Source of the DNA: Streptacidiphilus sp. ASG 303
GTDB taxonomy: Bacteria; Actinomycetota; Actinomycetes; Streptomycetales; Streptomycetaceae
Assembly: GCF_020991365.1 (NCBI RefSeq)
Contig: NZ_JAJLRA010000001.1
Span: forward strand, 424,142 to 488,141
Direction of reading: 5' to 3'
DNA length: 64,000 nucleotides
Shown: piece by piece, positions 1 through 64,000 of the stretch
Numbering within the stretch: the stretch's first letter is position 1
Layout of the letters: each line of letters begins with the position of its first letter
Translations under genes and position numbers: made by a program
The notes under the pieces: model-generated
Database searches by the model: none
The model's input: only the letters and a program-made list of their open reading frames with translations
What the model was told of the DNA's origin: nothing

Positions 1-1047
1 CCGGCCGTAGGGGGTGTCGGTGACCCGGTCGAGGGGCGCGTCCACGGCGAAGCCGTGGTTGTGCGCGGTGACCTCCACCGTGCCGGTGGCGCGGTCCTGC
101 ACGGGCTGGTTGATGCCGCGGTGGCCGTACTTCAGCTTGTAGGTGCCGAAGCCGACGGCGCGGCCGAGGAGCTGGTTGCCGAAGCAGATGCCGAAGAGCG
201 GGGTCCTCCGCTCCAGCACGCCGCGGACCACGGTGAGGTCGGCGGTGGCGGGGTCGCCGGGGCCGTTGGAGAGGAACACGCCGTCGGGTTCGACGGCGTA
301 CACCTCCTCCAGGGTGGCGGTGGCGGGCAGCACGTGCACCTCGATGCCGCGCTCGGCCATCCGCTGCGGGGTCATGGCCTTGATGCCGAGGTCGAGGGCG
401 GCGACGGTGAACCGCGCGGTGCCCAGGGGCAGGGCCTGGCCGTCGGGCCCGAGGGCGGGCACGACGTACGGCTCGGCGGTGGCGACCTCGGCGGAGAGGT
501 CGGCGCCCGTCATCTGCGGGGCCCGCCGGACCCGCTCCAGCAGCGCGGCGTCGTCGGCGGCGGCCGCGAGCGCCGGGCCGGAGAAGATGCCGACGCGCAT
601 GGCGCCGCGCTCGCGCAGGTGGCGGGTGAGGGCGCGGGTGTCGATGCCGCTGATGCCGACGACGCCCTGCCGCTCCAGCTCGTCGTCCAGGGAGCGCACC
701 GAGCGCCAGTTGGAGGGCACCCGGGCGGGGTCGCGGACCACGTAGCCGGCGACCCAGATGCGGGACGACTCGGGGTCCTCGTCGTTGACGCCGGTGTTGC
801 CGACGTGCGGGGCGGTCATCACGACCACCTGGCGGTGGTACGAGGGGTCGGTGAGGGTCTCCTGGTAGCCGGTCATGCCGGTGTTGAAGACCGCCTCGCC
901 GAAGGTCTCGCCGACGGCGCCGTACGCCTGGCCGCGGAAGGTGCGCCCGTCCTCCAGGACGAGGACGGCCGGGACGCGCTCCCGGCGGGCGGCGCGGCGC
1001 TGCCCGGCCGACGGCCGGGCCTGCGTGGCGGGGGCGGGTGCGGTCAT
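1..1047 (-). CDS. carA: Carbamoyl-phosphate synthase small subunit (C-terminus outside window)
   Basis: Glutaminase subunit of carbamoyl-phosphate synthase, which hydrolyses glutamine and passes ammonia to the large subunit CarB; first step shared by the pyrimidine and arginine pathways, cytoplasmic. The frame stays open to base 1, so the last part of the gene is missing; 349 codons are visible. The N-terminal CPSase-S domain ([34 protein letters not shown]) is followed by a class I glutamine amidotransferase domain with the nucleophile in GICFGNQ (Cys288) and the [11 protein letters not shown] stretch typical of actinobacterial CarA. The ATG at 1045-1047 overlaps the stop of the upstream gene by four bases (ATGA), so it is translationally coupled into the pyr operon. 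carB would be expected just beyond the left edge. Confidence 0.96.
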
Positions 1048-1634
1048 GACGTGCCTTCCGTGTCGTGTCGTGCGGCGGGGGCGGCGGCGGCGATGCGGTC
1101 GATCGCGGCGACCCACGCGGGGTGCTGGTCGGGGTGGTCGGCGCGGAAGCCGGAGTCGAGGCGCGTGTCGCCGAGGCGCCAGGTGACGACCAGCAGCCCG
1201 GAGGGGACGACCTTGCCGGCGATCCCGGAGTCGGTGCGGGCGCCGGCCAGGTCCCCGGCGGGGATCCACAGGTCCCCGGCGCCGGGGCGGCGGGCGAGCA
1301 GGCCGCGCTCGGTGAGGGTGAGCTCGGCGAGGCTGCGGGCCCCCAGGCCGTGGGCGACGATCCGCTCCAGCCACTCCCCCGCCCGGGTGGTGCCGTGGTA
1401 GCGGCCGGTGGCGGTGAGGAGGACCGGTCCCGGGTCCTCGGGGGGCTCGGGCAGCGGCGGCAGGTCGGACTGGAGGGTGGAGCGCCAGTTCCAGCCCTGG
1501 CGCATCAGCCAGTAGACGAGGACGACGAGGAGGACGAGCCCGGCGCTCCAGCCCAGGTACTGCTCCCAGTGCCGGACCGGTGCGGAGTGCGGGGCCTCCG
1601 CGAGGAGGGCGAGGGGTGCGCTCGGGAGGGTCAC
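1044..1634 (-). CDS. Small membrane protein with PH-like domain, in pyr operon
   Basis: A 196-residue protein of unknown function. One transmembrane helix lies near residues 29-45 ([18 protein letters not shown]), followed by a Pro/Glu-rich linker and a cytosolic region of roughly 110 residues ([40 protein letters not shown]) that resembles the PH-like domains of actinobacterial operon proteins. No catalytic motif was found. The GTG start overlaps the pyrC stop (GTGA) and its own stop overlaps the carA start (ATGA), so it is made in step with the pyrimidine enzymes. A gene of this type is, as I recall, conserved at this place in streptomycetes, which argues for a real role, perhaps tethering or sensing; that is inference. 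Confidence 0.85.
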
Positions 1635-2944
1635 GCCGCGCCCCCGGCGACGGCCTCGGGCGCCACCGGCTCGCCGTCGACGACGGTCGGCACGCCGCGC
1701 AGGAAGGTCGCGCGGACCCGTCCGGGCAGCTCCAGGCCGCGGTAGGGGGTGTTGCGGCTGCGGGTGGCGAAGCTCTCGGGGGTCACCGTTCCACGGTACG
1801 CGGGGTCGACCAGGACGAGGTTGGCCGGCTCACCCGGCGAGACGGGGCGGCCGTGGCCGGCGAGGCGGCCGATCCGGGCGGGCCGGAAGGACATGCGGTC
1901 GGCGACGCCGGCCCAGTCCAGCAGGCCGGTGTCGACCATGGTGTGCTGGACGACGGAGAGCGCGGTCTCCAGGCCGACCATGCCCATGGCGGCGACGGCC
2001 CACTCGCAGTCCTTGTCCTCCGCGGGGTGCGGGGCGTGGTCGGTGGCGACGGCGTCGATGGTGCCGTCGGCCAGGGCCTCGCGCAGGGCGGCCACGTCGG
2101 CGGCGGTGCGCAGCGGCGGGTTGACCTTGTAGACCGGGTCGTAGGAGCGGACCAGCTCGTCGGTGAGGAGCAGGTGGTGGGGGGTGACCTCGGCGGTGAC
2201 GTCCCAGCCCTTGGCCTTGGCCCAGCGGATGATCTCGACGGAGCCGGCGGTGGAGACGTGGCAGACGTGCAGGCGGGAGCCGACGTGGGCGGCGAGCAGC
2301 ACGTCGCGGGCGATGATCGCCTCCTCGGCGACGGCGGGCCAGCCGCCGAGGCCCAGCTCGCCGGAGACGGCGCCCTCGTTCATCTGGGCGCCCTCGGTGA
2401 GGCGGGGCTCCTGGGCGTGCTGGGCGACGACGCCGTCGAAGGCCTTCACGTACTCCAGGGCGCGGCGCATGATCACGGCGTCGTCGACGCACTTGCCGTC
2501 GTCGGAGAAGACCCGGACGCCCGCGGCGGAGTCGTGCATGGCGCCGAGCTCGGCGAGCTGCTTGCCCTCCAGGCCGACGGTGACGGCGCCGACCGGCTGC
2601 ACGTCGCAGTAGCCGGAGGCGCGGCCGAGGCGCCAGACCTGCTCCACGACGCCGGCGGTGTCGGCGACGGGGAAGGTGTTGGCCATGGCGTGGACGGCGG
2701 TGTAGCCGCCGCGGGCCGCGGCGCGGGTGCCGGTGAGGACGGTCTCGGCGTCCTCGCGCCCGGGCTCGCGCAGGTGGGTGTGGAGGTCGACCAGGCCCGG
2801 GAGGAGGACCAGGCCGGTGGCGTCGGTCTCGGTGTCGGCGCCGCCGAGGCCGGTGCCGACCTCGCGGACGACCCCGTCGGCGATCAGGACGTCCTGCGGG
2901 TCCCCGCCGAGGATGCGGGCGTTGCGGATGAGGTGGGTGGTCAC
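1631..2944 (-). CDS. pyrC: Dihydroorotase
   Basis: Type I dihydroorotase (437 aa), a zinc amidohydrolase that cyclises carbamoyl-aspartate to dihydroorotate, third step of UMP synthesis. The metal ligands can all be placed: His55 and His57 in [10 protein letters not shown], Asp149 in FSDDGK, His176 in VAQHAQEP, His229 in HVCHVST and Asp302 in ATDHAPHP, a spacing close to that of known type I enzymes. GTG start at 2942-2944 overlaps the pyrB stop by four bases (GTGA); the stop overlaps the start of the next gene the same way. Length is normal for the family. Confidence 0.97.
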
Positions 2945-3981
2945 GGGGTGCTCTCCTCGGCGGCGGGGGCGGCGGGGGCGTCGGCGGCGGTGGGGCCGGC
3001 GGGGGCGTCGGCGGCGGCGGTGGGGCCGGCGGGGGCGCCGTCGGCGGGGGTGGCGCCGCCGAGCAGCAGGTACAGGACGGCCATGCGGACGCTGACGCCG
3101 TTGGCGACCTGCTCGACGACGGTGCAGCGGGGCGAGTCGGCGACGTCGGCGGTGATCTCCATGCCGCGGACCATCGGGCCGGGGTGCATCACGATGGCGT
3201 GCCCCGGCAGGGCCGCCATGCGGATGCCGTCCAGGCCGTAGCGGCGGGAGTACTCGCGCTCGGTGGGGAAGAAGGCGGCGTTCATCCGCTCGCGCTGGAC
3301 GCGCAGCATCATCAGGGCGTCGGTCTTGGCGAGGACGGCGTCCAGGTCGTAGGAGACCTCGCAGGGCCAGCTCTCGACGCCGATCGGCACCAGGGTCGGC
3401 GGGGCGACCAGGGTGACCTCGGCGCCCAGGGTGCTCAGCAGCAGCACGTTGGAGCGGGCGACGCGGCTGTGCAGGATGTCGCCGACGATCGTCACGCGGC
3501 GGCCCGCCAGGTCGCGGCCGGCGCCGGGGTTCAGGTGGCGGCGCATGGTGAAGGCGTCGAGCAGGGCCTGCGTGGGGTGCTCGTGGGTGCCGTCGCCGGC
3601 GTTGATGACGCTGCCGTGCAGCCAGTCGGACTGCGCGAGGCGCAGCGGGGCGCCGGAGGCGCCGTGCCGGATGACGACGGCGTCGGCGCCCATGGCCTGG
3701 AGGGTGAGGGCGGTGTCCTTGAGGGACTCGCCCTTGGAGACCGAGGAGCCCTTCGCGGAGAAGTTGACGACGTCGGCGGAGAGCCGCTTCTCGGCGATCT
3801 CGAAGGAGGTGCGGGTGCGGGTGGAGTCCTCGAAGAAGAGGTTGACGACGGTGCGGCCGCGCAGGGTCGGCAGCTTCTTGACGGCGCGGGACGAGACCTG
3901 GGCCATCTCCTCGGCGGTGTCGAGGATCAGCAGCGCGTCGTCGCGGGTGAGGTCGGCGGCGGAGACGAGGTGGCGCTTCAC
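2941..3981 (-). CDS. pyrB: Aspartate carbamoyltransferase catalytic subunit
   Basis: Transfers the carbamoyl group from carbamoyl phosphate to aspartate, second step of pyrimidine synthesis. The carbamoyl-phosphate site is seen in [15 protein letters not shown] (residues 49-63), followed by [27 protein letters not shown] and [13 protein letters not shown]. The GTG at 3979-3981 (product [10 protein letters not shown]) is chosen because it lies just after the pyrR stop, has a GGAG upstream and matches the family N-terminus; longer readings run back into pyrR. The enzyme proper ends near residue 307; residues 308-346 are an Ala/Pro-rich tail made by a duplicated DNA unit (2974-3030), longer than usual for the family. 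Confidence 0.96.
2974..3030. repeat. 27/30-bp tandem duplication in the pyrB 3' end
   Basis: Two head-to-tail copies (2974-3000 and 3001-3030) that differ only by one extra GGC triplet. On the minus strand they encode [11 protein letters not shown]-like repeats in the PyrB C-terminal tail. In-frame, so tolerated. Confidence 0.85.
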
Positions 3982-3988
3982 GCGGTTG

Positions 3989-4657
3989 CTACTCCGGGAG
4001 GTGCGGTGCGGACGGCTGCTCGGCGTCGGGGGCGTCCCCGCTCCCGGGGTCCCGGCCGGCGGCCAGGGCCTGGGAGGACAGGGCGGCGTAGTCGCGGTCG
4101 CCGACCAGGACGGCGTCGCGGCCGTCGGTCTCGGCGAGCTGGACCTTGACGGCCTCGCGCAGCGAGGTGGGCAGGTTCTTGCCCACGTAGTCGGCACGGA
4201 TCGGCAGTTCGCGGTGGCCGCGGTCGACGAGGACGGCGAGCTGGACGGCGCGGGGCCGGCCGATGTCGCCGAGGGCGTCGAGGGCGGCGCGGACGGTGCG
4301 GCCCGAGAAGAGCACGTCGTCGACGAGGACCACGAGGCGGCCGTCGATGCCGCCGGGCGGGATCTCGGTGTGCTCCAGGGCCCGGGCGGGCTTCATCCGC
4401 AGGTCGTCCCGGTACATGGTGATGTCCAGGGTGCCGAGCGGGATCTCGCGGCCGGTGATGGCGGCGAGCCTGGCGCGGAGCCGGCGGGCGAGGTGGACGC
4501 CGCGGGTGTGGATGCCGAGGAGGACGACGTCCTCCGCGCCCTTGGCGCGTTCGACGACCTCGTGCGCGATGCGGGTGACCACCCGGGCGATGTCGGACTC
4601 GTCGAGGACCTGGTGGGGCGGGCGCGGCGCGGCGCCCGTGTCCTGGGATGCGGTCAT
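3989..4657 (-). CDS. pyrR: Bifunctional pyr operon regulator / uracil phosphoribosyltransferase
   Basis: PyrR (222 aa) binds pyr-leader RNA in response to uridine nucleotides and usually also has uracil phosphoribosyltransferase activity. The phosphoribosyltransferase PRPP loop is clear ([17 protein letters not shown]), as are DITMYRDDL and the C-terminal [15 protein letters not shown]. About 25 residues at the C-terminus are an acidic/Pro tail beyond the usual end. First gene of the leftward pyr operon; pyrB starts 7 bases after its TAG stop. The ATG at 4655-4657 has a very strong AAGGAGGT ribosome site, itself contained in the RNA element at 4668-4707, so PyrR probably represses its own operon at translation initiation. 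Confidence 0.95.
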
Positions 4658-4667
4658 GCCGAAGCGG

Positions 4668-4707
4668 ACCTCCTTCCCCGCCTCACGGGACGGGCCTTAA
4701 AGGATGT
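4668..4707 (-). promoter_or_regulatory. PyrR-binding RNA element sequestering the pyrR ribosome site
   Basis: Read as RNA, the leader has CCUUU, then CGUCCCGUGAGGCG, then AAGGAGGU. The middle part fits the PyrR-binding consensus known from Bacillus (ARUCCNGNGAGGYU) at 12 of 14 positions, with the UCCNGNGAGGY core exact. The outer CCUU can pair with the AAGG of the Shine-Dalgarno sequence, so bound PyrR would hide the ribosome site. The same layout is known for mycobacterial pyrR, where control is translational. The PyrR match is seen; the mechanism is inference. Confidence 0.88.
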
Positions 4708-4877
4708 CTGGAAAAGGGCTTGTCCGGCGTGCGGGCAGGCCATGCCCCACTTTATCAGGAGCACCCGGGACGGTTTCGGCGGGAGGCCCCGGACGGGGCG
4801 AAGCAGCAGCTCAGCCCGGCGGCGGCGGGCGGCGGGGCGGCCCGGGGCGGGGTATTCGCACGGCTGCACCATTCGGC

Positions 4878-4907
4878 TTGACGAACGCACATTACTCTGC
4901 GTAACCT
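4878..4907 (+). promoter_or_regulatory. bldD promoter (-35 TTGACG, -10 TAACCT)
   Basis: A consensus-like -35 (TTGACG, 4878-4883) and -10 (TAACCT, 4902-4907) are separated by 18 bases, about 158 bases upstream of the bldD ATG. The spacer and -10 are covered by the two BldD boxes, which fits autorepression. Confidence 0.75.
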
Positions 4908-4920
4908 CACAGTGAGTTAC
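4891..4920. promoter_or_regulatory. Two adjoining BldD operator boxes
   Basis: Box 1 (4891-4905, ATTACTCTGCGTAAC) matches the published BldD consensus NTNACNC(A/T)GNGTNAN at every fixed position. Box 2 (4906-4920, CTCACAGTGAGTTAC) follows directly and has one mismatch (G for the central C). They overlap the -10 of bldD and lie in the region from which pyrR is transcribed the other way. Autoregulation of bldD through such boxes is established in S. coelicolor. Confidence 0.85.
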
Positions 4921-5064
4921 GGACCGGGCGTCGCAACGGGGCAGCCGCGCCGGCCGCCCATCCCTCACAGGTGCGTCCGACCGCCCCGTACAGCGCGTCC
5001 GGCCGTCCCGACACCACGTCCGCGACACCATGTCCGGCCCTCAACACCACGTCCGGGGAGACCA

Positions 5065-5568
5065 ATGTCCAGCGACTACGCGAAACAGCTCGGGGGCAAG
5101 CTCCGCGCGATCCGCACCCAGCAGGGCCTCTCCCTGCACGGCGTCGAGGAGAAGTCCCAGGGGCGCTGGAAGGCCGTCGTGGTCGGGTCCTACGAGCGCG
5201 GCGACCGCGCCGTGACCGTCCAGCGCCTGGCCGAACTGGCCGAGTTCTACGGCGTCCCCGTGCAGGAGCTGCTCCCCGGCAGCACCCCGGGCGGCGCCGC
5301 CGAGCCCCCGCCGCGCCTGGTGCTCGACCTGGAGCGGCTGTCCCAGGTCCCGTCCGAGAAGGCCGGCCCGCTGCAGCGCTACGCGGCGACCATCCAGAGC
5401 CAGCGCGGCGACTACAACGGCAAGGTGCTCTCCATCCGGCAGGACGACCTGCGCACGCTGGCCGTGATCTACGACCAGTCGCCGTCGATCCTGACCGAGC
5501 AGCTGATCAGCTGGGGCGTGCTCAACCCCGACGCGCGCCGCGCGGTGCGCGAGGACGACTCGGTCTGA
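5065..5568 (+). CDS. bldD: Developmental master regulator BldD
   Basis: A 167-residue DNA-binding protein, the same length as S. coelicolor BldD (SCO1489), which represses sporulation genes during vegetative growth. The N-terminal XRE-type helix-turn-helix spans about residues 7-70 (KLRAIRTQQGLSLHGVEEKS ... RLAELAEFYGVPVQELL). The C-terminal domain carries both halves of the c-di-GMP signature, RGD at 114-116 and RQDD at 125-128, exactly spaced (RGD-X8-RQDD), so it should dimerise around a c-di-GMP tetramer. The ATG at 5065 is preceded by GGGGAG; upstream in-frame extensions are untranslated leader. Transcribed alone, divergent from pyrR, and ends at a strong terminator shared with nusB. Confidence 0.97.
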   Translation: MSSDYAKQLGGKLRAIRTQQGLSLHGVEEKSQGRWKAVVVGSYERGDRAVTVQRLAELAEFYGVPVQELLPGSTPGGAAEPPPRLVLDLERLSQVPSEKAGPLQRYAATIQSQRGDYNGKVLSIRQDDLRTLAVIYDQSPSILTEQLISWGVLNPDARRAVREDDSV

Positions 5569-5635
5569 CCCCTCGGGTCCGGCCCCCGCGCCGTCCCGGT
5601 CCGGCGGACCGGGACGGGCAGGGCACCCCGGCCGC

Positions 5636-5700
5636 CGTGCGTTGTCCGGCCCCCGTGCGTCGTCCCACCGCCGTGCGTCGTCCGGCCGTGCGCTTCCGGG
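5636..5700. repeat. Imperfect short tandem repeat downstream of bldD
   Basis: About four diverged copies of a 15-19 bp unit built on CCGTGCGTCGTCC lie in the 309-bp bldD-nusB gap. No coding meaning seen. Confidence 0.5.
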
Positions 5701-5770
5701 CCCCGCGCAGGGCGCTGCGGCGGCGCGGGGCCCGTGCGGAGCGCGGCGGTGCGGGAGAGCGCCGGGAACG

Positions 5771-5823
5771 GCCGAAGGCCCGCGGCGGGACCCCGCGGAG
5801 GGGTCCCGCCGCGGGCCTTCGGC
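5771..5823. terminator. Bidirectional terminator between bldD and nusB
   Basis: Perfect 23-bp inverted repeat (5771-5793 and 5801-5823) with a 7-base loop. It lies between two convergent genes. No U-tract, as is common in streptomycetes. Confidence 0.92.
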
Positions 5824-5877
5824 AAGGGCGGCCGCGGTGCCGCGCCGGGACGGGTCCCGGCCGGCGGTCCGCCGGCG

Positions 5878-6315
5878 TCAGCGGCGCAGGGAGGGCTTGA
5901 GCTCCTTGAGCCGGCCGAGCAGGCCGTTGACGAACGCGGGCGACTCGTCGGTGGAGAACTCCTTGGCGATCTCCACCGCCTCGTCCAGGACGACCGCGTC
6001 CGGCACGTCGTCCTCCCAGATCAGCTCGTAGGCGCCGAGCCGGAGGATGTTGCGGTCCGCGATGGGCATGCGGTCCAGCGTCCAGCCCACGGCGTAGCCG
6101 GAGATGAGCTCGTCGATCCGGGCGGCGTGCTGCGCGTACCCCTCGACCAGCTGCATCGTGTACTCGCCCACCTGCGGGACGCCCTCGTCGGGCTTGGGCT
6201 CCCGGCCCCGGCGGATCCAGTCGGCGAGGACGCCCTGGGGGTCGACGCCGCGGTGGTCGGACTCGAAGAGGATCTGGAACGCGCGCTTGCGCGCCTTGCT
6301 GCGTGCTGCGGACAC
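5878..6315 (-). CDS. nusB: Transcription antitermination factor NusB
   Basis: NusB (145 aa) binds boxA RNA with NusE/S10 to form the antitermination complex on rRNA operons. The all-helical fold is recognisable from ARKRAFQILFESD at the N-terminus and IADRNILRLGAYELIW, DEAVEIAKEFSTDESPAFVNGLLG in the C-terminal half. The GTG at 6313-6315 is only two bases after the efp stop, so it is read from the efp message. Normal length. Confidence 0.97.
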   Translation of the reverse strand: MSAARSKARKRAFQILFESDHRGVDPQGVLADWIRRGREPKPDEGVPQVGEYTMQLVEGYAQHAARIDELISGYAVGWTLDRMPIADRNILRLGAYELIWEDDVPDAVVLDEAVEIAKEFSTDESPAFVNGLLGRLKELKPSLRR

Positions 6316-6317
6316 GG

Positions 6318-6884
6318 TTAGCTGTTCACCCGGCCGAGGTAGCTGCCGTCGCGGGTGTCGACCTTGACCTTCTCACCGGTGGTGATGAAGAGCGGCACGG
6401 CGATCTCGTAGCCGGTCTCCAGGCGGGCGGGCTTGGTGCCGCCGGTGGAGCGGTCGCCCTGGACGCCGGGCTCGGTGTACTCGATCACGAGCTCGACGGA
6501 GGCGGGCAGCTCGACGTAGAGCGCCTGGCCCTCGTAGATGGCCACGACGGCCTCGAAGCCCTCGAGGAGGTAGTTGGCGGCGTCGCCGACGACCTCGGGG
6601 CTGATCGGCATCTGCTCGAAGGTGTCCGTGTCCATGAACACGAAGTCCGAGCCGTCCTTGTAGGAGAACTGCATGCCGCGCTTGTCGACGGTGGCGGTCT
6701 CCACCTTGGTGCCGGCGTTGAAGGTCTTGTCGACGACCTTGCCGGAGAGCACGTGCTTGAGCTTGGTGCGGACGAAGGCGCCGCCCTTGCCGGGCTTGAC
6801 GTGCTGGAACTCGACGACGGACCAGAGCTGGCCGTTGTCGAGCTTGAGCACCATGCCGTTCTTGAGGTCGTTCGTGGTCGCCAC
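6318..6884 (-). CDS. efp: Translation elongation factor P
   Basis: EF-P (188 aa) relieves ribosome stalling at polyproline stretches. Three beta-barrel domains: N-terminal KOW-like (1-65), OB domain II (66-128) and OB domain III (129-188, ending [18 protein letters not shown]). The tip loop that reaches the peptidyl-transferase centre is KPGKGGAFV with Lys33 at the apex. Many actinobacteria instead have an unmodified PGKGP loop; here the residue after KG is Gly, not Pro. No EF-P modification gene is in the window. GTG start at 6882-6884 with AGGAG ten bases upstream; nusB follows after two bases. Confidence 0.97.
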
Positions 6885-7016
6885 GGTCGCACTAACTCCT
6901 GCATAGAGATGTCAAGGAACCAAGGGCGTGTGTCCTGCGGGCCCTCCGGGGCCGCGGCCCCTTCGGGACGCCGCCCGCGCGGACCGCGGCCCGTGCGGAC
7001 CGCCGCCCGTCCGGGC

Positions 7017-8123
7017 TCACAGGGCGAGGAGCTCCTTGGTGGTGATGGTGAGCAGCTCGGGACCGCCCTCTCCGAGGGGGCGGACGACGAGCGTGTCCTC
7101 GATCCGGACGCCGCCCCGGCCCGGGAGGTGGACCCCGGGGCCGACGGTGACCGGCACACGAGCATCCAGTTTACCCATGCCGCCGGGACCGAGTCGCGGC
7201 TCCTCCGCGATCTCCAGTCCCACGCCGTGTCCGACGGCCCGGTACGGCTCCTCGGCGTGGCCCGCCGCCTGCAGCACCTCGCGCACCACGCGGTCCGCGT
7301 CGTGGCAGGGCGTGCCGGGCAGCAGCGCCTCCCGGCCGGCCCGCTGGGCGGCGAAGACGACCGCGTGCAGGTCGATCTGCCACTGGGCCGGCGCGGTGCC
7401 GATGACGAAGGTCCGCACCGCCGAGGCGCCGTAGCCGCGGTAGCGGGCGCCGAGCGCCACGGTGAGGAAGTCGCCCTCCTCCACCCGGCGGTCGGTGGGC
7501 GCGTGCCCCGCCAGTCCGGCGTGGGGGCCGGTGGCGATGGAGACCGGGAACGCCGCCCGGTCGGCGCCGTGGTCGACCATGCGGCGCTCCAGCTCCATGG
7601 CCAGGTGCCGCTCGGTGCGGCCGACGAGGATCGACTCCAGCAGTTCGCCGAGGGCCTGGTCGGCGATCTCGGCGGCGATCCGCAGCGCGGCGATCTCCTC
7701 CTCGTCCTTGACCAGGCGCAGCTGCTCCACCGAACGCCCCAGGTCGACGGGGCGGCCCGGGGCGGCGGCCCCGGCGACCGCGCGGTGGCGGACGACCGTC
7801 AGGTCGTGCTCCTCGACCGCGAGGACGGCGGCCCGGTGGCGGGCGGCCTCGGCGGCGGCGGCCACGGCCGGGTCCGCGCCCGCCGGGACCGTGAGCCGCT
7901 GGACCTCGTCGGACTGCGGCGCGGGCCCGTCGGCGGCGTGCGGCGCGTCCTCCGGTACGGCGAGCACCGCCCGGTCCCGGACCAGCAGCAGCGCGGCGCA
8001 CCCGGGTACGGCGCCCGCCAGGTACCGCACGTTCGCCGGGCGGGTCACCAGGACGGCGTCGGCGGCGAGGGCCCCGCACCGCTCCCTGAGGCGCTCGCGT
8101 CGTGCTGCGTGCACATCGGCCAT
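7017..8123 (-). CDS. M24-family aminopeptidase P-like protein, metal ligands altered
   Basis: A 368-residue protein with the two-part aminopeptidase P/prolidase layout: an N-terminal creatinase-like domain (1-115) and a C-terminal pita-bread domain. M24 peptidases use Asp, Asp, His, Glu, Glu for two metal ions. Here the His (AVGHGVGLEIAEEP) and both Glu (IAEEP, GVRIEDTLVV) are present. The two Asp are not: the first motif reads VALGARYRGYG and the second GYGASAVRT where active enzymes have DxG and GYxSDxTR. It may therefore be a non-peptidase member, like metal-free creatinase, rather than a working Xaa-Pro aminopeptidase. The ATG at 8121-8123 (MADVHAARRE) is preferred over an upstream GTG at 8168. 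Lies upstream of efp in the same direction. Confidence 0.85.
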   Translation of the reverse strand: MADVHAARRERLRERCGALAADAVLVTRPANVRYLAGAVPGCAALLLVRDRAVLAVPEDAPHAADGPAPQSDEVQRLTVPAGADPAVAAAAEAARHRAAVLAVEEHDLTVVRHRAVAGAAAPGRPVDLGRSVEQLRLVKDEEEIAALRIAAEIADQALGELLESILVGRTERHLAMELERRMVDHGADRAAFPVSIATGPHAGLAGHAPTDRRVEEGDFLTVALGARYRGYGASAVRTFVIGTAPAQWQIDLHAVVFAAQRAGREALLPGTPCHDADRVVREVLQAAGHAEEPYRAVGHGVGLEIAEEPRLGPGGMGKLDARVPVTVGPGVHLPGRGGVRIEDTLVVRPLGEGGPELLTITTKELLAL

Positions 8124-8190
8124 GCAGGCAGCGTACGTGCGTTCGTGCCGCACGGCCTGCGGCGTCACCCGTGTGGCGCAGGGGCGGCCG

Positions 8191-9129
8191 CTAGCGGACC
8201 GGGTGGCCGGCCAGGCGGGCGGCGACGACGCGGTCGAGCTCGGCGGCGGTGGCGGCCACGTCGAGGCGGCTGTTGTCGATGATGGGGAGCCCGGAGTTGT
8301 ACCAGCCGGCCATCCGGCCGTGGATGCGGGCGACCTCCTCGTCGCTGAGCCTGCGGGTGCCGCTGCGCCGGGCGTTGCGGGCCAGCACCGACTCCAGGCC
8401 CGGCAGGAGCACCACCGGGACCATACCGGGGCCGATGTGGCGCTTCCAGCCGCCGAGGCCGATGGCCGGGCGGTCGGGGAAGACGGCGTCGTCGATGATG
8501 CAGGAGATGCCGTTGGCGAGGTAGTTGCGGCAGGCGAAGCCGCAGGTGCGGCGGGCGAGGCGGTACTGCGCCTCGGAGTGCTCGTTCCAGCCGGACTGGG
8601 GGTTGGCGAAGCCGGACCGCACCCACTCGCGGACGTCGTCCAGGCTGATGTGGGCGGTGGGGACGGTGCGCAGGCCGGCCCAGTGGCGGGCGACGGTGGT
8701 CTTGCCGGCGCCGGCCGGTCCGATCAGCAGCACGGCGACCGGTCCGGCGGGGGCCTGCGGGTGCGGGCCCGGCGCGGGGGCCGGGAGCGCGGCGGGGACG
8801 CCCGGCGGCAGGGGGAAGTGCCCGGTGGCCCCGGCGGGGGCGTGCGGGGGCGCGGGCGGCTGGGCCGGGGACGGCCGGCCGGCCGGGAGGTGGGGCTGCG
8901 CGGGCCGGGGGTGGACGCCCTGGGGGTGGGGGTGCCCCGGGTGGGGGTGCGGGGGCTGGGGGTGCAGGGGCTGGGGGTGCGGCGCGTGCGGGGGTCGGCC
9001 GGGCGGGGACGGGACGGGGTGCCCGCCGCCCGGCGCGCCGGGCGGGAAGGCCGGCACGCCCGGCTGCCCCGCGCCGTCCGGGCCCGGCGGGGGGGGGGCC
9101 TGCGGCGCTCCCCTGGCATGCTGCGTCAC
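8191..9129 (-). CDS. P-loop ATP-binding protein with Pro/His-rich N-terminus
   Basis: A 312-residue protein. Residues 1-130 are low-complexity Pro/Gly/His/Ala (repeats such as HPQPLHPQPPHPHPGHPHPQ), probably disordered. From about residue 131 a zeta-toxin/kinase-like NTPase domain begins: Walker A GPAGAGKTT (137-145), ISLDDVREWV, and later a conserved SCIIDDAVFPDRP and ARNARRSGTRRLSDEEV. It probably phosphorylates a small molecule or acts as an ATP-dependent switch; the substrate is unknown. The GTG at 9129 is chosen because GGAGG sits five bases upstream; a GTG at 9135 would lie inside that ribosome site. In-line with pepP-like and efp but separated by 67 bases. Confidence 0.8.
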   Translation of the reverse strand: MTQHARGAPQAPPPPGPDGAGQPGVPAFPPGAPGGGHPVPSPPGRPPHAPHPQPLHPQPPHPHPGHPHPQGVHPRPAQPHLPAGRPSPAQPPAPPHAPAGATGHFPLPPGVPAALPAPAPGPHPQAPAGPVAVLLIGPAGAGKTTVARHWAGLRTVPTAHISLDDVREWVRSGFANPQSGWNEHSEAQYRLARRTCGFACRNYLANGISCIIDDAVFPDRPAIGLGGWKRHIGPGMVPVVLLPGLESVLARNARRSGTRRLSDEEVARIHGRMAGWYNSGLPIIDNSRLDVAATAAELDRVVAARLAGHPVR

Positions 9130-9276
9130 GTGCACCTCCGGCGGGGACGATACACGGCGGCCCGGCGGCGGGCACAGTCCGCCGCCGGGCCGCCGTCCGG
9201 CTCCTGACGCGGGATCGGCGGGCGCGGCCTCCCGGCCGCCGGCCTCCCCGCGGCCCGGCAGCCGCCCGGCCGCCGC

Positions 9277-12579
<3,303 letters not shown>

Positions 12580-12738
12580 CGGTGCTCCTTCGTCCTCGGC
12601 CCGGCCGGTGCGTGGGCGCCGGGTTCGTCCCCTCGAATCCTTTCACGTCGGCGGGGTGCGGCGGAGCAGCGGTCCGCTGTACGGACGGTCGGGAGCGGCG
12701 GCACGGGGGCCGGAGCAGGGGGCCGGGCGCGGACCTGC

Positions 12739-13575
12739 TCAGCGGGCCGCGAGGGCCGCCTCGCCCGCGGCGCGCATGGCGGCCAGGGGCCCGGGGCGGA
12801 CGCCGGTGAAGAGCTCGCACTGCAGGACGGCCTGGTGGACCAGCAGGTCCAGGCCGCCCAGCACGGTGCCGCCGCGGGCGGCGCAGGCGGCCGCGAGCGG
12901 GGTGGGCCAGGGGTGGTAGAGCACGTCGAAGAGGACGCCGGGGCGGTCCGGGACGGCGGCGGCCAGGGCGTCGGCGGCGCCCGCCGGGGTGGTGGAGACG
13001 GTGAGCGGCGAGGCCAGGGCGTCGGCGGCCCGCTCCCACGGCGCGGTGCGCACGGCCACGCCCAGGCGCTCGCCGAGGGCGCGCATCTCCGCGGCACGCT
13101 CCGGGCTGCGGACGTAGGCGGTGACCTCGCCGGTGCAGACCCGGGCGAGGGCCGCGACGGCGGAGGAGGCGGTGGCTCCGGCGCCGAGGACGGCGGCGGC
13201 CTCCACCTTCTCCACGCCGCGCTCGGCGAGGGCCGCGACCAGGCCGGGGATGTCGGTGTTGTCGCCGGTCCGGCGGCCGTCGGCGGTGAACACGACGGTG
13301 TTGACGGCCTCCACGGCGAGGGCGGCGGGGCCCACCTCGTCGAGCAGCGGGATGACGGCCCGCTTCAGCGGCATGGTGAGGGAGAGCCCGGCCCAGCCCC
13401 CGCCGGGCACGTCGAGGGCGGCGAGGAAGCCCGGCAGGGCGGCCTCGTCCACCTCGTGGCGGCCGTAGCTCCAGCCGTCCAGGCCGAGCGCGGCGTAGGC
13501 GGCGGTGTGGAGCACCGGCGAGAGCGAGTGCGCGACGGGCGAGCCGAGGACCGCCGCGCGGTGGCGGACCGTCAT
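12739..13575 (-). CDS. aroE: Shikimate dehydrogenase
   Basis: NADPH-dependent reduction of 3-dehydroshikimate to shikimate (278 aa). The N-terminal substrate domain shows SPVAHSLSPVLHTAAY, LTMPLK with the catalytic Lys, AVNTVV and GDNTDIPG with the catalytic Asp. The Rossmann part starts at VLGAGATASSA. The ATG at 13573-13575 overlaps the mltG stop by four bases, so the enzyme is coupled to a cell-wall gene rather than directly to aroC. Confidence 0.95.
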   Translation of the reverse strand: MTVRHRAAVLGSPVAHSLSPVLHTAAYAALGLDGWSYGRHEVDEAALPGFLAALDVPGGGWAGLSLTMPLKRAVIPLLDEVGPAALAVEAVNTVVFTADGRRTGDNTDIPGLVAALAERGVEKVEAAAVLGAGATASSAVAALARVCTGEVTAYVRSPERAAEMRALGERLGVAVRTAPWERAADALASPLTVSTTPAGAADALAAAVPDRPGVLFDVLYHPWPTPLAAACAARGGTVLGGLDLLVHQAVLQCELFTGVRPGPLAAMRAAGEAALAAR

Positions 13576-15188
13576 CCGCCGTTCTGCCGATTGCGGTTGA
13601 ACTCGGCCACGTTGCGGTCGTGCTCCTGCTGGGTGACCTCGAAGCGGGTCTCGTGCCCCTTCACGGTCGTGAAGAAGTGCCAGTCGCCCGGCTCCGGGTT
13701 GAGGACGGCCTTGATGGCCTCCTCGCCCGGGTTGCCGATGGGGCCGGGCGGGAGCCCGGGGTTGGTGTACGTGTTGTAAGGACTCTTGAACTGCGTGTCC
13801 TTGTAGGAGTTGTCGAGCGTCGAGACGCCCCGGGCGTAGTTGAGGGTGGAGTCCATCCCGAGCAGGTGCGGATGGCCCTGCCAGTGCAGGCGGTTGTAGA
13901 TGACGCGGGCGACCTTGCCGAAGTCGTTGGAGTCGAAGCCCTCGGCCTGCACGATGCTCGCCTCGGTGATCACCTCGTGGGCCGAGGCGAGGCCGACGCG
14001 CTTGGCGCCCTCCTCGACACCGAGCTTGGCGTACTCGTCCTTGGCGTTCGAGACCATCTGCTTCAGGATGTCGACGGGCTTGGTCGACTTGCCGATCGAG
14101 TAGCGCGTCGGGAAGAGGAAGCCCTCCGGATTGCCGCCGGCGTAGGCGGGAAGCCCCAGGGAGGCCCGCTGGCGCCTGGCCACGGAGGCGGTGGTGCCCT
14201 TGTCCAGCTTGAGCTTCTGGTCGATCATCGCGTAGACCTCGCTGGCCCGGGCGCCCTCCCGGATCACGAGGTTGTCACCGCCCAGGGTGAGCAGCATCAG
14301 CTTGAGCGCGCCCGAGGCCGACATCTCGTGCTTGAGGGTGTAGAACCCGGGCTGGATGGTCTGCGCCTTGCCGCCGTCCGCCTTGTCGGCCTCCAGGAAG
14401 GCTCCGGCGCTCTTGATGACCCCGGCCTGCTTGAGTGCGAGCGCCATGTCACCGACGGAGGCGCCGCTCTTCACCTCCACCTGCACCGAGCCGTTGCCCG
14501 GACCCGCGAAGTCCGGCGGCGGCCCGAAGTGGTCCTGGTAGAAGGTGTAGCCGTAGTAGCCGCCGCCGCCGAGGACGCCGACCAGCACGAGGGAGACGAC
14601 CAGGCAGGCGCCGCCGTTGCGGCGGCCGGACTTCCTGCCCTGCTGCTTGCGGCGGCGCTCGGCGCCGCGGCTGTCGTCCTGCGGGCCGAAGAAGGACCCC
14701 TCCTCGGCCTCCTCCGGCTCGTCGGCGTGCTCCTCGCCGTCCTGCCAGGACTCGTCGTCCGCCCAGGGGGCGTCGTGGCCGGAGGCGTCGCGGCCGGAGG
14801 CGTCGTGGCCGGGGGCGGCTCCCGGCGGGGCCTCCCAGCCGTGGCCGCCCTGCTCCGGACCCTGCTGCTGCGGGACGGGGTGCGGGTACTGCGGCTGCCC
14901 GTACGGGCCGGGGTACTGCTGGTACCCGCCCGTGTCGTGCTGCCGGGGGTCGTGCTGCTGCGGGTACCCCTGGCCGGGGTGCTGCGGCTGCTGCGGGTAC
15001 CCGGGCTGCTGGGGCTGCCCGTACGGGTCGGCGGGCCAGCCGCCCTGCCCGCCGTACTGCTGCCCCTGGTGCCCGGGGCCGCCGTACGGACGCCCGCGGC
15101 CGCCGTCGGGCCCGCCGGGCAGGTCGCCGTACAGCGGGTCCCCCGCGCTCCACGGCTGGGAGCCGTACCCCCGCCCCAGGTCAGTCAT
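13572..15188 (-). CDS. mltG: Endolytic transglycosylase MltG
   Basis: Membrane-anchored lytic transglycosylase (YceG family) that cuts nascent peptidoglycan strands. 538 residues: 1-190 are a disordered cytosolic region rich in Gln, Pro, Gly and Tyr (PYGQPQQPGYPQQPQ), ending in an acidic patch and an RRRKQQGRKSGRRN basic cluster; one transmembrane helix at about 192-216; then the extracellular YceG domain with GFLFPTRY, the catalytic-motif Glu in EASIVQAEG, KVARVIYNRL, LNYARG and SPYNTY...GLPPGPIGNPG. Old annotations as aminodeoxychorismate lyase are wrong for this family. Its stop overlaps aroE. Confidence 0.93.
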   Translation of the reverse strand: MTDLGRGYGSQPWSAGDPLYGDLPGGPDGGRGRPYGGPGHQGQQYGGQGGWPADPYGQPQQPGYPQQPQHPGQGYPQQHDPRQHDTGGYQQYPGPYGQPQYPHPVPQQQGPEQGGHGWEAPPGAAPGHDASGRDASGHDAPWADDESWQDGEEHADEPEEAEEGSFFGPQDDSRGAERRRKQQGRKSGRRNGGACLVVSLVLVGVLGGGGYYGYTFYQDHFGPPPDFAGPGNGSVQVEVKSGASVGDMALALKQAGVIKSAGAFLEADKADGGKAQTIQPGFYTLKHEMSASGALKLMLLTLGGDNLVIREGARASEVYAMIDQKLKLDKGTTASVARRQRASLGLPAYAGGNPEGFLFPTRYSIGKSTKPVDILKQMVSNAKDEYAKLGVEEGAKRVGLASAHEVITEASIVQAEGFDSNDFGKVARVIYNRLHWQGHPHLLGMDSTLNYARGVSTLDNSYKDTQFKSPYNTYTNPGLPPGPIGNPGEEAIKAVLNPEPGDWHFFTTVKGHETRFEVTQQEHDRNVAEFNRNRQNGG

Positions 15189-15306
15189 GGATCCCCTTTT
15201 GCCGACGGACAGCTCGAACCGGCGTGCTACCCGGAGCAGCCGTGCTCGGAGACGTTACCGTACCGCAACAGGGTGTCCGGCCCGCCTCCGGCGGCCCGCG
15301 CGGGGG

Positions 15307-16455
15307 TCAGCGGCCCTGCACCCCCGGTGAGCTGCTGTGCTGCTGCCGGTAGCGGTTGAAGTCCGCGACGTTCCGCTGCTGCTCGGCGTAACTGTCCGTG
15401 AACCGTGTGTCGCCGGGCTTGACGGTGACGAAGTAGAGCCACCTCCCCGGGGCCGGGTGCAGGGCCGCCCGGACCGCGTCGTGGCCGGGGTTGCAGACCG
15501 GGGTCGGGGGCAGGCCGGTGTGGAGGTAGGTGTTGTACGGGTTCTCGATCCTCACGTCCTCGTGGGTGGTGTCCAGGGTGGTCCGGCCCAGGCCGTAGTT
15601 GAGGGCGGAGTCCAGCTGGAGGGGCATGCCGCGGTCCAGGCGGTTGCGGATGACGCGGGCGACCTTCGCGAAGTCGGCGGGCTCCTGCGCCTCGGCCTGC
15701 ACGAGGCTGGCGACGATGAGCGTGCGGTACGCGGCGTCGCCGGTGCCGATGCCGTCGGCGGCGTACTCGGTCCGGGCCTGGGCGACCATGCGCCGCAGCA
15801 CGGTCAGCGCGTCGTGGACCCCGGCGACGCCGTACCGGGCGGGGAAGAGGAACCCCTCGACGCGGCCGCCCGCGTACGGCGGCAGCCCGAGGGCGGCGGT
15901 GCGGGTCCGGGCCGCGTGCTCGGCGGTGCCGGGCGGCAGGCCGAGGCGGGCGTCGAGCGCGGCGTAGACCTGGCGGGCGCGGCGGCCCTCGGGGACGACG
16001 AGGCCGCCCGCGTTGGCCGGGTCGGTGAGGACCGCCAGGGCGGCGAGGGCGGACATGTGGCGGCGCAGGCCGTAGTCGCCGGGCTGGATGGAGACCGCGC
16101 GGGGGTCGCCGACGGCGGCGCGGGTGAAGGCCTCGACGCTGGCGACCACTCCCCCGTCGTGCAGCAGGTGCCCGATCCGGGTGAGGTCGGCGCCCTGGGG
16201 CACCTCGACGCGGACCGCCCCGGTCCCGGTGCCGGCCCAGTCGGCGGGGGCCGGGGACTGCCGGCCGTCCCACCAGCCGAGGGCGAGCAGGAGGCCGATG
16301 ACGGCCAGGGAGGCGAGCAGCAGGGCGGAGACGGCGCAGGCCAGCCCGTTGCGGCGGCGCCGGTCGGGGTCGGGGGCCGGGTCGGGGACGGCGTGCTCCG
16401 CTAGTGCGTCGATGGGGCCGGGGGCTGCCCCCGCGGTCGCGTCCTGGTCGGTCAT
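15307..16455 (-). CDS. Second MltG-family transglycosylase, tandem paralogue
   Basis: A 382-residue YceG-family protein next to, and in line with, mltG. It has a short cytosolic tail (about 36 residues), one transmembrane helix at about 37-60, and the full extracellular domain: EGFLFPARYG, ASLVQAEAQ with the motif Glu, KVARVIRNRL, LNYGLG, NPYNTYLHTGLPP. The domain is clearly homologous to its neighbour but diverged, and it lacks the long Gln/Pro-rich cytosolic region. Some 118 bases separate the two. The pair looks like an old gene duplication with divided roles, for example in hyphal growth versus sporulation; that is inference. Confidence 0.88.
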   Translation of the reverse strand: MTDQDATAGAAPGPIDALAEHAVPDPAPDPDRRRRNGLACAVSALLLASLAVIGLLLALGWWDGRQSPAPADWAGTGTGAVRVEVPQGADLTRIGHLLHDGGVVASVEAFTRAAVGDPRAVSIQPGDYGLRRHMSALAALAVLTDPANAGGLVVPEGRRARQVYAALDARLGLPPGTAEHAARTRTAALGLPPYAGGRVEGFLFPARYGVAGVHDALTVLRRMVAQARTEYAADGIGTGDAAYRTLIVASLVQAEAQEPADFAKVARVIRNRLDRGMPLQLDSALNYGLGRTTLDTTHEDVRIENPYNTYLHTGLPPTPVCNPGHDAVRAALHPAPGRWLYFVTVKPGDTRFTDSYAEQQRNVADFNRYRQQHSSSPGVQGR

Positions 16456-16547
16456 GGGCCCCTCACGGCGGTCCCGGGCGCGGCGGCCCGCGGCGGATGT
16501 CCGGGGCCTGCCCGGCGGTCCCCGGCGGAGGGGCGGCCGGACAGGCC

Positions 16548-16599
16548 AGGGGGCCCGCCGGTCGCCGGACGCGTGGTCCGGGCGGTCGGCGGGCCCCCT
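16548..16599. terminator. Terminator after ruvX
   Basis: Outer 13-bp stem (16548-16560 with 16587-16599) enclosing an inner 6-bp hairpin CCGGAC/GTCCGG. It lies just downstream of the leftward alaS-ruvX unit. Confidence 0.85.
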
Positions 16600-16625
16600 T
16601 GCGGTGAGGGTAGGCGGGGCCGGGG

Positions 16626-17087
16626 TCAGGCGGGCCCGACACTCTCGCCGGGCGGGCTGCCGCTCACCCGTTCGGCCTCCAGGGCCGACTGGAGGATGAC
16701 GACGGCGGCGGCCTGGTCGACCACCGAGCGGCCCTTCCTCGACCGCACGCCGGAGGCGCGCAGCCCCTGGGTGGCGGTGACGGTGGACATCCGCTCGTCG
16801 ACGAGCCGGACCGGCACGGGCGCGACCCGTGCCGCGAGGCCGGCCGCGAAGGCGCGGACCTTCGCGGCGGCCGGGCCCTCCCGCCCGCTGAGCGAGCGGG
16901 GCAGGCCGACGACGACCTCGACCGCCTCGTACTCCTCGGCGATGGCCGCGATCCGGGCCTGGGCCCGGGGCCGGTCGGCCCCGGGGACGGTCTCCACCGG
17001 GGTGGCGAGGAGCCCGTCGGGGTCGCAGGAGGCGACCCCGATGCGGGCGTCCCCGACGTCGACGGAGATCCGCCGGCCGCGGCGCAT
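16626..17087 (-). CDS. ruvX: RuvX/YqgF family RNase H-fold nuclease
   Basis: A 153-residue protein of the YqgF family, an RNase H-fold nuclease linked to 16S rRNA 5' maturation and also named as a putative Holliday-junction resolvase. Seen: SVDVGDARIGVA at the N-terminus, VVVGLPRSLSGREG and LVDERMST, which carry the acidic active-site positions, and DQAAAVVILQ at the C-terminus. The ATG at 17085-17087 shares one base with the alaS stop (TGATG), so translation is coupled to alaS. Confidence 0.92.
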   Translation of the reverse strand: MRRGRRISVDVGDARIGVASCDPDGLLATPVETVPGADRPRAQARIAAIAEEYEAVEVVVGLPRSLSGREGPAAAKVRAFAAGLAARVAPVPVRLVDERMSTVTATQGLRASGVRSRKGRSVVDQAAAVVILQSALEAERVSGSPPGESVGPA

Positions 17088-19756
17088 CAGGCGGTGCGCT
17101 CGGCGACCAGGCGGCGGACCGCCTCGATCGCCTCGTCGACGGCGGCCGGGTTGCTGCCGCCGCCCTGGGCGACGTCGTCCTTGCCGCCGCCGCCGCCGCC
17201 GAGGGCCTTGGCGGCGGTGCGGACCAGCTCGCCGGCCTTGACGCCGCGCTCGCGGGCGGCCTCGCTGGTGGCGATGACGGTCAGCGGGCGGCCGTTGGCG
17301 ACGGTGAAGGCCGCGACCACGGACGGGCGCGAGCCGAGGCGGCCGCGGACGTCGAGGACCAGCTTGCGCAGGTCGTCGGCGCCGGTGCCGTCCGGGACGC
17401 GGGCGGCGACCACGGAGACGCCGTGCACGTCCTGGGCGGAGTCGGCGAGGCCGGCCGCGGCGGCGAGGACCTTCTCGGCGCGGAAGCGCTCGATCTCCTT
17501 CTCGGCGTCCTTGAGCTTGGCGAGCATGCCGGAGATCTTCTCCGGCAGCTCCTCCGGGCGGCCCTTGACCAGCTCGGTGAGCTGGGAGACCACGGTGTGC
17601 TCGCGGGCGAGGAACCGGTAGGCGTCCACGCCGACCAGGGCCTCGACGCGGCGGACGCCGGCGCCGATGGAGGACTCGCCGAGCAGCTTCACCAGGCCGA
17701 GCTGGGCGGTGTTGGCGACGTGGGTGCCGCCGCACAGCTCCTTGGAGAAGTCGCCGATGGTGACGACCCGGACGGCGTCGCCGTACTTCTCGCCGAACAT
17801 GGCGATGGCGCCCTGCTTGCGGGCCTCGTCCATGGTCATCACCTCGGCGGTGACGTCCAGCTCGCGGGCCAGGACCTCGTTGATCTTCTGCTCGACGTCG
17901 GTGAGCACCGTGCCGGGGACGGCGGCCGGCGAGCCGAAGTCGAAGCGGAAGCGGCCGGGGGCGTTCTCGGACCCGGCCTGGGCGGCGGTGGGGCCGAGGG
18001 CGTCGCGCAGCGCCTGGTGGGTGAGGTGGGTCGCGGAGTGGGCGCGGGAGACCGCGCGGCGGCGGTCCACGTCGATCCGGGCCTCGGCGGAGGCGCCGAG
18101 GGTGACCTCGCCGACCAGGACCGAGCCCTTGTGGACGGTGACGCCCGGCACCGGCTGCTGGACGTCGCGGACCTCCACGACGGCGCCGGAGTCGAAGCGG
18201 ATCCGGCCGTGGTCGGCGAGCTGGCCGCCGCCCTCGGCGTAGAAGGGGGTGCGGTCCAGGACGACCTCGACGTCGTCGCCCTCGGTGGCGGCCGGGGAGG
18301 GGGCGCCGTCCACGAGCAGGCCGACGACGGTGGACTCGCCGGCGGTGTCGGTGTAGCCGGTGAAGACGGTGGCGCCGGCGCGGTCGGCGACCTCGCGGTA
18401 GGCGGAGACGTCGGCGTGGCCGTGCTTCTTCGCCTTCGCGTCGGCCTTGGCCCGGTCCCGCTGCTCCTTCATCAGGCGGCGGAAGCCGTCCTCGTCCACC
18501 GAGACGCCCTGCTCGGCGGCCATCTCCAGGGTGAGGTCGATGGGGAAGCCGTAGGTGTCGTGGAGCTGGAAGGCCCTGTCGCCGCCCAGGACCGCGCTGC
18601 CGGAGGTCTTCGCCTCGGCGACGGCGGTGTCGAGGATGGCGGTGCCGGTCCGCAGCGTCTGGAGGAAGGAGGCCTCCTCGGCGACGGCGACGGTCTCGAT
18701 GCGCGCGCGGTCCTCGAAGAGCCCGGGGTACTGCGGGCCCATCGCCTCGATGGTGACGTCGACGAGCTGGCGGGCGACCGGCCCGGTGGCGCCGAGCAGG
18801 CGCATGTTGCGGATGGCGCGGCGGAAGATGCGGCGCAGCACGTAGCCGCGGCCCTCGTTGCCGGGGGTGACGCCGTCGCCGATGAGCATGACGGCGGTGC
18901 GGATGTGGTCGGCGATGACGCGCAGCGACACGTCGGACTTCTCGCCGGCGCCGTAGCGGTGGCCGGTGAGCTCGCCCGCGCGGCCGAGGATCATGCGGGT
19001 GGTGTCGATCTCGAAGAGGTTGTCGACGCCCTGCAGGATGCAGGCCAGGCGCTCCAGGCCGAGGCCGGTGTCGATGTTGCGGCTGGGCAGGTCCCCGAGG
19101 ATCTCGAAGCCGTCCTTGCCGTCGCCGGCGCCGCGCTCGTACTGCATGAAGACCAGGTTCCAGATCTCCAGGTAGCGCTCGCCGTTGACGGCCGGTCCGC
19201 CCTCCTCGCCGTAGGCGGGGCCGCGGTCGTAGTTGATCTCCGAGCAGGGGCCGCAGGGGCCGGGGACGCCCATCGACCAGAAGTTGTCCTTCATGCCGAG
19301 GCGCTGGATGCGCTCGGCCGGGACGCCGACGACGTCGCGCCAGATCTTCTCGGCCTCGTCGTCGTCCTGGTAGACGGTGATCCAGAGCTTCTCCGGCTCC
19401 AGGCCGTAGCCGCCGTCCTCGGTGGGCGTGGTGAGCAGCTCCCACGCGTACCGGATGGCGCCTTCCTTGAAGTAGTCGCCGAAGGAGAAGTTGCCGCACA
19501 TCTGGAAGAACGAGCCGTGGCGGGTGGTCTTGCCCACCTCCTCGATGTCCAGGGTGCGCACGCACTTCTGCACGCTGGTGGCGCGGGAGAAGGACGGGGT
19601 GACCTCGCCGAGGAAGTACGGCTTGAACGGCACCATGCCGGCGTTGACCAGCAGCAGGGTGGGGTCGTCGGCGACCAGGGAGGCCGACGGAACGACGGTG
19701 TGGCCGCGCTCCTCGAAGAAGCGCAGCCAGCGGCGGCGGATCTCAGCCGACTCCAT
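17087..19756 (-). CDS. alaS: Alanyl-tRNA synthetase
   Basis: Charges tRNA-Ala and edits mischarged Ser/Gly (889 aa). Order of domains: class II catalytic core (1-~255; [34 protein letters not shown]), tRNA-binding helices, editing domain with the zinc motifs [14 protein letters not shown] and [13 protein letters not shown], then a DHHA1/C-Ala domain from about residue 770 ending in a GGGGGGKDD segment. Full length. It is flanked by one-base stop/start overlaps at both ends (TGATG), upstream with a small membrane-protein gene and downstream with ruvX. Confidence 0.98.
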
Positions 19757-20217
19757 CAGTGGTCCTTCCGGTTGTGGGTGCTGCCCCTGCGCGGGCGTCG
19801 GCCGCGCAGTCCTGCCTCGTGCGGATCGGGGGTCGTCTCGAGGGCGCTTGGGGTCTGTCGGTTCTGGGGGTCGAGGCGGCGGACCGGGCCGGCTCCGGGC
19901 AGGCCCGGGGCCGGCGCGATAGCTCGGTACTCGTCCGCCGGGTGGCTGGGCGCCCCGAGGGCCCGCCGGGGCGGCGGGGGCGGGAGCACGGCGGTGCCGT
20001 CCAGGCCCAGGTCGGCGCGGAGCTCCAGCTCGCGCTCGGCCATGCCGGCCCGCACCTCGCCCGCGAAGGACCGGACGGCGTCGCCGAGGTCCAGGGCGCC
20101 GCGGGCGGCGGTGCCGGCCAGGCTGGCCGGGGTGAGGCGGCGGGCGGCCTCGTTCGCCTTGTTCATGGCCCAGACGGTGGCGCCGGCGCCGACCGCCATC
20201 CAGAAGATGCGTCGCAC
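19756..20217 (-). CDS. Small membrane-associated protein (DUF6167-like)
   Basis: A 153-residue protein of unknown function. It begins with a hydrophobic segment ([17 protein letters not shown]), followed by an amphipathic, helix-prone region ([20 protein letters not shown]) and a Pro/Arg-rich, probably disordered C-terminus. Proteins of this shape are found before alaS in streptomycetes; the family name is from memory. GTG start at 20215-20217, eight bases after the DUF948 stop; stop overlaps alaS by one base. Possibly acts with the DUF948 neighbour at the membrane. Confidence 0.78.
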
Positions 20218-20225
20218 GGTGTGGT

Positions 20226-20714
20226 TCAGCCCCTCACGGCTCGCCGGATGCGCGCGGCCAGCCCGCGGCGGCGCGGGGCGGTGGCGGCGCGGACCTCGGC
20301 ACGGACGATGGCGGCGATGGCGTCCCGGTCGCCCGGCGTGTGCGGACCGGGGACGGCCGCCCCGGACCCGCCCTGCCGGGCGACGGCGCGGCGCACGCCG
20401 TAGCTGAAGGCGGCGACCTTCACCAGCGGGCCGCCGAGGGTGGCGGCGACGGTGGAGGAGAGCGCGTTGGCGTTGGCGGCGGCGTCCTGGACGTTGGCGG
20501 TGATCTCGTCGACCCGGTCCAGCTGCTGCCGGGCGCCGGCCAGGGCGGCGGAGGCGTCCTCCAGCAGCGGCACGGCCTGCTCGGAGACGGAGTGCACCAG
20601 CGCGGAGGTCTCGCGCAGCACCGTGGAGAGCCGCACCAGGACGACGGCGAGCAGGGTCACGAGGACGGCCCAGAAGACGGCCACGATCAGGCCGGCCATC
20701 TCTCCCACGGACAC
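20226..20714 (-). CDS. DUF948 family membrane protein
   Basis: A 162-residue protein with one N-terminal transmembrane helix (about residues 7-30, [20 protein letters not shown]) followed by a long helical, coiled-coil-like stretch ([20 protein letters not shown]) reminiscent of methyl-accepting or DUF948 proteins. No catalytic residues seen; role unknown. The GTG at 20712-20714 (product MSVGEMAG) is chosen from its GGGAG upstream and the direct entry into the helix; an upstream GTG would add a basic, unconserved leader. First gene of the DUF948-DUF6167-alaS-ruvX unit. Confidence 0.82.
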
Positions 20715-20831
20715 CTTGAGCGCTCCCTCGTGTGCTGCCTCGGCTGCCGGGCTCGTCGGGCCGGGCCCGCGTCGGGGCGGGGCCGGCGGTGCGCGGTGCG
20801 TTCGGGTGCGCACGTCAAGCCGCAGGGTAGA

Positions 20832-20837
20832 ACCCTA
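20832..20837 (-). promoter_or_regulatory. Possible -10 element of the DUF948-alaS-ruvX operon
   Basis: TAGGGT on the minus strand, about 118 bases upstream of the DUF948 start, inside a small palindrome AGGGT-AGA-ACCCT (20824-20836). No convincing -35 was found. Confidence 0.35.
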
Positions 20838-20935
20838 TCGCGCCGCCGCCCGCTTTCCCGACCGCATGTCTCCGCGCTGCCCTGCTGCCCCGTGGGGCGG
20901 GGACGTAACCTGCCCGCCGGACGTGTCGTTGGGGG

Positions 20936-23386
20936 TTGGCCGGGGCGTTGCGGTCCCCGGCCGGAAGCGGCGTCGGTGGGGGTACGAGGGTGTCTGCGGG
21001 GTCGGCCTCGGCCGGTACGGGAGCAGCTGACGGCACGGGAGCGGCTGACGGCACGGGAGCGGCTGACGGCACCGGTGCGGGGGCGCGGGACCGGGAGCGG
21101 GACCGGGCGGCGGGGGTGCGGGCGGGCCGGGGGGCCGGGGCGGAGGCGGACGGGCCGGCCCCGGTGCGGTGTGCGGGGAACCTGCCCGCGGAGACCACCA
21201 GCTTCGTCGGGCGCCGCCGCGAGCTGGGCGAGGCGGCACGGCTGCTGGGGGTCTCCCGGCTGGTGACGGTGACCGGTCCGGGCGGGGTCGGCAAGAGCCG
21301 GCTGGCGCTGCGGGCGGCCGCGGCCGTGCGGGGGCTCTTCCCCGACGGGGCGTGGCTGGTGGAGGCCTCCGGGGTGCAGGATCCCTCCCTGCTCGGGCAC
21401 GCGGTGCTGGAGGCGCTGCTGCTGGCGGACTCCACGGTCCGGCCGGCGGCGGAGGTGCTGGTGGAGCGGCTCCGCGACCGGGAGGTGCTGCTCGTGCTGG
21501 ACGGCTGCGAGCACCTGGTGGACGCCTGCGCGGAGCTGGTGGACGTGCTGCTGCGCGGGGTGCCGGGCCTGCGGGTGCTGGCCACCAGCCGCCAGGAGCT
21601 GCGGACCGGGGGCGAGCACCTGCTGGACCTGCCGCCGCTGCCGGTGCGCCCGTCCCCGGCGGGCGGCGCGGCGGGGGGACCGCCGGGGGGCGGCGGGGCG
21701 GCGGGCGGCGGGACGGGCCGCCGGGACGGCGACGCGGTCGCGCTCTTCGCCGACCGGGCCGCGGCGGTGGCGGGCGGCTTCCGCCTGACCCCGGAGAACG
21801 AGGCCGCCGTGGCGGCGGTATGCCGCCGGGTGGACGGCATCCCGCTGGCGGTGGAGCTGGCCGCCGGGCGGCTGCGCACCCTCTCGCTGGAGCAGGTGGC
21901 CGAGCGGCTGGACGACCGCTTCCGCCTGCTCACCGGCGGGGCCCGCACCGCGCTGCCGCGCCACCGCACCCTGCGGACGGCCGTCGGCTGGAGCCACGAG
22001 CTGTGCACCCCGCAGGAACGGTTGCTCTGGGCCCGCCTCGCCGTCTTCGCCGACGGCTTCGACCTGGACGCCGCCGAGTACGTCTGCCCCGGCGGCGGCA
22101 TCGCGGCGGAGGACGTCCTGGAGCTGCTGGGCGAGCTGGTCGCCAAGTCGGTGGTGGTCCGGGAGGCGTCCGACGGCGTCGCGGGCGGGGCCCGCTACCG
22201 GATGCTGGACACGCTGCGCGAGTACGGCGCCGGATGGCTGCGGTCGCTGGGCGAGGAGGGCGTGATCCGCCGCCGGCACCGCGACTGGTACCTGGGGCTG
22301 GCGACCTGGGGCGAGGTGGAGTGGTTCTCCGCCCGGCAGGCCGAGACCGGCGAGCGCACCCGCCTGGCCCACCCCAACCTCCGGGCGGCGCTGGACTTCT
22401 GCCTCACCCAGCCGGGCGAGGAGCAGGTCGCGCTGCACCTGGCCGCGACGCTCTGGTTCTACTGGGTGGGCTGCGGGCACCTGGGCGAGGGCCGGGTGTG
22501 GCTGGACCGGGCGCTGGCGACGGCTCCGGGGGCGACGGCGGCCCGCGCCAAGGCGCTCTGGGTGACCGGCTACATGGCGACCCTCCAGGGCGACCTGGAG
22601 CGGGCCCGGCCGATGCTGGAGGAGTGCCGGCGGCAGGCGCTGGACACGGGGGACGACCTGGCGCTCGCCTACGCGGTGCACCGGCAGGGCTGTGCGGCGC
22701 TCGTCGGCGACGACCCGGCCCGCGCCGCCGAGCTCTTCGAGGAGGCGCTGTGGCACTACGAGAAGCTCGGCGAACTCAACAGCAACGTGCTGATGGCGAT
22801 GTTCGAGCTGGGGGTGGCCGCCCTCTTCCTGGGCGAGACGGACACCGCCGGGCACTGGCTGGAGCGGCTGCGGGAGGTGTGCGAGGAGTTCGGGGAGCAG
22901 TGGGCCTACGCCTACTGCCTCTACGGGACGGCGTACGCGGCGTGGCTGGCCGGCGACGTGCGCACGGCGCGGCGGGAGGCGCGGGAGTGCGTGCGCCTCA
23001 ACCACCTCTTCCGCGACCTGGTCGGCACGGTGCTCGGCCTGGAGCTGCTGGCGCTGCTGGCGACGGAGCCGGGCGCCGACGGGTCCCCCGGCGACCTGCG
23101 GGAGGCGAGGGTGCTGCAGGGGGCCGCGCACCGGATCTGGCAGGCGGTGGGCATCCCGCTGTTCGGCTCGCACCACTTCCGGGCGCCGCACGACGAGTGC
23201 GCGGCCCGCGCACGGGCGGGCCTGTCCAGGCCGGTGTCGGCGGAGGCCTTCCGGGAGGGCACCGGGCTGGACCTGGACGCGGCCGTCGCCCGGGCCCTGG
23301 ACGGGCCCGGCCCCCGCGGCGCAGTGCGCCGCGGGGGCCGGGGTCCGCGTACACCGGGCGGCCTGCCCGCGCGTGGGCGCGGGTAG
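20936..23386 (+). CDS. STAND-type NB-ARC ATPase with TPR-like C-terminus
   Basis: A large (up to 816 aa) signalling ATPase of the AfsR/NB-ARC kind. Residues 1-80 are Ala/Gly/Thr-rich and contain a perfect GTGAAD-type repeat. The conserved part opens with AGNLPAETTSFVGRRREL, then Walker A GPGGVGKS (114-121), Walker B EVLLVLDGCEHL, the DGIPLAVELAAGRL (GLPL-like) motif and winged-helix region, and finally TPR-like helices (DLERARPMLEECRRQAL, AAELFEEALWHYEKLGELN). Neither an N-terminal SARP nor a C-terminal LuxR DNA-binding domain is present, so it probably works through a partner. The start is uncertain: TTG 20936 gives the longest frame, GTG 20990 is possible. The last codons run through a hairpin (23308-23340). 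Confidence 0.82.
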   Translation: MAGALRSPAGSGVGGGTRVSAGSASAGTGAADGTGAADGTGAADGTGAGARDRERDRAAGVRAGRGAGAEADGPAPVRCAGNLPAETTSFVGRRRELGEAARLLGVSRLVTVTGPGGVGKSRLALRAAAAVRGLFPDGAWLVEASGVQDPSLLGHAVLEALLLADSTVRPAAEVLVERLRDREVLLVLDGCEHLVDACAELVDVLLRGVPGLRVLATSRQELRTGGEHLLDLPPLPVRPSPAGGAAGGPPGGGGAAGGGTGRRDGDAVALFADRAAAVAGGFRLTPENEAAVAAVCRRVDGIPLAVELAAGRLRTLSLEQVAERLDDRFRLLTGGARTALPRHRTLRTAVGWSHELCTPQERLLWARLAVFADGFDLDAAEYVCPGGGIAAEDVLELLGELVAKSVVVREASDGVAGGARYRMLDTLREYGAGWLRSLGEEGVIRRRHRDWYLGLATWGEVEWFSARQAETGERTRLAHPNLRAALDFCLTQPGEEQVALHLAATLWFYWVGCGHLGEGRVWLDRALATAPGATAARAKALWVTGYMATLQGDLERARPMLEECRRQALDTGDDLALAYAVHRQGCAALVGDDPARAAELFEEALWHYEKLGELNSNVLMAMFELGVAALFLGETDTAGHWLERLREVCEEFGEQWAYAYCLYGTAYAAWLAGDVRTARREARECVRLNHLFRDLVGTVLGLELLALLATEPGADGSPGDLREARVLQGAAHRIWQAVGIPLFGSHHFRAPHDECAARARAGLSRPVSAEAFREGTGLDLDAAVARALDGPGPRGAVRRGGRGPRTPGGLPARGRG
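21019..21072. repeat. Three 18-bp tandem repeats in the STAND gene
   Basis: Copies at 21019-21036, 21037-21054 and 21055-21072 (GGGAGCGGCTGACGGCAC; first copy has one A for G). They encode GAADGT repeats near the N-terminus. Confidence 0.93.
23308..23340. terminator. Terminator-like hairpin inside the 3' end of the STAND gene
   Basis: Perfect 16-bp inverted repeat (23308-23323 and 23325-23340) centred on one base. It ends about 46 bases before the TAG of the STAND gene, and lies 57 bases downstream of rpsD, which converges on it. It could terminate both genes. Confidence 0.75.
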
Positions 23387-23396
23387 GGCCCGCGGG

Positions 23397-24008
23397 TCAG
23401 CGGGAGTAGTACTCGACGACCAGCTGCTCGTCGCAGATCACGGGGATCTCCTTGCGCTGCGGGTCGCGGTCCAGGCGGAAGGCCAGGGCCTTGAGGTTGA
23501 CCTCGAGGTACTTCGGGGTCTGGCCCTCGCCGGCGTAGCCGCCCTCACGGGCCACCTGGAAGGGGTGCTTCTCCTTGCTGCGGTCACGCACGGTGACGAC
23601 GTAGCCCGGCTTCATCTGGAACGAGGGCTTGTTGACCTTGCGGCCGTTGACCTCGATGTGGCCGTGGACGACCATCTGACGGGCCTGGTAGATCGTCCGG
23701 GCGATGCCGGAGCGCAGCACCAGGGCGTCCAGACGGCGCTCGAGCTCGATGATCAGCGCCTCACCGGTCTTGCCGCCGGCCTTGCGGGCGCGGTCGAAGG
23801 CACGGGAGAGCTGGGTCTCGCTGAGGTCGTACTGGGCGCGGAGGCGCTGCTTCTCGAGCAGGCGGACCTTGTAGTCGCTGCTCTGCTTGCGCCCACGGCC
23901 GTGCTGACCCGGCGGGTAGGGGCGGGCCTCGAAGTACTTGACGGACTTCGGGGTCAGCGGGATACCCAGCGCGCGGGACAGACGCACCTTGGGACGGGAC
24001 TGGTTCAC
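23397..24008 (-). CDS. rpsD: 30S ribosomal protein S4
   Basis: Primary 16S rRNA-binding protein (203 aa), an assembly initiator of the 30S subunit. Typical actinobacterial S4: [25 protein letters not shown]-like [14 protein letters not shown], then the S4 RNA-binding domain [20 protein letters not shown] and [14 protein letters not shown], ending [16 protein letters not shown]. No zinc cysteines. The GTG at 24006-24008 gives the family N-terminus. Monocistronic, with a long structured leader; S4 represses its own synthesis in other bacteria. Confidence 0.98.
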
Positions 24009-24016
24009 TGTGAACC
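24002..24016. promoter_or_regulatory. Palindrome over the rpsD start codon
   Basis: GGTTCAC-T-GTGAACC, a perfect 7+7 palindrome. As RNA it can form a 5-bp stem GGUUC/GAACC with the first bases of the GUG start in the loop. Candidate for translational control; function not shown. Confidence 0.5.
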
Positions 24017-24151
24017 GAACCTCTCTGTTGTGTGCATGGCTCACCACTGTTGAAGGAGGTCGCCTGCCGCGGTCCGGGAAAACCCGTCCCCGCCGTGGCG
24101 GAGGGGGCCAGCCGCTTCCCGGTCCGGAGCCCGCACCGGTGCGCACGAGAG

Positions 24152-24175
24152 GCCCACCGCCGGAAGGCGGTGGGC
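24152..24175. promoter_or_regulatory. Strong hairpin in the rpsD leader (proximal)
   Basis: Perfect 10-bp stem GCCCACCGCC/GGCGGTGGGC with a 4-base loop, about 145-165 bases upstream of rpsD. It could be an attenuator or a structural part of the leader. Confidence 0.65.
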
Positions 24176-24210
24176 TGCCCGCGGCACGGTACGTGCGCGA
24201 CGCTCCTGGA

Positions 24211-24236
24211 GGAGCCGCACCGGGGTGCGGCGCTCC
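24211..24236. promoter_or_regulatory. Strong hairpin in the rpsD leader (distal)
   Basis: GGAGCCGCACC and GGTGCGGCGCTCC arms around two G, so an 8-bp perfect core extended with one bulge. It forms the second structured element between the possible -10 (24318-24323) and rpsD. Confidence 0.55.
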
Positions 24237-24317
24237 GACCGACGCTCCGCTGGTGATGCCGGCCGGCGGTCCGGTCTCCCGGATGACGGCCGTGCACGGG
24301 GCGTGGTGCTTCCGGCC

Positions 24318-24323
24318 ATTGTA
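24318..24323 (-). promoter_or_regulatory. Possible rpsD -10 element (TACAAT)
   Basis: TACAAT on the minus strand, a good -10, with no clear -35. If used, the rpsD message would have a leader of about 300 bases. Confidence 0.45.
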
Positions 24324-24434
24324 CGGGGTGCCGGGGAGTGCCCGTCCCACCGGCGGCCCGGAGCGGGGCCCGCCGCGGGGGGCGGGGCCGGGGGATGCGC
24401 TTCGTCCACTGACCGTCTCCCATGGTCGGCATGT

Positions 24435-24457
24435 ACACTCCAGATCTGCCGGAGTGT
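24435..24457. promoter_or_regulatory. Inverted repeat upstream of the MFS gene, possible operator
   Basis: ACACTCC at 24435-24441 and GGAGTGT at 24451-24457, a perfect 7-bp inverted repeat with a 9-base spacer that begins AGATCT. It ends 18 bases before the ATG, where a repressor would block transcription. No local regulator gene of the TetR or MarR type is present. Confidence 0.55.
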
Positions 24458-24475
24458 GCGACGGGGGTACGAGGC

Positions 24476-25804
24476 ATGTCCGAAGAGGTGAGCCGGTCCA
24501 CCGCAGTCCGCAGCCGCGGGCCCGCCGTCCGGGACGCCGCGGCTGTGCGCCGCCGCGACTTCCGCCTGCTGTGGGGCGGCGAGGCCGTCAGCGGCCTGGG
24601 CACCGGGATCAGCGGGGTCGCGATCGCCCTCACCGCCGTCACCGCCCTGCACGCCTCGACCTTCATGGTCGCCCTGATCAGGGCGGCGAGCTGGCTCCCC
24701 TGGCTGCTGATCGGGCTCCCCGCCGGCGTGTGGATCGACCGGCTGCAGCGGCGCCGGGTGATGCTGGCCTGCGACGCCGCCTCCCTGCTGCTGCTCGCCA
24801 GCGTGCCCGTGGCGGCCGCCTCCGGGGTGCTGGGCGTCCCGCAGCTGGTGGCGGTGGCGCTCGGCGTCGGCGCGTCCTCCGTCTTCTTCACCGCCGCGTA
24901 CCAGGCGTACCTGCCGACCCTGGTCGCCAAGGAGGACCTGGGCGGCGCCAACGCGAAGCTGCAGACCACCCAGCAGGTGACCGGCGTGGCCGGCCCCGGA
25001 ACCGGAGGCCTGATCGCGCAGGCGGCCGGGGCGGTGGCCGGCGTCCTCGCGGACGCGGCCAGCTTCGCGGTGTCGGCGGCGTGCCTGCTGCGGATCCGGA
25101 CCGCCGAGCCGCAGCCCACGGGGGAGCGCTCCCGGCGGGACCTGCGGGCCGAGGTCGCCGAGGGCGTCCGCTTCGTGGTCCACGACCCCTACCTGCGGGT
25201 GCTCACGGTGGCGGGCGCACTGGACAACCTCACCTGGACCTCCTCGGCCGCCCTGTACGTGGTCTACCTCGTCCGCGACCTGCACGCCCCGACGGGCGCG
25301 GTGGGCTTCATGACCGCCGCGGACAGCGTCGGCGGCGTCGTCGGCGGACTGCTGGCCGTCCGGATCGCCCGCCGCTTCGGGACCGCGCGCGGCATGCTGC
25401 TGGCGGCCCTGGGGACCGCGCCGTTCACGCTGCTCATCCCGCTGGCGGGGCCCGGTCCCCGGCTGCTGCTCTTCGCCCTGGGGCTCATGGTGGCGGGGGC
25501 CGGACTGACCGTCTGCAACGTCCTCTCCGGGGGCTTCCGCCAGGCGTACGTCCCGCAGCGGATCCTCGGACGGGTCTACGCCAGCTCCCGGGTCCTGCAG
25601 TTCGGGGTCATCCCCGTGGCGGCGCTGCTCGGCGGCGCCCTCGGCACCGTGCTGGGCGTCCGGGAGGCCCTGTGGATCACCCTGGGCGCCGGGGTGCTCC
25701 TCAAGGGCGTGCGGCTGCTCGGGCCCGTCCGCACGCACCGCGACCTGCCGACCGCGCCGCCCGCAGCCACCGTGCGGGCGGCACAGGCGGCGGCGGGCGC
25801 CTGA
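24476..25804 (+). CDS. MFS transporter
   Basis: A 442-residue major facilitator superfamily exporter of the MFS_3/enterobactin-exporter-like kind, likely with about 12 membrane helices. After a basic cytosolic N-terminus ([23 protein letters not shown]) come helices such as [24 protein letters not shown], which holds the A-loop GxxxDRxxRR signature, and [27 protein letters not shown]; the second half starts at [13 protein letters not shown]. Substrate unknown. The ATG at 24476 is chosen; an in-frame ATG at 24422 would put the palindrome at 24435-24457 inside the gene. Convergent with rarA. Confidence 0.9.
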
Positions 25805-25868
25805 CGGCACGGCGGACCGGTCCGGCCGCGGACCCGCCGCGGGGCCCGGGGCGCCGGCCGCCGGGGCG

Positions 25869-27215
25869 TCACTCCCCGGACAGCTTGCCCCGCACCCGCT
25901 CCGCGACCTCCGCATAGCGCGCCTCCGCGCCGTAGCGGGTGGGCCGGTAGTAGCGGCGGCCGTGCACCGCGTCCGGCGCGTACTGCTGGGCCGCGATCCC
26001 GCCCGGCAGGTCGTGCGGGTACCGGTACCCCTGGCCGTGGCCGAGCGTGCGGGCCCCCGCGTAGTGGGCGTCGCGCAGGTGCGGCGGGACGGGCCCGGCG
26101 AGCCCCTTGCGGACGTCCTCCAGCGCGGCGTCGATCGCCAGGTAGGCCGCGTTGGACTTGGGCGCCAGGGCCAGGGCGATCACGGCCTGGGAGAGGGTGA
26201 TCCGGGCCTCGGGGAATCCGATCAGCTGCACCGCCTGGGCGGCGGCCACCGCCGTCTGCAGCGCGGTGGGGTCGGCGAGGCCGATGTCCTCGCTGGCGGA
26301 GATCATCAGCCGCCGGGCGATGAACCGGGGGTCCTCCCCCGCCTCGACCATCCGGGCCAGGTAGTGCAGCGCCGCGTCCACGTCGCTGCCGCGGATGGAC
26401 TTGATGAGGGCGCTGGCCACGTCGTAGTGCTGGTCGCCGGCCTTGTCGTAGCGGACCGCCGCCCGGTTCACCGCGGCCTCGGTGACGGCCAGGGTGATCT
26501 CGTCCTCCTCGCGGGCCAGGGCCGCGCCGGCCGCCGCCTCCAGGGTGGTGAGCGCCCGGCGGGCGTCGCCGCCCGCCAGCCGCACCAGGTGCTGCTCGGC
26601 GTCCTCCGCGAGGGTCAGGGCGCCGCCCAGGCCCCGCTCGTCGGCGACGGCCCGGCGCAGCAGCGCGCGGACGTCGTCCTCGGTGAGCGACTCCAGGGTG
26701 AGCAGCAGCGAGCGGGAGAGCAGCGGGGAGATCACCGAGAAGGAGGGGTTCTCGGTGGTGGCGGCGACGAGGGTGACCCAGCGGTTCTCCACCGCCGGGA
26801 GCAGGGAGTCCTGCTGGGCCTTGGAGAAGCGGTGGATCTCGTCGAGGAAGAGCACCGTCTCCCGGCCCGAGGCGCCGACCTCGCGGCGGGCGCCGTCGAT
26901 GACGGCGCGGACCTCCTTCACCCCCGCGGTGATCGCGGACAGCTCCACGAAGCGGCGCTCGGTGGCCCGGCTGATCACGTGGGCGAGGGTGGTCTTGCCG
27001 GTGCCGGGCGGCCCCCACAGGATGACCGAGGAGGTGGCGGCGGGGCCGCGGGCGGAGGCGACCAGGCGCCGCAGCGGGGACCCGTCGCCGAGCAGGTGGC
27101 GCTGCCCGGCGACCTCGTCCAGGGTGCGCGGGCGCATCCGGACGGCCAGCGGCTCGCGGCCGGGCTCCCGGGCCCGGCGTTCCTCGGCGGCGGCGGTGAA
27201 GAGGTCGGCTTCCAC
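25869..27215 (-). CDS. rarA: Replication-associated recombination protein A (AAA+ ATPase)
   Basis: RarA/MgsA (448 aa), a clamp-loader-like AAA+ ATPase acting at stalled replication forks. Seen: [18 protein letters not shown], Walker [12 protein letters not shown], Walker [18 protein letters not shown], sensor 1 [10 protein letters not shown], and the C-terminal tetramerisation region [17 protein letters not shown]...[22 protein letters not shown] start at 27213-27215 ([13 protein letters not shown]); the frame is open further upstream through G-rich repeats but is not conserved in character there. Confidence 0.95.
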
Positions 27216-27288
27216 CCGTGCAGCGTATGCCAGGGCGCGGACACCCCGGGCGCCCCGGACCCGCGGCGCCCCGGCGGCGCGGGGTGCG

Positions 27289-27356
27289 CCGGGGAGCGGG
27301 GTGGGCCGGGGAGCGGGGTGGGCCGGGGAGCGGGGCGGGCCGGGGAGCGGGGCGGG
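27289..27356. repeat. Four 17-bp G-rich tandem repeats upstream of rarA
   Basis: CCGGGGAGCGGGGTGGG at 27289-27305 and 27306-27322, then the T-to-C variant at 27323-27339 and 27340-27356. Each unit has three G-runs on the plus strand, so G-quadruplex formation is plausible. Confidence 0.93.
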
Positions 27357-27383
27357 CCCGGGCGGCGGGGCCGCGACGCACCG

Positions 27384-27420
27384 GGGCGGCGCACGGACCC
27401 TTCCTGTCCGTGCGCCGCCC
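27384..27420. terminator. Terminator after the secreted-repeat lipoprotein
   Basis: Perfect 15-bp stem (27384-27398 and 27406-27420) with a 7-base loop, 56 bases beyond the lipoprotein stop. Confidence 0.9.
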
Positions 27421-27475
27421 TCCCCTTCCCCGCACCGGCGGGCCGCTGCCAGGCGCCGCCGGTTCCCCTGCGGGT

Positions 27476-28492
27476 CTACTTGGCCAGCTTGCCCTGGGGC
27501 GTGACGGCGAACCAGGTGCCGCCGACGCCCTGGCCGGAGGCCTGGCCGGGCTTGGTGTCCTTGCTGTAGGTGTAGACGGGCCAGCAGTTGATGGCGAGCT
27601 GCCAGGTGCCGTCGGGCCGGTGGATGTTGGTGATCAGCTTCCGGTCGATGCCGAGCGCCTTGGCGGCCTCCTCCTGCTGCTTCAGGTCGAGGGGCCTGGC
27701 CGGCGGCCAGACCTTGGCGCACTGGCCGACGCAGGAGATCTTCATGGGCCAGGCGACGTCCTTGGTGAAGCGGTAGAGCACCATGCCCTTGCCGTCGACC
27801 AGGATCTTGCCGAGCTGCGGGTCCTCGACGCTGGAGAGCGCCGGCCACGCGGTGCTGCTGCCCGAGTCGCCGTACGAGCCGCCGCCGCTGCCGGAGCCGC
27901 CGTACGCGCCGCCGCCCGCCGGTGCGGCGCCGCCGGCCTGGCCGGCCTTCTTGCCGTTCGGCTGGACGGCCCACCAGACCTGGTTGACGCCCTGTCCGTT
28001 GGTCTGGCCGGCCGCCGAGTCGGCCGCGTAGAGGTACATCGGCCAGCCGGCCACGGTCAGCTGCTTGGAGCCGTCGGCGCGGGTCACCTCGCCCAGCTGG
28101 CTCGGGTCGGCGACCTTGGCGCCGTCCTTGGCGGACGCCGGGACCGGGGGCCACGCCTGGGCGCAGGCGTCGTTGCAGTTGGACTTCGCCGGGTTGGCGG
28201 TGTCCTTGTCGAAGCGGTACATGGTCCGGCCCTGGCCGTCGACCAGGATCTCGCCGAGCTTCGCGTCCTTGGCGGTGCCGATGCCCCCCGCGGCTCCGGC
28301 GGCGGCCGGGGCGGCCTGGGGCGCGGACGAGGAGCCGCCGTAGGCCGCGGAGTTCCCGTAGGCGTCGCCGGCGGCCGCCGCGGGCTGCACGGTGGTGGTG
28401 CCGGCAGACTGCTGGGAAGATCCGCAGGCGCCTGCAAGCAGGACCACGGCCGCAGCCCCCACAGCGGCTCCCGCCCTTGTCGCCTTCTTCAT
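27476..28492 (-). CDS. Lipoprotein with two secreted-repeat domains
   Basis: A 338-residue predicted lipoprotein: basic start [12 protein letters not shown], hydrophobic stretch, and a lipobox LAGAC with Cys23. After a Ser/Gly/Ala linker come two copies of the roughly 95-residue 'secreted repeat' domain (Pfam Lipoprotein_15 type): copy 1 [56 protein letters not shown]; copy 2 [51 protein letters not shown]. Each copy has a paired Cys (CNDAC, CVGQC). Function is not established; such proteins sit on the outer membrane face. Own ribosome site GAGGAG eight bases before the ATG, and own terminator. Confidence 0.9.
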
Positions 28493-28725
28493 CTGCGCAC
28501 TCCTCGGTCCGGTCTGCTGTGGCGCGGTAGCGCCGCCGTCGAGGAGGATTACGGGGCCGGACGGTGGACGGTTCAAACCTGCGGGAAGAAAATCCCGGGG
28601 GCCGCCGGAGGGCGGCCGCACCGGGCCCCGGGCCGGGGCGGACGGGCCCGGGCGGATCGGGTCCGCCCGGATCGGGTCCTTTGGGATCGGACGGGGCCGG
28701 ACCGGACGGGGCCGGCCGGGGCCGG

Positions 28726-29247
28726 TCAGACCTGGGCGAAGGGCGGCGGGTAGACCGCGACGCCGCGCGGCGCCCCGTCGTGGGCCGCCAGCGGCAGCGC
28801 CTGGAAGTGGGCGGCGGCCCCGTCGAACGGGCCGTCGACGCCGTGGTCGGCGGCGGGTGCGAAGCCGAACCGGCCGTACCAGCGCGGGTCGCCCAGCACC
28901 ACCACCAGCCGCTCCCCGGCGGCCTCGGCGGCCTCCAGGGCGGAGCGGACCACGAAGGTCCCGACCCCGCGGCGCTGCCACTCCGGGGCGACCCCCACCG
29001 GGGCGAGGGCCAGCGCGTCGCCGCCGCCGACGTCGAGCCGGGTGAGGAGCGCGTGGGCGATCACCAGGCCGCGGTGGTCCACCGCGACCCAGGACAGGCC
29101 GGGCAGCCACACCGGGTCCTTGCGCAGCGTGTCGACCAGGTCGGCCTCCGCGGGACTCGGGAAGGCCGCCATGTGCACGCGGCGCACCGCCGGTGCGTCG
29201 CCGGGCTCCTCGGGTCTCGCCCGGACCACTCCGGTGCGCTCGATCAT
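28726..29247 (-). CDS. GNAT family N-acetyltransferase
   Basis: A 173-residue acetyltransferase. The acetyl-CoA binding motif A is [19 protein letters not shown], followed by [30 protein letters not shown], which is typical of GNATs of the predicted YhbS group. Substrate unknown. ATG at 29245-29247 with GGGAG upstream. It stands alone between aspS and the lipoprotein gene; about 230 bases of GC-rich, repeat-like DNA follow. Confidence 0.9.
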
Positions 29248-29341
29248 CGCCTGCTCCCTCCGTGCTCCACACCGTTGTGAACGGGCCCCGGCGGCCGCCA
29301 GGTACGCGGCCGCCGGGGCCCGGAAGGTCCTGCCGCCCGGA

Positions 29342-31126
29342 TCAGGACCCGGACGCCTGCTCCGCCTCGCCCCTGGGCCTGGGCTTGGCGTCGATCCCCG
29401 CCTCGCGGCGCTGCTCGGGGGTGATCGGGGTCGGGGCCCCGGTCAGCGGGTCGCCGCCGGTCGACGTCTTCGGGAAGGCGATGACGTCCCGGATGGTGTC
29501 GTACCCGCCGAGGAGGGTCACCAGCCGGTCCAGGCCCAGCGCGATGCCGGCGTGCGGCGGCGGGCCGTAGTTGAAGGCCTCCAGCAGGAAGCCGAACTGC
29601 GAGGCGGCCTCCTCCGGGGAGAGGCCGATGGCCTCGAAGGCCCGCTGCTGGACCTCGCGCTGGTGGATACGGACGGAGCCGCCGCCGATCTCGGAGCCGT
29701 TGAGCACGAGGTCGTAGGCGTTGGACAGGGCGCTCGCCGGGTCCTTGTCGAAGGTGTCCAGGGAGGCGGCGGTGGGGGCGGTGAACGGGTGGTGGATGGC
29801 GGTCCAGCCCGTCTGCTCGCCCTTGTCGTCCTCCACCGGCTCGAACATCGGGAAGTCGACGACCCAGAGGAACGCCCACGCGGACTCGTCGATCAGGCCG
29901 CAGCGGCGGCCGATCTCCAGGCGGGCGGCGCCCAGCAGCTCCTGGGAGGCGGTGCGGCGGCCGGCGGCGAAGAAGATCGCGTCGCCCCTGGCCGCGCCGG
30001 CGGCCTCGACGAGGCCGGCCAGGTGCTCCTCGGAGAGGTTCTTGGCGACCGGGCCGCGCAGCTCGCCGGTCTCGGCGTCGACGACGACGTACGCGAGGCC
30101 GCGGGCGCCGCGGGCCTTGGCCCAGTCCTGCCAGGCGTCGAGCTGCTTGCGGGTCTGGGAGGCGCCGCCGGGCATGACGACCGCGCCGACGTAGGGGGCC
30201 TGGAAGACGCGGAACTCCGTGCCGGCGAAGTAGCCGGTGAGGTCCACCAGCTCCTGGCCGAACCGGACGTCGGGCTTGTCCGAGCCGTAGCGGGCCATGG
30301 CGTCCGCGTAGGAGAGGCGCGGCAGCGGGCGCGGGACGTCGTAGCCGTGCACCTCCTTCCACACGCGGGCGACGACCTGCTCGCCGACGTCGATGACGTC
30401 CTCCTGGTCGGCGAAGGACATCTCCACGTCGAGCTGGGTGAACTCCGGCTGCCGGTCGGCGCGGAAGTCCTCGTCGCGGAAGCAGCGGGCGATCTGGTAG
30501 TAGCGCTCCATGCCGGCGACCATCAGCAGCTGCTTGAAGAGCTGCGGGGACTGCGGCAGCGCGTACCAGGTGCCGGGCTGCAGGCGGACCGGGACGAGGA
30601 AGTCGCGGGCGCCCTCGGGGGTGGAGCGGGTGAGGTTCGGCGTCTCGATGTCGAGGAAGCCGTTCTCCTCCATCACCGTACGGATGACGTGGTTGACCTT
30701 GGAGCGCAGGCGCAGCGCGCGGGCCGGGCCCTCGCGGCGCAGGTCGAGGTAGCGGTACCGGAGCCGCACCTCCTCGTTGACCGTGCCGGGCTCGTACTCG
30801 GCGACCGGGAACGGCAGCGGGGCGGCCTCGGAGAGGACCTCCAGGTCGGCGACGACGACCTCGACGGCACCGGTGGGGATGTCGGGGTTCTCGTTGCCCT
30901 CGGGGCGCACGCGGACCTCGCCGGTGACCTTGACGCAGTACTCGGCGCGCAGGCCGTGCACCGAGTCCAGGTCGCGGACGACGACCTGCACGGTGCCGGA
31001 GGCGTCGCGCAGGTCGATGAAGGCGACGCCTCCGTGGTCGCGCCGGCGGGCGACCCAGCCGGCGAGGGTCACGGTGGTTCCGGCGTGCTCCGCGCGGAGG
31101 GTGCCCGCGTCGTGCGTGCGGATCAC
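29342..31126 (-). CDS. aspS: Aspartyl-tRNA synthetase
   Basis: Class IIb synthetase (594 aa): N-terminal OB anticodon domain (about 1-105), catalytic core with motif 2 region [20 protein letters not shown], bacterial GAD insertion (about 290-420), and motif 3 [15 protein letters not shown]. In the anticodon domain the sequence is RRRDHGG with His31; discriminating bacterial enzymes have Leu there, so this one is probably non-discriminating, also making Asp-tRNA-Asn for the GatCAB amidotransferase. That is an inference from known AspRS specificity residues. The GTG at 31124-31126 overlaps the hisS stop (GTGA), with its ribosome site AAGGAG in the last hisS codons. Confidence 0.97.
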
Positions 31127-32400
31127 GAAAGCTTCTCCTTCAGGGTGGTGACGAGAGCGTCGACGGCGACCGGGGTCTGGTCGCCGGTGGTGAGGTCCTT
31201 GAGCTGGACGACGCCGTCGGCGAGGTCGCGCTCGCCCGCGACGACGGCCCAGCGGGCGCCGGAGCGGTCGGCGGACTTCATGGCGCCCTTGAGCCCCTTG
31301 CCGCCGAAGGCGAGGTCCGCGGCGATGCCGGCCCGGCGGGCCTCGGTGACCAGGCCGAAGAGCGTCCGGTGGGCCTGCTCGCCGAGCGGCACCGCGAAGA
31401 CCTGGGTGCGGGCGGGGACGGCGACGTCCACGCCCTCGGCCCTCAGCGCCAGGACGGTGCGGTCCACGCCGAGCGCCCAGCCGACGGAGGGCAGCGCGGG
31501 GCCGCCGATCATCTCGGACAGGCCGTCGTACCGGCCGCCGCCGCCGACCGCGGACTGCGAGCCCAGGCCGTCGTGGACGAACTCGAAGGTGGTGCGGGTG
31601 TAGTAGTCCAGGCCGCGCACCAGCCGGGGGTCGTCGGTGTAGGCGACGCCGGCCGCGGTCAGCAGCTCGCGCACCTGCTCGTGGTAGGCCTTGCAGCCCT
31701 CGCACAGGTGGTCGCGCATGAGGGGCGCGCCGGCGAGCTGCTTCTGCACGGCCTCGCGCTTGTCGTCGAGGACGCGCAGCGGGTTGATCTCGGCGCGGCG
31801 GCGGGTGTCCTCGTCGAGGTCCAGGCCGCCCAGGAAGTCCTGGAGGGCGGCGCGGTAGAGGGGGCGGCACTCGCGGTCGCCGAGGCTGTTGAGCAGCAGG
31901 CGGAAGTCCCTGAGACCGAGGGAGCGGTAGGCGTCGACCGCGAGGACGATCAGCTCCGCGTCGAGTGCGGGGTCCTCCGCGCCGATCGCCTCGGCGCCGA
32001 CCTGCGAGAACTGGCGGTACCGGCCGGCCTGGGGCCGCTCGTAGCGGTAGTAGGAGCCGGAGTACCAGAGCTTGACCGGCACGTTGCCGGTGCGGTGCAG
32101 GTTGGCCTGGAGGGCTGCGCGCAGCACGGAGGCGGTGCCCTCGGGGCGCAGCGCGAGGTCGTCGCCGCCCTTGGTGGTGAGGGTGTACATCTCCTTGGTG
32201 ACGATGTCGGTGGACTCGCCGACACCGCGGGAGAAGAGGTTGACGTCCTCGAAGACGGGGGTCTCGACGTAGCCGTACCCGGCGCGGCGCAGGGGCGCGG
32301 CGATGGCCTCGCGCACGGCGAGGAAGGTCTCGGAGTCCGGCGGGATCAGGTCGTAGGTGCCCTTGGGGGCGGAGAAGGTGCTCAACTTCGCTTCCGTCAC
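31123..32400 (-). CDS. hisS: Histidyl-tRNA synthetase
   Basis: Class II synthetase (425 aa). Motif 1 region [16 protein letters not shown], the [15 protein letters not shown]-like [16 protein letters not shown], motif 2 [23 protein letters not shown], the histidine-binding [12 protein letters not shown] and motif 3 GWALGVDR are all visible; the C-terminal 95 residues are the anticodon domain. GTG start at 32398-32400 overlaps the stop of the metallohydrolase (GTGA), and its own stop overlaps aspS (GTGA), so three genes form one tightly coupled unit. Confidence 0.97.
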
Positions 32401-33107
32401 ATTCCTCGTCGCGGGGCGGCGGGTGCCGCCCCGGCGGCGCCGGCCGCCTGCCTGAGGTAGGGGTTGGCGGCGCGCTCGCGGCCGATGCTGGTCTGGGAGC
32501 CGTGGCCGGAGAGGACCACCGTCTCGTCCGGAAGCGGCAGGCACACGCGTGCCAGCGACCTCAGGAGTGCGGCGGAGTCGCCCCCGGGCAGGTCCGTGCG
32601 TCCGACGGAGCCGGCGAAGAGCAGGTCGCCCGAGAAGAGGACCGGGGGCACGTCCCCGGCGGCGGGCGTCCTGAACGTCACCGACCCCTCGGTATGGCCG
32701 GGTGCGTGGTCGACCGTGAGCCGCAGGCCGGCGAGGTCGAGGACGGCGCCGTCGGAGAGCTCGCGCACGTCGTCGGGCTCGCCGACGGTGATCGACCCCA
32801 TGATCTGCTGCCCGAGGGAGAGGCCGAGGCCGCGGGCCGGGTCGGCCATCATGTAGCGGTCGTCGGGGTGTATCCACGCCGGGACGCCGCGGGCGCCGCA
32901 GACCGGCACCACGGAGGCGATGTGGTCGATGTGCCCGTGGGTCAGCACCACCGCGACCGGCTTGAGCCGGTGCTCGCGGACCAGTTCCTCGACGCCGTCC
33001 GCGGCCTCGTGGCCCGGGTCGACGATCACGCACTCCTCGCCGGCGGCCGGGGCGACCAGGTAGCAGTTGGTGCCCCAGGCTCCGGCGGGGAATCCGGCGA
33101 TGAACAC
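32397..33107 (-). CDS. Metallo-beta-lactamase fold hydrolase (glyoxalase II-like)
   Basis: A 236-residue zinc hydrolase of the GloB-like group. The metal motif is [12 protein letters not shown] (HxHxDH), with further ligands in [18 protein letters not shown] and [10 protein letters not shown]. The natural substrate is unknown; a hydroxyacylglutathione- or mycothiol-conjugate type thioester is plausible in an actinomycete. GTG start at 33105-33107. It heads the operon with hisS and aspS, a placement seen in many actinobacteria, and may serve proofreading or thioester clean-up, which is speculative. Confidence 0.92.
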
Positions 33108-33446
33108 GGGCGTCCTCGGGGGTGGGTTCGGGCGGCGGTCTCTGAGGTCTCCGGGCAGCCTACCGGCGGTGCGGTGCCGTTTGCGAACCAGATGCGGGGC
33201 CCGGCTCCCGCGCGTCCCCGCCGCTCCCCCGTCCGGCGCCGCCGCTCCCCGGGGCGGGGGCCGGCCGGGTGCGGCCCCGGCGGGGCGCGGCACGGCTGCG
33301 GTGCGGAACCGTCCGCTGACGCCGGGTTTACCCGGGACGTCCCTACACTGGCCGCCGACAGGCGCGTGCCGCACCGGCGCACGCCCCTCAGCCCCCCGGC
33401 CGCGGACCCCCGGCGGACCCCCGGCCACGAACGAGGAGACCCCCAG
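33108..33446. other. Divergent promoter region, metallohydrolase / cyclophilin
   Basis: 339 bases without a gene. Seen: a small inverted repeat CCGGGT-TTA-CCCGG at about 33322-33335, and GGAACC at 33305-33310, which resembles an ECF sigma -35. No complete promoter could be fixed with confidence. Confidence 0.5.
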
Positions 33447-34280
33447 GTGGACAGCGAGAAGCGGCGGCGGGAGCTCGCCCGGGCGAAGTACGAGCGGCAG
33501 CAGCAGCGCCGGGCCGAGGCGCAGCGGCGCGCCAGGCGGCGCAACACGGTGGTCGGCGCCTCGCTGGCCGTGGTGCTGCTCGCCGGCGGTGCCGCCTGGG
33601 CCGGGGCGTCGCTGGCGGGCGACGGCGACGCGAAGAAGGACGCCCCGGCGGCCGGCGACGCCGTGTCCGCCGCGCCGTCCGCCGCGCCGTCCGCCGCCCC
33701 CTCGGCGGACCCGGCGTCGGTCAAGGGCTGCAGGGTCCCGTCCTCGGCGAAGCCGAACGGGAAGCAGTGGAAGGCCGAGCCCGCGCTCACCGTCGACACC
33801 AAGGCGACCTACCGGGCGGTGCTGGACACCACCTGCGGGAAGGTGACGCTGGAGCTGAACCCGGCCGCGGCACCGCACACCGTCAACTCGTTCGTCTTCC
33901 TCGCCGGGCAGCACTACTTCGACCACGTGCCCTGCCACCGGCTGACCACCCAGGGCATCTACGTGCTGCAGTGCGGCGACCCGACCGGCCAGGGCTCGGG
34001 CGGCCCCGGCTACCAGTTCAAGGACGAGAACCTCAAGGGCGCCACCTACAAGGCGGGCACGGTGGCGATGGCCAACGCGGGCCCCGGCACCAACGGCAGC
34101 CAGTTCTTCCTGGTCTACAAGGACACCGAGCTGCCCCCGAACTACACGCCCTTCGGCCGGATCACCGGCGGGCTGGACGTGCTGCAGAACATCGCCGCGG
34201 GCGGCGTGGTGGGCGGCGGCGCGGACGGCGCCCCCAAGGCCGGCGTGGTGATGGACTCCGTCACCGCCGCCAAGGGCTGA
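33447..34280 (+). CDS. Membrane-anchored peptidyl-prolyl cis-trans isomerase (cyclophilin)
   Basis: A 277-residue protein with a highly basic N-terminus (KRRRELARAKYERQQQRRAE), one transmembrane helix at about residues 34-54, an Ala/Pro/Ser linker with an APSA repeat, and a cyclophilin domain from about residue 110: TTCGKVTLELNPAAAPHTVNSF, YFDHVPCHRLTTQGIYVLQCGD, GTVAMANAGPGTNGSQFFLVY and YTPFGRITGGLDVL. It should help fold exported proteins at the outer face of the membrane. The catalytic Arg position reads HRL, as in active cyclophilins. GTG at 33447 has GAGGAG ten bases upstream. Confidence 0.94.
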   Translation: MDSEKRRRELARAKYERQQQRRAEAQRRARRRNTVVGASLAVVLLAGGAAWAGASLAGDGDAKKDAPAAGDAVSAAPSAAPSAAPSADPASVKGCRVPSSAKPNGKQWKAEPALTVDTKATYRAVLDTTCGKVTLELNPAAAPHTVNSFVFLAGQHYFDHVPCHRLTTQGIYVLQCGDPTGQGSGGPGYQFKDENLKGATYKAGTVAMANAGPGTNGSQFFLVYKDTELPPNYTPFGRITGGLDVLQNIAAGGVVGGGADGAPKAGVVMDSVTAAKG

Positions 34281-34289
34281 CCGGAGGCA

Positions 34290-34311
34290 CGGGCGCCCCG
34301 GCCCGGGGCGC
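34290..34311. terminator. Likely terminator after the cyclophilin gene
   Basis: GCGCCCCGG/CCCGGGGCGC-type palindrome starting about nine bases after the cyclophilin stop. The 273-base gap to the DUF349 gene shows nothing else that I can name. Confidence 0.55.
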
Positions 34312-34553
34312 GGGCGGCGGGACCCCGCCGCGCGAAACGGGCGGCCCCGGATGCGGACAGCACCGGTGCCGGTCGCCTATGTTGCTGTTGTGTAGGGTGC
34401 CCTGACCCGGCGGCCGCCTCCACCAGGCACCGCGAAGGCGGCGCACCGGGCGGCCGGCCCGTGAGCCGGGGCGGCCGTACACCAACTGTGGACGACGTCC
34501 GCACCCCGGCGGCCCGGCGCCGCCGGGGGCGGGTGTCATGTGGAGGAGGCGCT

Positions 34554-35783
34554 GTGACCAGCGACCGGTGGGGCCGTGTCGACGAGCAGGGGACCGTCTA
34601 CGTGCGGACGGCCGAAGGAGAGCGCGTCGTCGGCTCCTGGCAGGCGGGCTCCCCGGAGGAGGCCCTCGCGTACTTCGAGCGGAAGTACGAGGGCATCGCG
34701 GTGGAGATCGGCCTCCTGGAGCGCCGCGTACGCACCACCGACCTCGCGCCCAAGGACGCGCTGACCGCGGTGGAGCACCTGCGCGCCCAGGTCGTCGAGG
34801 CCCACGCGGTGGGCGACCTCGCCGCGCTCGCCGCCCGGCTGGACGCCCTGACCGGCGAGATCGAGTCCCGCCGGGAGGAGCGCCGGGCCGCCCGGGCGAA
34901 GGCCCAGGAGGAGGCCCGGACGGCCAAGGAGCAGCTGGTCGCCGAGGCGGAGCAGCTGGCGGAGTCGACCCAGTGGCGGGAGGCCGGGGACCGGCTGCGC
35001 GCCCTGGTCGACACCTGGAAGGGCCTGCCGCGGCTCGACCGCAAGAGCGACGACGAGCTGTGGCACCGCTTCTCGCACGCCCGCTCGGCGTTCTCCAAGC
35101 GGCGCAAGGCGCACTTCGCTACCCTCGACCAGCAGCGCGAGGAGGCGCGCGCCCGCAAGGAGGAGCTGGTGGCCGAGGCGGAGGCGCTCTCCGGCTCCAC
35201 CGAGTGGGGCGAGACCGCGGCCCGCTACCGCCAGCTGATGACGGAGTGGAAGGCGGCGGGCCGCGCCCAGCGGGAGGCCGAGGACGAGCTGTGGACCCGC
35301 TTCCGCGGCGCCCAGGACGTCTTCTTCCAGGCCCGTTCGGAGGCCTTCTCCGAGCGCGACGCCGAGCAGCGGGAGAACCAGACGCAGAAGGAGGCGCTGC
35401 TGGTCGAGGCCGAGGCGCTGCTGCCGGTCACGGACCTGAAGGCGGCGAAGGCCGCCTACCGGTCGATCGGCGAGCGCTGGGAGGCGATCGGCCACGTGCC
35501 GCGCGACGCCCGGCCGCGCCTGGAGGCCCGGCTGCACACCGTGGAGCGGGCGATCCGGGAGGCCGAGGAGGCCGAGTGGCGCCGCACCAACCCGGAGGCC
35601 CGGGCGCGCGCCCAGGGCATGACGGGGCTGCTGCAGGCCGCGGTGGAGAGGCTGGAGGGCGAGGCGGAGCGGGCCCGTGCGGCGGGCAACACCGCCAAGG
35701 CCGCGAAGCTGGAGGCCGAGCTGGCCGGGCGCCGCGAGCTGCTGGAGCAGGCGCAGAAGTCGCTGGAGGAGTTCAGCGGCTGA
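34554..35783 (+). CDS. DUF349 domain-containing protein
   Basis: A 409-residue, almost wholly helical charged protein with several DUF349 repeats: ESTQWREAGDRLRALVDTWK, GSTEWGETAARYRQLMTEWK and VTDLKAAKAAYRSIGERWEA, each followed by DDELWHRFSHAR- or EDELWTRFRGAQ-type segments. The C-terminus is a coiled coil (ERLEGEAERARAAGN). The family is uncharacterised in streptomycetes; related proteins are soluble and long, which suggests a scaffold. GTG at 34554 with GGAGG seven bases before; earlier in-frame starts add a non-conserved basic leader. Convergent with relA. Confidence 0.9.
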   Translation: MTSDRWGRVDEQGTVYVRTAEGERVVGSWQAGSPEEALAYFERKYEGIAVEIGLLERRVRTTDLAPKDALTAVEHLRAQVVEAHAVGDLAALAARLDALTGEIESRREERRAARAKAQEEARTAKEQLVAEAEQLAESTQWREAGDRLRALVDTWKGLPRLDRKSDDELWHRFSHARSAFSKRRKAHFATLDQQREEARARKEELVAEAEALSGSTEWGETAARYRQLMTEWKAAGRAQREAEDELWTRFRGAQDVFFQARSEAFSERDAEQRENQTQKEALLVEAEALLPVTDLKAAKAAYRSIGERWEAIGHVPRDARPRLEARLHTVERAIREAEEAEWRRTNPEARARAQGMTGLLQAAVERLEGEAERARAAGNTAKAAKLEAELAGRRELLEQAQKSLEEFSG

Positions 35784-35805
35784 GCCGCGCCGACGGCCCG
35801 GACAC

Positions 35806-35843
35806 GGCGGCCGGGACCCCGCAGCGGCGGGGTCCCGGCCGCC
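35806..35843. terminator. Bidirectional terminator between DUF349 gene and relA
   Basis: Perfect 15-bp stem (35806-35820 and 35829-35843) with an 8-base loop, 23 bases after the DUF349 stop. Confidence 0.9.
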
Positions 35844-36012
35844 GCCGCGTCCCGGCCCGTGCCGTCCCGGCGCGCGGGGCCGGCAGAGCGGCGGGGGCGG
35901 CGGACGGCCGCCGCGCCCCGCCGGACGTACCGGTCCGTCGTGCCGCCGCCCCGGCGGGCGGCCGGGGCGGCGTCGGGGGCCGGGGCGGCGGGAACGCCGG
36001 CGGGTCGGGCCG

Positions 36013-38496
<2,484 letters not shown>

Positions 38497-38611
38497 GGGC
38501 GCTCCTCGGGCGGTGCGGGCTCCTGGGCTCCGGCGGCGGAGCGCAGGTGGAACTTCCATGGTACCGATGCGGGGGCCGCCGTGTTCCCCGCGGTCCCCCG
38601 GGAACGCCGCG

Positions 38612-38639
38612 GGGCGGGCCGGGGATTCCCGGCCCGCCC
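38612..38639. terminator. Terminator after apt
   Basis: Perfect 12-bp stem (38612-38623 and 38628-38639) with loop GATT, 43 bases beyond the apt stop and before the relA start. Confidence 0.85.
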
Positions 38640-38681
38640 TGCGGGGTGCCCCGGGCGCTCCCGGCCCGCCCCGGGCGCGCC

Positions 38682-39248
38682 TCAGACCGCGAGCAGGGCC
38701 TCCAGGGGGGCGTCGCCGAGGTGCTCGGCGAGGACGCCGCGGCCGTCGAGGAAGCCCAGCTCCATGAGGACGACCACGCCGGCCAGGTCGGCGCCGGCCT
38801 GGCGCAGCAGGTCCAGGGCGGCGGAGACGGTGCCGCCGGTGGCGAGGACGTCGTCCACCACCAGCACCCGCTCGCCGGGCGCGAAGGCGTCCTGCTGGAC
38901 CTCGATGACGGCGGAGCCGTACTCCAGGTCGTAGGCGCGGCTGTGGACCGGGCCGGGCAGCTTGCCCTGCTTGCGGATCGGCACGAAGCCGAGGCCGGCC
39001 GCGTGGGCGGCCGGGGCCGCGAGGACGAAGCCGCGCGCCTCCAGGCCCGCCACCTTGGTCGCCCCGAGCGCCCTGGCGCGCTCCGCCAGCGCCTCGACGA
39101 GCGCCCCGAAGGCGGCGGCGTCGGCGAGGAGCGGGGCGATGTCCTTGAACACCACGCCCGGCTGGGGGTAGTCGGGGACGTCCCGGATCCTGGAGAGCAG
39201 CAGCTCCGCCAGTCCGGCGTCGGGGGTGGCCGTGTGGGCGGCGGTCAA
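38682..39248 (-). CDS. apt: Adenine phosphoribosyltransferase
   Basis: Salvages adenine to AMP with PRPP. The 188-residue product has [19 protein letters not shown] at the N-terminus, [21 protein letters not shown] and the PRPP loop [18 protein letters not shown]. The start is uncertain: TTG at 39246-39248 has AAGAGG six to seven bases upstream and gives a near-normal length, while an ATG at 39285-39287 would add 13 residues. Between secF and relA, as in other streptomycetes, where purine salvage, Sec and stringent-response genes lie together. Confidence 0.93.
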
Positions 39249-39360
39249 CGTGGTCCTCTTCTCGGTGGCCGGATGGATGCCGGTCATCGACCCTACCGCC
39301 GTCCGTGCGCCGGGCGGACCGGCGGGTGCCGCCGCGGGACCGCGCCCGGGTCCCGGAAAG

Positions 39361-39402
39361 CGCCGCCGCCCGGCGGGAGTCTCCTCCCGCCGGGCGGCGG
39401 CG
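39361..39402. terminator. Terminator after secF
   Basis: Perfect 19-bp stem (39361-39379 and 39384-39402) with loop TCTC, 23 bases beyond the secF stop. Confidence 0.93.
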
Positions 39403-39424
39403 GTCGTGCGCGCGGGAACGGGGG

Positions 39425-40540
39425 TCAGTTCCGCTTGCCCGAGGGGCGGCCCCTGCCGCGGCGGCCGACGGGCTGGTTCCGCTGGCCGACGACGCCGGCC
39501 GGGACGGCGTCCTCCGGACCCTCCCCGTCCTCGCCGGGGGTCGGCCCGCCCTTCTCGGCGGCGGCCTTCGCGTCGGCGGCGCGGCGCTGCGCGACCCGCC
39601 TGGCCAGGGCCTTCATCTCGGGCTGCTCCTCCTTGAGCTGCGCCAGCAGCGGGGTGGCGACGCAGATCGAGGAGTAGGCGCCGGCCGCGAGGCCGATGAA
39701 GAGCGCCAGCGAGATGTCGTTGAGCGTGCCGGCGCCGAGGATGCCGCCGCCGATGAAGAGCAGCGCGGCGACCGGCAGCAGCGCCAGGACCGTGGTGTTG
39801 ATGGAGCGCACCAGGGTCTGGTTGAGGGCGTGGTTGGCGGCCTCGCTGTAGGTGAGGCGGTTCTGCTTGGTGATGCCGCGGGCGTTCTCCTTCACCGTGT
39901 CGAAGACGACGACGGTGTCGTAGAGCGAGTAGCCGAGGATGGTGAGGAAGCCGATCACGGTGCCCGGGGTGACCTCGAAGCCCACCAGGGCGTACACGCC
40001 GACGGTGATCACGAGGTCGTGGAGCAGGGCGACCAGGGCCGAGACCGCCATCCGCCACTCGAAGGCGATCGCCAGGTAGGCCGTCACCAGGATCATGAAG
40101 ATGATCAGGCCGGTGAGCGCCTGCTTGGAGATCTCCTTGCCCCAGCTCGGGCCGATGAGGTCGGCGTTGATGGTGTCGGCCTTGACGCCGAGGTCCTTCG
40201 AGAGCTCGTCGGTGACCTGGGCGGTGGTCTTGGTCTCGTCCTTGCTGATCTGGATGGTGACCTTGTCGCTGCCCACCGCCTGGACGATCGGGTTGGAGTG
40301 CTCCACGATCCGGTCCGCGGCCGTCCGGGCCTCGGTGGTGGTGATGCCGGGCTTGGTCACCGTGTAGACGGAGCCGCCGGTGAACTCGATGCCGAGCTTG
40401 AGCCCGTTGACGCCCAGGCCCACGAGGGCGGCGAGCAGGATCAGCGCGGACAGGGAGTACCAGAGCATGCGCCGGCCGACGAAGTCGAAGCTGACCTCGC
40501 CCTGGTAGAGGCGATGGCCGAGACTGCCGAGCTTGGACAT
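39425..40540 (-). CDS. secF: Protein translocase subunit SecF
   Basis: Membrane subunit (371 aa) that with SecD uses the proton gradient to help complete protein export. Six membrane helices are expected; seen are the first helix ([21 protein letters not shown]), the [12 protein letters not shown] motif, the periplasmic-side domain, then [21 protein letters not shown] with the conserved Asp, and [22 protein letters not shown] basic, low-complexity C-terminal tail ([12 protein letters not shown]) follows. ATG shares one base with the secD stop (TGATG). Confidence 0.96.
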
Positions 40541-42384
40541 CAGGCCTCCTTGGCGACGCTGGGTCGGCCGGTACGGCGGCGTCCGCCGCGGATGGGCGGA
40601 CGGGCTCCGAGCCGCTTGGGGTCGAGCCCGGACCAGGGGTGGCCCCCGCCGAAGAACTTCGTCCGGGCGAGCAGGGTGATCAGCGGCTTGGTGAAGAGGA
40701 AGATCACCACGACGTCGAGCAGGGTGGTCAGGCCCAGCGTGAACGCGAAGCCCTGGACCTTGCCCACCGAGACGATGTACAGCACCGCGGCGGCGAGGAA
40801 GGACACGAAGTCCGACACCAGGATGGTGCGCCGCGCCCGCGGCCAGGCGCGCTGCACGGCGGTGCGCAGCTGGGCGCCCTCGCGGACCTCGTCGCGGATG
40901 CGCTCGAAGTACACGATGAAGGAGTCCGCCGTGATGCCGATCGCGACGATGGCGCCGCAGACGGCCGGCAGGTTGAGGGCGAAGCCGATGGCCTTGCCCA
41001 GCAGGCACATGATCGAGTAGGTCAGCACGGCGGAGACGACGAGGCCGGCGATGCTGACCAGGCCGAGGCCGCGGTAGTAGACCAGCGAGTACAGGACCAC
41101 CAGGCCGAGGCCGATGGCGCCCGCGATCAGGCCGGCGTGCAGCTGCTCACCGCCGAGCTGCGGGGAGACGGTGCTCACCGACTGGGTGGTGAAGTCCAGC
41201 GGCAGGGCGCCGAACTTCAGCACGTTGGCGAGGTCGTCGGCCTCCTTCTGCGTGAAGGAGCCGGTGATCTCGGCGCTGTTGCCGGGGATGGGGGCGGTGA
41301 CCTGGGGGGCGGAGACGTTCTGGCCGTCCAGGACGATGGCGAACTGGTTCTGCGGCGACTGCTTGGCGGCCAGCTGCGTGGTGGTGGCCGTGAACCCCTT
41401 GGCGCCCGTGCCGTCGAACTTCAGCTGGACGATCCACATGGAGCGCTGGGTGTCGAAGACCGCGCTGGCGTCGGTGACGTTGACGCCGTTCACCGCGACC
41501 GGGCCCAGGGCGTACTTCTCGTAGGTGCCCTTCGGGACGCCCGGCTGGGTCGACTCCTTCTCGTCGCAGGCGACCGCGTTGGCGGTCGTCGACGTCTGGT
41601 AGTTGCGGCTGCGCTGCGCCTGGTCGGTGCAGTCCAGGGCCGCGAACTGCTTCGCCAGGTCGGCCGGGACGGCGCCGCCGGTGGTGATCGAGGTCGGGGT
41701 GTCCGTGGAGGCGGGGGCGCTCGCGCTCGGCGCGGGCGACGCCTTGGCGGCACCCTTCGCCGCGGCGCCCTTCGCGGCCGCGCCCTTCGCCGAGGGGGCG
41801 GTGGACGGCGTGGCGGTGGAGCCTGCCTGCAGGGCGCGGCTCACGGCACGGCCGGCCGTGGTGCTGCTCGGCGCGGGGGACGCGGCCGGGGCGGAGGGCT
41901 TCGCCGAGGAGCCGGCGGAGGGCTTGGTCCCGGAGGCGGAGCCGCTCGGCGCGGGGGCCGGCTTGGCGGCGCCCTTCGGCACGGAGACGCCCGTGGCGAG
42001 CACGGGGCGGAAGTACAGCTTGGCGGTGGTGCCGATCTGGGCGACCGCGTTGCGGGTGTCGTCCTTCCCGCTGCCCTTCGGGATGTTGACGATGATGTTC
42101 TTGCTGCCCTGGACCTGCGTCTCGGCCTCGGACACACCCATGCCGTTGACGCGCTTGAGCATGATGCTCGCCGCGGTGGCCATGTTGGTCTCGTTGACCG
42201 CCTTGGGGTCCTTGGACGAGGCGGTCAGCGTGACGCTGGTGCCGCCCGCGAGGTCGATGCCCAGGCGGGGCGTGGTGAGGTTCTGCGCGAACATCAGGCC
42301 GACGAGCCCGACCATGACGACCAGGATGAAGGCCAACGCCTTCCCCGGGTGCCCGTCGCGAGGACGCGACTTGGGTGTTGCCAC
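40540..42384 (-). CDS. secD: Protein translocase subunit SecD
   Basis: SecD (614 aa), partner of SecF. First helix (GKALAFILVVMVGLVGLMFA), then LGIDLAGGTSVTLTA, and in the C-terminal half LGGEQLHAGLIAGAIGLGLVVLYSLVYYR, CGAIVAIGITADSFIVYFERIRDEV and RTILVSDFVSFLAAAVLYIV, including the conserved Asp of the proton path. Between residues about 140 and 245 there is a long Ala/Pro/Ser/Lys-rich insertion with KGAAAKGAAAKGAAK repeats, probably a flexible extracytoplasmic linker. GTG start at 42382-42384. Confidence 0.95.
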   Translation of the reverse strand: MATPKSRPRDGHPGKALAFILVVMVGLVGLMFAQNLTTPRLGIDLAGGTSVTLTASSKDPKAVNETNMATAASIMLKRVNGMGVSEAETQVQGSKNIIVNIPKGSGKDDTRNAVAQIGTTAKLYFRPVLATGVSVPKGAAKPAPAPSGSASGTKPSAGSSAKPSAPAASPAPSSTTAGRAVSRALQAGSTATPSTAPSAKGAAAKGAAAKGAAKASPAPSASAPASTDTPTSITTGGAVPADLAKQFAALDCTDQAQRSRNYQTSTTANAVACDEKESTQPGVPKGTYEKYALGPVAVNGVNVTDASAVFDTQRSMWIVQLKFDGTGAKGFTATTTQLAAKQSPQNQFAIVLDGQNVSAPQVTAPIPGNSAEITGSFTQKEADDLANVLKFGALPLDFTTQSVSTVSPQLGGEQLHAGLIAGAIGLGLVVLYSLVYYRGLGLVSIAGLVVSAVLTYSIMCLLGKAIGFALNLPAVCGAIVAIGITADSFIVYFERIRDEVREGAQLRTAVQRAWPRARRTILVSDFVSFLAAAVLYIVSVGKVQGFAFTLGLTTLLDVVVIFLFTKPLITLLARTKFFGGGHPWSGLDPKRLGARPPIRGGRRRTGRPSVAKEA

Positions 42385-42531
42385 CTTCTCGTTTCTCCCT
42401 GTCCGTGCGGCCGGCTGCGGCGGGCCGCCCCGGACCGCTGTACGGCCGGGGGCGGCGGGCGCGGCGGTCCGCTGGTCCTGAGGACCGGTCGGCGGAGGTG
42501 CCGCCCGGTCGGCGAAGCGCGCCTGCGACCG

Positions 42532-43002
42532 CTACTTCGCGGCGGCCGGGCCTTCGCCCTCGGCGGCCGGGCCGCTCTTCGGGGCGTCGGCGGTGCCCTC
42601 GGGGGCGTCGGCGGCCGGGGCGGCGGCGGGCTTCGAGAGGTCCGCGGCGGCGGGCTTGGTCAGGTCCGCGGTGACGGCCGCGGCGTCGTCCTCGACGAAG
42701 GGCGGGACGTCGTCGGACGCCGGGACCCCGTGGATGATCGCCGCGTACTCCTCGGGCTCCAGCACCGCGGCGATGGCGCTCTTGGTGAAGTGCAGGAAGA
42801 CGCCCGGGGCGGCCTCGAGCTCGACGGTGTCGTCGTTGACCGACTTGACCGTGGCGTACATGCCGCCGATGGTGCGCACCCCGGAGCCGGGCCCCATGGT
42901 GTTGCGCATCTCGAGAGCCTGCTGCTGCTTCTTCTTGGCGTTGCGCGTCATGAGGACCATGACGCCCACCAGGAGGAGCAGGGGGAGAAGGGTGGTAAGC
43001 AC
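42532..43002 (-). CDS. yajC: Preprotein translocase subunit YajC
   Basis: Single-span accessory protein of the SecDF complex (156 aa). The N-terminal helix (LLPLLLLVGVMVLMT) is followed by a basic patch RNAKKKQQQALEMRN and the GSGVRTIGGMYATVKSVNDD domain. The C-terminal 60 residues are Ala/Pro-rich with a KPAAADLSKPAA repeat. GTG start at 43000-43002. It heads the yajC-secD-secF group, with a 147-base gap before secD. Confidence 0.94.
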   Translation of the reverse strand: MLTTLLPLLLLVGVMVLMTRNAKKKQQQALEMRNTMGPGSGVRTIGGMYATVKSVNDDTVELEAAPGVFLHFTKSAIAAVLEPEEYAAIIHGVPASDDVPPFVEDDAAAVTADLTKPAAADLSKPAAAPAADAPEGTADAPKSGPAAEGEGPAAAK

Positions 43003-43329
43003 GGCTTGACAGGTCCTTTGCGGGGCCGCGCGGGGCGACCGGTGTGGGGGGAGGTCTGGCCGCCCGGCAGGGGCGGCTCGGCGGAGTCTAGGGTGACCCG
43101 CCTTGGTCGGACAACGTCAAGCATTGCATCCGGGTTCCGCAAGTGGCGAGCCCCCGGCCGGGTGCACCGCCGCGGACCACCGGTGCGGGGGACCCGGCGG
43201 CGGGGCCGGGAGGCCCGCTCCCCCGGGGGTGCGGGCGGGCCCGCTCCCCCGGACCTGAGGGTCCGCCCCCACGGCCCGGAGGGCACGGTCCTCCGGCGCG
43301 GGGGGGCTCGGTCCTCGGGCGCGGAGGGC
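43003..43329. other. Non-coding gap between yajC and ruvB with tandem repeats
   Basis: 327 bases. The left end holds repeats at 43284-43328 that continue into ruvB. The right end holds the yajC leader. No promoter could be assigned. Confidence 0.6.
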
Positions 43330-43350
43330 TCAGTCCTCCGGCGCGGGGGG
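43284..43350. repeat. Three 22-23 bp tandem repeats running into the ruvB 3' end
   Basis: Copies at 43284-43306, 43307-43328 and 43329-43350 (pattern CTCGGTCCTCCGGCGCGGGG). The third contains the ruvB stop and encodes PPAPED. Confidence 0.85.
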
Positions 43351-44436
43351 CTCGGAGCGGTCGAAGAGGCCCTGCTGGGCGGCGAGCGGGGCGCGGGGCC
43401 CCGGCGAGGCCGCGGGGGGTGTCATGCCCATGTGCTGCCAGGCGGCGGCGGTGGCGATCCGGCCGCGCGGGGTGCGGGCGAGCAGGCCCTCGCGGACCAG
43501 GAACGGCTCGGCGACCTCCTCCACCGTCTCGCTCTCCTCCCCCACCGCGACCGCCAGTGTGGACAGGCCCACCGGGCCGCCGCCGAAGAGCCGGAGCAGC
43601 ACGTCGAGCACGGAGCGGTCCAGGCGGTCCAGGCCGCGGCCGTCGACCTCGTACACGTCCAGGGCCTGCGCCGCGATCCCCGGGGTGATCAGCCCGCCGT
43701 GCCGGACCTCGGCGTAGTCGCGGACGCGGCGCAGCAGCCGGTTGGCGATGCGGGGGGTGCCGCGGGAGCGGCCGGCGATCTCGGCGGCCCCCGCGGCGTC
43801 GATCTCCACGTCGAGGAGCCCGGCCGAGCGGTGGATGACGCGCTCCAGCTCGGCGGGGGCGTAGAACTCCATGTGCCCGGTGAAGCCGAAGCGGTCGCGC
43901 AGCGGGGGCGGCAGCAGGCCGGCCCGGGTGGTGGCGCCGACCAGGGTGAAGGGCGGCAGCTCCAGCGGGATGGCCGTGGCGCCGGGGCCCTTGCCGACGA
44001 TGACGTCGACCCGGAAGTCCTCCATCGCCATGTACAGCATCTCCTCGGCGGGCCGGGACATGCGGTGGATCTCGTCGAGGAAGAGCACCTCGCCCTCGGT
44101 GAGCGAGGAGAGGATCGCGGCGAGGTCGCCCGCGTGCTGGATGGCGGGCCCGGAGGTGATCCGGATGGGGGCGTTCATCTCCGCGGCGATGATCATGGAA
44201 AGGGTGGTCTTGCCCAGGCCGGGCGGACCGCTGAGCAGCACGTGGTCCGGGGTGGCGCCGCGCCGCCGGGCGGCCTGGAGCACCAGCGAGAGCTGCTCGC
44301 GCACCCGCTCCTGGCCGATGAACTCGCCCAGGTCCCTGGGCCGCAGCGCCGCCTCGACCGCCCGGTCCTCGCCGTCGGCGGCCGCGGTGACCAGGCGGTC
44401 GCCGGCCTCGGAGTCGGTGGGGTCGTACGGCGTCAT
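43330..44436 (-). CDS. ruvB: Holliday junction branch-migration ATPase RuvB
   Basis: Hexameric AAA+ motor (368 aa) that drives branch migration with RuvA. Seen: [19 protein letters not shown], Walker [13 protein letters not shown], Walker [18 protein letters not shown], sensor 1 [18 protein letters not shown] and the winged-helix end [16 protein letters not shown]. The last residues come from a tandem-repeat unit. ATG at 44434-44436 with GGAGAG upstream. Last of the ruvC-ruvA-ruvB series, 114 bases after ruvA. Confidence 0.97.
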
Positions 44437-44550
44437 GGGGGGCGCTCTCCGGAGGGGGTGCGGGAGGGGTGCGGGCGGGCGGGTCTGCGGCCGGGGGGAC
44501 CGGGCGGCGGAGGGGTACGGGGCCGAGGGTACGGGGTCGGGCGGGCCGGG

Positions 44551-45162
44551 TCAGCGGGTGCGGTTGAGGGTGCGCAGGGCGGTGCGCAGCAGGACGGCGA
44601 TGTCGGGCCGCTCCTGGGCCTCGGCGTCGGGGGCGACGGCGGCGACCGCGTCCTCCGCCTCGCGCGGGGCGTAGCCGAGGCCGACCAGGGCGGAGTGCAG
44701 CTGGTCGCGCCAGGGGGCCGGGCCGGCGGCGAGGGGCTGGGCCGGGACGGAGCCGGTGGGGGCGCCGAGCTTGTCCTTGAGCTCCAGCAGCAGCTTCTGC
44801 GCGCCGCGCTTGCCGATGCCGGGGACGGCGGTGAGGGCCTTCTCGTCCCCCTGGGCGACGGCCAGGCGCAGCGCGTCGGGGCTGTGGACGGCGAGCATGG
44901 CCTGGGCGAGGCGGGGGCCGACGCCGCTGGCGGTCTGGAGCAGCTCGAAGGTGCGGCGCTCGTCGTCGTCGGCGAAGCCGTACAGGGTGAGGGAGTCCTC
45001 CCGGACGACCAGGGAGGTGGCGAGGCGGGCGTGCTCGCCGACCCGCAGGCCGGCGGCGGTGGCGGGGGTGCACTGCAGGGCGAGGCCGACCCCGGAGACC
45101 TCCACGACGGCGGTGCCCGTGGGGGAGACGGCGGCGACGGGGCCGCTGACGAAGGCGATCAC
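44551..45162 (-). CDS. ruvA: Holliday junction-binding protein RuvA
   Basis: Tetrameric junction-binding protein (203 aa). N-terminal OB domain ([20 protein letters not shown]), two helix-hairpin-helix motifs ([17 protein letters not shown] and [19 protein letters not shown]), and the C-terminal RuvB-binding domain ([18 protein letters not shown]). GTG at 45160-45162 overlaps the ruvC stop by four bases (GTGA). Confidence 0.97.
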
Positions 45163-45806
45163 GGGCGGTTCTCCTCGGACGTGCCGGAGCGGGGGGTGCG
45201 GGCCGGACGGGCCGCGCCGGCGGCCGTGCGGGCCGGGGCGGACGGGGCGCCGGCGGCGGACGGCGGGCCGGCGGCGGGACGCGCCGGCGGCCGGGCGGCG
45301 GTCCGGGCGACGGCCGCGGCGATCCGGTCGCCGGCGGCGCCGCGCCAGATGTGGCAGATGGCGAGGGCGAGCGCGTCGGCGGCGTCGGCCGGCTTCGGGG
45401 GCGCGTCGAGGCGGAGCAGGCGGGTGACCATGGCCCCGACCTGCGCCTTGTCGGCGCGGCCGCTGCCGGTGACGGCGGCCTTGACCTCGCTGGGGGTGTG
45501 CAGGACGACGGGCAGGCCGCGCCGGGTGGCGCAGAGCATGGCGACGGCGCTGGCCTGGGCGGTGCCCATGACGGTGCGGACGTTGTGCTGGGCGAAGACC
45601 CGCTCGACGGCCACCACGTCGGGGCGGTGGGTGTCCAGCCACTCCTCCAGCCCCTGCTCGATCAGCAGCAGCCGGGCGCCGATCTCGGCGTCGGCGGGGG
45701 TGCGGACCACGCCCACGCCGGCCATGCGCAGCGGGCGGCCGGGGCCGCCGTCGACCACGCCGACGCCGCACCTGGTCAGTCCGGGGTCCACACCCAGTAC
45801 CCGCAC
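45159..45806 (-). CDS. ruvC: Crossover junction endodeoxyribonuclease RuvC
   Basis: Holliday-junction resolvase (215 aa) with the RNase H-like acidic site: Asp in [14 protein letters not shown], Glu in [12 protein letters not shown], and the [12 protein letters not shown] end motif. The last 50 residues are Ala/Pro/Arg-rich ([19 protein letters not shown]), beyond the usual domain. GTG start at 45804-45806. Upstream gene of ruvCAB. Confidence 0.96.
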
Positions 45807-45917
45807 GCGGGGGCCGCCTCTCGGTCGATGGCTGTTCGAGGTCAGAGGCTATCGGGAGGGTCCGACAACCGGGTGCCGCGCCCCGCCGGGCCGCGCCGGG
45901 GCGGCCCCCGAAGCGGA

Positions 45918-45954
45918 CCGGCCCGGCAGCCCCCGGGAGGGGCGGCCGGGCCGG
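45918..45954. terminator. Terminator after yebC
   Basis: 10-bp inverted repeat CCGGCCCGGC/GCCGGGCCGG around a 17-base loop that can itself pair, 17 bases beyond the yebC stop. Confidence 0.7.
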
Positions 45955-45970
45955 CGCGGGGTGCGGCGGG

Positions 45971-46726
45971 TCAGGCGTCGATCTCGGCCATGACCTCGTC
46001 GGCGACGTCGAAGTTGGCGAAGACGTTCTGCACGTCGTCGCTGTCCTCCAGGGCGTCGATCAGCTTGAAGATCTTCCGGGCGCCGTCGGCGTCCAGCGAC
46101 ACCTGCACGCTCGGGACGAAGTTGGCGTCGGCCGAGTCGTAGTCGATCCCGGCCTCCTGGAGCGCGGTGCGGACCGCGACCAGGTCGGAGGCCTCGCAGA
46201 TCACCTCGAAGGCCTCGCCGAGGTCGTTGACCTCCTCGGCGCCGGCCTCCAGGACGGCGGTGAGGACGTCGTCCTCGGTGAGCTCGCCGGCCTTGGGCAC
46301 GATGATGACGCCCTTGCGGGTGAACATGTACGACACCGAGCCCGGGTCGGCCATGGAGCCGCCGTTGCGGGTCATGGCCACGCGCACGTCGGAGGCGGCG
46401 CGGTTGCGGTTGTCGGTGAGGCACTCGATCAGCACGGCGACGCCGTTGGGACCGTAGCCCTCGTACATGATCGTGGAGTAGTCGGCACCGCCGGCCTCGG
46501 CACCGGAGCCGCGCTTGACGGCGCGGTCGATGTTGTCGTTCGGGACCGAGCTCTTCTTCGCCTTCTGGATGGCGTCGTAGAGGGTGGGGTTGCCCGCCGG
46601 GTCGCCGCCACCGGTGCGGGCCGCCACCTCGATGTTCTTGATCATCTTCGCGAAGAGCTTGCCGCGCTTGGCGTCGATCACGGCCTTCTTGTGCTTGGTG
46701 GTGGCCCATTTGGAGTGGCCGGACAT
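45971..46726 (-). CDS. yebC: YebC/PmpR family protein
   Basis: A 251-residue protein of the YebC/TACO1 family. Members act as DNA-binding regulators or, by more recent work, as translation factors relieving stalls; the role here is not known. Signature N-terminus [22 protein letters not shown], then [40 protein letters not shown] and the C-terminal [20 protein letters not shown] at 46724-46726 with AAGGAG seven bases upstream. Confidence 0.96.
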
Positions 46727-46770
46727 CGCCTGGCTCCTTACAACGTCATCCAACGGAAAAGAACAGTGCG

Positions 46771-46776
46771 ATCCTA
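46771..46776 (-). promoter_or_regulatory. Possible -10 element of yebC (TAGGAT)
   Basis: TAGGAT on the minus strand, 45 bases upstream of the yebC start. The -35 is not clear. Confidence 0.4.
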
Positions 46777-46811
46777 CCGAGACACGGGGCCCCGGCCGGA
46801 ACCGGCGGAGG

Positions 46812-47423
46812 TCAGCGCGCGGCGGCGCGCACCAGGTCCACGAAGAAGGCGTGCACGCGGTGGTCGCCGGTGAGCTCCGGGTGGAAGGAGGTGGCCAGCA
46901 GGTTCCCCTGCCGGACGGCGACGGTCCGGCCGGCCGCGGGGCCCGCGGGCAGCTCGGCGAGGACCTCGACGCCGGCGCCGACCGACTCCACCCAGGGGGC
47001 GCGGATGAAGACGCCGTGCAGCGGGCCGCCCTCCAGGCCGGCGAAGTCGACCGGGGACTCGAAGGACTCGTTCTGCCGGCCGAAGGCGTTGCGGCGCACG
47101 GTCATGTCGATGCCGCCGACGGACTGCTGGTCGTCGCGGCCGTCGAGGATCTTGTCGGCCAGCATGATCATGCCGGCGCAGGAGCCGTACACCGGCAGGC
47201 CCTCGGCGACACGGGCGCGCAGCGGCTCCATCAGGCCGAAGGCCAGCGCCAGGTTGGACATGGTGGTGGACTCGCCGCCGGGTATCACCAGGCCGTCGAG
47301 GTCGGCCAGCTCCTCGGGGCGGCGGACCGGCCGGGCGAGCGCGTCGGCCTCGGCGAGCGCCACGGCGTGCTCGCGGACGTCGCCCTGGAGGGCGAGGACT
47401 CCGACGGTGGGGGTGCTGGACAC
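46812..47423 (-). CDS. pdxT: Pyridoxal 5'-phosphate synthase glutaminase subunit PdxT
   Basis: Glutaminase (203 aa) that supplies ammonia to PdxS in the PLP synthase complex. Class I amidotransferase triad: nucleophile Cys in [12 protein letters not shown] and the His-Glu in [13 protein letters not shown]; oxyanion [14 protein letters not shown] at 47421-47423 with AAGGGG upstream. It follows pdxS in the same direction, but 225 bases and a strong hairpin lie between them. Confidence 0.96.
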
Positions 47424-47464
47424 GGGGTTCCCCTTCGGGGCAGGAGGCGGGGGGTGCGGGAACA

Positions 47465-47527
47465 CGGGCGGGGCGGGAGGGGGGACGCGGGCGGGGCGGG
47501 AGGGGGGACGCGGACGGGGCGGGAACG
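47465..47527. repeat. 23-bp G-rich tandem repeats between pdxS and pdxT
   Basis: Two identical 23-bp copies (47465-47487 and 47488-47510) with four G-runs each, plus a shorter diverged third copy to about 47527. Potential G-quadruplex on the plus strand, the template for pdxT leader transcription. Confidence 0.9.
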
Positions 47528-47531
47528 CGGA

Positions 47532-47570
47532 CGGTCCGCCGCGCCGGGCCGGGCCCGGTGCGGCGGACCG
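47532..47570. terminator. Hairpin between pdxS and pdxT
   Basis: 11-bp perfect outer stem (47532-47542 and 47560-47570) with a GC-rich interior that can also pair. It lies 78 bases after the pdxS stop, so would end or attenuate the pdxS message before pdxT. Confidence 0.75.
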
Positions 47571-47648
47571 CTGCGTGGGCGGGCCCGGCGGCCCGGCCCG
47601 GACCGGCCGCACGGGTGCGGACGGTCCGGCGGGCCCGGCCTGCCGGGA

Positions 47649-48578
47649 CTACCAGCCGCGGTTGGCGTAGCGCTCGGTCTCGGGCAGGGTGTCGCAGTTG
47701 ATGCCGACCATGGCCTCGCCCAGGCCGCGGGAGACCTTGGCGATGACGTCCGGGTCGTCGAAGAAGGTGGTGGCCTTGACGACGGCGGCGGCGCGCTTGG
47801 CCGGGTCGCCGGACTTGAAGATGCCGGAGCCGACGAAGACGCCCTCGGCGCCGAGCTGCATCATGAGCGCGGCGTCGGCGGGGGTGGCCACGCCGCCCGC
47901 GCTGAAGAGGACGACCGGGAGCTTGCCCAGGGTCGCGACCTCCTTGACCAGCTCGTACGGGGCCTGGAGGTTCTTGGCGGCGACGAAGAGCTCGTTCTCG
48001 TCGAGGGTGGTCAGGCGGCGGATGTCGGCGCGGATCTGCCGCATGTGGCGGACGGCCTCGACGACGTTGCCGGTGCCGGCCTCGCCCTTGGAGCGGATCA
48101 TGGCCGCGCCCTCGGCGATGCGGCGCAGGGCCTCGCCCAGGTTGGTGGCACCGCAGACGAAGGGGGTGGTGAAGGCCCACTTGTCGCTGTGGTTGACCTC
48201 GTCGGCCGGGGTGAGGACCTCGGACTCGTCGATGTAGTCGACGCCGAGCGCCTGGAGGACCTGGGCCTCGACGAAGTGGCCGATCCGGGACTTGGCCATG
48301 ACCGGGATGGAGACGGCGTTGATGATGCCGTCGATCATGTCCGGGTCGGACATGCGGGCCACGCCGCCGTCCTTGCGGATGTCGGCGGGGACGCGCTCCA
48401 GGGCCATGACGGCCACGGCGCCGGCGTCCTCGGCGATCCTCGCCTGCTCGGGCGTGACGACGTCCATGATCACGCCGCCCTTGAGCTGCTCGGCCATGCC
48501 GCGCTTGACGCGGGCCGTGCCGACCTGGGGCTGGTCGCCCTCGCCGTGGGAGGGGGTGGCGGGAGAGGTGGTGGACAC
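47649..48578 (-). CDS. pdxS: Pyridoxal 5'-phosphate synthase subunit PdxS
   Basis: PLP synthase (309 aa), a TIM-barrel that joins ribose 5-phosphate, glyceraldehyde 3-phosphate and ammonia. Almost canonical: [20 protein letters not shown] with the active Asp, [35 protein letters not shown] with the active Lys, [27 protein letters not shown] and [13 protein letters not shown] short N-terminal tail ([14 protein letters not shown]) precedes the barrel. GTG at 48576-48578 with GAGG upstream. Confidence 0.97.
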
Positions 48579-48754
48579 GGAGGACCTCACTGGGAGACGA
48601 ATCGGTGCGACGGGCCCATCGTAGGCCGGGCCCGCCCCCCGTCGATGTGCCACCGGGGCCAGCTTCCGGCCGCCGTTGCGACAGTCCGGCGCGCAGCCGC
48701 TACCCATCCGCTACCGCCCGCCGGTCCCCCGCGGCACCCGCCGGGCCTGTGGGG

Positions 48755-48810
48755 GACCTGCTGCTGGACCTGCTGCGGGACCTGCTGCGGGGCCTGCTGG
48801 GGGCCTACTG
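48755..48810. repeat. 12-bp tandem repeats between pdxS and the LemA-like gene
   Basis: Four to four and a half copies of GACCTGCTGCGG (48755-48766, 48767-48778, 48779-48790, 48791-48802, then a decayed copy). In one minus frame they would read QQVP repeats, but the LemA-like gene stops just before in a different frame. Confidence 0.85.
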
Positions 48811-49350
48811 CGGGGCGCCCTCGGGGGTGAGCGAGGCCGGTGCCTCGTCGTCCATCTCGAACGCCATCGGGAACGGCGCGTGCCCCGCCAGCCGCAGGTA
48901 GCGGACGATGCGGTGCCGGCGCACCGCCCGCGCCGCCCGCACCGCGTCGTTGTGGAATCGGCGGGCCATCGGCACCCGGCGGACCGCCGCGGTGAGGTCG
49001 TGGAGCGCCTCGTCGCCGCCCGGCGCCGCGCGCAGCGCCAGCGCCTGCTCGGGCTCGGCGAAGACCGCCCGCAGCGCCTGGCTCAGCTCGCTCTCGGCCA
49101 CCTCGCGGTGGTCCTCGTCCGCCTGGAGGGCGGCGTGCGCGGCCTGGTGGAGGACGATGGAGGCCGCCGGGTCCAGCAGCGTCGAGGTGGCGAGCTCCTG
49201 GGAGACCGAGGCGCGGCGCAGCAGCTGCGCGTCCAGGGCCGCGCGGGCGGCGTCGATCCGGGCGTGCAGCCGGTCCAGCCGGCCCGCCGTCCAGCTGAGG
49301 TAGAGGCCGACGGCGACGACGGCGGCGAGGGCCCAGATCCATGTGGTCAC
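48805..49350 (-). CDS. LemA-like membrane protein
   Basis: A 181-residue protein with an N-terminal transmembrane helix (WIWALAAVVAVGLYLSWTAG) and a helical cytosolic or extracellular part (RLDRLHARIDAARAALDAQLLRRASV ... RVPMARRFHNDAVRAARAVRRHR) that resembles LemA-family proteins, where the final ARxxYN is replaced by ARRFHN. Function unknown. It lies between pimA and pdxS; in mycobacteria this position near pimA holds other genes, so a lipid role is not implied. GTG start at 49348-49350, weak ribosome site. Confidence 0.75.
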   Translation of the reverse strand: MTTWIWALAAVVAVGLYLSWTAGRLDRLHARIDAARAALDAQLLRRASVSQELATSTLLDPAASIVLHQAAHAALQADEDHREVAESELSQALRAVFAEPEQALALRAAPGGDEALHDLTAAVRRVPMARRFHNDAVRAARAVRRHRIVRYLRLAGHAPFPMAFEMDDEAPASLTPEGAPQ

Positions 49351-49425
49351 GGCGGATCAGGGTACCGGCCGGCGGGGCCTCCCCCGGCCGGGGCCCGTGC
49401 GGGACGGGCCCCGGCCGGGGTCCGC

Positions 49426-50607
49426 TCAGTCGCGGGCCAGGCCGAGGCGGCCGAGCCAGCCGGTCCGCTCGTCCTCCTCGACGGCCGCGGCGCCCGCCGC
49501 CACCGTCTCGTACACGGCGAGGACGTCGGCGCCGACCGTCTCCCAGTCGAAGCGCCGCACGTGGCGGGAGGCCGCCTCGCGCAGGGCGGCCAGCCGCGCG
49601 GGGTCGCCCAGCAGCCGGACGGCGGCGGCGGCGAGCGCCTCCGCGTCCTCCACCGGGAACAGCTCGCCCGCGCCGCCGCCGTCGAGCACCTGGCGGAACG
49701 CGTCGAGGTCGCTGGCCAGCACGGGTGCACCCGCCGACATGGCCTCGACCAGGATGATGCCGAACGACTCGCCGCCGGTGTTGGGCGCGACGTACAGGTC
49801 GACGCTGCGCAGCAGCCGGGCCTTCTCCTCGTCGCTGACCATGCCCAGGAACTCCACCTGGCGGCGGACCTCCTCGGACACGCCCTCCAGCGCCTCCTCC
49901 TCGTCGCCGCGCCCGGCCACCAGCAGGCGCGTCCCGGGGCGGGCGGCGAGGATCGCGGGCATGGCCGCGAGGAGCGTCGGCAGGCCCTTGCGGGACTCGT
50001 TGATGCGGCCGATGAAGCCGATGACGGCCGGCCCGCCGTCCGCGGCGCCGCCGGTCCAGCGGGGGTCCGGCTCGGCGTCGGCGAAGAAGGAGACGTCCAC
50101 GCCGTTGGGGATCACGACCGCGTCGCCGCCCAGGTGCTCCACGAGGGTGCGGCGGGCGTACTCGCTGACCGCGATCCGGGCCCGGATCTTCTCCAGGGCC
50201 GGCTGCAGGATCGGGTACGCCGCGGTCATGGCGCGGGAGCGGGGGTTTGAGGTGTGGAAGGTCGCGACGATGGGCCCGTTGGCGGACCAGCAGGCCAGCA
50301 GGGAGAGGCTCGGCGAGGCCGGCTCGTGGATGTGGAGCACGTCGAAGCGGCCCTCGTGCAGCCAGCGCCGCACCCGGGCGGCGGAGAGGAAGCCGAAGTT
50401 GAGCCGCGCCACCGAGCCGTTGTAGGGCACCGGCACGGCACGGCCCGCGGAGACGACGTACGGCGGCAGGGGGGTGTCGTCGTCGGCGGGGGCCAGTACG
50501 GAGACGTCGTGGCCGAGCCGCAGCAGGTGGTCGGCGAGGTCCCTGACGTGGAACTGGACGCCGCCGGGGACGTCCCAGGAGTAGGGGCAGACGATGCCGA
50601 TCCTCAC
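49426..50607 (-). CDS. pimA: Phosphatidylinositol mannosyltransferase (GT4)
   Basis: GT-B fold glycosyltransferase (393 aa), related to mycobacterial PimA, which adds the first mannose from GDP-mannose to phosphatidylinositol on the inner membrane face. Seen: MRIGIVCPYSWDVPGGVQFH, VLHIHEPASPSLSLLA, ATFHTSNPRSRAM, VAVSEYARRTLVEHLGG-like IAVSEYARRTL, IGFIGRINESRKGL and the nucleotide-sugar motif PNTGGESFGIILVEAMSAG. GTG at 50605-50607 overlaps the stop of the acyltransferase (GTGA). Order pgsA-acyltransferase-pimA is the same as in mycobacteria. Confidence 0.93.
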   Translation of the reverse strand: MRIGIVCPYSWDVPGGVQFHVRDLADHLLRLGHDVSVLAPADDDTPLPPYVVSAGRAVPVPYNGSVARLNFGFLSAARVRRWLHEGRFDVLHIHEPASPSLSLLACWSANGPIVATFHTSNPRSRAMTAAYPILQPALEKIRARIAVSEYARRTLVEHLGGDAVVIPNGVDVSFFADAEPDPRWTGGAADGGPAVIGFIGRINESRKGLPTLLAAMPAILAARPGTRLLVAGRGDEEEALEGVSEEVRRQVEFLGMVSDEEKARLLRSVDLYVAPNTGGESFGIILVEAMSAGAPVLASDLDAFRQVLDGGGAGELFPVEDAEALAAAAVRLLGDPARLAALREAASRHVRRFDWETVGADVLAVYETVAAGAAAVEEDERTGWLGRLGLARD

Positions 50608-51671
50608 CGGGCGGCCGCCTCGCCCCGGCCGGCGGCGGCCGGTCCGGAGGTGTCCTGCGCGGAGGTGTCCTGCGCGGAGGAGTCCTGCGCGGAGGGGTCC
50701 TGCCCGGCGGAGGCCCCGGCGGGGGTCTCGGCGGGGGCCCCGGAGGGCTCCCCGACGGGGTCCTGCGCAAAGGCGCGGGCGGCCGGCAGGTCGGCGAGCC
50801 AGAAGCGCTGGAGCATGTGCCAGTCCTCGGGGTGGCTGCGGACGCCCTCGGCCCACACCGCGGCGAGGGCCCGGGTCATGGCGGCCGACCTCTCGCGGCG
50901 CGAGCCCTCGGCCGGCACCGGGACCTCGGGGTGCACAATCCCCTTCATCACGGGCGTCCCGTCGTACCAGAGGGTGACCGGCAGCAGCGCCGCACCGGTC
51001 TGCACGGCCAGCGCGGCCGGACCGGCGGGCACCCGGGCCCGCTCGCCGAGGAAGTCGACCTCGACGCCGTTGGCGGAGAGGTCCCGGTCCCCGACCAGGC
51101 AGACCAGCCCGCCGGCGCGCAGCCGCTTGGCGAGGGTGCCGACGACGGAGACGGAGCCGCCGGTCAGCGGCAGCACCTCCATGCCGAGGCCCTCGCGGTA
51201 GGCGACGAAGCGGTCGAAGAGCGACTCGGGCCTCAGCCGCTCGGCGACGGTGGTGAAGCGGTGGCCCAGGTGGGAGACGAGCCATGCGCCGGCCAGGTCC
51301 CAGTTGCCCATGTGCGGCAGGGCGAGGACCACGCCGCGCCCCTCGGCGAGGTGGTGGCCGATCCGCTCGTGGCCCTCCGGGGCGAAGGAGCGGGCGATCC
51401 GGTCGGCGTCCCACGCCGGCAGCCGGAAGGACTCCTGCCAGTACCGCAGGTAGGAGCGCATCCCGGCGCGCGACAGGTCGCGGATCTCCGCCTCGCCCGC
51501 GTCCGGGCGGACCCGGCGCAGGTTGGCCTCCAGCCGCTGCACGCCCTTGCCGCGCTGCCGCCACGCCGTGTCGGCGATCCGCCGGAAGAGCGCCGTCGCG
51601 GCGGGTTCGGGCAGGCGCCGCACGGCGGACCAGCCGAGCGCGTACGCCGAGTCGGCGAGCCGCTCCCTCAT
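50604..51671 (-). CDS. Lysophospholipid-type acyltransferase (PatA-like)
   Basis: LPLAT-family acyltransferase (355 aa), by position and sequence the counterpart of mycobacterial PatA, which acylates mannosyl-phosphatidylinositol. Catalytic HX4D motif in LALPHMGNWDLAG; further conserved GLVCLVGDRDLSANGVEVDFLG and VPAGPAALAVQTGAALLPV. After the domain ends (PEDWHMLQRFWLAD) comes a 50-residue Ser/Ala/Gln/Asp tail with SAQDSSAQDTSAQDTS repeats. ATG at 51669-51671 overlaps the pgsA stop (ATGA). Named PatA-like rather than patA because substrate cannot be read from sequence. Confidence 0.9.
   Translation of the reverse strand: MRERLADSAYALGWSAVRRLPEPAATALFRRIADTAWRQRGKGVQRLEANLRRVRPDAGEAEIRDLSRAGMRSYLRYWQESFRLPAWDADRIARSFAPEGHERIGHHLAEGRGVVLALPHMGNWDLAGAWLVSHLGHRFTTVAERLRPESLFDRFVAYREGLGMEVLPLTGGSVSVVGTLAKRLRAGGLVCLVGDRDLSANGVEVDFLGERARVPAGPAALAVQTGAALLPVTLWYDGTPVMKGIVHPEVPVPAEGSRRERSAAMTRALAAVWAEGVRSHPEDWHMLQRFWLADLPAARAFAQDPVGEPSGAPAETPAGASAGQDPSAQDSSAQDTSAQDTSGPAAAGRGEAAAR
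50646..50705. repeat. Four 15-bp tandem repeats in the acyltransferase gene
   Basis: GGAGGTGTCCTGCGC at 50646-50660 and 50661-50675, then two variant copies to 50705. They encode the (S/T)AQD(T/S) repeats of the C-terminal tail. Confidence 0.93.
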
Positions 51672-52342
51672 ACCCCCGCCTCCCGGGCCTCGGTACCGCC
51701 GGCGGCGGCCCCGGCCTCCGCCTCGGCGGCCTCGCGGCGCACGGTGAGCATCCGCTGGAGGACGGTGACGAGGCTGCCCGCGGCGATCAGCCAGAGGGCG
51801 ACCGGCAGCAGCCACTCGACGTACGGCACGCCGAAGCCGTGGAGCCCGGCCAGGCCGGCGGCGACCAGGGTGACCACCAGCCGCTCGGCCCGCTCGACCA
51901 GTCCGGAGACGTCGCACGGCAGGCCCAGGGACTCCGCCCGCGCCTTGGTGTACGAGACCACCTGGCCGCAGGCCAGGCAGAAGACCGCCACCGCGCAGAG
52001 CAGCAGGTTGTCGCCCTTGCCCGCGTACCACAGGGCGATGCCGCCGAAGATCGCCGAGTCGGCGACCCGGTCGAGGGTGGAGTCGAGGAAGGCGCCCCAC
52101 CGGCTGGACCGGCCGGCCTGGCGGGCCATGTTGCCGTCCACCAGGTCGCTGAAGATGAAGAGCGTGATCACGATGGTGCCCCAGAAGAACTCGCCCCTGG
52201 GGAAGAAGGCCAACGCGCCCGCCACGGAGCCCGCGGTGCCGATGAGGGTGACCGCGTCGGGGCTGATCCCGGCGCGCAGCAGCATCGACGCGAACGGCGT
52301 GAGGACGCGCGTGAAGAAGGCACGCGCGTATTTGTTGAGCAT
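51668..52342 (-). CDS. pgsA: Phosphatidylinositol phosphate synthase
   Basis: CDP-alcohol phosphotransferase (224 aa) that makes phosphatidylinositol (phosphate) from CDP-diacylglycerol. The full motif D-x2-DG-x2-AR-x8-G-x3-D-x3-D is present: D66, D69, G70, A73, R74, G83, D87, D91. Several membrane helices follow (LLLCAVAVFCLACGQVVSYT; VEWLLPVALWLIAAGSLVTV). The ATG at 52340-52342 (MLNKYARAFF) is chosen as it fits the family start. First gene of a coupled pgsA-PatA-like-pimA operon; divergent from the EF-G-like gene. Confidence 0.94.
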   Translation of the reverse strand: MLNKYARAFFTRVLTPFASMLLRAGISPDAVTLIGTAGSVAGALAFFPRGEFFWGTIVITLFIFSDLVDGNMARQAGRSSRWGAFLDSTLDRVADSAIFGGIALWYAGKGDNLLLCAVAVFCLACGQVVSYTKARAESLGLPCDVSGLVERAERLVVTLVAAGLAGLHGFGVPYVEWLLPVALWLIAAGSLVTVLQRMLTVRREAAEAEAGAAAGGTEAREAGV

Positions 52343-52515
52343 GGCCTTTCCGACGGCTCCGATCTCGTTCGGTTCTGCGGCTGGCCCATGGTAGCCGCGC
52401 GGGGCGCGCACGCGGCCCGGGCACCCCCCGTCGGAGCAGCGGCGGCCGCTCCCGTATGGACCGGGGGCGAACACGGTGGAAAGCTCGAAGGACGCGCAGT
52501 GGGAGGAGCAGGCAC

Positions 52516-54732
52516 ATGGCCGACAAGGGATCCCACCCATCAGGAGCCGCCGGAAGGGCGCCGGCGGCCGACCGCCCCACACAGCTGCGGAACGTGGTGC
52601 TGGTCGGCCACAGCGGTGCGGGCAAGACCACCCTGGCCGAGTCGCTGGCGCTGGCCGCCGGCGCGGTCAACCGGGCCGGACGGGTGCAGGACGGCACCAC
52701 CGTCTCGGACCACGACGACATCGAGCACCGCCAGCAGCGGTCGGTGCAGCTCTCGCTGATCCCCCTGGAGTGGGACGGCGTCAAGGTCAACCTGCTGGAC
52801 ACGCCCGGCTACGCGGACTTCGTCGGCGAGCTGCGGGCGGGCCTGCGGGCCGCCGACGCGGCCCTGTTCGTCGTCTCCGCCGCCGACGGCGTGGACGGCG
52901 CCACCCGGATGCTGTGGGACGAGTGCGCCGCGGTGTCGATGCCGCGCGCCGTGGTGGTGACCAAGCTGGACACCGCCCGCGCCGACTTCGACCAGGTGGT
53001 GGAGGCGTGCCGGGAGGCCTTCGGCGGCGAGGACCCCGACGCGGTCCTCCCCCTGTACCTGCCGCTGCACGGCGGCGCCCCGGGCCACGACGGGGAGCCG
53101 CCGGTCTGCGGCCTGGTCGGCCTGCTGACCGAGCGCGTCCTCGACTACTCCTCGGGCGTCCGCGAGGAGCGCGCGCCGGACCCGGTGCTGCGGCCCGCCC
53201 TGGAGGAGGCGCGCGGCCGGCTCATCGAGGGGATCATCGCCGAGAGCGAGGACGAGACCCTCATGGACCGCTACCTCGGCGGCGAGGCGATCGACGTGAA
53301 GACCCTCGTGGAGGACCTGGAGCGGGCCGTCGCCCGCGGCTCCTTCCACCCGGTGCTGGCGGCGGCGCCGCCCGTCGAGGGCTCGAAGCAGGGCATCGGC
53401 ACGGTGGAGCTGCTGGAGCTGGTCACGGCCGGCTTCCCCTCCCCCGCCGAGCGCGAGGCGCCGCCGGTCACCACGCCCGACGGCCGGCCGCGGCCCGCCC
53501 TGGCCTGCGACCCCGAGGGGCCCCTCGCGGCCGAGGTGGTCAAGACCAGCGGCGACCCGTACGTGGGCCGGCTGAGCCTGGTCCGGGTCTTCTCCGGGAC
53601 GCTGCGGCCGGACGCGGCCGTCCACGTCTCCGGACACGGCCTCGCCGACCGCGGCCACGAGGACCACGACGTGGACGAGCGGGTCGGCGCGCTGTCCACG
53701 CCGTTCGGCAAGCACCAGCACCCGGCGCCCAAGGGCATCGCCGGGGACATCGTCTGCGTCGCGCGGCTGGGCCGGGCCGAGACGGGCGACACCCTCTCGG
53801 CGAAGGAGCAGCCGCTGCTCATGGAGGCGTGGGAGATGCCCGACCCGCTGCTGCCGGTCGCGGTGGAGGCCCACAGCAAGGCCGACGAGGACAAGCTCTC
53901 GCAGGGCCTGGCCCGGCTGGTCGCCGAGGACCCGACGCTGCGGCTGGAGCAGAACCCCGACACGCGGCAGCTGGTGCTGTGGTGCATGGGCGAGGCCCAC
54001 GCCGACGTGCTGCTGGAGCGGCTGCGCACCCGCTACGGGGTGCAGGTGGACCCGGTGCCGTACCGGGTGCCGCTGCGGGAGACGTTCGGCTCGGCCGCCT
54101 CGGCGCGCGGGCGGCACGTCAAGCAGTCCGGCGGGCACGGCCAGTTCGCGATCTGCGAGATCGAGGTGGAGCCGCTGCCCACCGGGGGCGGCTTCGAGTT
54201 CGTCGACCGGGTGGTGGGCGGGGCGGTGCCCCGGCAGTTCATCCCCTCCGTGGAGAAGGGGATCCGTACGCAGCTGGCGAAGGGCGTCGCCTCCGGCCAC
54301 CCCGTGGTGGACGTCCGGGTGACGCTGGTGGACGGCAAGGCGCACTCGGTGGACTCCTCCGACGCCGCCTTCCAGACCGCGGGCGCGCTGGCCCTGCGGG
54401 AGGCGGCCGCGCAGGCCGTGATCCACCTGCTGGAGCCGGTCTCCGAGGTGCGGGTGCTGGTGCCGGACGACTACGTGGGCACGGTCATGAGCGACCTGTC
54501 GGCGCGGCGCGGCCGGGTGCTGGGCACCGAGCCGGTGCCGTCGGGCCGGCTGACCCTGGTCCGGGCGGAGGTGCCGGAGGTGGAGATCAGCCGGTACGCG
54601 GTGGACCTGCGGTCGCTCTCGCACGGCACCGGGCGGTTCTCCCGGGAGTACGCCCGCCACGAGCCCATGCCGCCGCAGGTGGCGGCACGGATGCGGGAGC
54701 AGGAGCGGGAGGCGCAGCCGGCCGGGCGCTGA
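52516..54732 (+). CDS. Elongation factor G-like protein (EF-G2 type)
   Basis: A 738-residue GTPase with the whole EF-G domain plan: G domain with P-loop GHSGAGKTT (31-39) and DTPGYADF (95-102), domain II, then domains III-V (ARGRHVKQSGGHGQFAICEI; PSVEKGIRTQLAKG; VLVPDDYVGTVMSDLSARRG). The guanine motif reads TKLD (149-152) rather than the NKxD of true EF-G, and the P-loop is GHSGAGKT, so it belongs to the EF-G-like paralogue family, not to fusA. Role unknown; in mycobacteria an EF-G2 does not support translocation. ATG at 52516 with GGGAGGAG upstream. It lies alone between pgsA and the DCC gene. Confidence 0.93.
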   Translation: MADKGSHPSGAAGRAPAADRPTQLRNVVLVGHSGAGKTTLAESLALAAGAVNRAGRVQDGTTVSDHDDIEHRQQRSVQLSLIPLEWDGVKVNLLDTPGYADFVGELRAGLRAADAALFVVSAADGVDGATRMLWDECAAVSMPRAVVVTKLDTARADFDQVVEACREAFGGEDPDAVLPLYLPLHGGAPGHDGEPPVCGLVGLLTERVLDYSSGVREERAPDPVLRPALEEARGRLIEGIIAESEDETLMDRYLGGEAIDVKTLVEDLERAVARGSFHPVLAAAPPVEGSKQGIGTVELLELVTAGFPSPAEREAPPVTTPDGRPRPALACDPEGPLAAEVVKTSGDPYVGRLSLVRVFSGTLRPDAAVHVSGHGLADRGHEDHDVDERVGALSTPFGKHQHPAPKGIAGDIVCVARLGRAETGDTLSAKEQPLLMEAWEMPDPLLPVAVEAHSKADEDKLSQGLARLVAEDPTLRLEQNPDTRQLVLWCMGEAHADVLLERLRTRYGVQVDPVPYRVPLRETFGSAASARGRHVKQSGGHGQFAICEIEVEPLPTGGGFEFVDRVVGGAVPRQFIPSVEKGIRTQLAKGVASGHPVVDVRVTLVDGKAHSVDSSDAAFQTAGALALREAAAQAVIHLLEPVSEVRVLVPDDYVGTVMSDLSARRGRVLGTEPVPSGRLTLVRAEVPEVEISRYAVDLRSLSHGTGRFSREYARHEPMPPQVAARMREQEREAQPAGR

Positions 54733-54885
54733 GGCCGCCCGCCGCCCCGGGCCGGCTCCCCCGCCGGGGTGCCGGCCCGGGGCGTGCGGCCTGCCGTGGG
54801 ACGGCAGGGCGCAGGGGCCGGATGGGCGGACGGGCGGGCGGACGGGCCGCGGACCAGGCCGGGCCGGGCAACCGGCCGTTCGAGG

Positions 54886-54933
54886 TCCCGGGCCGTTCGG
54901 GCCCCGGGCCGTTCGGGCCCCGGGCCGTGCGGG
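54886..54933. repeat. Three 16-bp tandem repeats downstream of the EF-G-like gene
   Basis: CCCCGGGCCGTTCGGG units at 54886-54901 (first base T), 54902-54917 and 54918-54933 (one T-to-G). Each is nearly self-complementary, so the array may also act as a terminator. Confidence 0.85.
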
Positions 54934-54963
54934 GCCCCGGTCCTGCCGGGGCCGGGCGGGGCC

Positions 54964-55380
54964 TCAGGTCGTGCGGGGCGGCAGGGCGCAGGCGGCCGTG
55001 CCGCCGGGCATCCGGTGGCGGTGGCGGGCGACCAGCCGGTACACGCCCGCCGCGGCCCAGCGCACCGGAGGGAGCGTGACCAGGGCGCCCGGCACGGTCC
55101 ACACGCCCCCGGCACGCATCAGCAGCCGGGCGACGGCCTGCGCGCCGCCGTACACCTGCCCGCCGGGGGTCACCCAGAGCACCTCGCGCCCGGCGCGCCG
55201 GGCGGTGACCAGCCCCAGGCCGCCGCAGCGGGCGTCCAGTCCCGCCAGGTCGGCGGTGCGGAAGGGGACGGCGTCCCAGCCCCGGGCGGCGGGGTCCGCG
55301 GGAAGCCGCGCCGCGAGCCCGACGCAGCGGGAGCAGAAGGCGCAGTCGCCGTCGTAGACGAGAACCGGTCGTGTGGCCAT
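54964..55380 (-). CDS. DCC-family (DUF393) thiol protein
   Basis: A 138-residue thioredoxin-fold-like protein of the DCC family. The family motif is at the N-terminus: VLVYDGDCAFCSRCVG, with a CxxC pair plus a third Cys. Later residues (VPFRTADLAGLDARCGGLG, ALVTLPPVRWAAAGVYRLVA) are as in other members. Predicted thiol-disulfide chemistry; the partner is unknown. The ATG at 55378-55380 is preferred because it starts right at the conserved domain. Confidence 0.88.
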   Translation of the reverse strand: MATRPVLVYDGDCAFCSRCVGLAARLPADPAARGWDAVPFRTADLAGLDARCGGLGLVTARRAGREVLWVTPGGQVYGGAQAVARLLMRAGGVWTVPGALVTLPPVRWAAAGVYRLVARHRHRMPGGTAACALPPRTT

Positions 55381-55598
55381 GGCCCGATCCTGCCCCACGG
55401 GCCCGACCGTGCGCCCCCGCCGCGCGCCGACGGATCCCACCGAGGGGGGACGGGGCGCATGGCGGGGGGCGCGGAGGGGCAGAACCATCCGGACCGGTGA
55501 ACCGCGCGCCGGGCCGGTGACGCCTGGTCAGAAGACCATCGCCGCAGCGGAGCGGGGCGCGGTAGCCTGCCGCTGACAGGGGAGGAGGGGGAGGCCGC

Positions 55599-57245
55599 GT
55601 GACCACGCTCGACATGACCCCCGGGGCACAGATACCCCGGTTCGACACGGGCCCCCAGACCGCGGTCACCCAGGCGCTGGCCTCGGCCGCGTACCGCGAC
55701 GGGCCGCTCGACGACCTCGTGAGGCTGCGGCCGGACGTGAAGCCGAAGCCGCCGCGCTTCGCGCTCTTCCGGGCCAACCTCGGCGAGGCCTTCACCGAGG
55801 CGGTCATCGCCCGGACGCTGGGCAGCGGCCGCAAACCGCTGGTGCCGTCCTTCGGCACCGACGCCCGGATGGTCGTGGAGCACTGCCTGGAGGCGCAGGA
55901 GCTGCGCAACCGGCGCGACCGGCAGCTGTCCCTGGTCACGCTGCTCACGGGCGTGCTGTTCCTGCCGGGGGCGCTGCTGTGGCTGCTCGCCTTCCAGCTG
56001 CGGGCGGTGCTGCGGAAGGCGGCGCCGGACCGCGCGGGCCTGTACGGCAGCGTGGTCTTCGCCGCCCTGACGGTGCTGGGCGTCCTCTTCGTGCTGAAGC
56101 CGCCCGCGAGCGGCATGGCCGCCCTGTACCTGCGGGTGATGATGGTGGCGCCGGTCGTCGGCTGGTACGCCGCGAAGCGGATCTGCCTGCGCAGCGCGGA
56201 GCAGATGCGGGCGCAGTGGACGGCGCTGGTCGAGGGCAGCGCGATGGGCCCCATGCTGCCGAAGATCGTCCCCCGGGACGACAAGGACGCGAAGGCCGTG
56301 GACCTGCGGGACCAGCTGGACAGGCTGGCCGCCGAGCAGGAGACCAACGTGCTGCACTACGCGGGCACCAAGGGGATCCTCGGCCTCGGCGGGCGCTGGG
56401 GCGCCTGGCACCTCACCGGCCCGCTGGCGCCGCGGGAGGGCGCCGCCGACATCCACTCCTTCCGGCCGTGGGACCTGGTCCGCAGGATCAACGAGCGGCT
56501 GGGCGCGCTGGAGCGCAGCGAGGTCGCGGCGGGCGGCATGCCGGCGCCGCGGCTGGAGCAGTGGGCGGTGCGGCCGGTCGGCGAGGGCGCGGACGAGATC
56601 GCCCGGCCCGGGGACGTCGAGACCATGGACGGGCAGCGGATGCGGGACTTCGCGGTGCAGAACCTCTGCAACGCGCAGAAGTTCGGCGCCGAGCCCCGGC
56701 ACTACCAGGGCACCCACTTCGTGCTCTGGAAGGGCCAGCTGGTGGTGTCGCTGATGCTGACCGTCACCGTGCTCCACGACTACCTGCGGGTGGAGGTCAC
56801 CGGGCACGCGCTGGGCCCGATCGCCGGCCTGTTCACCACCAAGCCCTCGCCCAAGGAGGTCACCTTCACCCGGCCCGGCCGGCCGTGGAAGGAGGAGAAG
56901 CGCCACCTGCCGGTGGTGGACGGCGACGAGGTGGTGCGCCTGGCCGTGCGGGCGCCGCTGATGTGGACGCCGGTGGTCCGGGACTGGCTCGGGGGCCGGC
57001 TGGTGCTGCCGGAGCCGTTCGGCCTGCGCTCGGCGTGGGTGGACCGGATGTGGACGCACCGCTTCATGGCGGACGACGCGATCCGGGCCGCGACCCCGAT
57101 CGTGCGGACGGTGCGCACCGTGATCGACGAGTTCCTGGCCGAGCACGACGTGGATGTGGAGAAGTTCGCCAAGGCGCACTCGCTGCTGCCGGGGGCCGAG
57201 GCGGAGGGCGTGCGGCCCTTCAAGGCCGACGTCTACGACGCCTGA
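55599..57245 (+). CDS. Membrane protein of unknown function
   Basis: A 548-residue protein I do not recognise. Two hydrophobic clusters near residues 110-135 (SLVTLLTGVLFLPGALLWLLAF) and 145-195 (VVFAALTVLGVLFVL; YLRVMMVAPVVGWYAA) suggest about four membrane helices; a further one lies near 385-400 (LVVSLMLTVTVLHDYL). The remainder is soluble, charged and without known catalytic motifs (HYAGTKGILGLGGRWGAWHL; ETMDGQRMRDFAVQNLCNAQ). GTG at 55599 follows a strong GGAGGAGGGGGAGG. Single gene with its own terminator; similar long proteins of unknown role occur in other streptomycetes. Confidence 0.85.
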   Translation: MTTLDMTPGAQIPRFDTGPQTAVTQALASAAYRDGPLDDLVRLRPDVKPKPPRFALFRANLGEAFTEAVIARTLGSGRKPLVPSFGTDARMVVEHCLEAQELRNRRDRQLSLVTLLTGVLFLPGALLWLLAFQLRAVLRKAAPDRAGLYGSVVFAALTVLGVLFVLKPPASGMAALYLRVMMVAPVVGWYAAKRICLRSAEQMRAQWTALVEGSAMGPMLPKIVPRDDKDAKAVDLRDQLDRLAAEQETNVLHYAGTKGILGLGGRWGAWHLTGPLAPREGAADIHSFRPWDLVRRINERLGALERSEVAAGGMPAPRLEQWAVRPVGEGADEIARPGDVETMDGQRMRDFAVQNLCNAQKFGAEPRHYQGTHFVLWKGQLVVSLMLTVTVLHDYLRVEVTGHALGPIAGLFTTKPSPKEVTFTRPGRPWKEEKRHLPVVDGDEVVRLAVRAPLMWTPVVRDWLGGRLVLPEPFGLRSAWVDRMWTHRFMADDAIRAATPIVRTVRTVIDEFLAEHDVDVEKFAKAHSLLPGAEAEGVRPFKADVYDA

Positions 57246-57268
57246 GGCGGGCCGCCCCGCGCACGGGG

Positions 57269-57320
57269 CGCGCACGGTGGGGGCCGGGACCCTGCAGGGT
57301 CCCGGCCCCCACCGTGCGCG
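57269..57320. terminator. 52-bp perfect palindrome, bidirectional terminator
   Basis: Two exactly complementary 26-base arms with no unpaired centre (57269-57294, 57295-57320), between the convergent unknown membrane-protein gene and HIT gene; 24 and 10 bases from their stops. Confidence 0.95.
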
Positions 57321-57329
57321 GGAGGCGGA

Positions 57330-57878
57330 TCAGGCCGCCGGCCAGGCCTCCGCCAGCATCTTGCGGGTGTCGGCCAGCAGCTGCGGCAGCACCCTGGTGT
57401 GGCCGACGATGGGCATGAAGTTGGTGTCGCCGCCCCAGCGCGGCACCACGTGCTGGTGCAGGTGGGCGGCGATGCCGGCCCCGGCGGCCGCGCCCTGGTT
57501 CATGCCGATGTTGAAGCCGTGGGCGCCGGAGGCGGCGCGCAGCGCGGTCATCGCCTGCTTGGTGAGGGCGCCCAGCTCGGCGGTCTCGGCGTCGTCGAGG
57601 CCGGTGTAGTCGGCGACGTGCCGGTACGGGACGACCATGAGGTGGCCGCCGTTGTACGGGTACAGGTTGAGCACCGCGTACACGCGCTCGCCGCGGGCGA
57701 CGACCAGCCCGTCCTCGTCGCTCAGGGCGGGGATGCCGCAGAACGGGCAGCCCTCGTCCTGGCCGGGGCCGGTGGGCTTGTTCTCGCCCTTGATGTACGC
57801 CATTCGGTGGGGGGTCCACAGACGCTGGAAGCCGTCCGGCTCCCCGACCCCGTCCTGCAGCTCCGGCTCGCTCGTCAT
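57330..57878 (-). CDS. HIT domain protein (Ap4A phosphorylase-like)
   Basis: A 182-residue nucleotide-binding protein of the HIT family. HIT motif HLHQHVVPRW; also CPFC (44-47), NLYPYNGGHLMVVPYRH and GFNIGMNQGAAAGAG. Its closest recognised relative is mycobacterial Rv2613c, known as an Ap4A phosphorylase, and it lies next to thrS as in mycobacteria. It probably splits diadenosine tetraphosphate, a by-product of aminoacyl-tRNA synthetases. Start uncertain: ATG 57878 (MTSEPELQDG) or ATG 57890; neither has a good ribosome site, and a terminator hairpin ends only 7 bases beyond 57890. Confidence 0.92.
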   Translation of the reverse strand: MTSEPELQDGVGEPDGFQRLWTPHRMAYIKGENKPTGPGQDEGCPFCGIPALSDEDGLVVARGERVYAVLNLYPYNGGHLMVVPYRHVADYTGLDDAETAELGALTKQAMTALRAASGAHGFNIGMNQGAAAGAGIAAHLHQHVVPRWGGDTNFMPIVGHTRVLPQLLADTRKMLAEAWPAA

Positions 57879-57896
57879 GCGGATCAGCATAGGCGC

Positions 57897-57930
57897 CGCG
57901 GGGCGGCTCCCCGAAGGGAGCCGCCCCGCG
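57897..57930. terminator. Terminator after thrS
   Basis: Perfect 15-bp stem (57897-57911 and 57916-57930) with loop CGAA, 18 bases after the thrS stop and just before the HIT start. Confidence 0.9.
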
Positions 57931-57948
57931 GGCGCTGCGACCGCCGGC

Positions 57949-59928
57949 TCAGACCTGGACGCGGTCCCGGACGGCCTTCACGATCTCGGCGACGGCCTCG
58001 TCCACCGGGACGCCGTTCTTCTGCTCGCCGCTGCGGTAGCGGAAGGAGACGGCCCCGGCCTCGACGTCGTCGTTGCCGGCCAGCAGCATGAAGGGCGCCT
58101 TGGCCTTCTGCGCGTTGCGGATCTTCTTCTGCATGCGGTCGTCGGAGGCGTCCACCTCGACGCGGACGCCCTCGGCGCGCAGCTTCGCCGCGACCTCCTG
58201 GAGGTACGGGACGTGCTCGTCGGTGATCGGGATGCCGACCACGGCGACGGGGGCGAGCCACGGCGGCATGGCGCCGGCGTAGTGCTCCAGCAGCACGCCG
58301 AAGAAGCGCTCGATCGAGCCGAAGAGCGCCCGGTGGATCATGACGGGCTGCTGACGGGACCCGTCCGCCGCGGTGTACTCCAGGTCGAAGCGCTTGGGCT
58401 GGTTGAAGTCGACCTGGATGGTCGACATCTGCCAGGAGCGGCCGATGGCGTCCTTGACCTGCACGGAGATCTTCGGACCGTAGTACGCCGCGCCGCCCGG
58501 GTCGGGGGTGAGCGGCAGGCCCTGCTTCTCCGCGGCCTGGCGCAGGGCCTCGGTGGCCTCCTCCCAGTCCTCGTCCGTGCCGATGAACTTGTCGGAGTCG
58601 TCGCGGGTGGACAGCTCCAGCTCGAACTCGGTCAGGCCGTAGTCGCGCAGCAGGTCGAGCACGAAGGTCAGGAGCGTGTCGAGCTCCTGCGGCATCTGCT
58701 CCTTGGTGCAGTAGATGTGCGAGTCGTCCTGGGTGAAGCCGCGGGAGCGGGTCAGGCCGTGCACCACGCCCGACTTCTCGTACCGGTAGACCGTCCCGAA
58801 CTCGAACAGCCGCAGCGGCAGTTCGCGGTAGGAGCGTCCGCGCGACTTGAAGATCAGGTTGTGCATCGGGCAGTTCATCGCCTTGAGGCGGTAGTTCTGC
58901 TCGTCGAACCGGATGGCCGGGAACATGCCGTCCGCGTAGTGCGGCAGGTGCCCGGAGATCTCGAAGAGGTGCTCCTTGGAGAGGTGCGGGGTGTTGACGA
59001 ACTCGTAGCCCGCGGTCTCGTGCTGCCTGCGCGAGTAGTCCTCCATGGCCTTGCGGATCACACCGCCCTTGGGGTGGAAGACCGCCAGGCCGGGGCCGAG
59101 CTCGTCGGGGAAGGAGAACAGGTCCAGCTCGGCGCCGAGCTTGCGGTGGTCGCGCTTCTCCGCCTCGGCGAGGAAGTCCAGGTGGGCCTTGAGCTCGTCC
59201 TTCGACGGCCAGGCGGTGCCGTAGATCCGCTGGAGCTGCTTGTTCTTCTCGCTGCCGCGCCAGTAGGCGGCGGCGCTGCGCATCAGCTTGAACGCGGGGA
59301 TGAGGCGGGTGGTGGGCAGGTGGGGACCGCGGCAGAGGTCCTTCCAGCACAGCTCCCCGGTCTTCGCGTCCAGGTTGTCGTAGATGGTCAGCTCGCCCGC
59401 GCCGACCTCGGCGGAGGCGCCGTCGGCGGCCTCGGCGGCGGAGCCCTTGAGGCCGATCAGCTCCAGCTTGTACGGCTCGGCGGCCAGCTCCTCGCGAGCG
59501 GCCTCGTCGGTCACCGCGCGGCGGGAGAAGCGCTGGCCGCGCTTGACGATCTCCTGCATCTTCTTCTCGACGGCCTTGAGGTCGTCGGGGTGGAAGGGCT
59601 TCTCGACGTCGAAGTCGTAGTAGAAGCCGTCCTTGATCGGCGGGCCGATGCCGAGCTTGGCCTCGGGGAAGAGCTCCTGCACGGCCTGGGCCATGACGTG
59701 GGCGGTGGAGTGGCGCAGGATCGCCAGGCCGTCCTCGCTGGTGACGGCGACGGGCTCCACCTCGTCGCCGTCGGCGAGCACGTGGGCGAGGTCGCGCAGG
59801 GCGCCGTTCACGCGGGCGGCGACGACGGCGCGGTCGCCGGCGAACAGCTCGGCGGCGGTAGTGCCCGTGGTCACCACGCGCTCTTCCCGATCGGGTTCGC
59901 GGTTGATGGTCACACGGACGTCCGACAC
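57949..59928 (-). CDS. thrS: Threonyl-tRNA synthetase
   Basis: Class II synthetase (659 aa). Order: TGS domain (1-~65), editing domain with [19 protein letters not shown], catalytic core with zinc-binding [19 protein letters not shown] (Cys), the two His in motifs [20 protein letters not shown] and [15 protein letters not shown], and anticodon domain from about residue 555 ([15 protein letters not shown]-like segment). Full length. GTG at 59926-59928 with GGAGAG upstream. No T-box leader is visible in the 76-base gap, which instead holds two 9-bp direct repeats TTCCGCGAG (59941-59959 on the plus strand). Confidence 0.97.
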
Positions 59929-60004
59929 CGGTCTCTCCTGACTCGCGGAACTCGCGGAATGCTTTCGGAGCAGCCTACGGCTGCGGTGTCGATGGTACCG
60001 AGAA

Positions 60005-61315
60005 TTACGGAGCGTCCTCCTCGGGGCGGTCCCGCAGCGCCTTGAGGAGGCGGTCGCGCTCGGCGTCGTCGAGCTCGCAGGGTTCGACGCCGCGGGGGCG
60101 GACCAGCCGCCGGAACCCGCTGCCGGGCTCCAGACGGCCGCCGAGCCGCAGCGGGACGCCCGCCAGGTGCGCCCGCACGGCGGTGCGGTACTCCTCCTCC
60201 TCCAGCCGGACGCGGACCTCCGCGACGTCCGCCCCGGCCAGCACCCGCAGCCGCACCGCCCCGGCGCCGTCCGGCCGCGGCCGCCCCAGCCGCACCACCG
60301 CGCCGGTGATCCGGACCTCGACCGCGAGCTCGGCCCGCTCCAGCCGCTCCACCGCCTCCTCCAGGGCCGGCAGGTCGCCGGGCGAGAACTCCACGGGCGG
60401 CCGCCGGTCGGTGAACCCGCGCGGCGTACCGGCCGCCGGGGACCAGGCGAGGGCGACCTGAGCCCCCTCGCTCCCCCGGACCAGCTGCGCCACCGAGGCC
60501 GCCAGCTCCCGGCTCACCCCGGCGCCCACCGACCCGTCGAAGGCCTCGGGCCGCCCGGTGGCCCGGCGGTAGTCGACCGCGTCGCGCAGCGCCTCCAGGG
60601 AGCGGACCAGCACGGTGGTGGCACCGCGGCCCTCCGGCGCGGGCACGTGGGCGGTGAGCCGGCCGGCGCCGCTGCCGGGCCCCGCCACCAGCACCTGCCG
60701 CAGGAAGGCGGCGGCGTGCCCGTCGAGCCGGGCGCCGAAGAAGGCCGCCCGGGTGTGCGCCGCCTTGGCCGCGGCCCGCAGCATGGCCGCGGCGGCGGCG
60801 CGCAGCGCGTCCTCGGCCTCCCAGGGCACCGCGCCGTCCGCGCCGGGCGCCTCCCGCTCCCAGCGGACCTCGTCGCCGGGCACGTCGAGGGCCAGCAGCA
60901 CGGACCGGGCGGACGGCAGCGGGGAGCGGACCAGTGCGGCGAGGGCCTCGGCGAGCAGCTCGTCGGCGTCGTCGAAGGCCCGTCCGGCCGGGACCAGCAG
61001 GCTGAGGCCGGACGCCTCGCCGCCGGGCGGCGTCCAGCGGCCGTAGCGGTCGGCCGGGCCGCCGCGGCGCACCCAGCCGTGGCGGGCGAGCAGGGCGCCC
61101 AGCACCCCGGGGTCGACACGGCCGGGGTCGACGCGGGGCGGTCCGGGCCACGGGCCGGCGGCCGCGTCGGCGCGTCCGGTGGCGGCGCGTCCGGTGGCGG
61201 CGCGTCCGGTGTCCGGCCGTCCCGCGTCCGCCCGGCCGCTGACCGGCCGTCCCTGTCCGCCGCCGTCCGGCCGCCCGTCGCCGCCGGGCCCGTCCTCACG
61301 CGGTGTCGCAGTCAC
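60005..61315 (-). CDS. Unknown protein downstream of DUF4365 gene
   Basis: A 436-residue protein I do not recognise. Residues 1-60 are low-complexity ([14 protein letters not shown] from a 15-bp DNA repeat). The remainder is Ala/Arg/Glu-rich and well structured in pattern ([77 protein letters not shown]), predicted alpha/beta with no nucleotide or metal motif that I can identify. GTG at 61313-61315 with GGAGG six bases upstream, 12 bases after the DUF4365 gene, so co-transcribed with it. Confidence 0.75.
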
Positions 61316-61327
61316 GCGCGCCTCCCG

Positions 61328-61894
61328 TCATGGGCTGCCGCCCGCGCCGACGCGGGCCATGATGTCGCAGAGCGCGCGGTCGTCGAAGATCCGCGCCGTC
61401 GGGACGCGCACGTTGGTGCGGCGCTTCCCGGTGACCGGGTGTCCCGCGAGGTTGACCCAGTAGCAGCAGTGCCGCAGCTCCAGGCGGTCGGGCCGGGCCA
61501 GCAGCCAGTCGTCGACGGCGCTGGGCAGCAGCATCACCACCAGGATGCGGTGGACCGCCACCCGGGACCGGGCGAGGGTGCGCAGGTGGTCGTTGTCGAG
61601 GGTGAAGCTGAAGAACGGGCCGGGCGGACAGGCGGCCGTCTGCTGCGTCGCCTTGAGCTGGATCTTGACGGTGACCTCGTCGTCGACCGCGTGGAGCGGC
61701 GAGCCGTGGCTGACGTGCCAGTCGATGCCGTTGTCGGGGAACGGCTGGGAGAGCGAGCAGCCCGCGGCGGCGGCGACGGCGTGCAGGTACGCCACCTGCA
61801 GCGTCTCCATGCAGGCGGTGGTCGCCAGGTCCCCTCGCAGCGGTGCGGCCCACACCGTGGGCGAGGCCCCCGGCTCGGGCTGTGTCAGCGCCAT
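61328..61894 (-). CDS. DUF4365 domain protein, PD-(D/E)XK nuclease-like
   Basis: A 188-residue DUF4365-family protein. The motif order fits a restriction-endonuclease-like fold: Glu30 in ACMETLQVAYLHAVAAAAG, Asp58 in NGIDWHVS, and Gln79-x-Lys81 in VKIQLKATQQ, i.e. E...D...QxK. The nuclease prediction is an inference; in this family the function is unknown. The ATG at 61892-61894 (MALTQPEPG) is chosen at the start of conserved-looking sequence; a GTG at 61957 would extend it. It starts an operon with the 436-residue unknown gene and is divergent from the exonuclease, 182 bases apart. Confidence 0.8.
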   Translation of the reverse strand: MALTQPEPGASPTVWAAPLRGDLATTACMETLQVAYLHAVAAAAGCSLSQPFPDNGIDWHVSHGSPLHAVDDEVTVKIQLKATQQTAACPPGPFFSFTLDNDHLRTLARSRVAVHRILVVMLLPSAVDDWLLARPDRLELRHCCYWVNLAGHPVTGKRRTNVRVPTARIFDDRALCDIMARVGAGGSP

Positions 61895-62076
61895 GGCCGT
61901 GCCGTCCCCGTGTCCCCGTGGCGGCCCCGGCGTCCTGGGGAGCGGACAGGCCGTCACCCGGGGTGATCCCCCGCCGCGGGGAGGGCGAAACGCGCAGGTC
62001 GGGACGGGTTGCCCGGCGGCGGAGCGGGTATCACACCGCCAGGAGGACGTGCCGCGAGAGGAAGTGAGGTCCCGTC

Positions 62077-62850
62077 ATGGCGCACTGGTACGAGGGGCCC
62101 CTCGCCGCCTTCGACACCGAGACCACCGGCGTGGACGTCGAGACCGACCGCATCGTCTCCGCGGCGCTCGTCCTGCAGCCCGGCCCGGCGGAGCCCGCCC
62201 GGACCCTCCACTGGCTCGCCGACCCCGGCGTCCCCATCCCCGAGGCCGCCCGGGCGGTGCACGGGATCAGCGACGCCGAGGTGCGCGCGCACGGCCGGCC
62301 GCCGCACGCGGTCGTGGACGAGGTGGCCCGGGCGCTGGCCGACCTGGCCGGCGCCGGGGTGCCGCTGGTGGTGATGAACGCGCCGTACGACCTGACCCTG
62401 CTCGACCGGGAGCTGGAGCGGCACCGGGGGCGGTCGCTGGCCGACCACCTGGGGGACGACGCGCCGCTGCTCGTCCTGGACCCGCGGGTGCTCGACAAGC
62501 ACGTGGACCGCTACCGCAAGGGCCGGCGGACGCTGACCGACCTGTGCGTCCACTACGGGGTGGTCCTCGGGGCGGCGCACGACGCGGCGGCGGACGCGCT
62601 CGCGTCGCTGCAGGTCGTGCGGGAGATCGGCCGCCGCCACCCGGGGACGCTCGGCTCCCTCTCCCCCGGCGAGCTGCACCCGCGGCAGGCCGTGTGGCAC
62701 GCGGCGCAGGCCAGGGGGCTGCAGGCGTGGTTCGAGCGGTCGGGGACGCCGGAGCGGGTGGACACCGCCTGGCCGCTGCGGCCCCGGCGGTGCGGGTGCG
62801 GGCGGCGGCTGCAGCCGGGGCGCGTGCACAGCTGCGAGGCGGCGGCCTGA
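62077..62850 (+). CDS. DEDDh 3'-5' exonuclease (DnaQ-like)
   Basis: A 257-residue exonuclease. The acidic site is complete: Asp13 and Glu15 in AAFDTETTGVD, Asp105 in VMNAPYDLTLLDRE, and His168/Asp173 in GAAHDAAADALAS (HxxxxD). The HGISDAEV segment is typical of the DnaQ/epsilon type. A short C-terminal tail has CGCGRRLQPGRVHSC, a possible metal knuckle. It may proofread or trim DNA or RNA; not the main DnaQ fused to polymerase. ATG at 62077 with GAGG upstream. Confidence 0.92.
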   Translation: MAHWYEGPLAAFDTETTGVDVETDRIVSAALVLQPGPAEPARTLHWLADPGVPIPEAARAVHGISDAEVRAHGRPPHAVVDEVARALADLAGAGVPLVVMNAPYDLTLLDRELERHRGRSLADHLGDDAPLLVLDPRVLDKHVDRYRKGRRTLTDLCVHYGVVLGAAHDAAADALASLQVVREIGRRHPGTLGSLSPGELHPRQAVWHAAQARGLQAWFERSGTPERVDTAWPLRPRRCGCGRRLQPGRVHSCEAAA

Positions 62851-62932
62851 GCGTCCCGGGCCTCCCGGGCCGGCCCGGGAGGCCCACCCGCGCCAGCGGC
62901 CCGGACCCGCGGAACCCCGGCGCACGCACGGC

Positions 62933-62967
62933 GAAGGCCCCGACCGGATGATCCGGTCGGGGCCTTC
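62933..62967. terminator. Terminator shared by the exonuclease gene and first tRNA-Val
   Basis: Perfect 17-bp inverted repeat (62933-62949 and 62951-62967) around one base, followed on the plus strand by TTC. Confidence 0.92.
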
Positions 62968-62974
62968 TTCCCGG

Positions 62975-63046
62975 TGGGCGATACTGGGATCGAACCAGTG
63001 ACCCCTTCGGTGTGAACGAAGTGCTCTCCCGCTGAGCTAATCGCCC
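62975..63046 (-). tRNA. tRNA-Val (anticodon CAC)
   Basis: Full cloverleaf on the minus strand: acceptor GGGCGAT/ATCGCCC with discriminator A, D arm AGCTCAGCGGGAGAGC, anticodon stem CTTCG/CGAAG with loop TTCACAC (anticodon CAC, reads GUG), T arm with GGTTCGATCCC. CCA is not encoded. A possible promoter (TTGCGG, then TAACGT) lies just upstream. Confidence 0.97.
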
Positions 63047-63228
63047 GGGCACAGGAAGAACGTTACCACCCTCCCGGGGGCGCCCCGCAACGCGCTTCCC
63101 GGTGACCGGCCGTCAGGAGGCGGCCGGGGTGCCGGAGCCGACGCCGGACCACTCGGGGAAGCGGCCCGGAACCGGTCCCGCCCCGCGCGCGGAACCACCG
63201 GACGGAGCATTCCTGCGACAATGCGGAA

Positions 63229-63254
63229 ACCCCGGCCGGAATTCCGGCCGGGGT
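63229..63254. terminator. Terminator after the second tRNA-Val
   Basis: Perfect 26-bp palindrome (two 13-base arms, centre AATT) 10 bases beyond the tRNA 3' end. Confidence 0.88.
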
Positions 63255-63264
63255 CCATTCCCGG

Positions 63265-63336
63265 TGGGCGATACTGGGATCGAACCAGTGACCCCTTCGG
63301 TGTGAACGAAGTGCTCTCCCGCTGAGCTAATCGCCC
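63265..63336 (-). tRNA. tRNA-Val (anticodon CAC), identical copy
   Basis: Identical over its 72 bases, and a few bases to each side, to the copy at 62975-63046; the two are 290 bases apart start to start. Also anticodon CAC. A -10-like TAATGT lies upstream. Confidence 0.97.
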
Positions 63337-63394
63337 GGGCGCAGGGAAAACATTACCGCATGTCGCAGGGTGGTCGTGACCGGCGCCCCCCGGG

Positions 63395-64000
63395 TCACCA
63401 CCGGGGGAGCGCCCACCCGTACCGGCTCACGTACAGGGCGGCGCCGGCGGCGAGCAGCACCAGGACGGCCGCGAGGATCAGCAGGTTCCGCCGGCGCACC
63501 CGCGGGTCGACGGCCTTCCTCGCGTACTCGGTGAGCTTGGCCTTCGTCCAGTGCAGCAGGCGCTGGGCCCAGGCGAACTCGGTGGCGAGGATCGCCAGGC
63601 CGCCGAAGATCACGGCCCAGCCGGGGCCGGGCAGGGGGAGCAGCAGCACGCCGCCGGCGATCACCGCGACGCCGACGACCAGGATCCCGATCCGCCAGGT
63701 GAGGTGCAGCGACCGGGAGCGGCGGATGAACGCGGGGGCCCTGGACCCGTACCGGGGGCGGGGCCGCTCACCGTCCCGCCCCTCGCCGCCCCGTCCCTCG
63801 TGGACGTGCCCCTCGGGGACGTGCCCCTCGTGGACCCGTCCGCCGTGGTCGCGGCCCGCAGCGGCCTCCCGGCCGGGGACCCGGTCACGGCTGTCGTCGG
63901 GGCCTGGCTGCGGGCCGGTCCGGGACTCCGGTCCGGGAGGGGACTGCGACCGGGTGCCCCGGGCCGCGCCGGTGCCCTCGTGGTCTCTCTGCGGCGCCAT
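63395..64000 (-). CDS. PGPGW-motif transmembrane protein (TIGR02611-like)
   Basis: A 201-residue protein with a charged, His/Gly-rich cytosolic N-terminus (HGGRVHEGHVPEGHVHEG repeats, about 50-70) and then a membrane part: LTWRIGILVVGVAVIAGGVLLLPLPGPGWAVIFGGLAILATEF, two helices around the family motif PLPGPGW, and a third helix near the C-terminus (LLILAAVLVLLAAGAALYVS). Function unknown. The ATG is at the very last base triplet of the window, so a start further upstream cannot be excluded. Confidence 0.85.
   Translation of the reverse strand: MAPQRDHEGTGAARGTRSQSPPGPESRTGPQPGPDDSRDRVPGREAAAGRDHGGRVHEGHVPEGHVHEGRGGEGRDGERPRPRYGSRAPAFIRRSRSLHLTWRIGILVVGVAVIAGGVLLLPLPGPGWAVIFGGLAILATEFAWAQRLLHWTKAKLTEYARKAVDPRVRRRNLLILAAVLVLLAAGAALYVSRYGWALPRW

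Follow-up and report, generated by a model that had tools for sequence, protein, structure and literature searches.

A PepQ-derived protein beside efp in Streptomycetaceae has lost its metallopeptidase site and is probably retained for binding

The window, by which we mean the whole 64,000-nucleotide stretch of Streptacidiphilus DNA that was analysed, carries beside efp a gene whose product is a dead version of a known type of enzyme, a form with a single origin that is retained almost universally at this place. Our favoured explanation, which we consider reasonably probable, is that of a PepQ-derived pseudo-peptidase that arose once in the ancestor of the crown Streptomycetaceae and has been retained for binding. 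The gene and its two domains are the following:

7017..8123, minus strand: pseudo-PepQ gene (ATG at 8123, stop at 7017), encoding a 368-aa M24-family protein
7710..8102, minus strand: Creatinase_N domain, residues 8-138 (Pfam, E 5.5e-12)
7080..7688, minus strand: Peptidase_M24 domain, residues 146-348, catalytically degenerate (Pfam, E 3.9e-47)

The M24 fold that the initial annotation had assigned to this product is borne out by the Peptidase_M24 match (E 3.9e-47) and by alignment to prolidase. The closest solved relative is the Pyrococcus furiosus prolidase 1pv9 (phmmer, E 1.5e-46), and the solved relatives that match best are all PepQ-type prolidases, creatinase 1chm being far weaker (E 2.6e-10). 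An AlphaFold model, built from 47 close relatives and used at the level of the fold only (pLDDT is below 50 past residue 291, the last fifth), matches the Bacillus PepQ 3q6d along the greater part of the chain at Z 21.0 (rmsd 4.2 over 299) and, with its N-domain, that of the Mycobacterium tuberculosis PepQ 5e2c at Z 20.1 (rmsd 1.8 over 125). The creatinases 1kp0 and 1chm match at Z 18.6 and 18.5, and Foldseek, among the families listed, places the model in the same PepQ-type one. The architecture is that of the M24B peptidases: Peptidase_M24 and Creatinase_N domains in a pita-bread fold, as in the Pyrococcus prolidase and the Bacillus and Deinococcus PepQ (1pv9, 3q6d, 5cdl), whose dinuclear metal site, however, the window protein does not preserve. 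PADLOC found nothing that matches the protein, and it falls below the cut-off of the Ebp1/PA2G4 family model TIGR00495 (E 0.0035; 16.1 bits vs 430.05). Our literature search, with subscription journals and MEROPS outside its scope, found no published account of the pseudo-peptidase.

The active site was read from the phmmer alignment to 1pv9 and from an alignment of 194 orthologues. The metal ligands of the prolidase family we take to be D209, D220, H284, E313 and E327 (numbering of the Pyrococcus enzyme). By the ortholog alignment, these and two active-site His positions correspond to:

7506..7508, minus strand: G206, at the H192 position
7455..7457, minus strand: A223, at the position of metal ligand D209, in the context VALG
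7422..7424, minus strand: S234, at the position of metal ligand D220, in the context GYGASAVRT
7227..7229, minus strand: H299, metal ligand H284, retained
7206..7208, minus strand: A306, at the position of active-site H291
7140..7142, minus strand: G328, at the position of metal ligand E313, in TVGPG where T-I/V-EPG is expected
7098..7100, minus strand: E342, metal ligand E327, retained

The five-ligand set Asp, Asp, His, Glu, Glu of the M24B peptidases has thus become A, S, H, G, E, with three of the five ligands gone and only H299 and E342 surviving. Both active-site histidines, H192 and H291, are replaced (G206, A306), and the H280 position is taken by R295. With three ligands and further active-site His missing, the usual dinuclear metallopeptidase centre is absent. 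The initial annotation had both metal-binding Asp missing, which is correct (A223, S234), and the His and Glu ligands remaining, which is half right, as E313 has given way to G328; its proposal of a pseudo-peptidase is well supported. An artefact of alignment or sequencing, the chance of which we put at practically nil, is refuted: all 194 alignment rows are free of gaps and insertions for 4 columns around each of the seven active-site positions, and the pattern recurs across genomes. The seven-letter site string of the window protein, GASHAGE, is found again in an 87% identical protein (L087) from a second genome of the genus, which rules out sequencing error. Whether a canonical pepP exists elsewhere in the genome had also been asked. 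The genome encodes five M24 proteins: two (L002, L005) pass the cut-off of the type I methionyl aminopeptidase family, and two PepQ/PepP-type proteins (L001, L003) carry the full HDDHHEE, so that the lost activity may be covered.

To what extent the loss is shared was read from 218 orthologous loci, which gave 194 distinct proteins. These were not drawn at random (the 80 named records, every one of them changed, are those that match the window best, and the class-level rows come from strongly matching genomes); among them, 52 of the 194 distinct efp-linked orthologues keep the full HDDHHEE and 142 are changed. D209 is missing from all 142 changed proteins; of the five ligands, two are left in 128 of these proteins, one in 13 and three in a single protein. 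Among the 17 sampled genus codes of the Streptomycetaceae, the changed form occurs in 15 and the canonical form in two basal ones (g2, with 3 loci, and g5, with 4 loci). The canonical form is also found in two other families of the order (f2 and f3) and in every sampled family of the class. Canonical actinobacterial efp-linked PepQ resembles the window protein in lying upstream of efp, in its two domains and in about 40-57% identity (canonical rows), and differs in keeping HDDHHEE (52 distinct proteins sampled), where all but H284 and E327 are lost from the window protein. A tree of 114 representatives places the changed rows together on one side of one branch, whose SH-aLRT is 100, or 99 once the eight site columns are removed; these were quick trees, with several long end branches. 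The dead clade adjoins the canonical basal Streptomycetaceae inside the PepQ tree of the class. A record named Saccharothrix sp. ST-888 (L007) groups with Kitasatospora in this tree and is perhaps a misnamed strain.

Retention is nearly complete: 293 of 297 Streptomycetaceae genomes have a match at E <= 1e-100. Two of the genomes without such a match, G002 and G478, lack one to efp as well, and the kinase match in G478 stops at a contig end, which points to assembly gaps. In G331 the pseudo-pepQ gene is split by frameshifts, and G016 has a divergent PepQ copy (E 1.8e-69) adjoining efp. Elsewhere in the order, four genomes of family f3 (G076, G080, G081, G083) have only distant PepQ matches, the best at E 7e-35 to 3e-38, and may have lost the efp-linked PepQ.

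In the window the gene stands in the run aroQ-kinase-pepQ-efp-nusB, of which the following members are of immediate interest:

8191..9135, minus strand: gene for a proline-rich tail plus P-loop kinase domain (AAA_33, E 1.4e-8), directly upstream of pseudo-PepQ
6318..6884, minus strand: efp (elongation factor P), 132 nt downstream of the pseudo-PepQ stop
5878..6315, minus strand: nusB, next in the run after efp

The adjacency to efp, to which the initial annotation drew attention, is real, efp lying downstream on the same strand in all 194 distinct orthologues, canonical and changed alike. The distance is at most 136 nt in 192 of them, and 603 and 762 nt in two canonical ones (L177 and L231). 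As catalytically equipped, canonical orthologues share this adjacency, it is no special mark of the dead form; the link evidently predates the loss of catalysis. EF-P was also considered as a co-evolving partner, and this was rejected: no EF-P column is fixed (>=90%) in the dead clade yet absent from six basal canonical genomes, so that EF-P is not marked as such a partner, and the partial rate covariation of PepQ and EF-P is slightly negative (-0.06 and -0.09). The EF-P tip reads VKPGKGPAFV in 62 of 68 dead-clade representatives and in 17 of 46 canonical ones; the tip of the EF-P encoded in the window (6318-6884, minus strand) differs.

Substitution rates indicate that purifying selection acts on the dead protein, more strongly in what was the catalytic domain than in the N-terminal one. 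By the simple NG86 method, the median dN/dS of changed pairs is 0.22 for the whole protein, 0.136 for the M24 part and 0.33 for the N part (1455 pairs, 80-98.5% identical and not independent); for the few canonical pairs (n=19) the values are 0.16, 0.092 and 0.24. Between the window protein and L087, dN is 0.040 and dS 0.374 in the M24 part, against 0.148 and 0.311 in the N part. Canonical orthologues are more constrained than dead ones, and part of the change is therefore plain relaxation. At 34 positions conservation has been released (at least 95% in canonical, below 90% in changed representatives): eight of these belong to the active site (192, 209, 220, 280, 284, 291, 313, 327), several others are close neighbours of these, and the N-terminal domain accounts for 14.

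Within the old catalytic domain, one stretch has hardly changed across the dead clade:

7563..7646, minus strand: hairpin, residues 160-187, comprising the end of helix 141-162, a turn, and helix 171-184

Residues around 152-186 are near-invariant across 68 changed representatives. When compared with 13 canonical relatives of equal diversity (mean identity 0.69 in both sets), gained conservation peaks at 149-176, with 1 of 5000 permutations as high; when compared with 46 canonical representatives, it peaks at 158-185, with none of 5000 as high. Over residues 160-187, the 141 dead-clade rows have an identity of 0.94 to the window, the 7 basal canonical Streptomycetaceae one of 0.84, the 4 canonical rows from families f2 and f3 one of 0.82, and the 35 rows from other families one of 0.49; the rest of the C-terminal part gives 0.73, 0.64, 0.60 and 0.52 for the same groups. 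The hairpin motif, ESILVGRTERHxAxELERRMxDHGA, is already found in the basal canonical Streptomycetaceae. We accordingly rejected the idea of a surface born with the catalytic loss: at 84% identity in these relatives, the constraint is older. As we infer it, the simplest order of events has the hairpin constrained first, while the enzyme was active, and catalysis lost afterwards.

The kinase encoded directly upstream also matches Zeta_toxin at E 3.9e-4, under that model's cut-off, and PADLOC yielded nothing better than E 0.036 for it. Its structural model matches shikimate, APS and gluconate kinases, all at Z about 14-15, so that no one substrate can be named. The tail is rich in proline, with a median of 27% in up to 120 residues before Walker A vs 6% after; PP occurs in 133 and PPP in 94 of 135 kinase loci (repeats included). 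Of the 142 distinct changed loci, 88 have the kinase gene next to pseudo-pepQ and 16 have it farther upstream within the stretch covered, while 34 yielded none and 4 were untestable; of the 52 canonical loci, 50 yielded none and 2 were untestable. When 120 whole genomes were searched with an in-frame query, clade membership being assigned by genus code, matches at orthologue level (E <= 1e-72) came from 65 of the 66 dead-clade genomes, G002 (gap) being the exception, and from none of 54 non-clade genomes, 7 basal canonical Streptomycetaceae included (best match E 1.3e-8). In 12 Kitasatospora-type genomes (g14) the kinase gene lies about 3-16 kb upstream on the same strand (10 genomes) or on another contig (2 genomes), which explains most of the 34 loci where it was not found. 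At one Kitasatospora locus (L010, 1120-3933) other genes stand between the kinase and the dead pepQ gene: visual inspection of their translated starts suggests a Fpg/Nei-like glycosylase and one unnamed protein.

An out-of-frame kinase query matched 288 of the 297 family genomes, and the nine without a match are the seven canonical ones, G002 and G523. The last of these has the dead protein and lacks the kinase with the in-frame query too; its locus (L268) is rearranged, with dead pepQ-efp-nusB-bldD present and no kinase, aroQ or aroB in the 6 kb upstream. The rates of kinase and PepQ covary with a partial r of 0.56 when the slowly evolving efp and nusB are controlled for (90 rows; 0 of 999 permutations as high); with aroB added as a control the value is 0.36, vs 0.55 for aroB itself (52 rows). 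Kinase gain and catalytic loss map to one and the same stem branch, which amounts to one coincidence, not many. As a proven partner the kinase was rejected on this single coincidence, on its absence from G523, on a covariation below that of aroB, and on the hairpin being older than the kinase; we regard it as a co-gained neighbour and no more than a candidate partner.

Other accounts of the changed site have to be weighed against retention for binding. The site frequent in Streptomyces, C-E-H-E-D (D209C, D220E, H284, E313, E327D), may still bind a metal, and the protein might be a re-tooled metalloenzyme that holds one metal and carries out another reaction, the window lineage being further decayed. 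Such an enzyme agrees with the presence of Asp, Glu, His or Cys at all five ligand positions in 54 of the 142 changed proteins, with Cys at 209 in 56, and with the joint occurrence of D220E and E327D in 77 (E220 alone in 1, D327 alone in 9). This swap, however, may be one inherited event rather than repeated selection. Moreover, potential ligands number just two in 44 changed proteins, that of the window included, and one in 7, and the gene is kept there too; Arg stands at 209 in 17 of the 142, while H291 is kept in 3 and H192 in 6. On balance, we hold a re-tooled metalloenzyme to be unlikely. A creatinase-like, metal-free hydrolase of a small substrate seems to us very improbable. Creatinase does without the metal pair and has catalytic residues of its own, and its fold is shared by the window protein (1kp0 at Z 18.6 and 1chm at Z 18.5 against the model). 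The nearest sequences, however, are PepQ (1pv9, 1.5e-46) and not creatinase (1chm, 2.6e-10), the window protein has Gly at the E313 and H192 positions, and the pocket residues are not conserved in the dead clade: they differ between sister lineages, with C, V, A, S, R, G, T, N or E at 209 and D, R, G, E, A, H or V at 291. Positions that vary so freely do not agree with one shared replacement chemistry, and the earlier suggestion of another chemistry, like that of creatinase, finds weak support at best.

The product might also be useless and in slow decay, its frame being kept for the expression of efp in an operon context. The fast N-terminal domain (dN/dS 0.33), a dN/dS above that of the canonical orthologues, and the presence of efp downstream at every sampled locus all agree with this. 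An intact frame across 15 genus codes, a dN/dS of 0.136 in the M24 part, and a near-invariant hairpin and C-terminus, unexpected for a useless product, speak against it, and we rate decay as rather unlikely.

Under the explanation that we prefer, a pseudo-peptidase retained for binding, the efp-linked actinobacterial PepQ would have turned into a pseudo-peptidase in a single event in the ancestor of crown Streptomycetaceae. Its active-site positions have become variable, while the hairpin of the pita-bread fold is nearly invariant and would serve as a surface for binding another macromolecule. The binding role probably came first, in a still active enzyme, as the motif in canonical basal relatives suggests, and the loss of catalysis next. 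EF-P or the ribosome would be candidate partners in view of the old linkage of the genes, and so would the P-loop kinase, whose gain maps to the same stem. A further idea, which we consider quite unlikely, is that dead PepQ and kinase form a two-part regulatory device tied to EF-P that senses polyproline translation in streptomycetes. In such a device the cradle of the former Xaa-Pro peptidase would bind, and not cut, a proline-rich peptide, for example the tail of the kinase, and translation of that tail may itself depend on EF-P.

M24-like proteins that have given up catalysis are known from eukaryotes. The N-terminal domain of Spt16 has an aminopeptidase-P-like fold and no peptidase activity; unlike the window protein it is part of a eukaryotic histone chaperone, with no bacterial efp linkage. 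Ebp1/PA2G4 is described in PMC7005732 as MetAP-like, without catalytic activity, and sitting at the ribosomal tunnel exit. It would share with dead PepQ an M24 fold without catalysis that is kept for translation-linked binding, a role only proposed for PepQ; it differs in being human and MetAP-2-like and in docking via an insert domain (PMC7005732). By analogy, the nearest known way of working would be that of Ebp1, yet the window protein belongs with PepQ. In M. tuberculosis, pepQ (Rv2535c) presumably lies in the neighbourhood of efp. PMC10300004 reports a drug link for Rv2535c and describes the function of mycobacterial pepQ as still unknown.

Sequence searches thus file a streptomycete protein encoded beside efp under the Xaa-Pro peptidases, yet it no longer has the equipment of one. 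Dead PepQ has a single origin and surviving canonical cousins within the same family. If the binding reading is true, it would be a bacterial, PepQ-derived counterpart of the Ebp1-type pseudo-peptidases, with a defined surface to test. A non-catalytic role of PepQ would then predate the catalytic loss seen in Streptomycetaceae, and the search for the function of efp-linked actinobacterial PepQ, mycobacterial pepQ included, should allow for such a role.

Follow-up and report, generated by a model that had tools for sequence, protein, structure and literature searches.

Organization of the locus

The window (the whole 64,000-nucleotide stretch of DNA that was analysed) contains three ORFs flanked by thrS on one side and two tRNA-Val genes on the other. 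M02A (61328-61894, minus strand) encodes a 188 amino acid DUF4365 protein that, judging from Pfam, PADLOC, and motif conservation, is a predicted PD-(D/E)XK nuclease subunit. It is immediately upstream of M02B (60005-61315, minus strand), whose 436 amino acid product was characterized using PADLOC, AlphaFold2, and Foldseek. M02B has a GTG start codon 12 bp past the M02A stop codon, with a GGGAGG ribosome-binding site ahead of it; because of this short gap and the ribosome-binding site, the two genes are probably co-transcribed. The third gene (62077-62850, plus strand) encodes a DEDDh (DnaQ-like) 3'-5' exonuclease of 257 amino acids, recognized by RNase_T, NF005927, and its DEDDh motif, and is a lineage-specific divergent neighbour of the pair. 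All three ORFs proposed in an earlier, sequence-only reading of this DNA were found intact, and the 182 bp that it gave for the region separating M02A from the divergent exonuclease gene agrees with the coordinates (61895-62076). A scan of those 182 bp found neither a sigma-70 consensus promoter nor a terminator.

The borders of the block are thrS (57949-59928, minus strand; TIGR00418, 1.5e-196, and synteny), which is 76 bp from M02B, and, on the opposite side, a tRNA-Val (CAC) gene (62973-63046, minus strand) identified by ARAGORN and Rfam RF00005 and by a comparison of spacings. The two tRNA-Val (CAC) genes are 290 bp apart and lie in 100-nt copies that are 96% identical (62968-63357). A mobile-element reading of the block was considered and rejected: a single direct-repeat run at one setting (59700-63420, minimum length 16, seed 11) gave no pair framing it. 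That run listed the two copies of tRNA-Val, weaker pairs of GC-rich sequence, and, within M02B, a 15-bp tandem stretch. The tandem stretch (61168-61227) encodes part of the low-complexity M02B N-terminus, which is predicted to be disordered. Scans of the neighbouring window proteins against Pfam and NCBIfam revealed no defence genes and no Argonaute or APAZ. The window locus sits beside housekeeping genes and not in a defence island, and a housekeeping role fits as well.

A predicted nuclease and its partner with a predicted OB fold

M02A matches Pfam PF14280 above the Pfam cut-off (72.4 bits, E 5.2e-20, profile positions 4-138 of 139) and, over residues 1-188, the PADLOC profile PDC-M02A (PDLC04276, 1.7e-84). 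M02B has no match in Pfam, NCBIfam, or PHROG, and had been described as belonging to no known family; that description fails because residues 61-431 match PADLOC PDC-M02B (PDLC04317) at 7.1e-146. By these profile matches, the pair is already catalogued as the PADLOC candidate defence pair PDC-M02, of which the window copy is a further member, and the suggestion that this might be an undescribed system therefore goes too far. The name PDC-M02 was found in no paper of the literature searched; PDC systems are unpublished candidates that came from a guilt-by-embedding approach, and validation is pending for most of them (PMC12988326). The window pair matches both PDC-M02 profiles over nearly their full length and has the gene order and close coupling of distant pairs, but it differs in being chromosomally fixed between thrS and tRNA-Val, in its linkage to an exonuclease, and in lacking, in M02B, the TxxGS motif found throughout the distant set.

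The PD-(D/E)XK-like residues initially proposed for M02A (E30, D58, Q79, and K81) agree with the 188 amino acid form starting at 61894. E30 and D58 are kept in 22/22 aligned M02A family sequences, and Q79 and K81 in 21 of the 22; D58, Q79, and K81 are also invariant in the M02A of 13 sequences from four phyla. These residues are in register with the solved DUF4365 proteins 9qbq/9qbp, although the match is weak (E 0.07-0.16), and an AlphaFold2 model of M02A from three input sequences reached a pLDDT of only 44.8. M02A is thus predicted, from its sequence, to be a small PD-(D/E)XK nuclease. In one genome of the window's family (G017; L016/L081), the M02A match is broken by a change of frame between residues 118 and 157, which reflects either decay or a sequence error.

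The nearest studied relative is SPARDA, a short pAgo with a DUF4365/DREN-APAZ nuclease, in which DUF4365 is the effector nuclease and works with a partner that recognizes nucleic acid (PMC12205087, PMC10810196). In the NbaSPARDA DREN domain, nuclease activity is abolished by D41A and Q60A and impaired by K62A, and D41A also abolishes defence (PMC12205087); the like residues of TmuRE are Q62/K64 (PMC10810196). E30, D58, and Q79xK81 of M02A match the residues mutated in NbaSPARDA (PMC12205087). Unlike the SPARDA nuclease, however, M02A stands alone as a domain, and M02B is a different protein: searches of Pfam and NCBIfam found no Argonaute or APAZ in M02B, nor is there an Argonaute in the best 50 PDB fold matches listed for its model.

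The AlphaFold2 model of M02B, also from three input sequences, is of moderate confidence (pLDDT 72.3, pTM 0.62), and the predicted layout comprises a disordered N-terminus to residue ~56, an alpha/beta part, and a C-terminal OB-fold-like domain at ~333-412. Compared with the PDB by Foldseek, the C-terminal part resembles RPA32, SSB, PriB, and CST (probability up to 1.00, E >= 3.9e-3), and the majority of the best fold matches are RPA, SSB, and other OB-fold proteins, all spanning just ~100 residues at E >= 3.9e-3. The C-terminus of M02B is accordingly predicted to adopt an OB fold like that of RPA and SSB. In a viral structure library, the sole M02B match below 1e-3 was a protein of Leptospira phage LE1 (E 2.7e-14). 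Every M02B of the distant set has the TxxGS motif, which is missing from the M02B clade of the window's family; M02B function may therefore have shifted in the family.

Distribution of the locus in the window's family

When 37 genomes of the window's family were compared at thrS, 21 had M02B with the exonuclease, one had M02B only, three had the exonuclease only, and 12 had neither. The trio occupies a stretch of roughly 3 kb between thrS and tRNA-Val. Measured from thrS, the closest tRNA-Val gene is a median of 2967 bp away in 18 genomes with the trio and 1097 bp away in three exonuclease-only genomes; of nine genomes with neither gene, six have it at 172-360 bp and the remaining three at 3.4-6.8 kb. 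In a larger draw of 150 family genomes, the corresponding numbers were 85, 4, 28, and 33, and these are raw genome counts, uncorrected for kinship, with M02A inspected in only some of the 85. M02B and the exonuclease gene were adjacent and divergent in 84 of the 85, the remaining genome having them on separate contigs. A contig search with M02B found two Streptomyces relatives, and only these two, with M02B proteins 57 and 59% identical to that of the window; these two point to a Streptomyces-type source for the window and a family of Streptomycetaceae type.

All three genes are under purifying selection: in nine genome pairs, dN/dS was 0.10-0.25 for M02A, 0.15-0.39 for M02B, and 0.09-0.28 for the exonuclease, which argues that the trio is more than a chance arrangement. 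M02A-M02B is apparently inherited vertically within the family. The exonuclease tree follows genera broadly, and exonuclease-only genomes are placed next to the window's genus, so loss of M02A-M02B is suggested in those genomes by the branching order.

Because the chromosomal place is fixed, a role in DNA repair has to be weighed. The pair would then be a domesticated device for repair or for processing replication intermediates, in which the M02B OB domain binds single-stranded DNA and directs M02A, and possibly the exonuclease, to damaged DNA or to DNA at collapsed replication forks; the defence label would come only from mobile relatives. Such a role would suit the position beside thrS in the genomes compared there, the exonuclease adjacency in 84/150 genomes, the broadly genus-ordered exonuclease tree, the purifying selection on the three genes, the lack of defence genes among the window neighbours scanned, and a divergent M02B that has a predicted OB fold and no TxxGS. 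However, the pair is patchy in a way that core repair genes are not, as 61 of the 150 family genomes are without an M02B match at 1e-40 and the pair is absent from the site in some, and its relatives are found on plasmids and prophages. We consider a repair function unlikely, albeit worth keeping in mind.

Relationship of the pair to the exonuclease

The exonuclease was initially described as a complete DnaQ-like enzyme, and this holds: it matches NCBIfam NF005927 at 9.1e-88 with 293.9 bits, above the curated cut-off of 186, and RNase_T in Pfam at 2.7e-14, and the DEDDh residues (D-x-E, D, H, D) are present in 24 of 24 exonuclease sequences. It is thus like other DnaQ-like DEDDh exonucleases (NF005927/PRK07942) but differs from them in being thrS-linked; another copy, 44-51% identical, is located elsewhere in most genomes of the window's family searched.

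A possible reading is that, in the window's family, the exonuclease works with M02A-M02B as a three-component module, for example by degrading cut ends, by removing the activating nucleic acid, or by shielding the host from the nuclease. M02B is accompanied by the exonuclease in 85 of the 89 genomes that have it in the 150-genome draw, and none of the four M02B matches lacking an exonuclease match is an intact M02A-M02B pair. In two of these (G226 and G454), all that was found of the three genes is a remnant of M02B. A third (G382) is a frameshifted sequence in which thrS, M02A, and the exonuclease are all matched in fragments; the exonuclease is therefore present. In the fourth (G010; L022/L062), the catalytic QxK of M02A is changed to RxT, and this is also the sole genome of the 37 having both M02 genes but no exonuclease at thrS. 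On a thrS tree, the presence of M02B and that of the exonuclease change jointly in about 5/5 independent pairs (median p = 0.0625).

These observations carry unequal weight. G226 and G454 may each represent one deletion entering from the exonuclease side, and the evidence for dependence therefore comes down to G010, the only informative genome of the four, and the tree test, which has only five pairs; moreover, the thrS tree splits apart three genomes of the same genus and for that reason was not used as a species tree. The genome counts, as noted above, take no account of kinship. Evidence that M02A-M02B depends on the exonuclease is consequently thin, and the 28 genomes with the exonuclease and no M02B match, together with its absence from all distant loci (below), speak against a three-component module, which we regard as doubtful.

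The proposal of a three-gene nuclease unit, and of a neighbourhood conserved as such, consequently stands in part. M02A is coupled to its partner, and inside the window's family the three genes occur together, with the exonuclease as a conserved divergent neighbour (84/150); outside the family they do not, as a profile search found the exonuclease at 0/22 distant M02B loci, and it is not a core component. Given this result, the 28 exonuclease-only family genomes, and the second copy elsewhere, the exonuclease is best explained as an accessory or independent neighbour of M02A-M02B.

Distant M02A-M02B pairs

The 22 distant M02B loci come from four whole genomes, 10 plasmid records, six viral contigs, and two phage records, and they are partly dependent: L042 seems to be nearly a copy of L043, and the profiles used were built in part from some of these loci. 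With profiles built here, M02B was matched at 22/22 and M02A beside it at 18/22; M02A was unmatched in L033, where a 110 amino acid ORF lies ahead of M02B, and in the viral L042, L043, and L045, which have short M02B ORFs. Junctions were measured in 14 of the 18 pairs (all but L027, L028, L031, and L034) and range from a 20-bp overlap to a 5-bp gap, seven being an overlap of exactly 4 bp; the order in all 14 is M02A then M02B, as in the window. In L034, the record ends 189 bases from the M02B start, leaving only a partial M02A match.

Plasmid records alone cover Actinomycetota, Pseudomonadota, Bdellovibrionota, Spirochaetota, and Cyanobacteriota. On a Streptomyces plasmid, the pair lies close to a type I-E cas operon; a spirochaete plasmid that carries it also has DUF262 and Abi genes; and on a Rhizobium conjugative plasmid, it is near a helicase and an STY4851-family gene. 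In Mycobacterium phage prophi102-2, a Mycobacterium abscessus prophage, M02A and M02B are the first two genes from the left end (L110:398-2160), and the temperate Leptospira phage LE1 bears the pair as well (L111:3435-5113). IMG/VR contigs provide a further M02B setting, the viral scan with a narrower alignment having given six loci. Ten proteins taken from L036, L041, L044, L046, L110, and L111 all match PDC-M02A or PDC-M02B in PADLOC. A phylum scan with one alignment (A3; six candidates scored per genome listed) returned seven genomes, all of the window's family; it was not taken to indicate absence elsewhere because it missed relatives beyond the family that had come up in a search with a single protein.

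A small nuclease gene tightly joined to a larger partner gene and carried by plasmids and prophages could also be a two-gene toxin-antitoxin-like unit in which M02B silences M02A. This appears highly improbable, as M02B, roughly double the nuclease in size, has an OB-fold-like domain, and the studied relatives are effectors that are turned on by recognition of nucleic acid (PMC12205087, PMC10810196).

Proposed role

The match between the M02A motif and the SPARDA residues, together with the OB-like C-terminus of M02B, leads us to infer a nuclease directed by a binding partner, and a role against invading DNA is favoured because relatives are on plasmids and prophages, some of them near CRISPR, DUF262, or Abi genes. 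We think it reasonably probable that M02A-M02B is a chromosomally fixed member of PDC-M02, i.e., a candidate anti-invader module in which a PD-(D/E)XK nuclease is directed by a nucleic-acid-binding partner, with the exonuclease being accessory or independent. The C-terminal OB-fold-like domain of M02B would recognize nucleic acid, probably single-stranded DNA, that is abnormal or comes from an invader; M02B would then position or activate M02A, which would cut the nucleic acid so recognized. The sequences themselves show the pair of genes, the families they belong to, the conservation of the catalytic residues, purifying selection, synteny, and the presence of relatives on plasmids and prophages; nuclease activity of M02A, the complex, OB-mediated sensing, the substrate, and the role in defence are all inferred here.

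This candidate defence pair, present in records from five or more phyla, some of them plasmids and prophages, was uncharacterised and now has a proposed, testable mechanism attached to it, and its chromosomal copies in Streptomyces-type bacteria are amenable to deletion. A more elaborate and rather unlikely history is that a mobile PDC-M02 pair took up residence in the interval from thrS to tRNA-Val and evolved there into a chromosomal system of three parts: an active M02A would be tolerable or useful only with the help of a dedicated DEDDh exonuclease, and loss of the exonuclease would accompany decay of M02A-M02B. If the dependence on the exonuclease is true, the chromosome would have adopted a mobile immune nuclease along with its guard enzyme.

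Some genomes have more than one pair: G040 carries two (L024 and L028), and G024 has a distant second pair (L027) in addition to the one at thrS. A second prophage record, prophiGD54-1, gave the same M02B match as prophi102-2.
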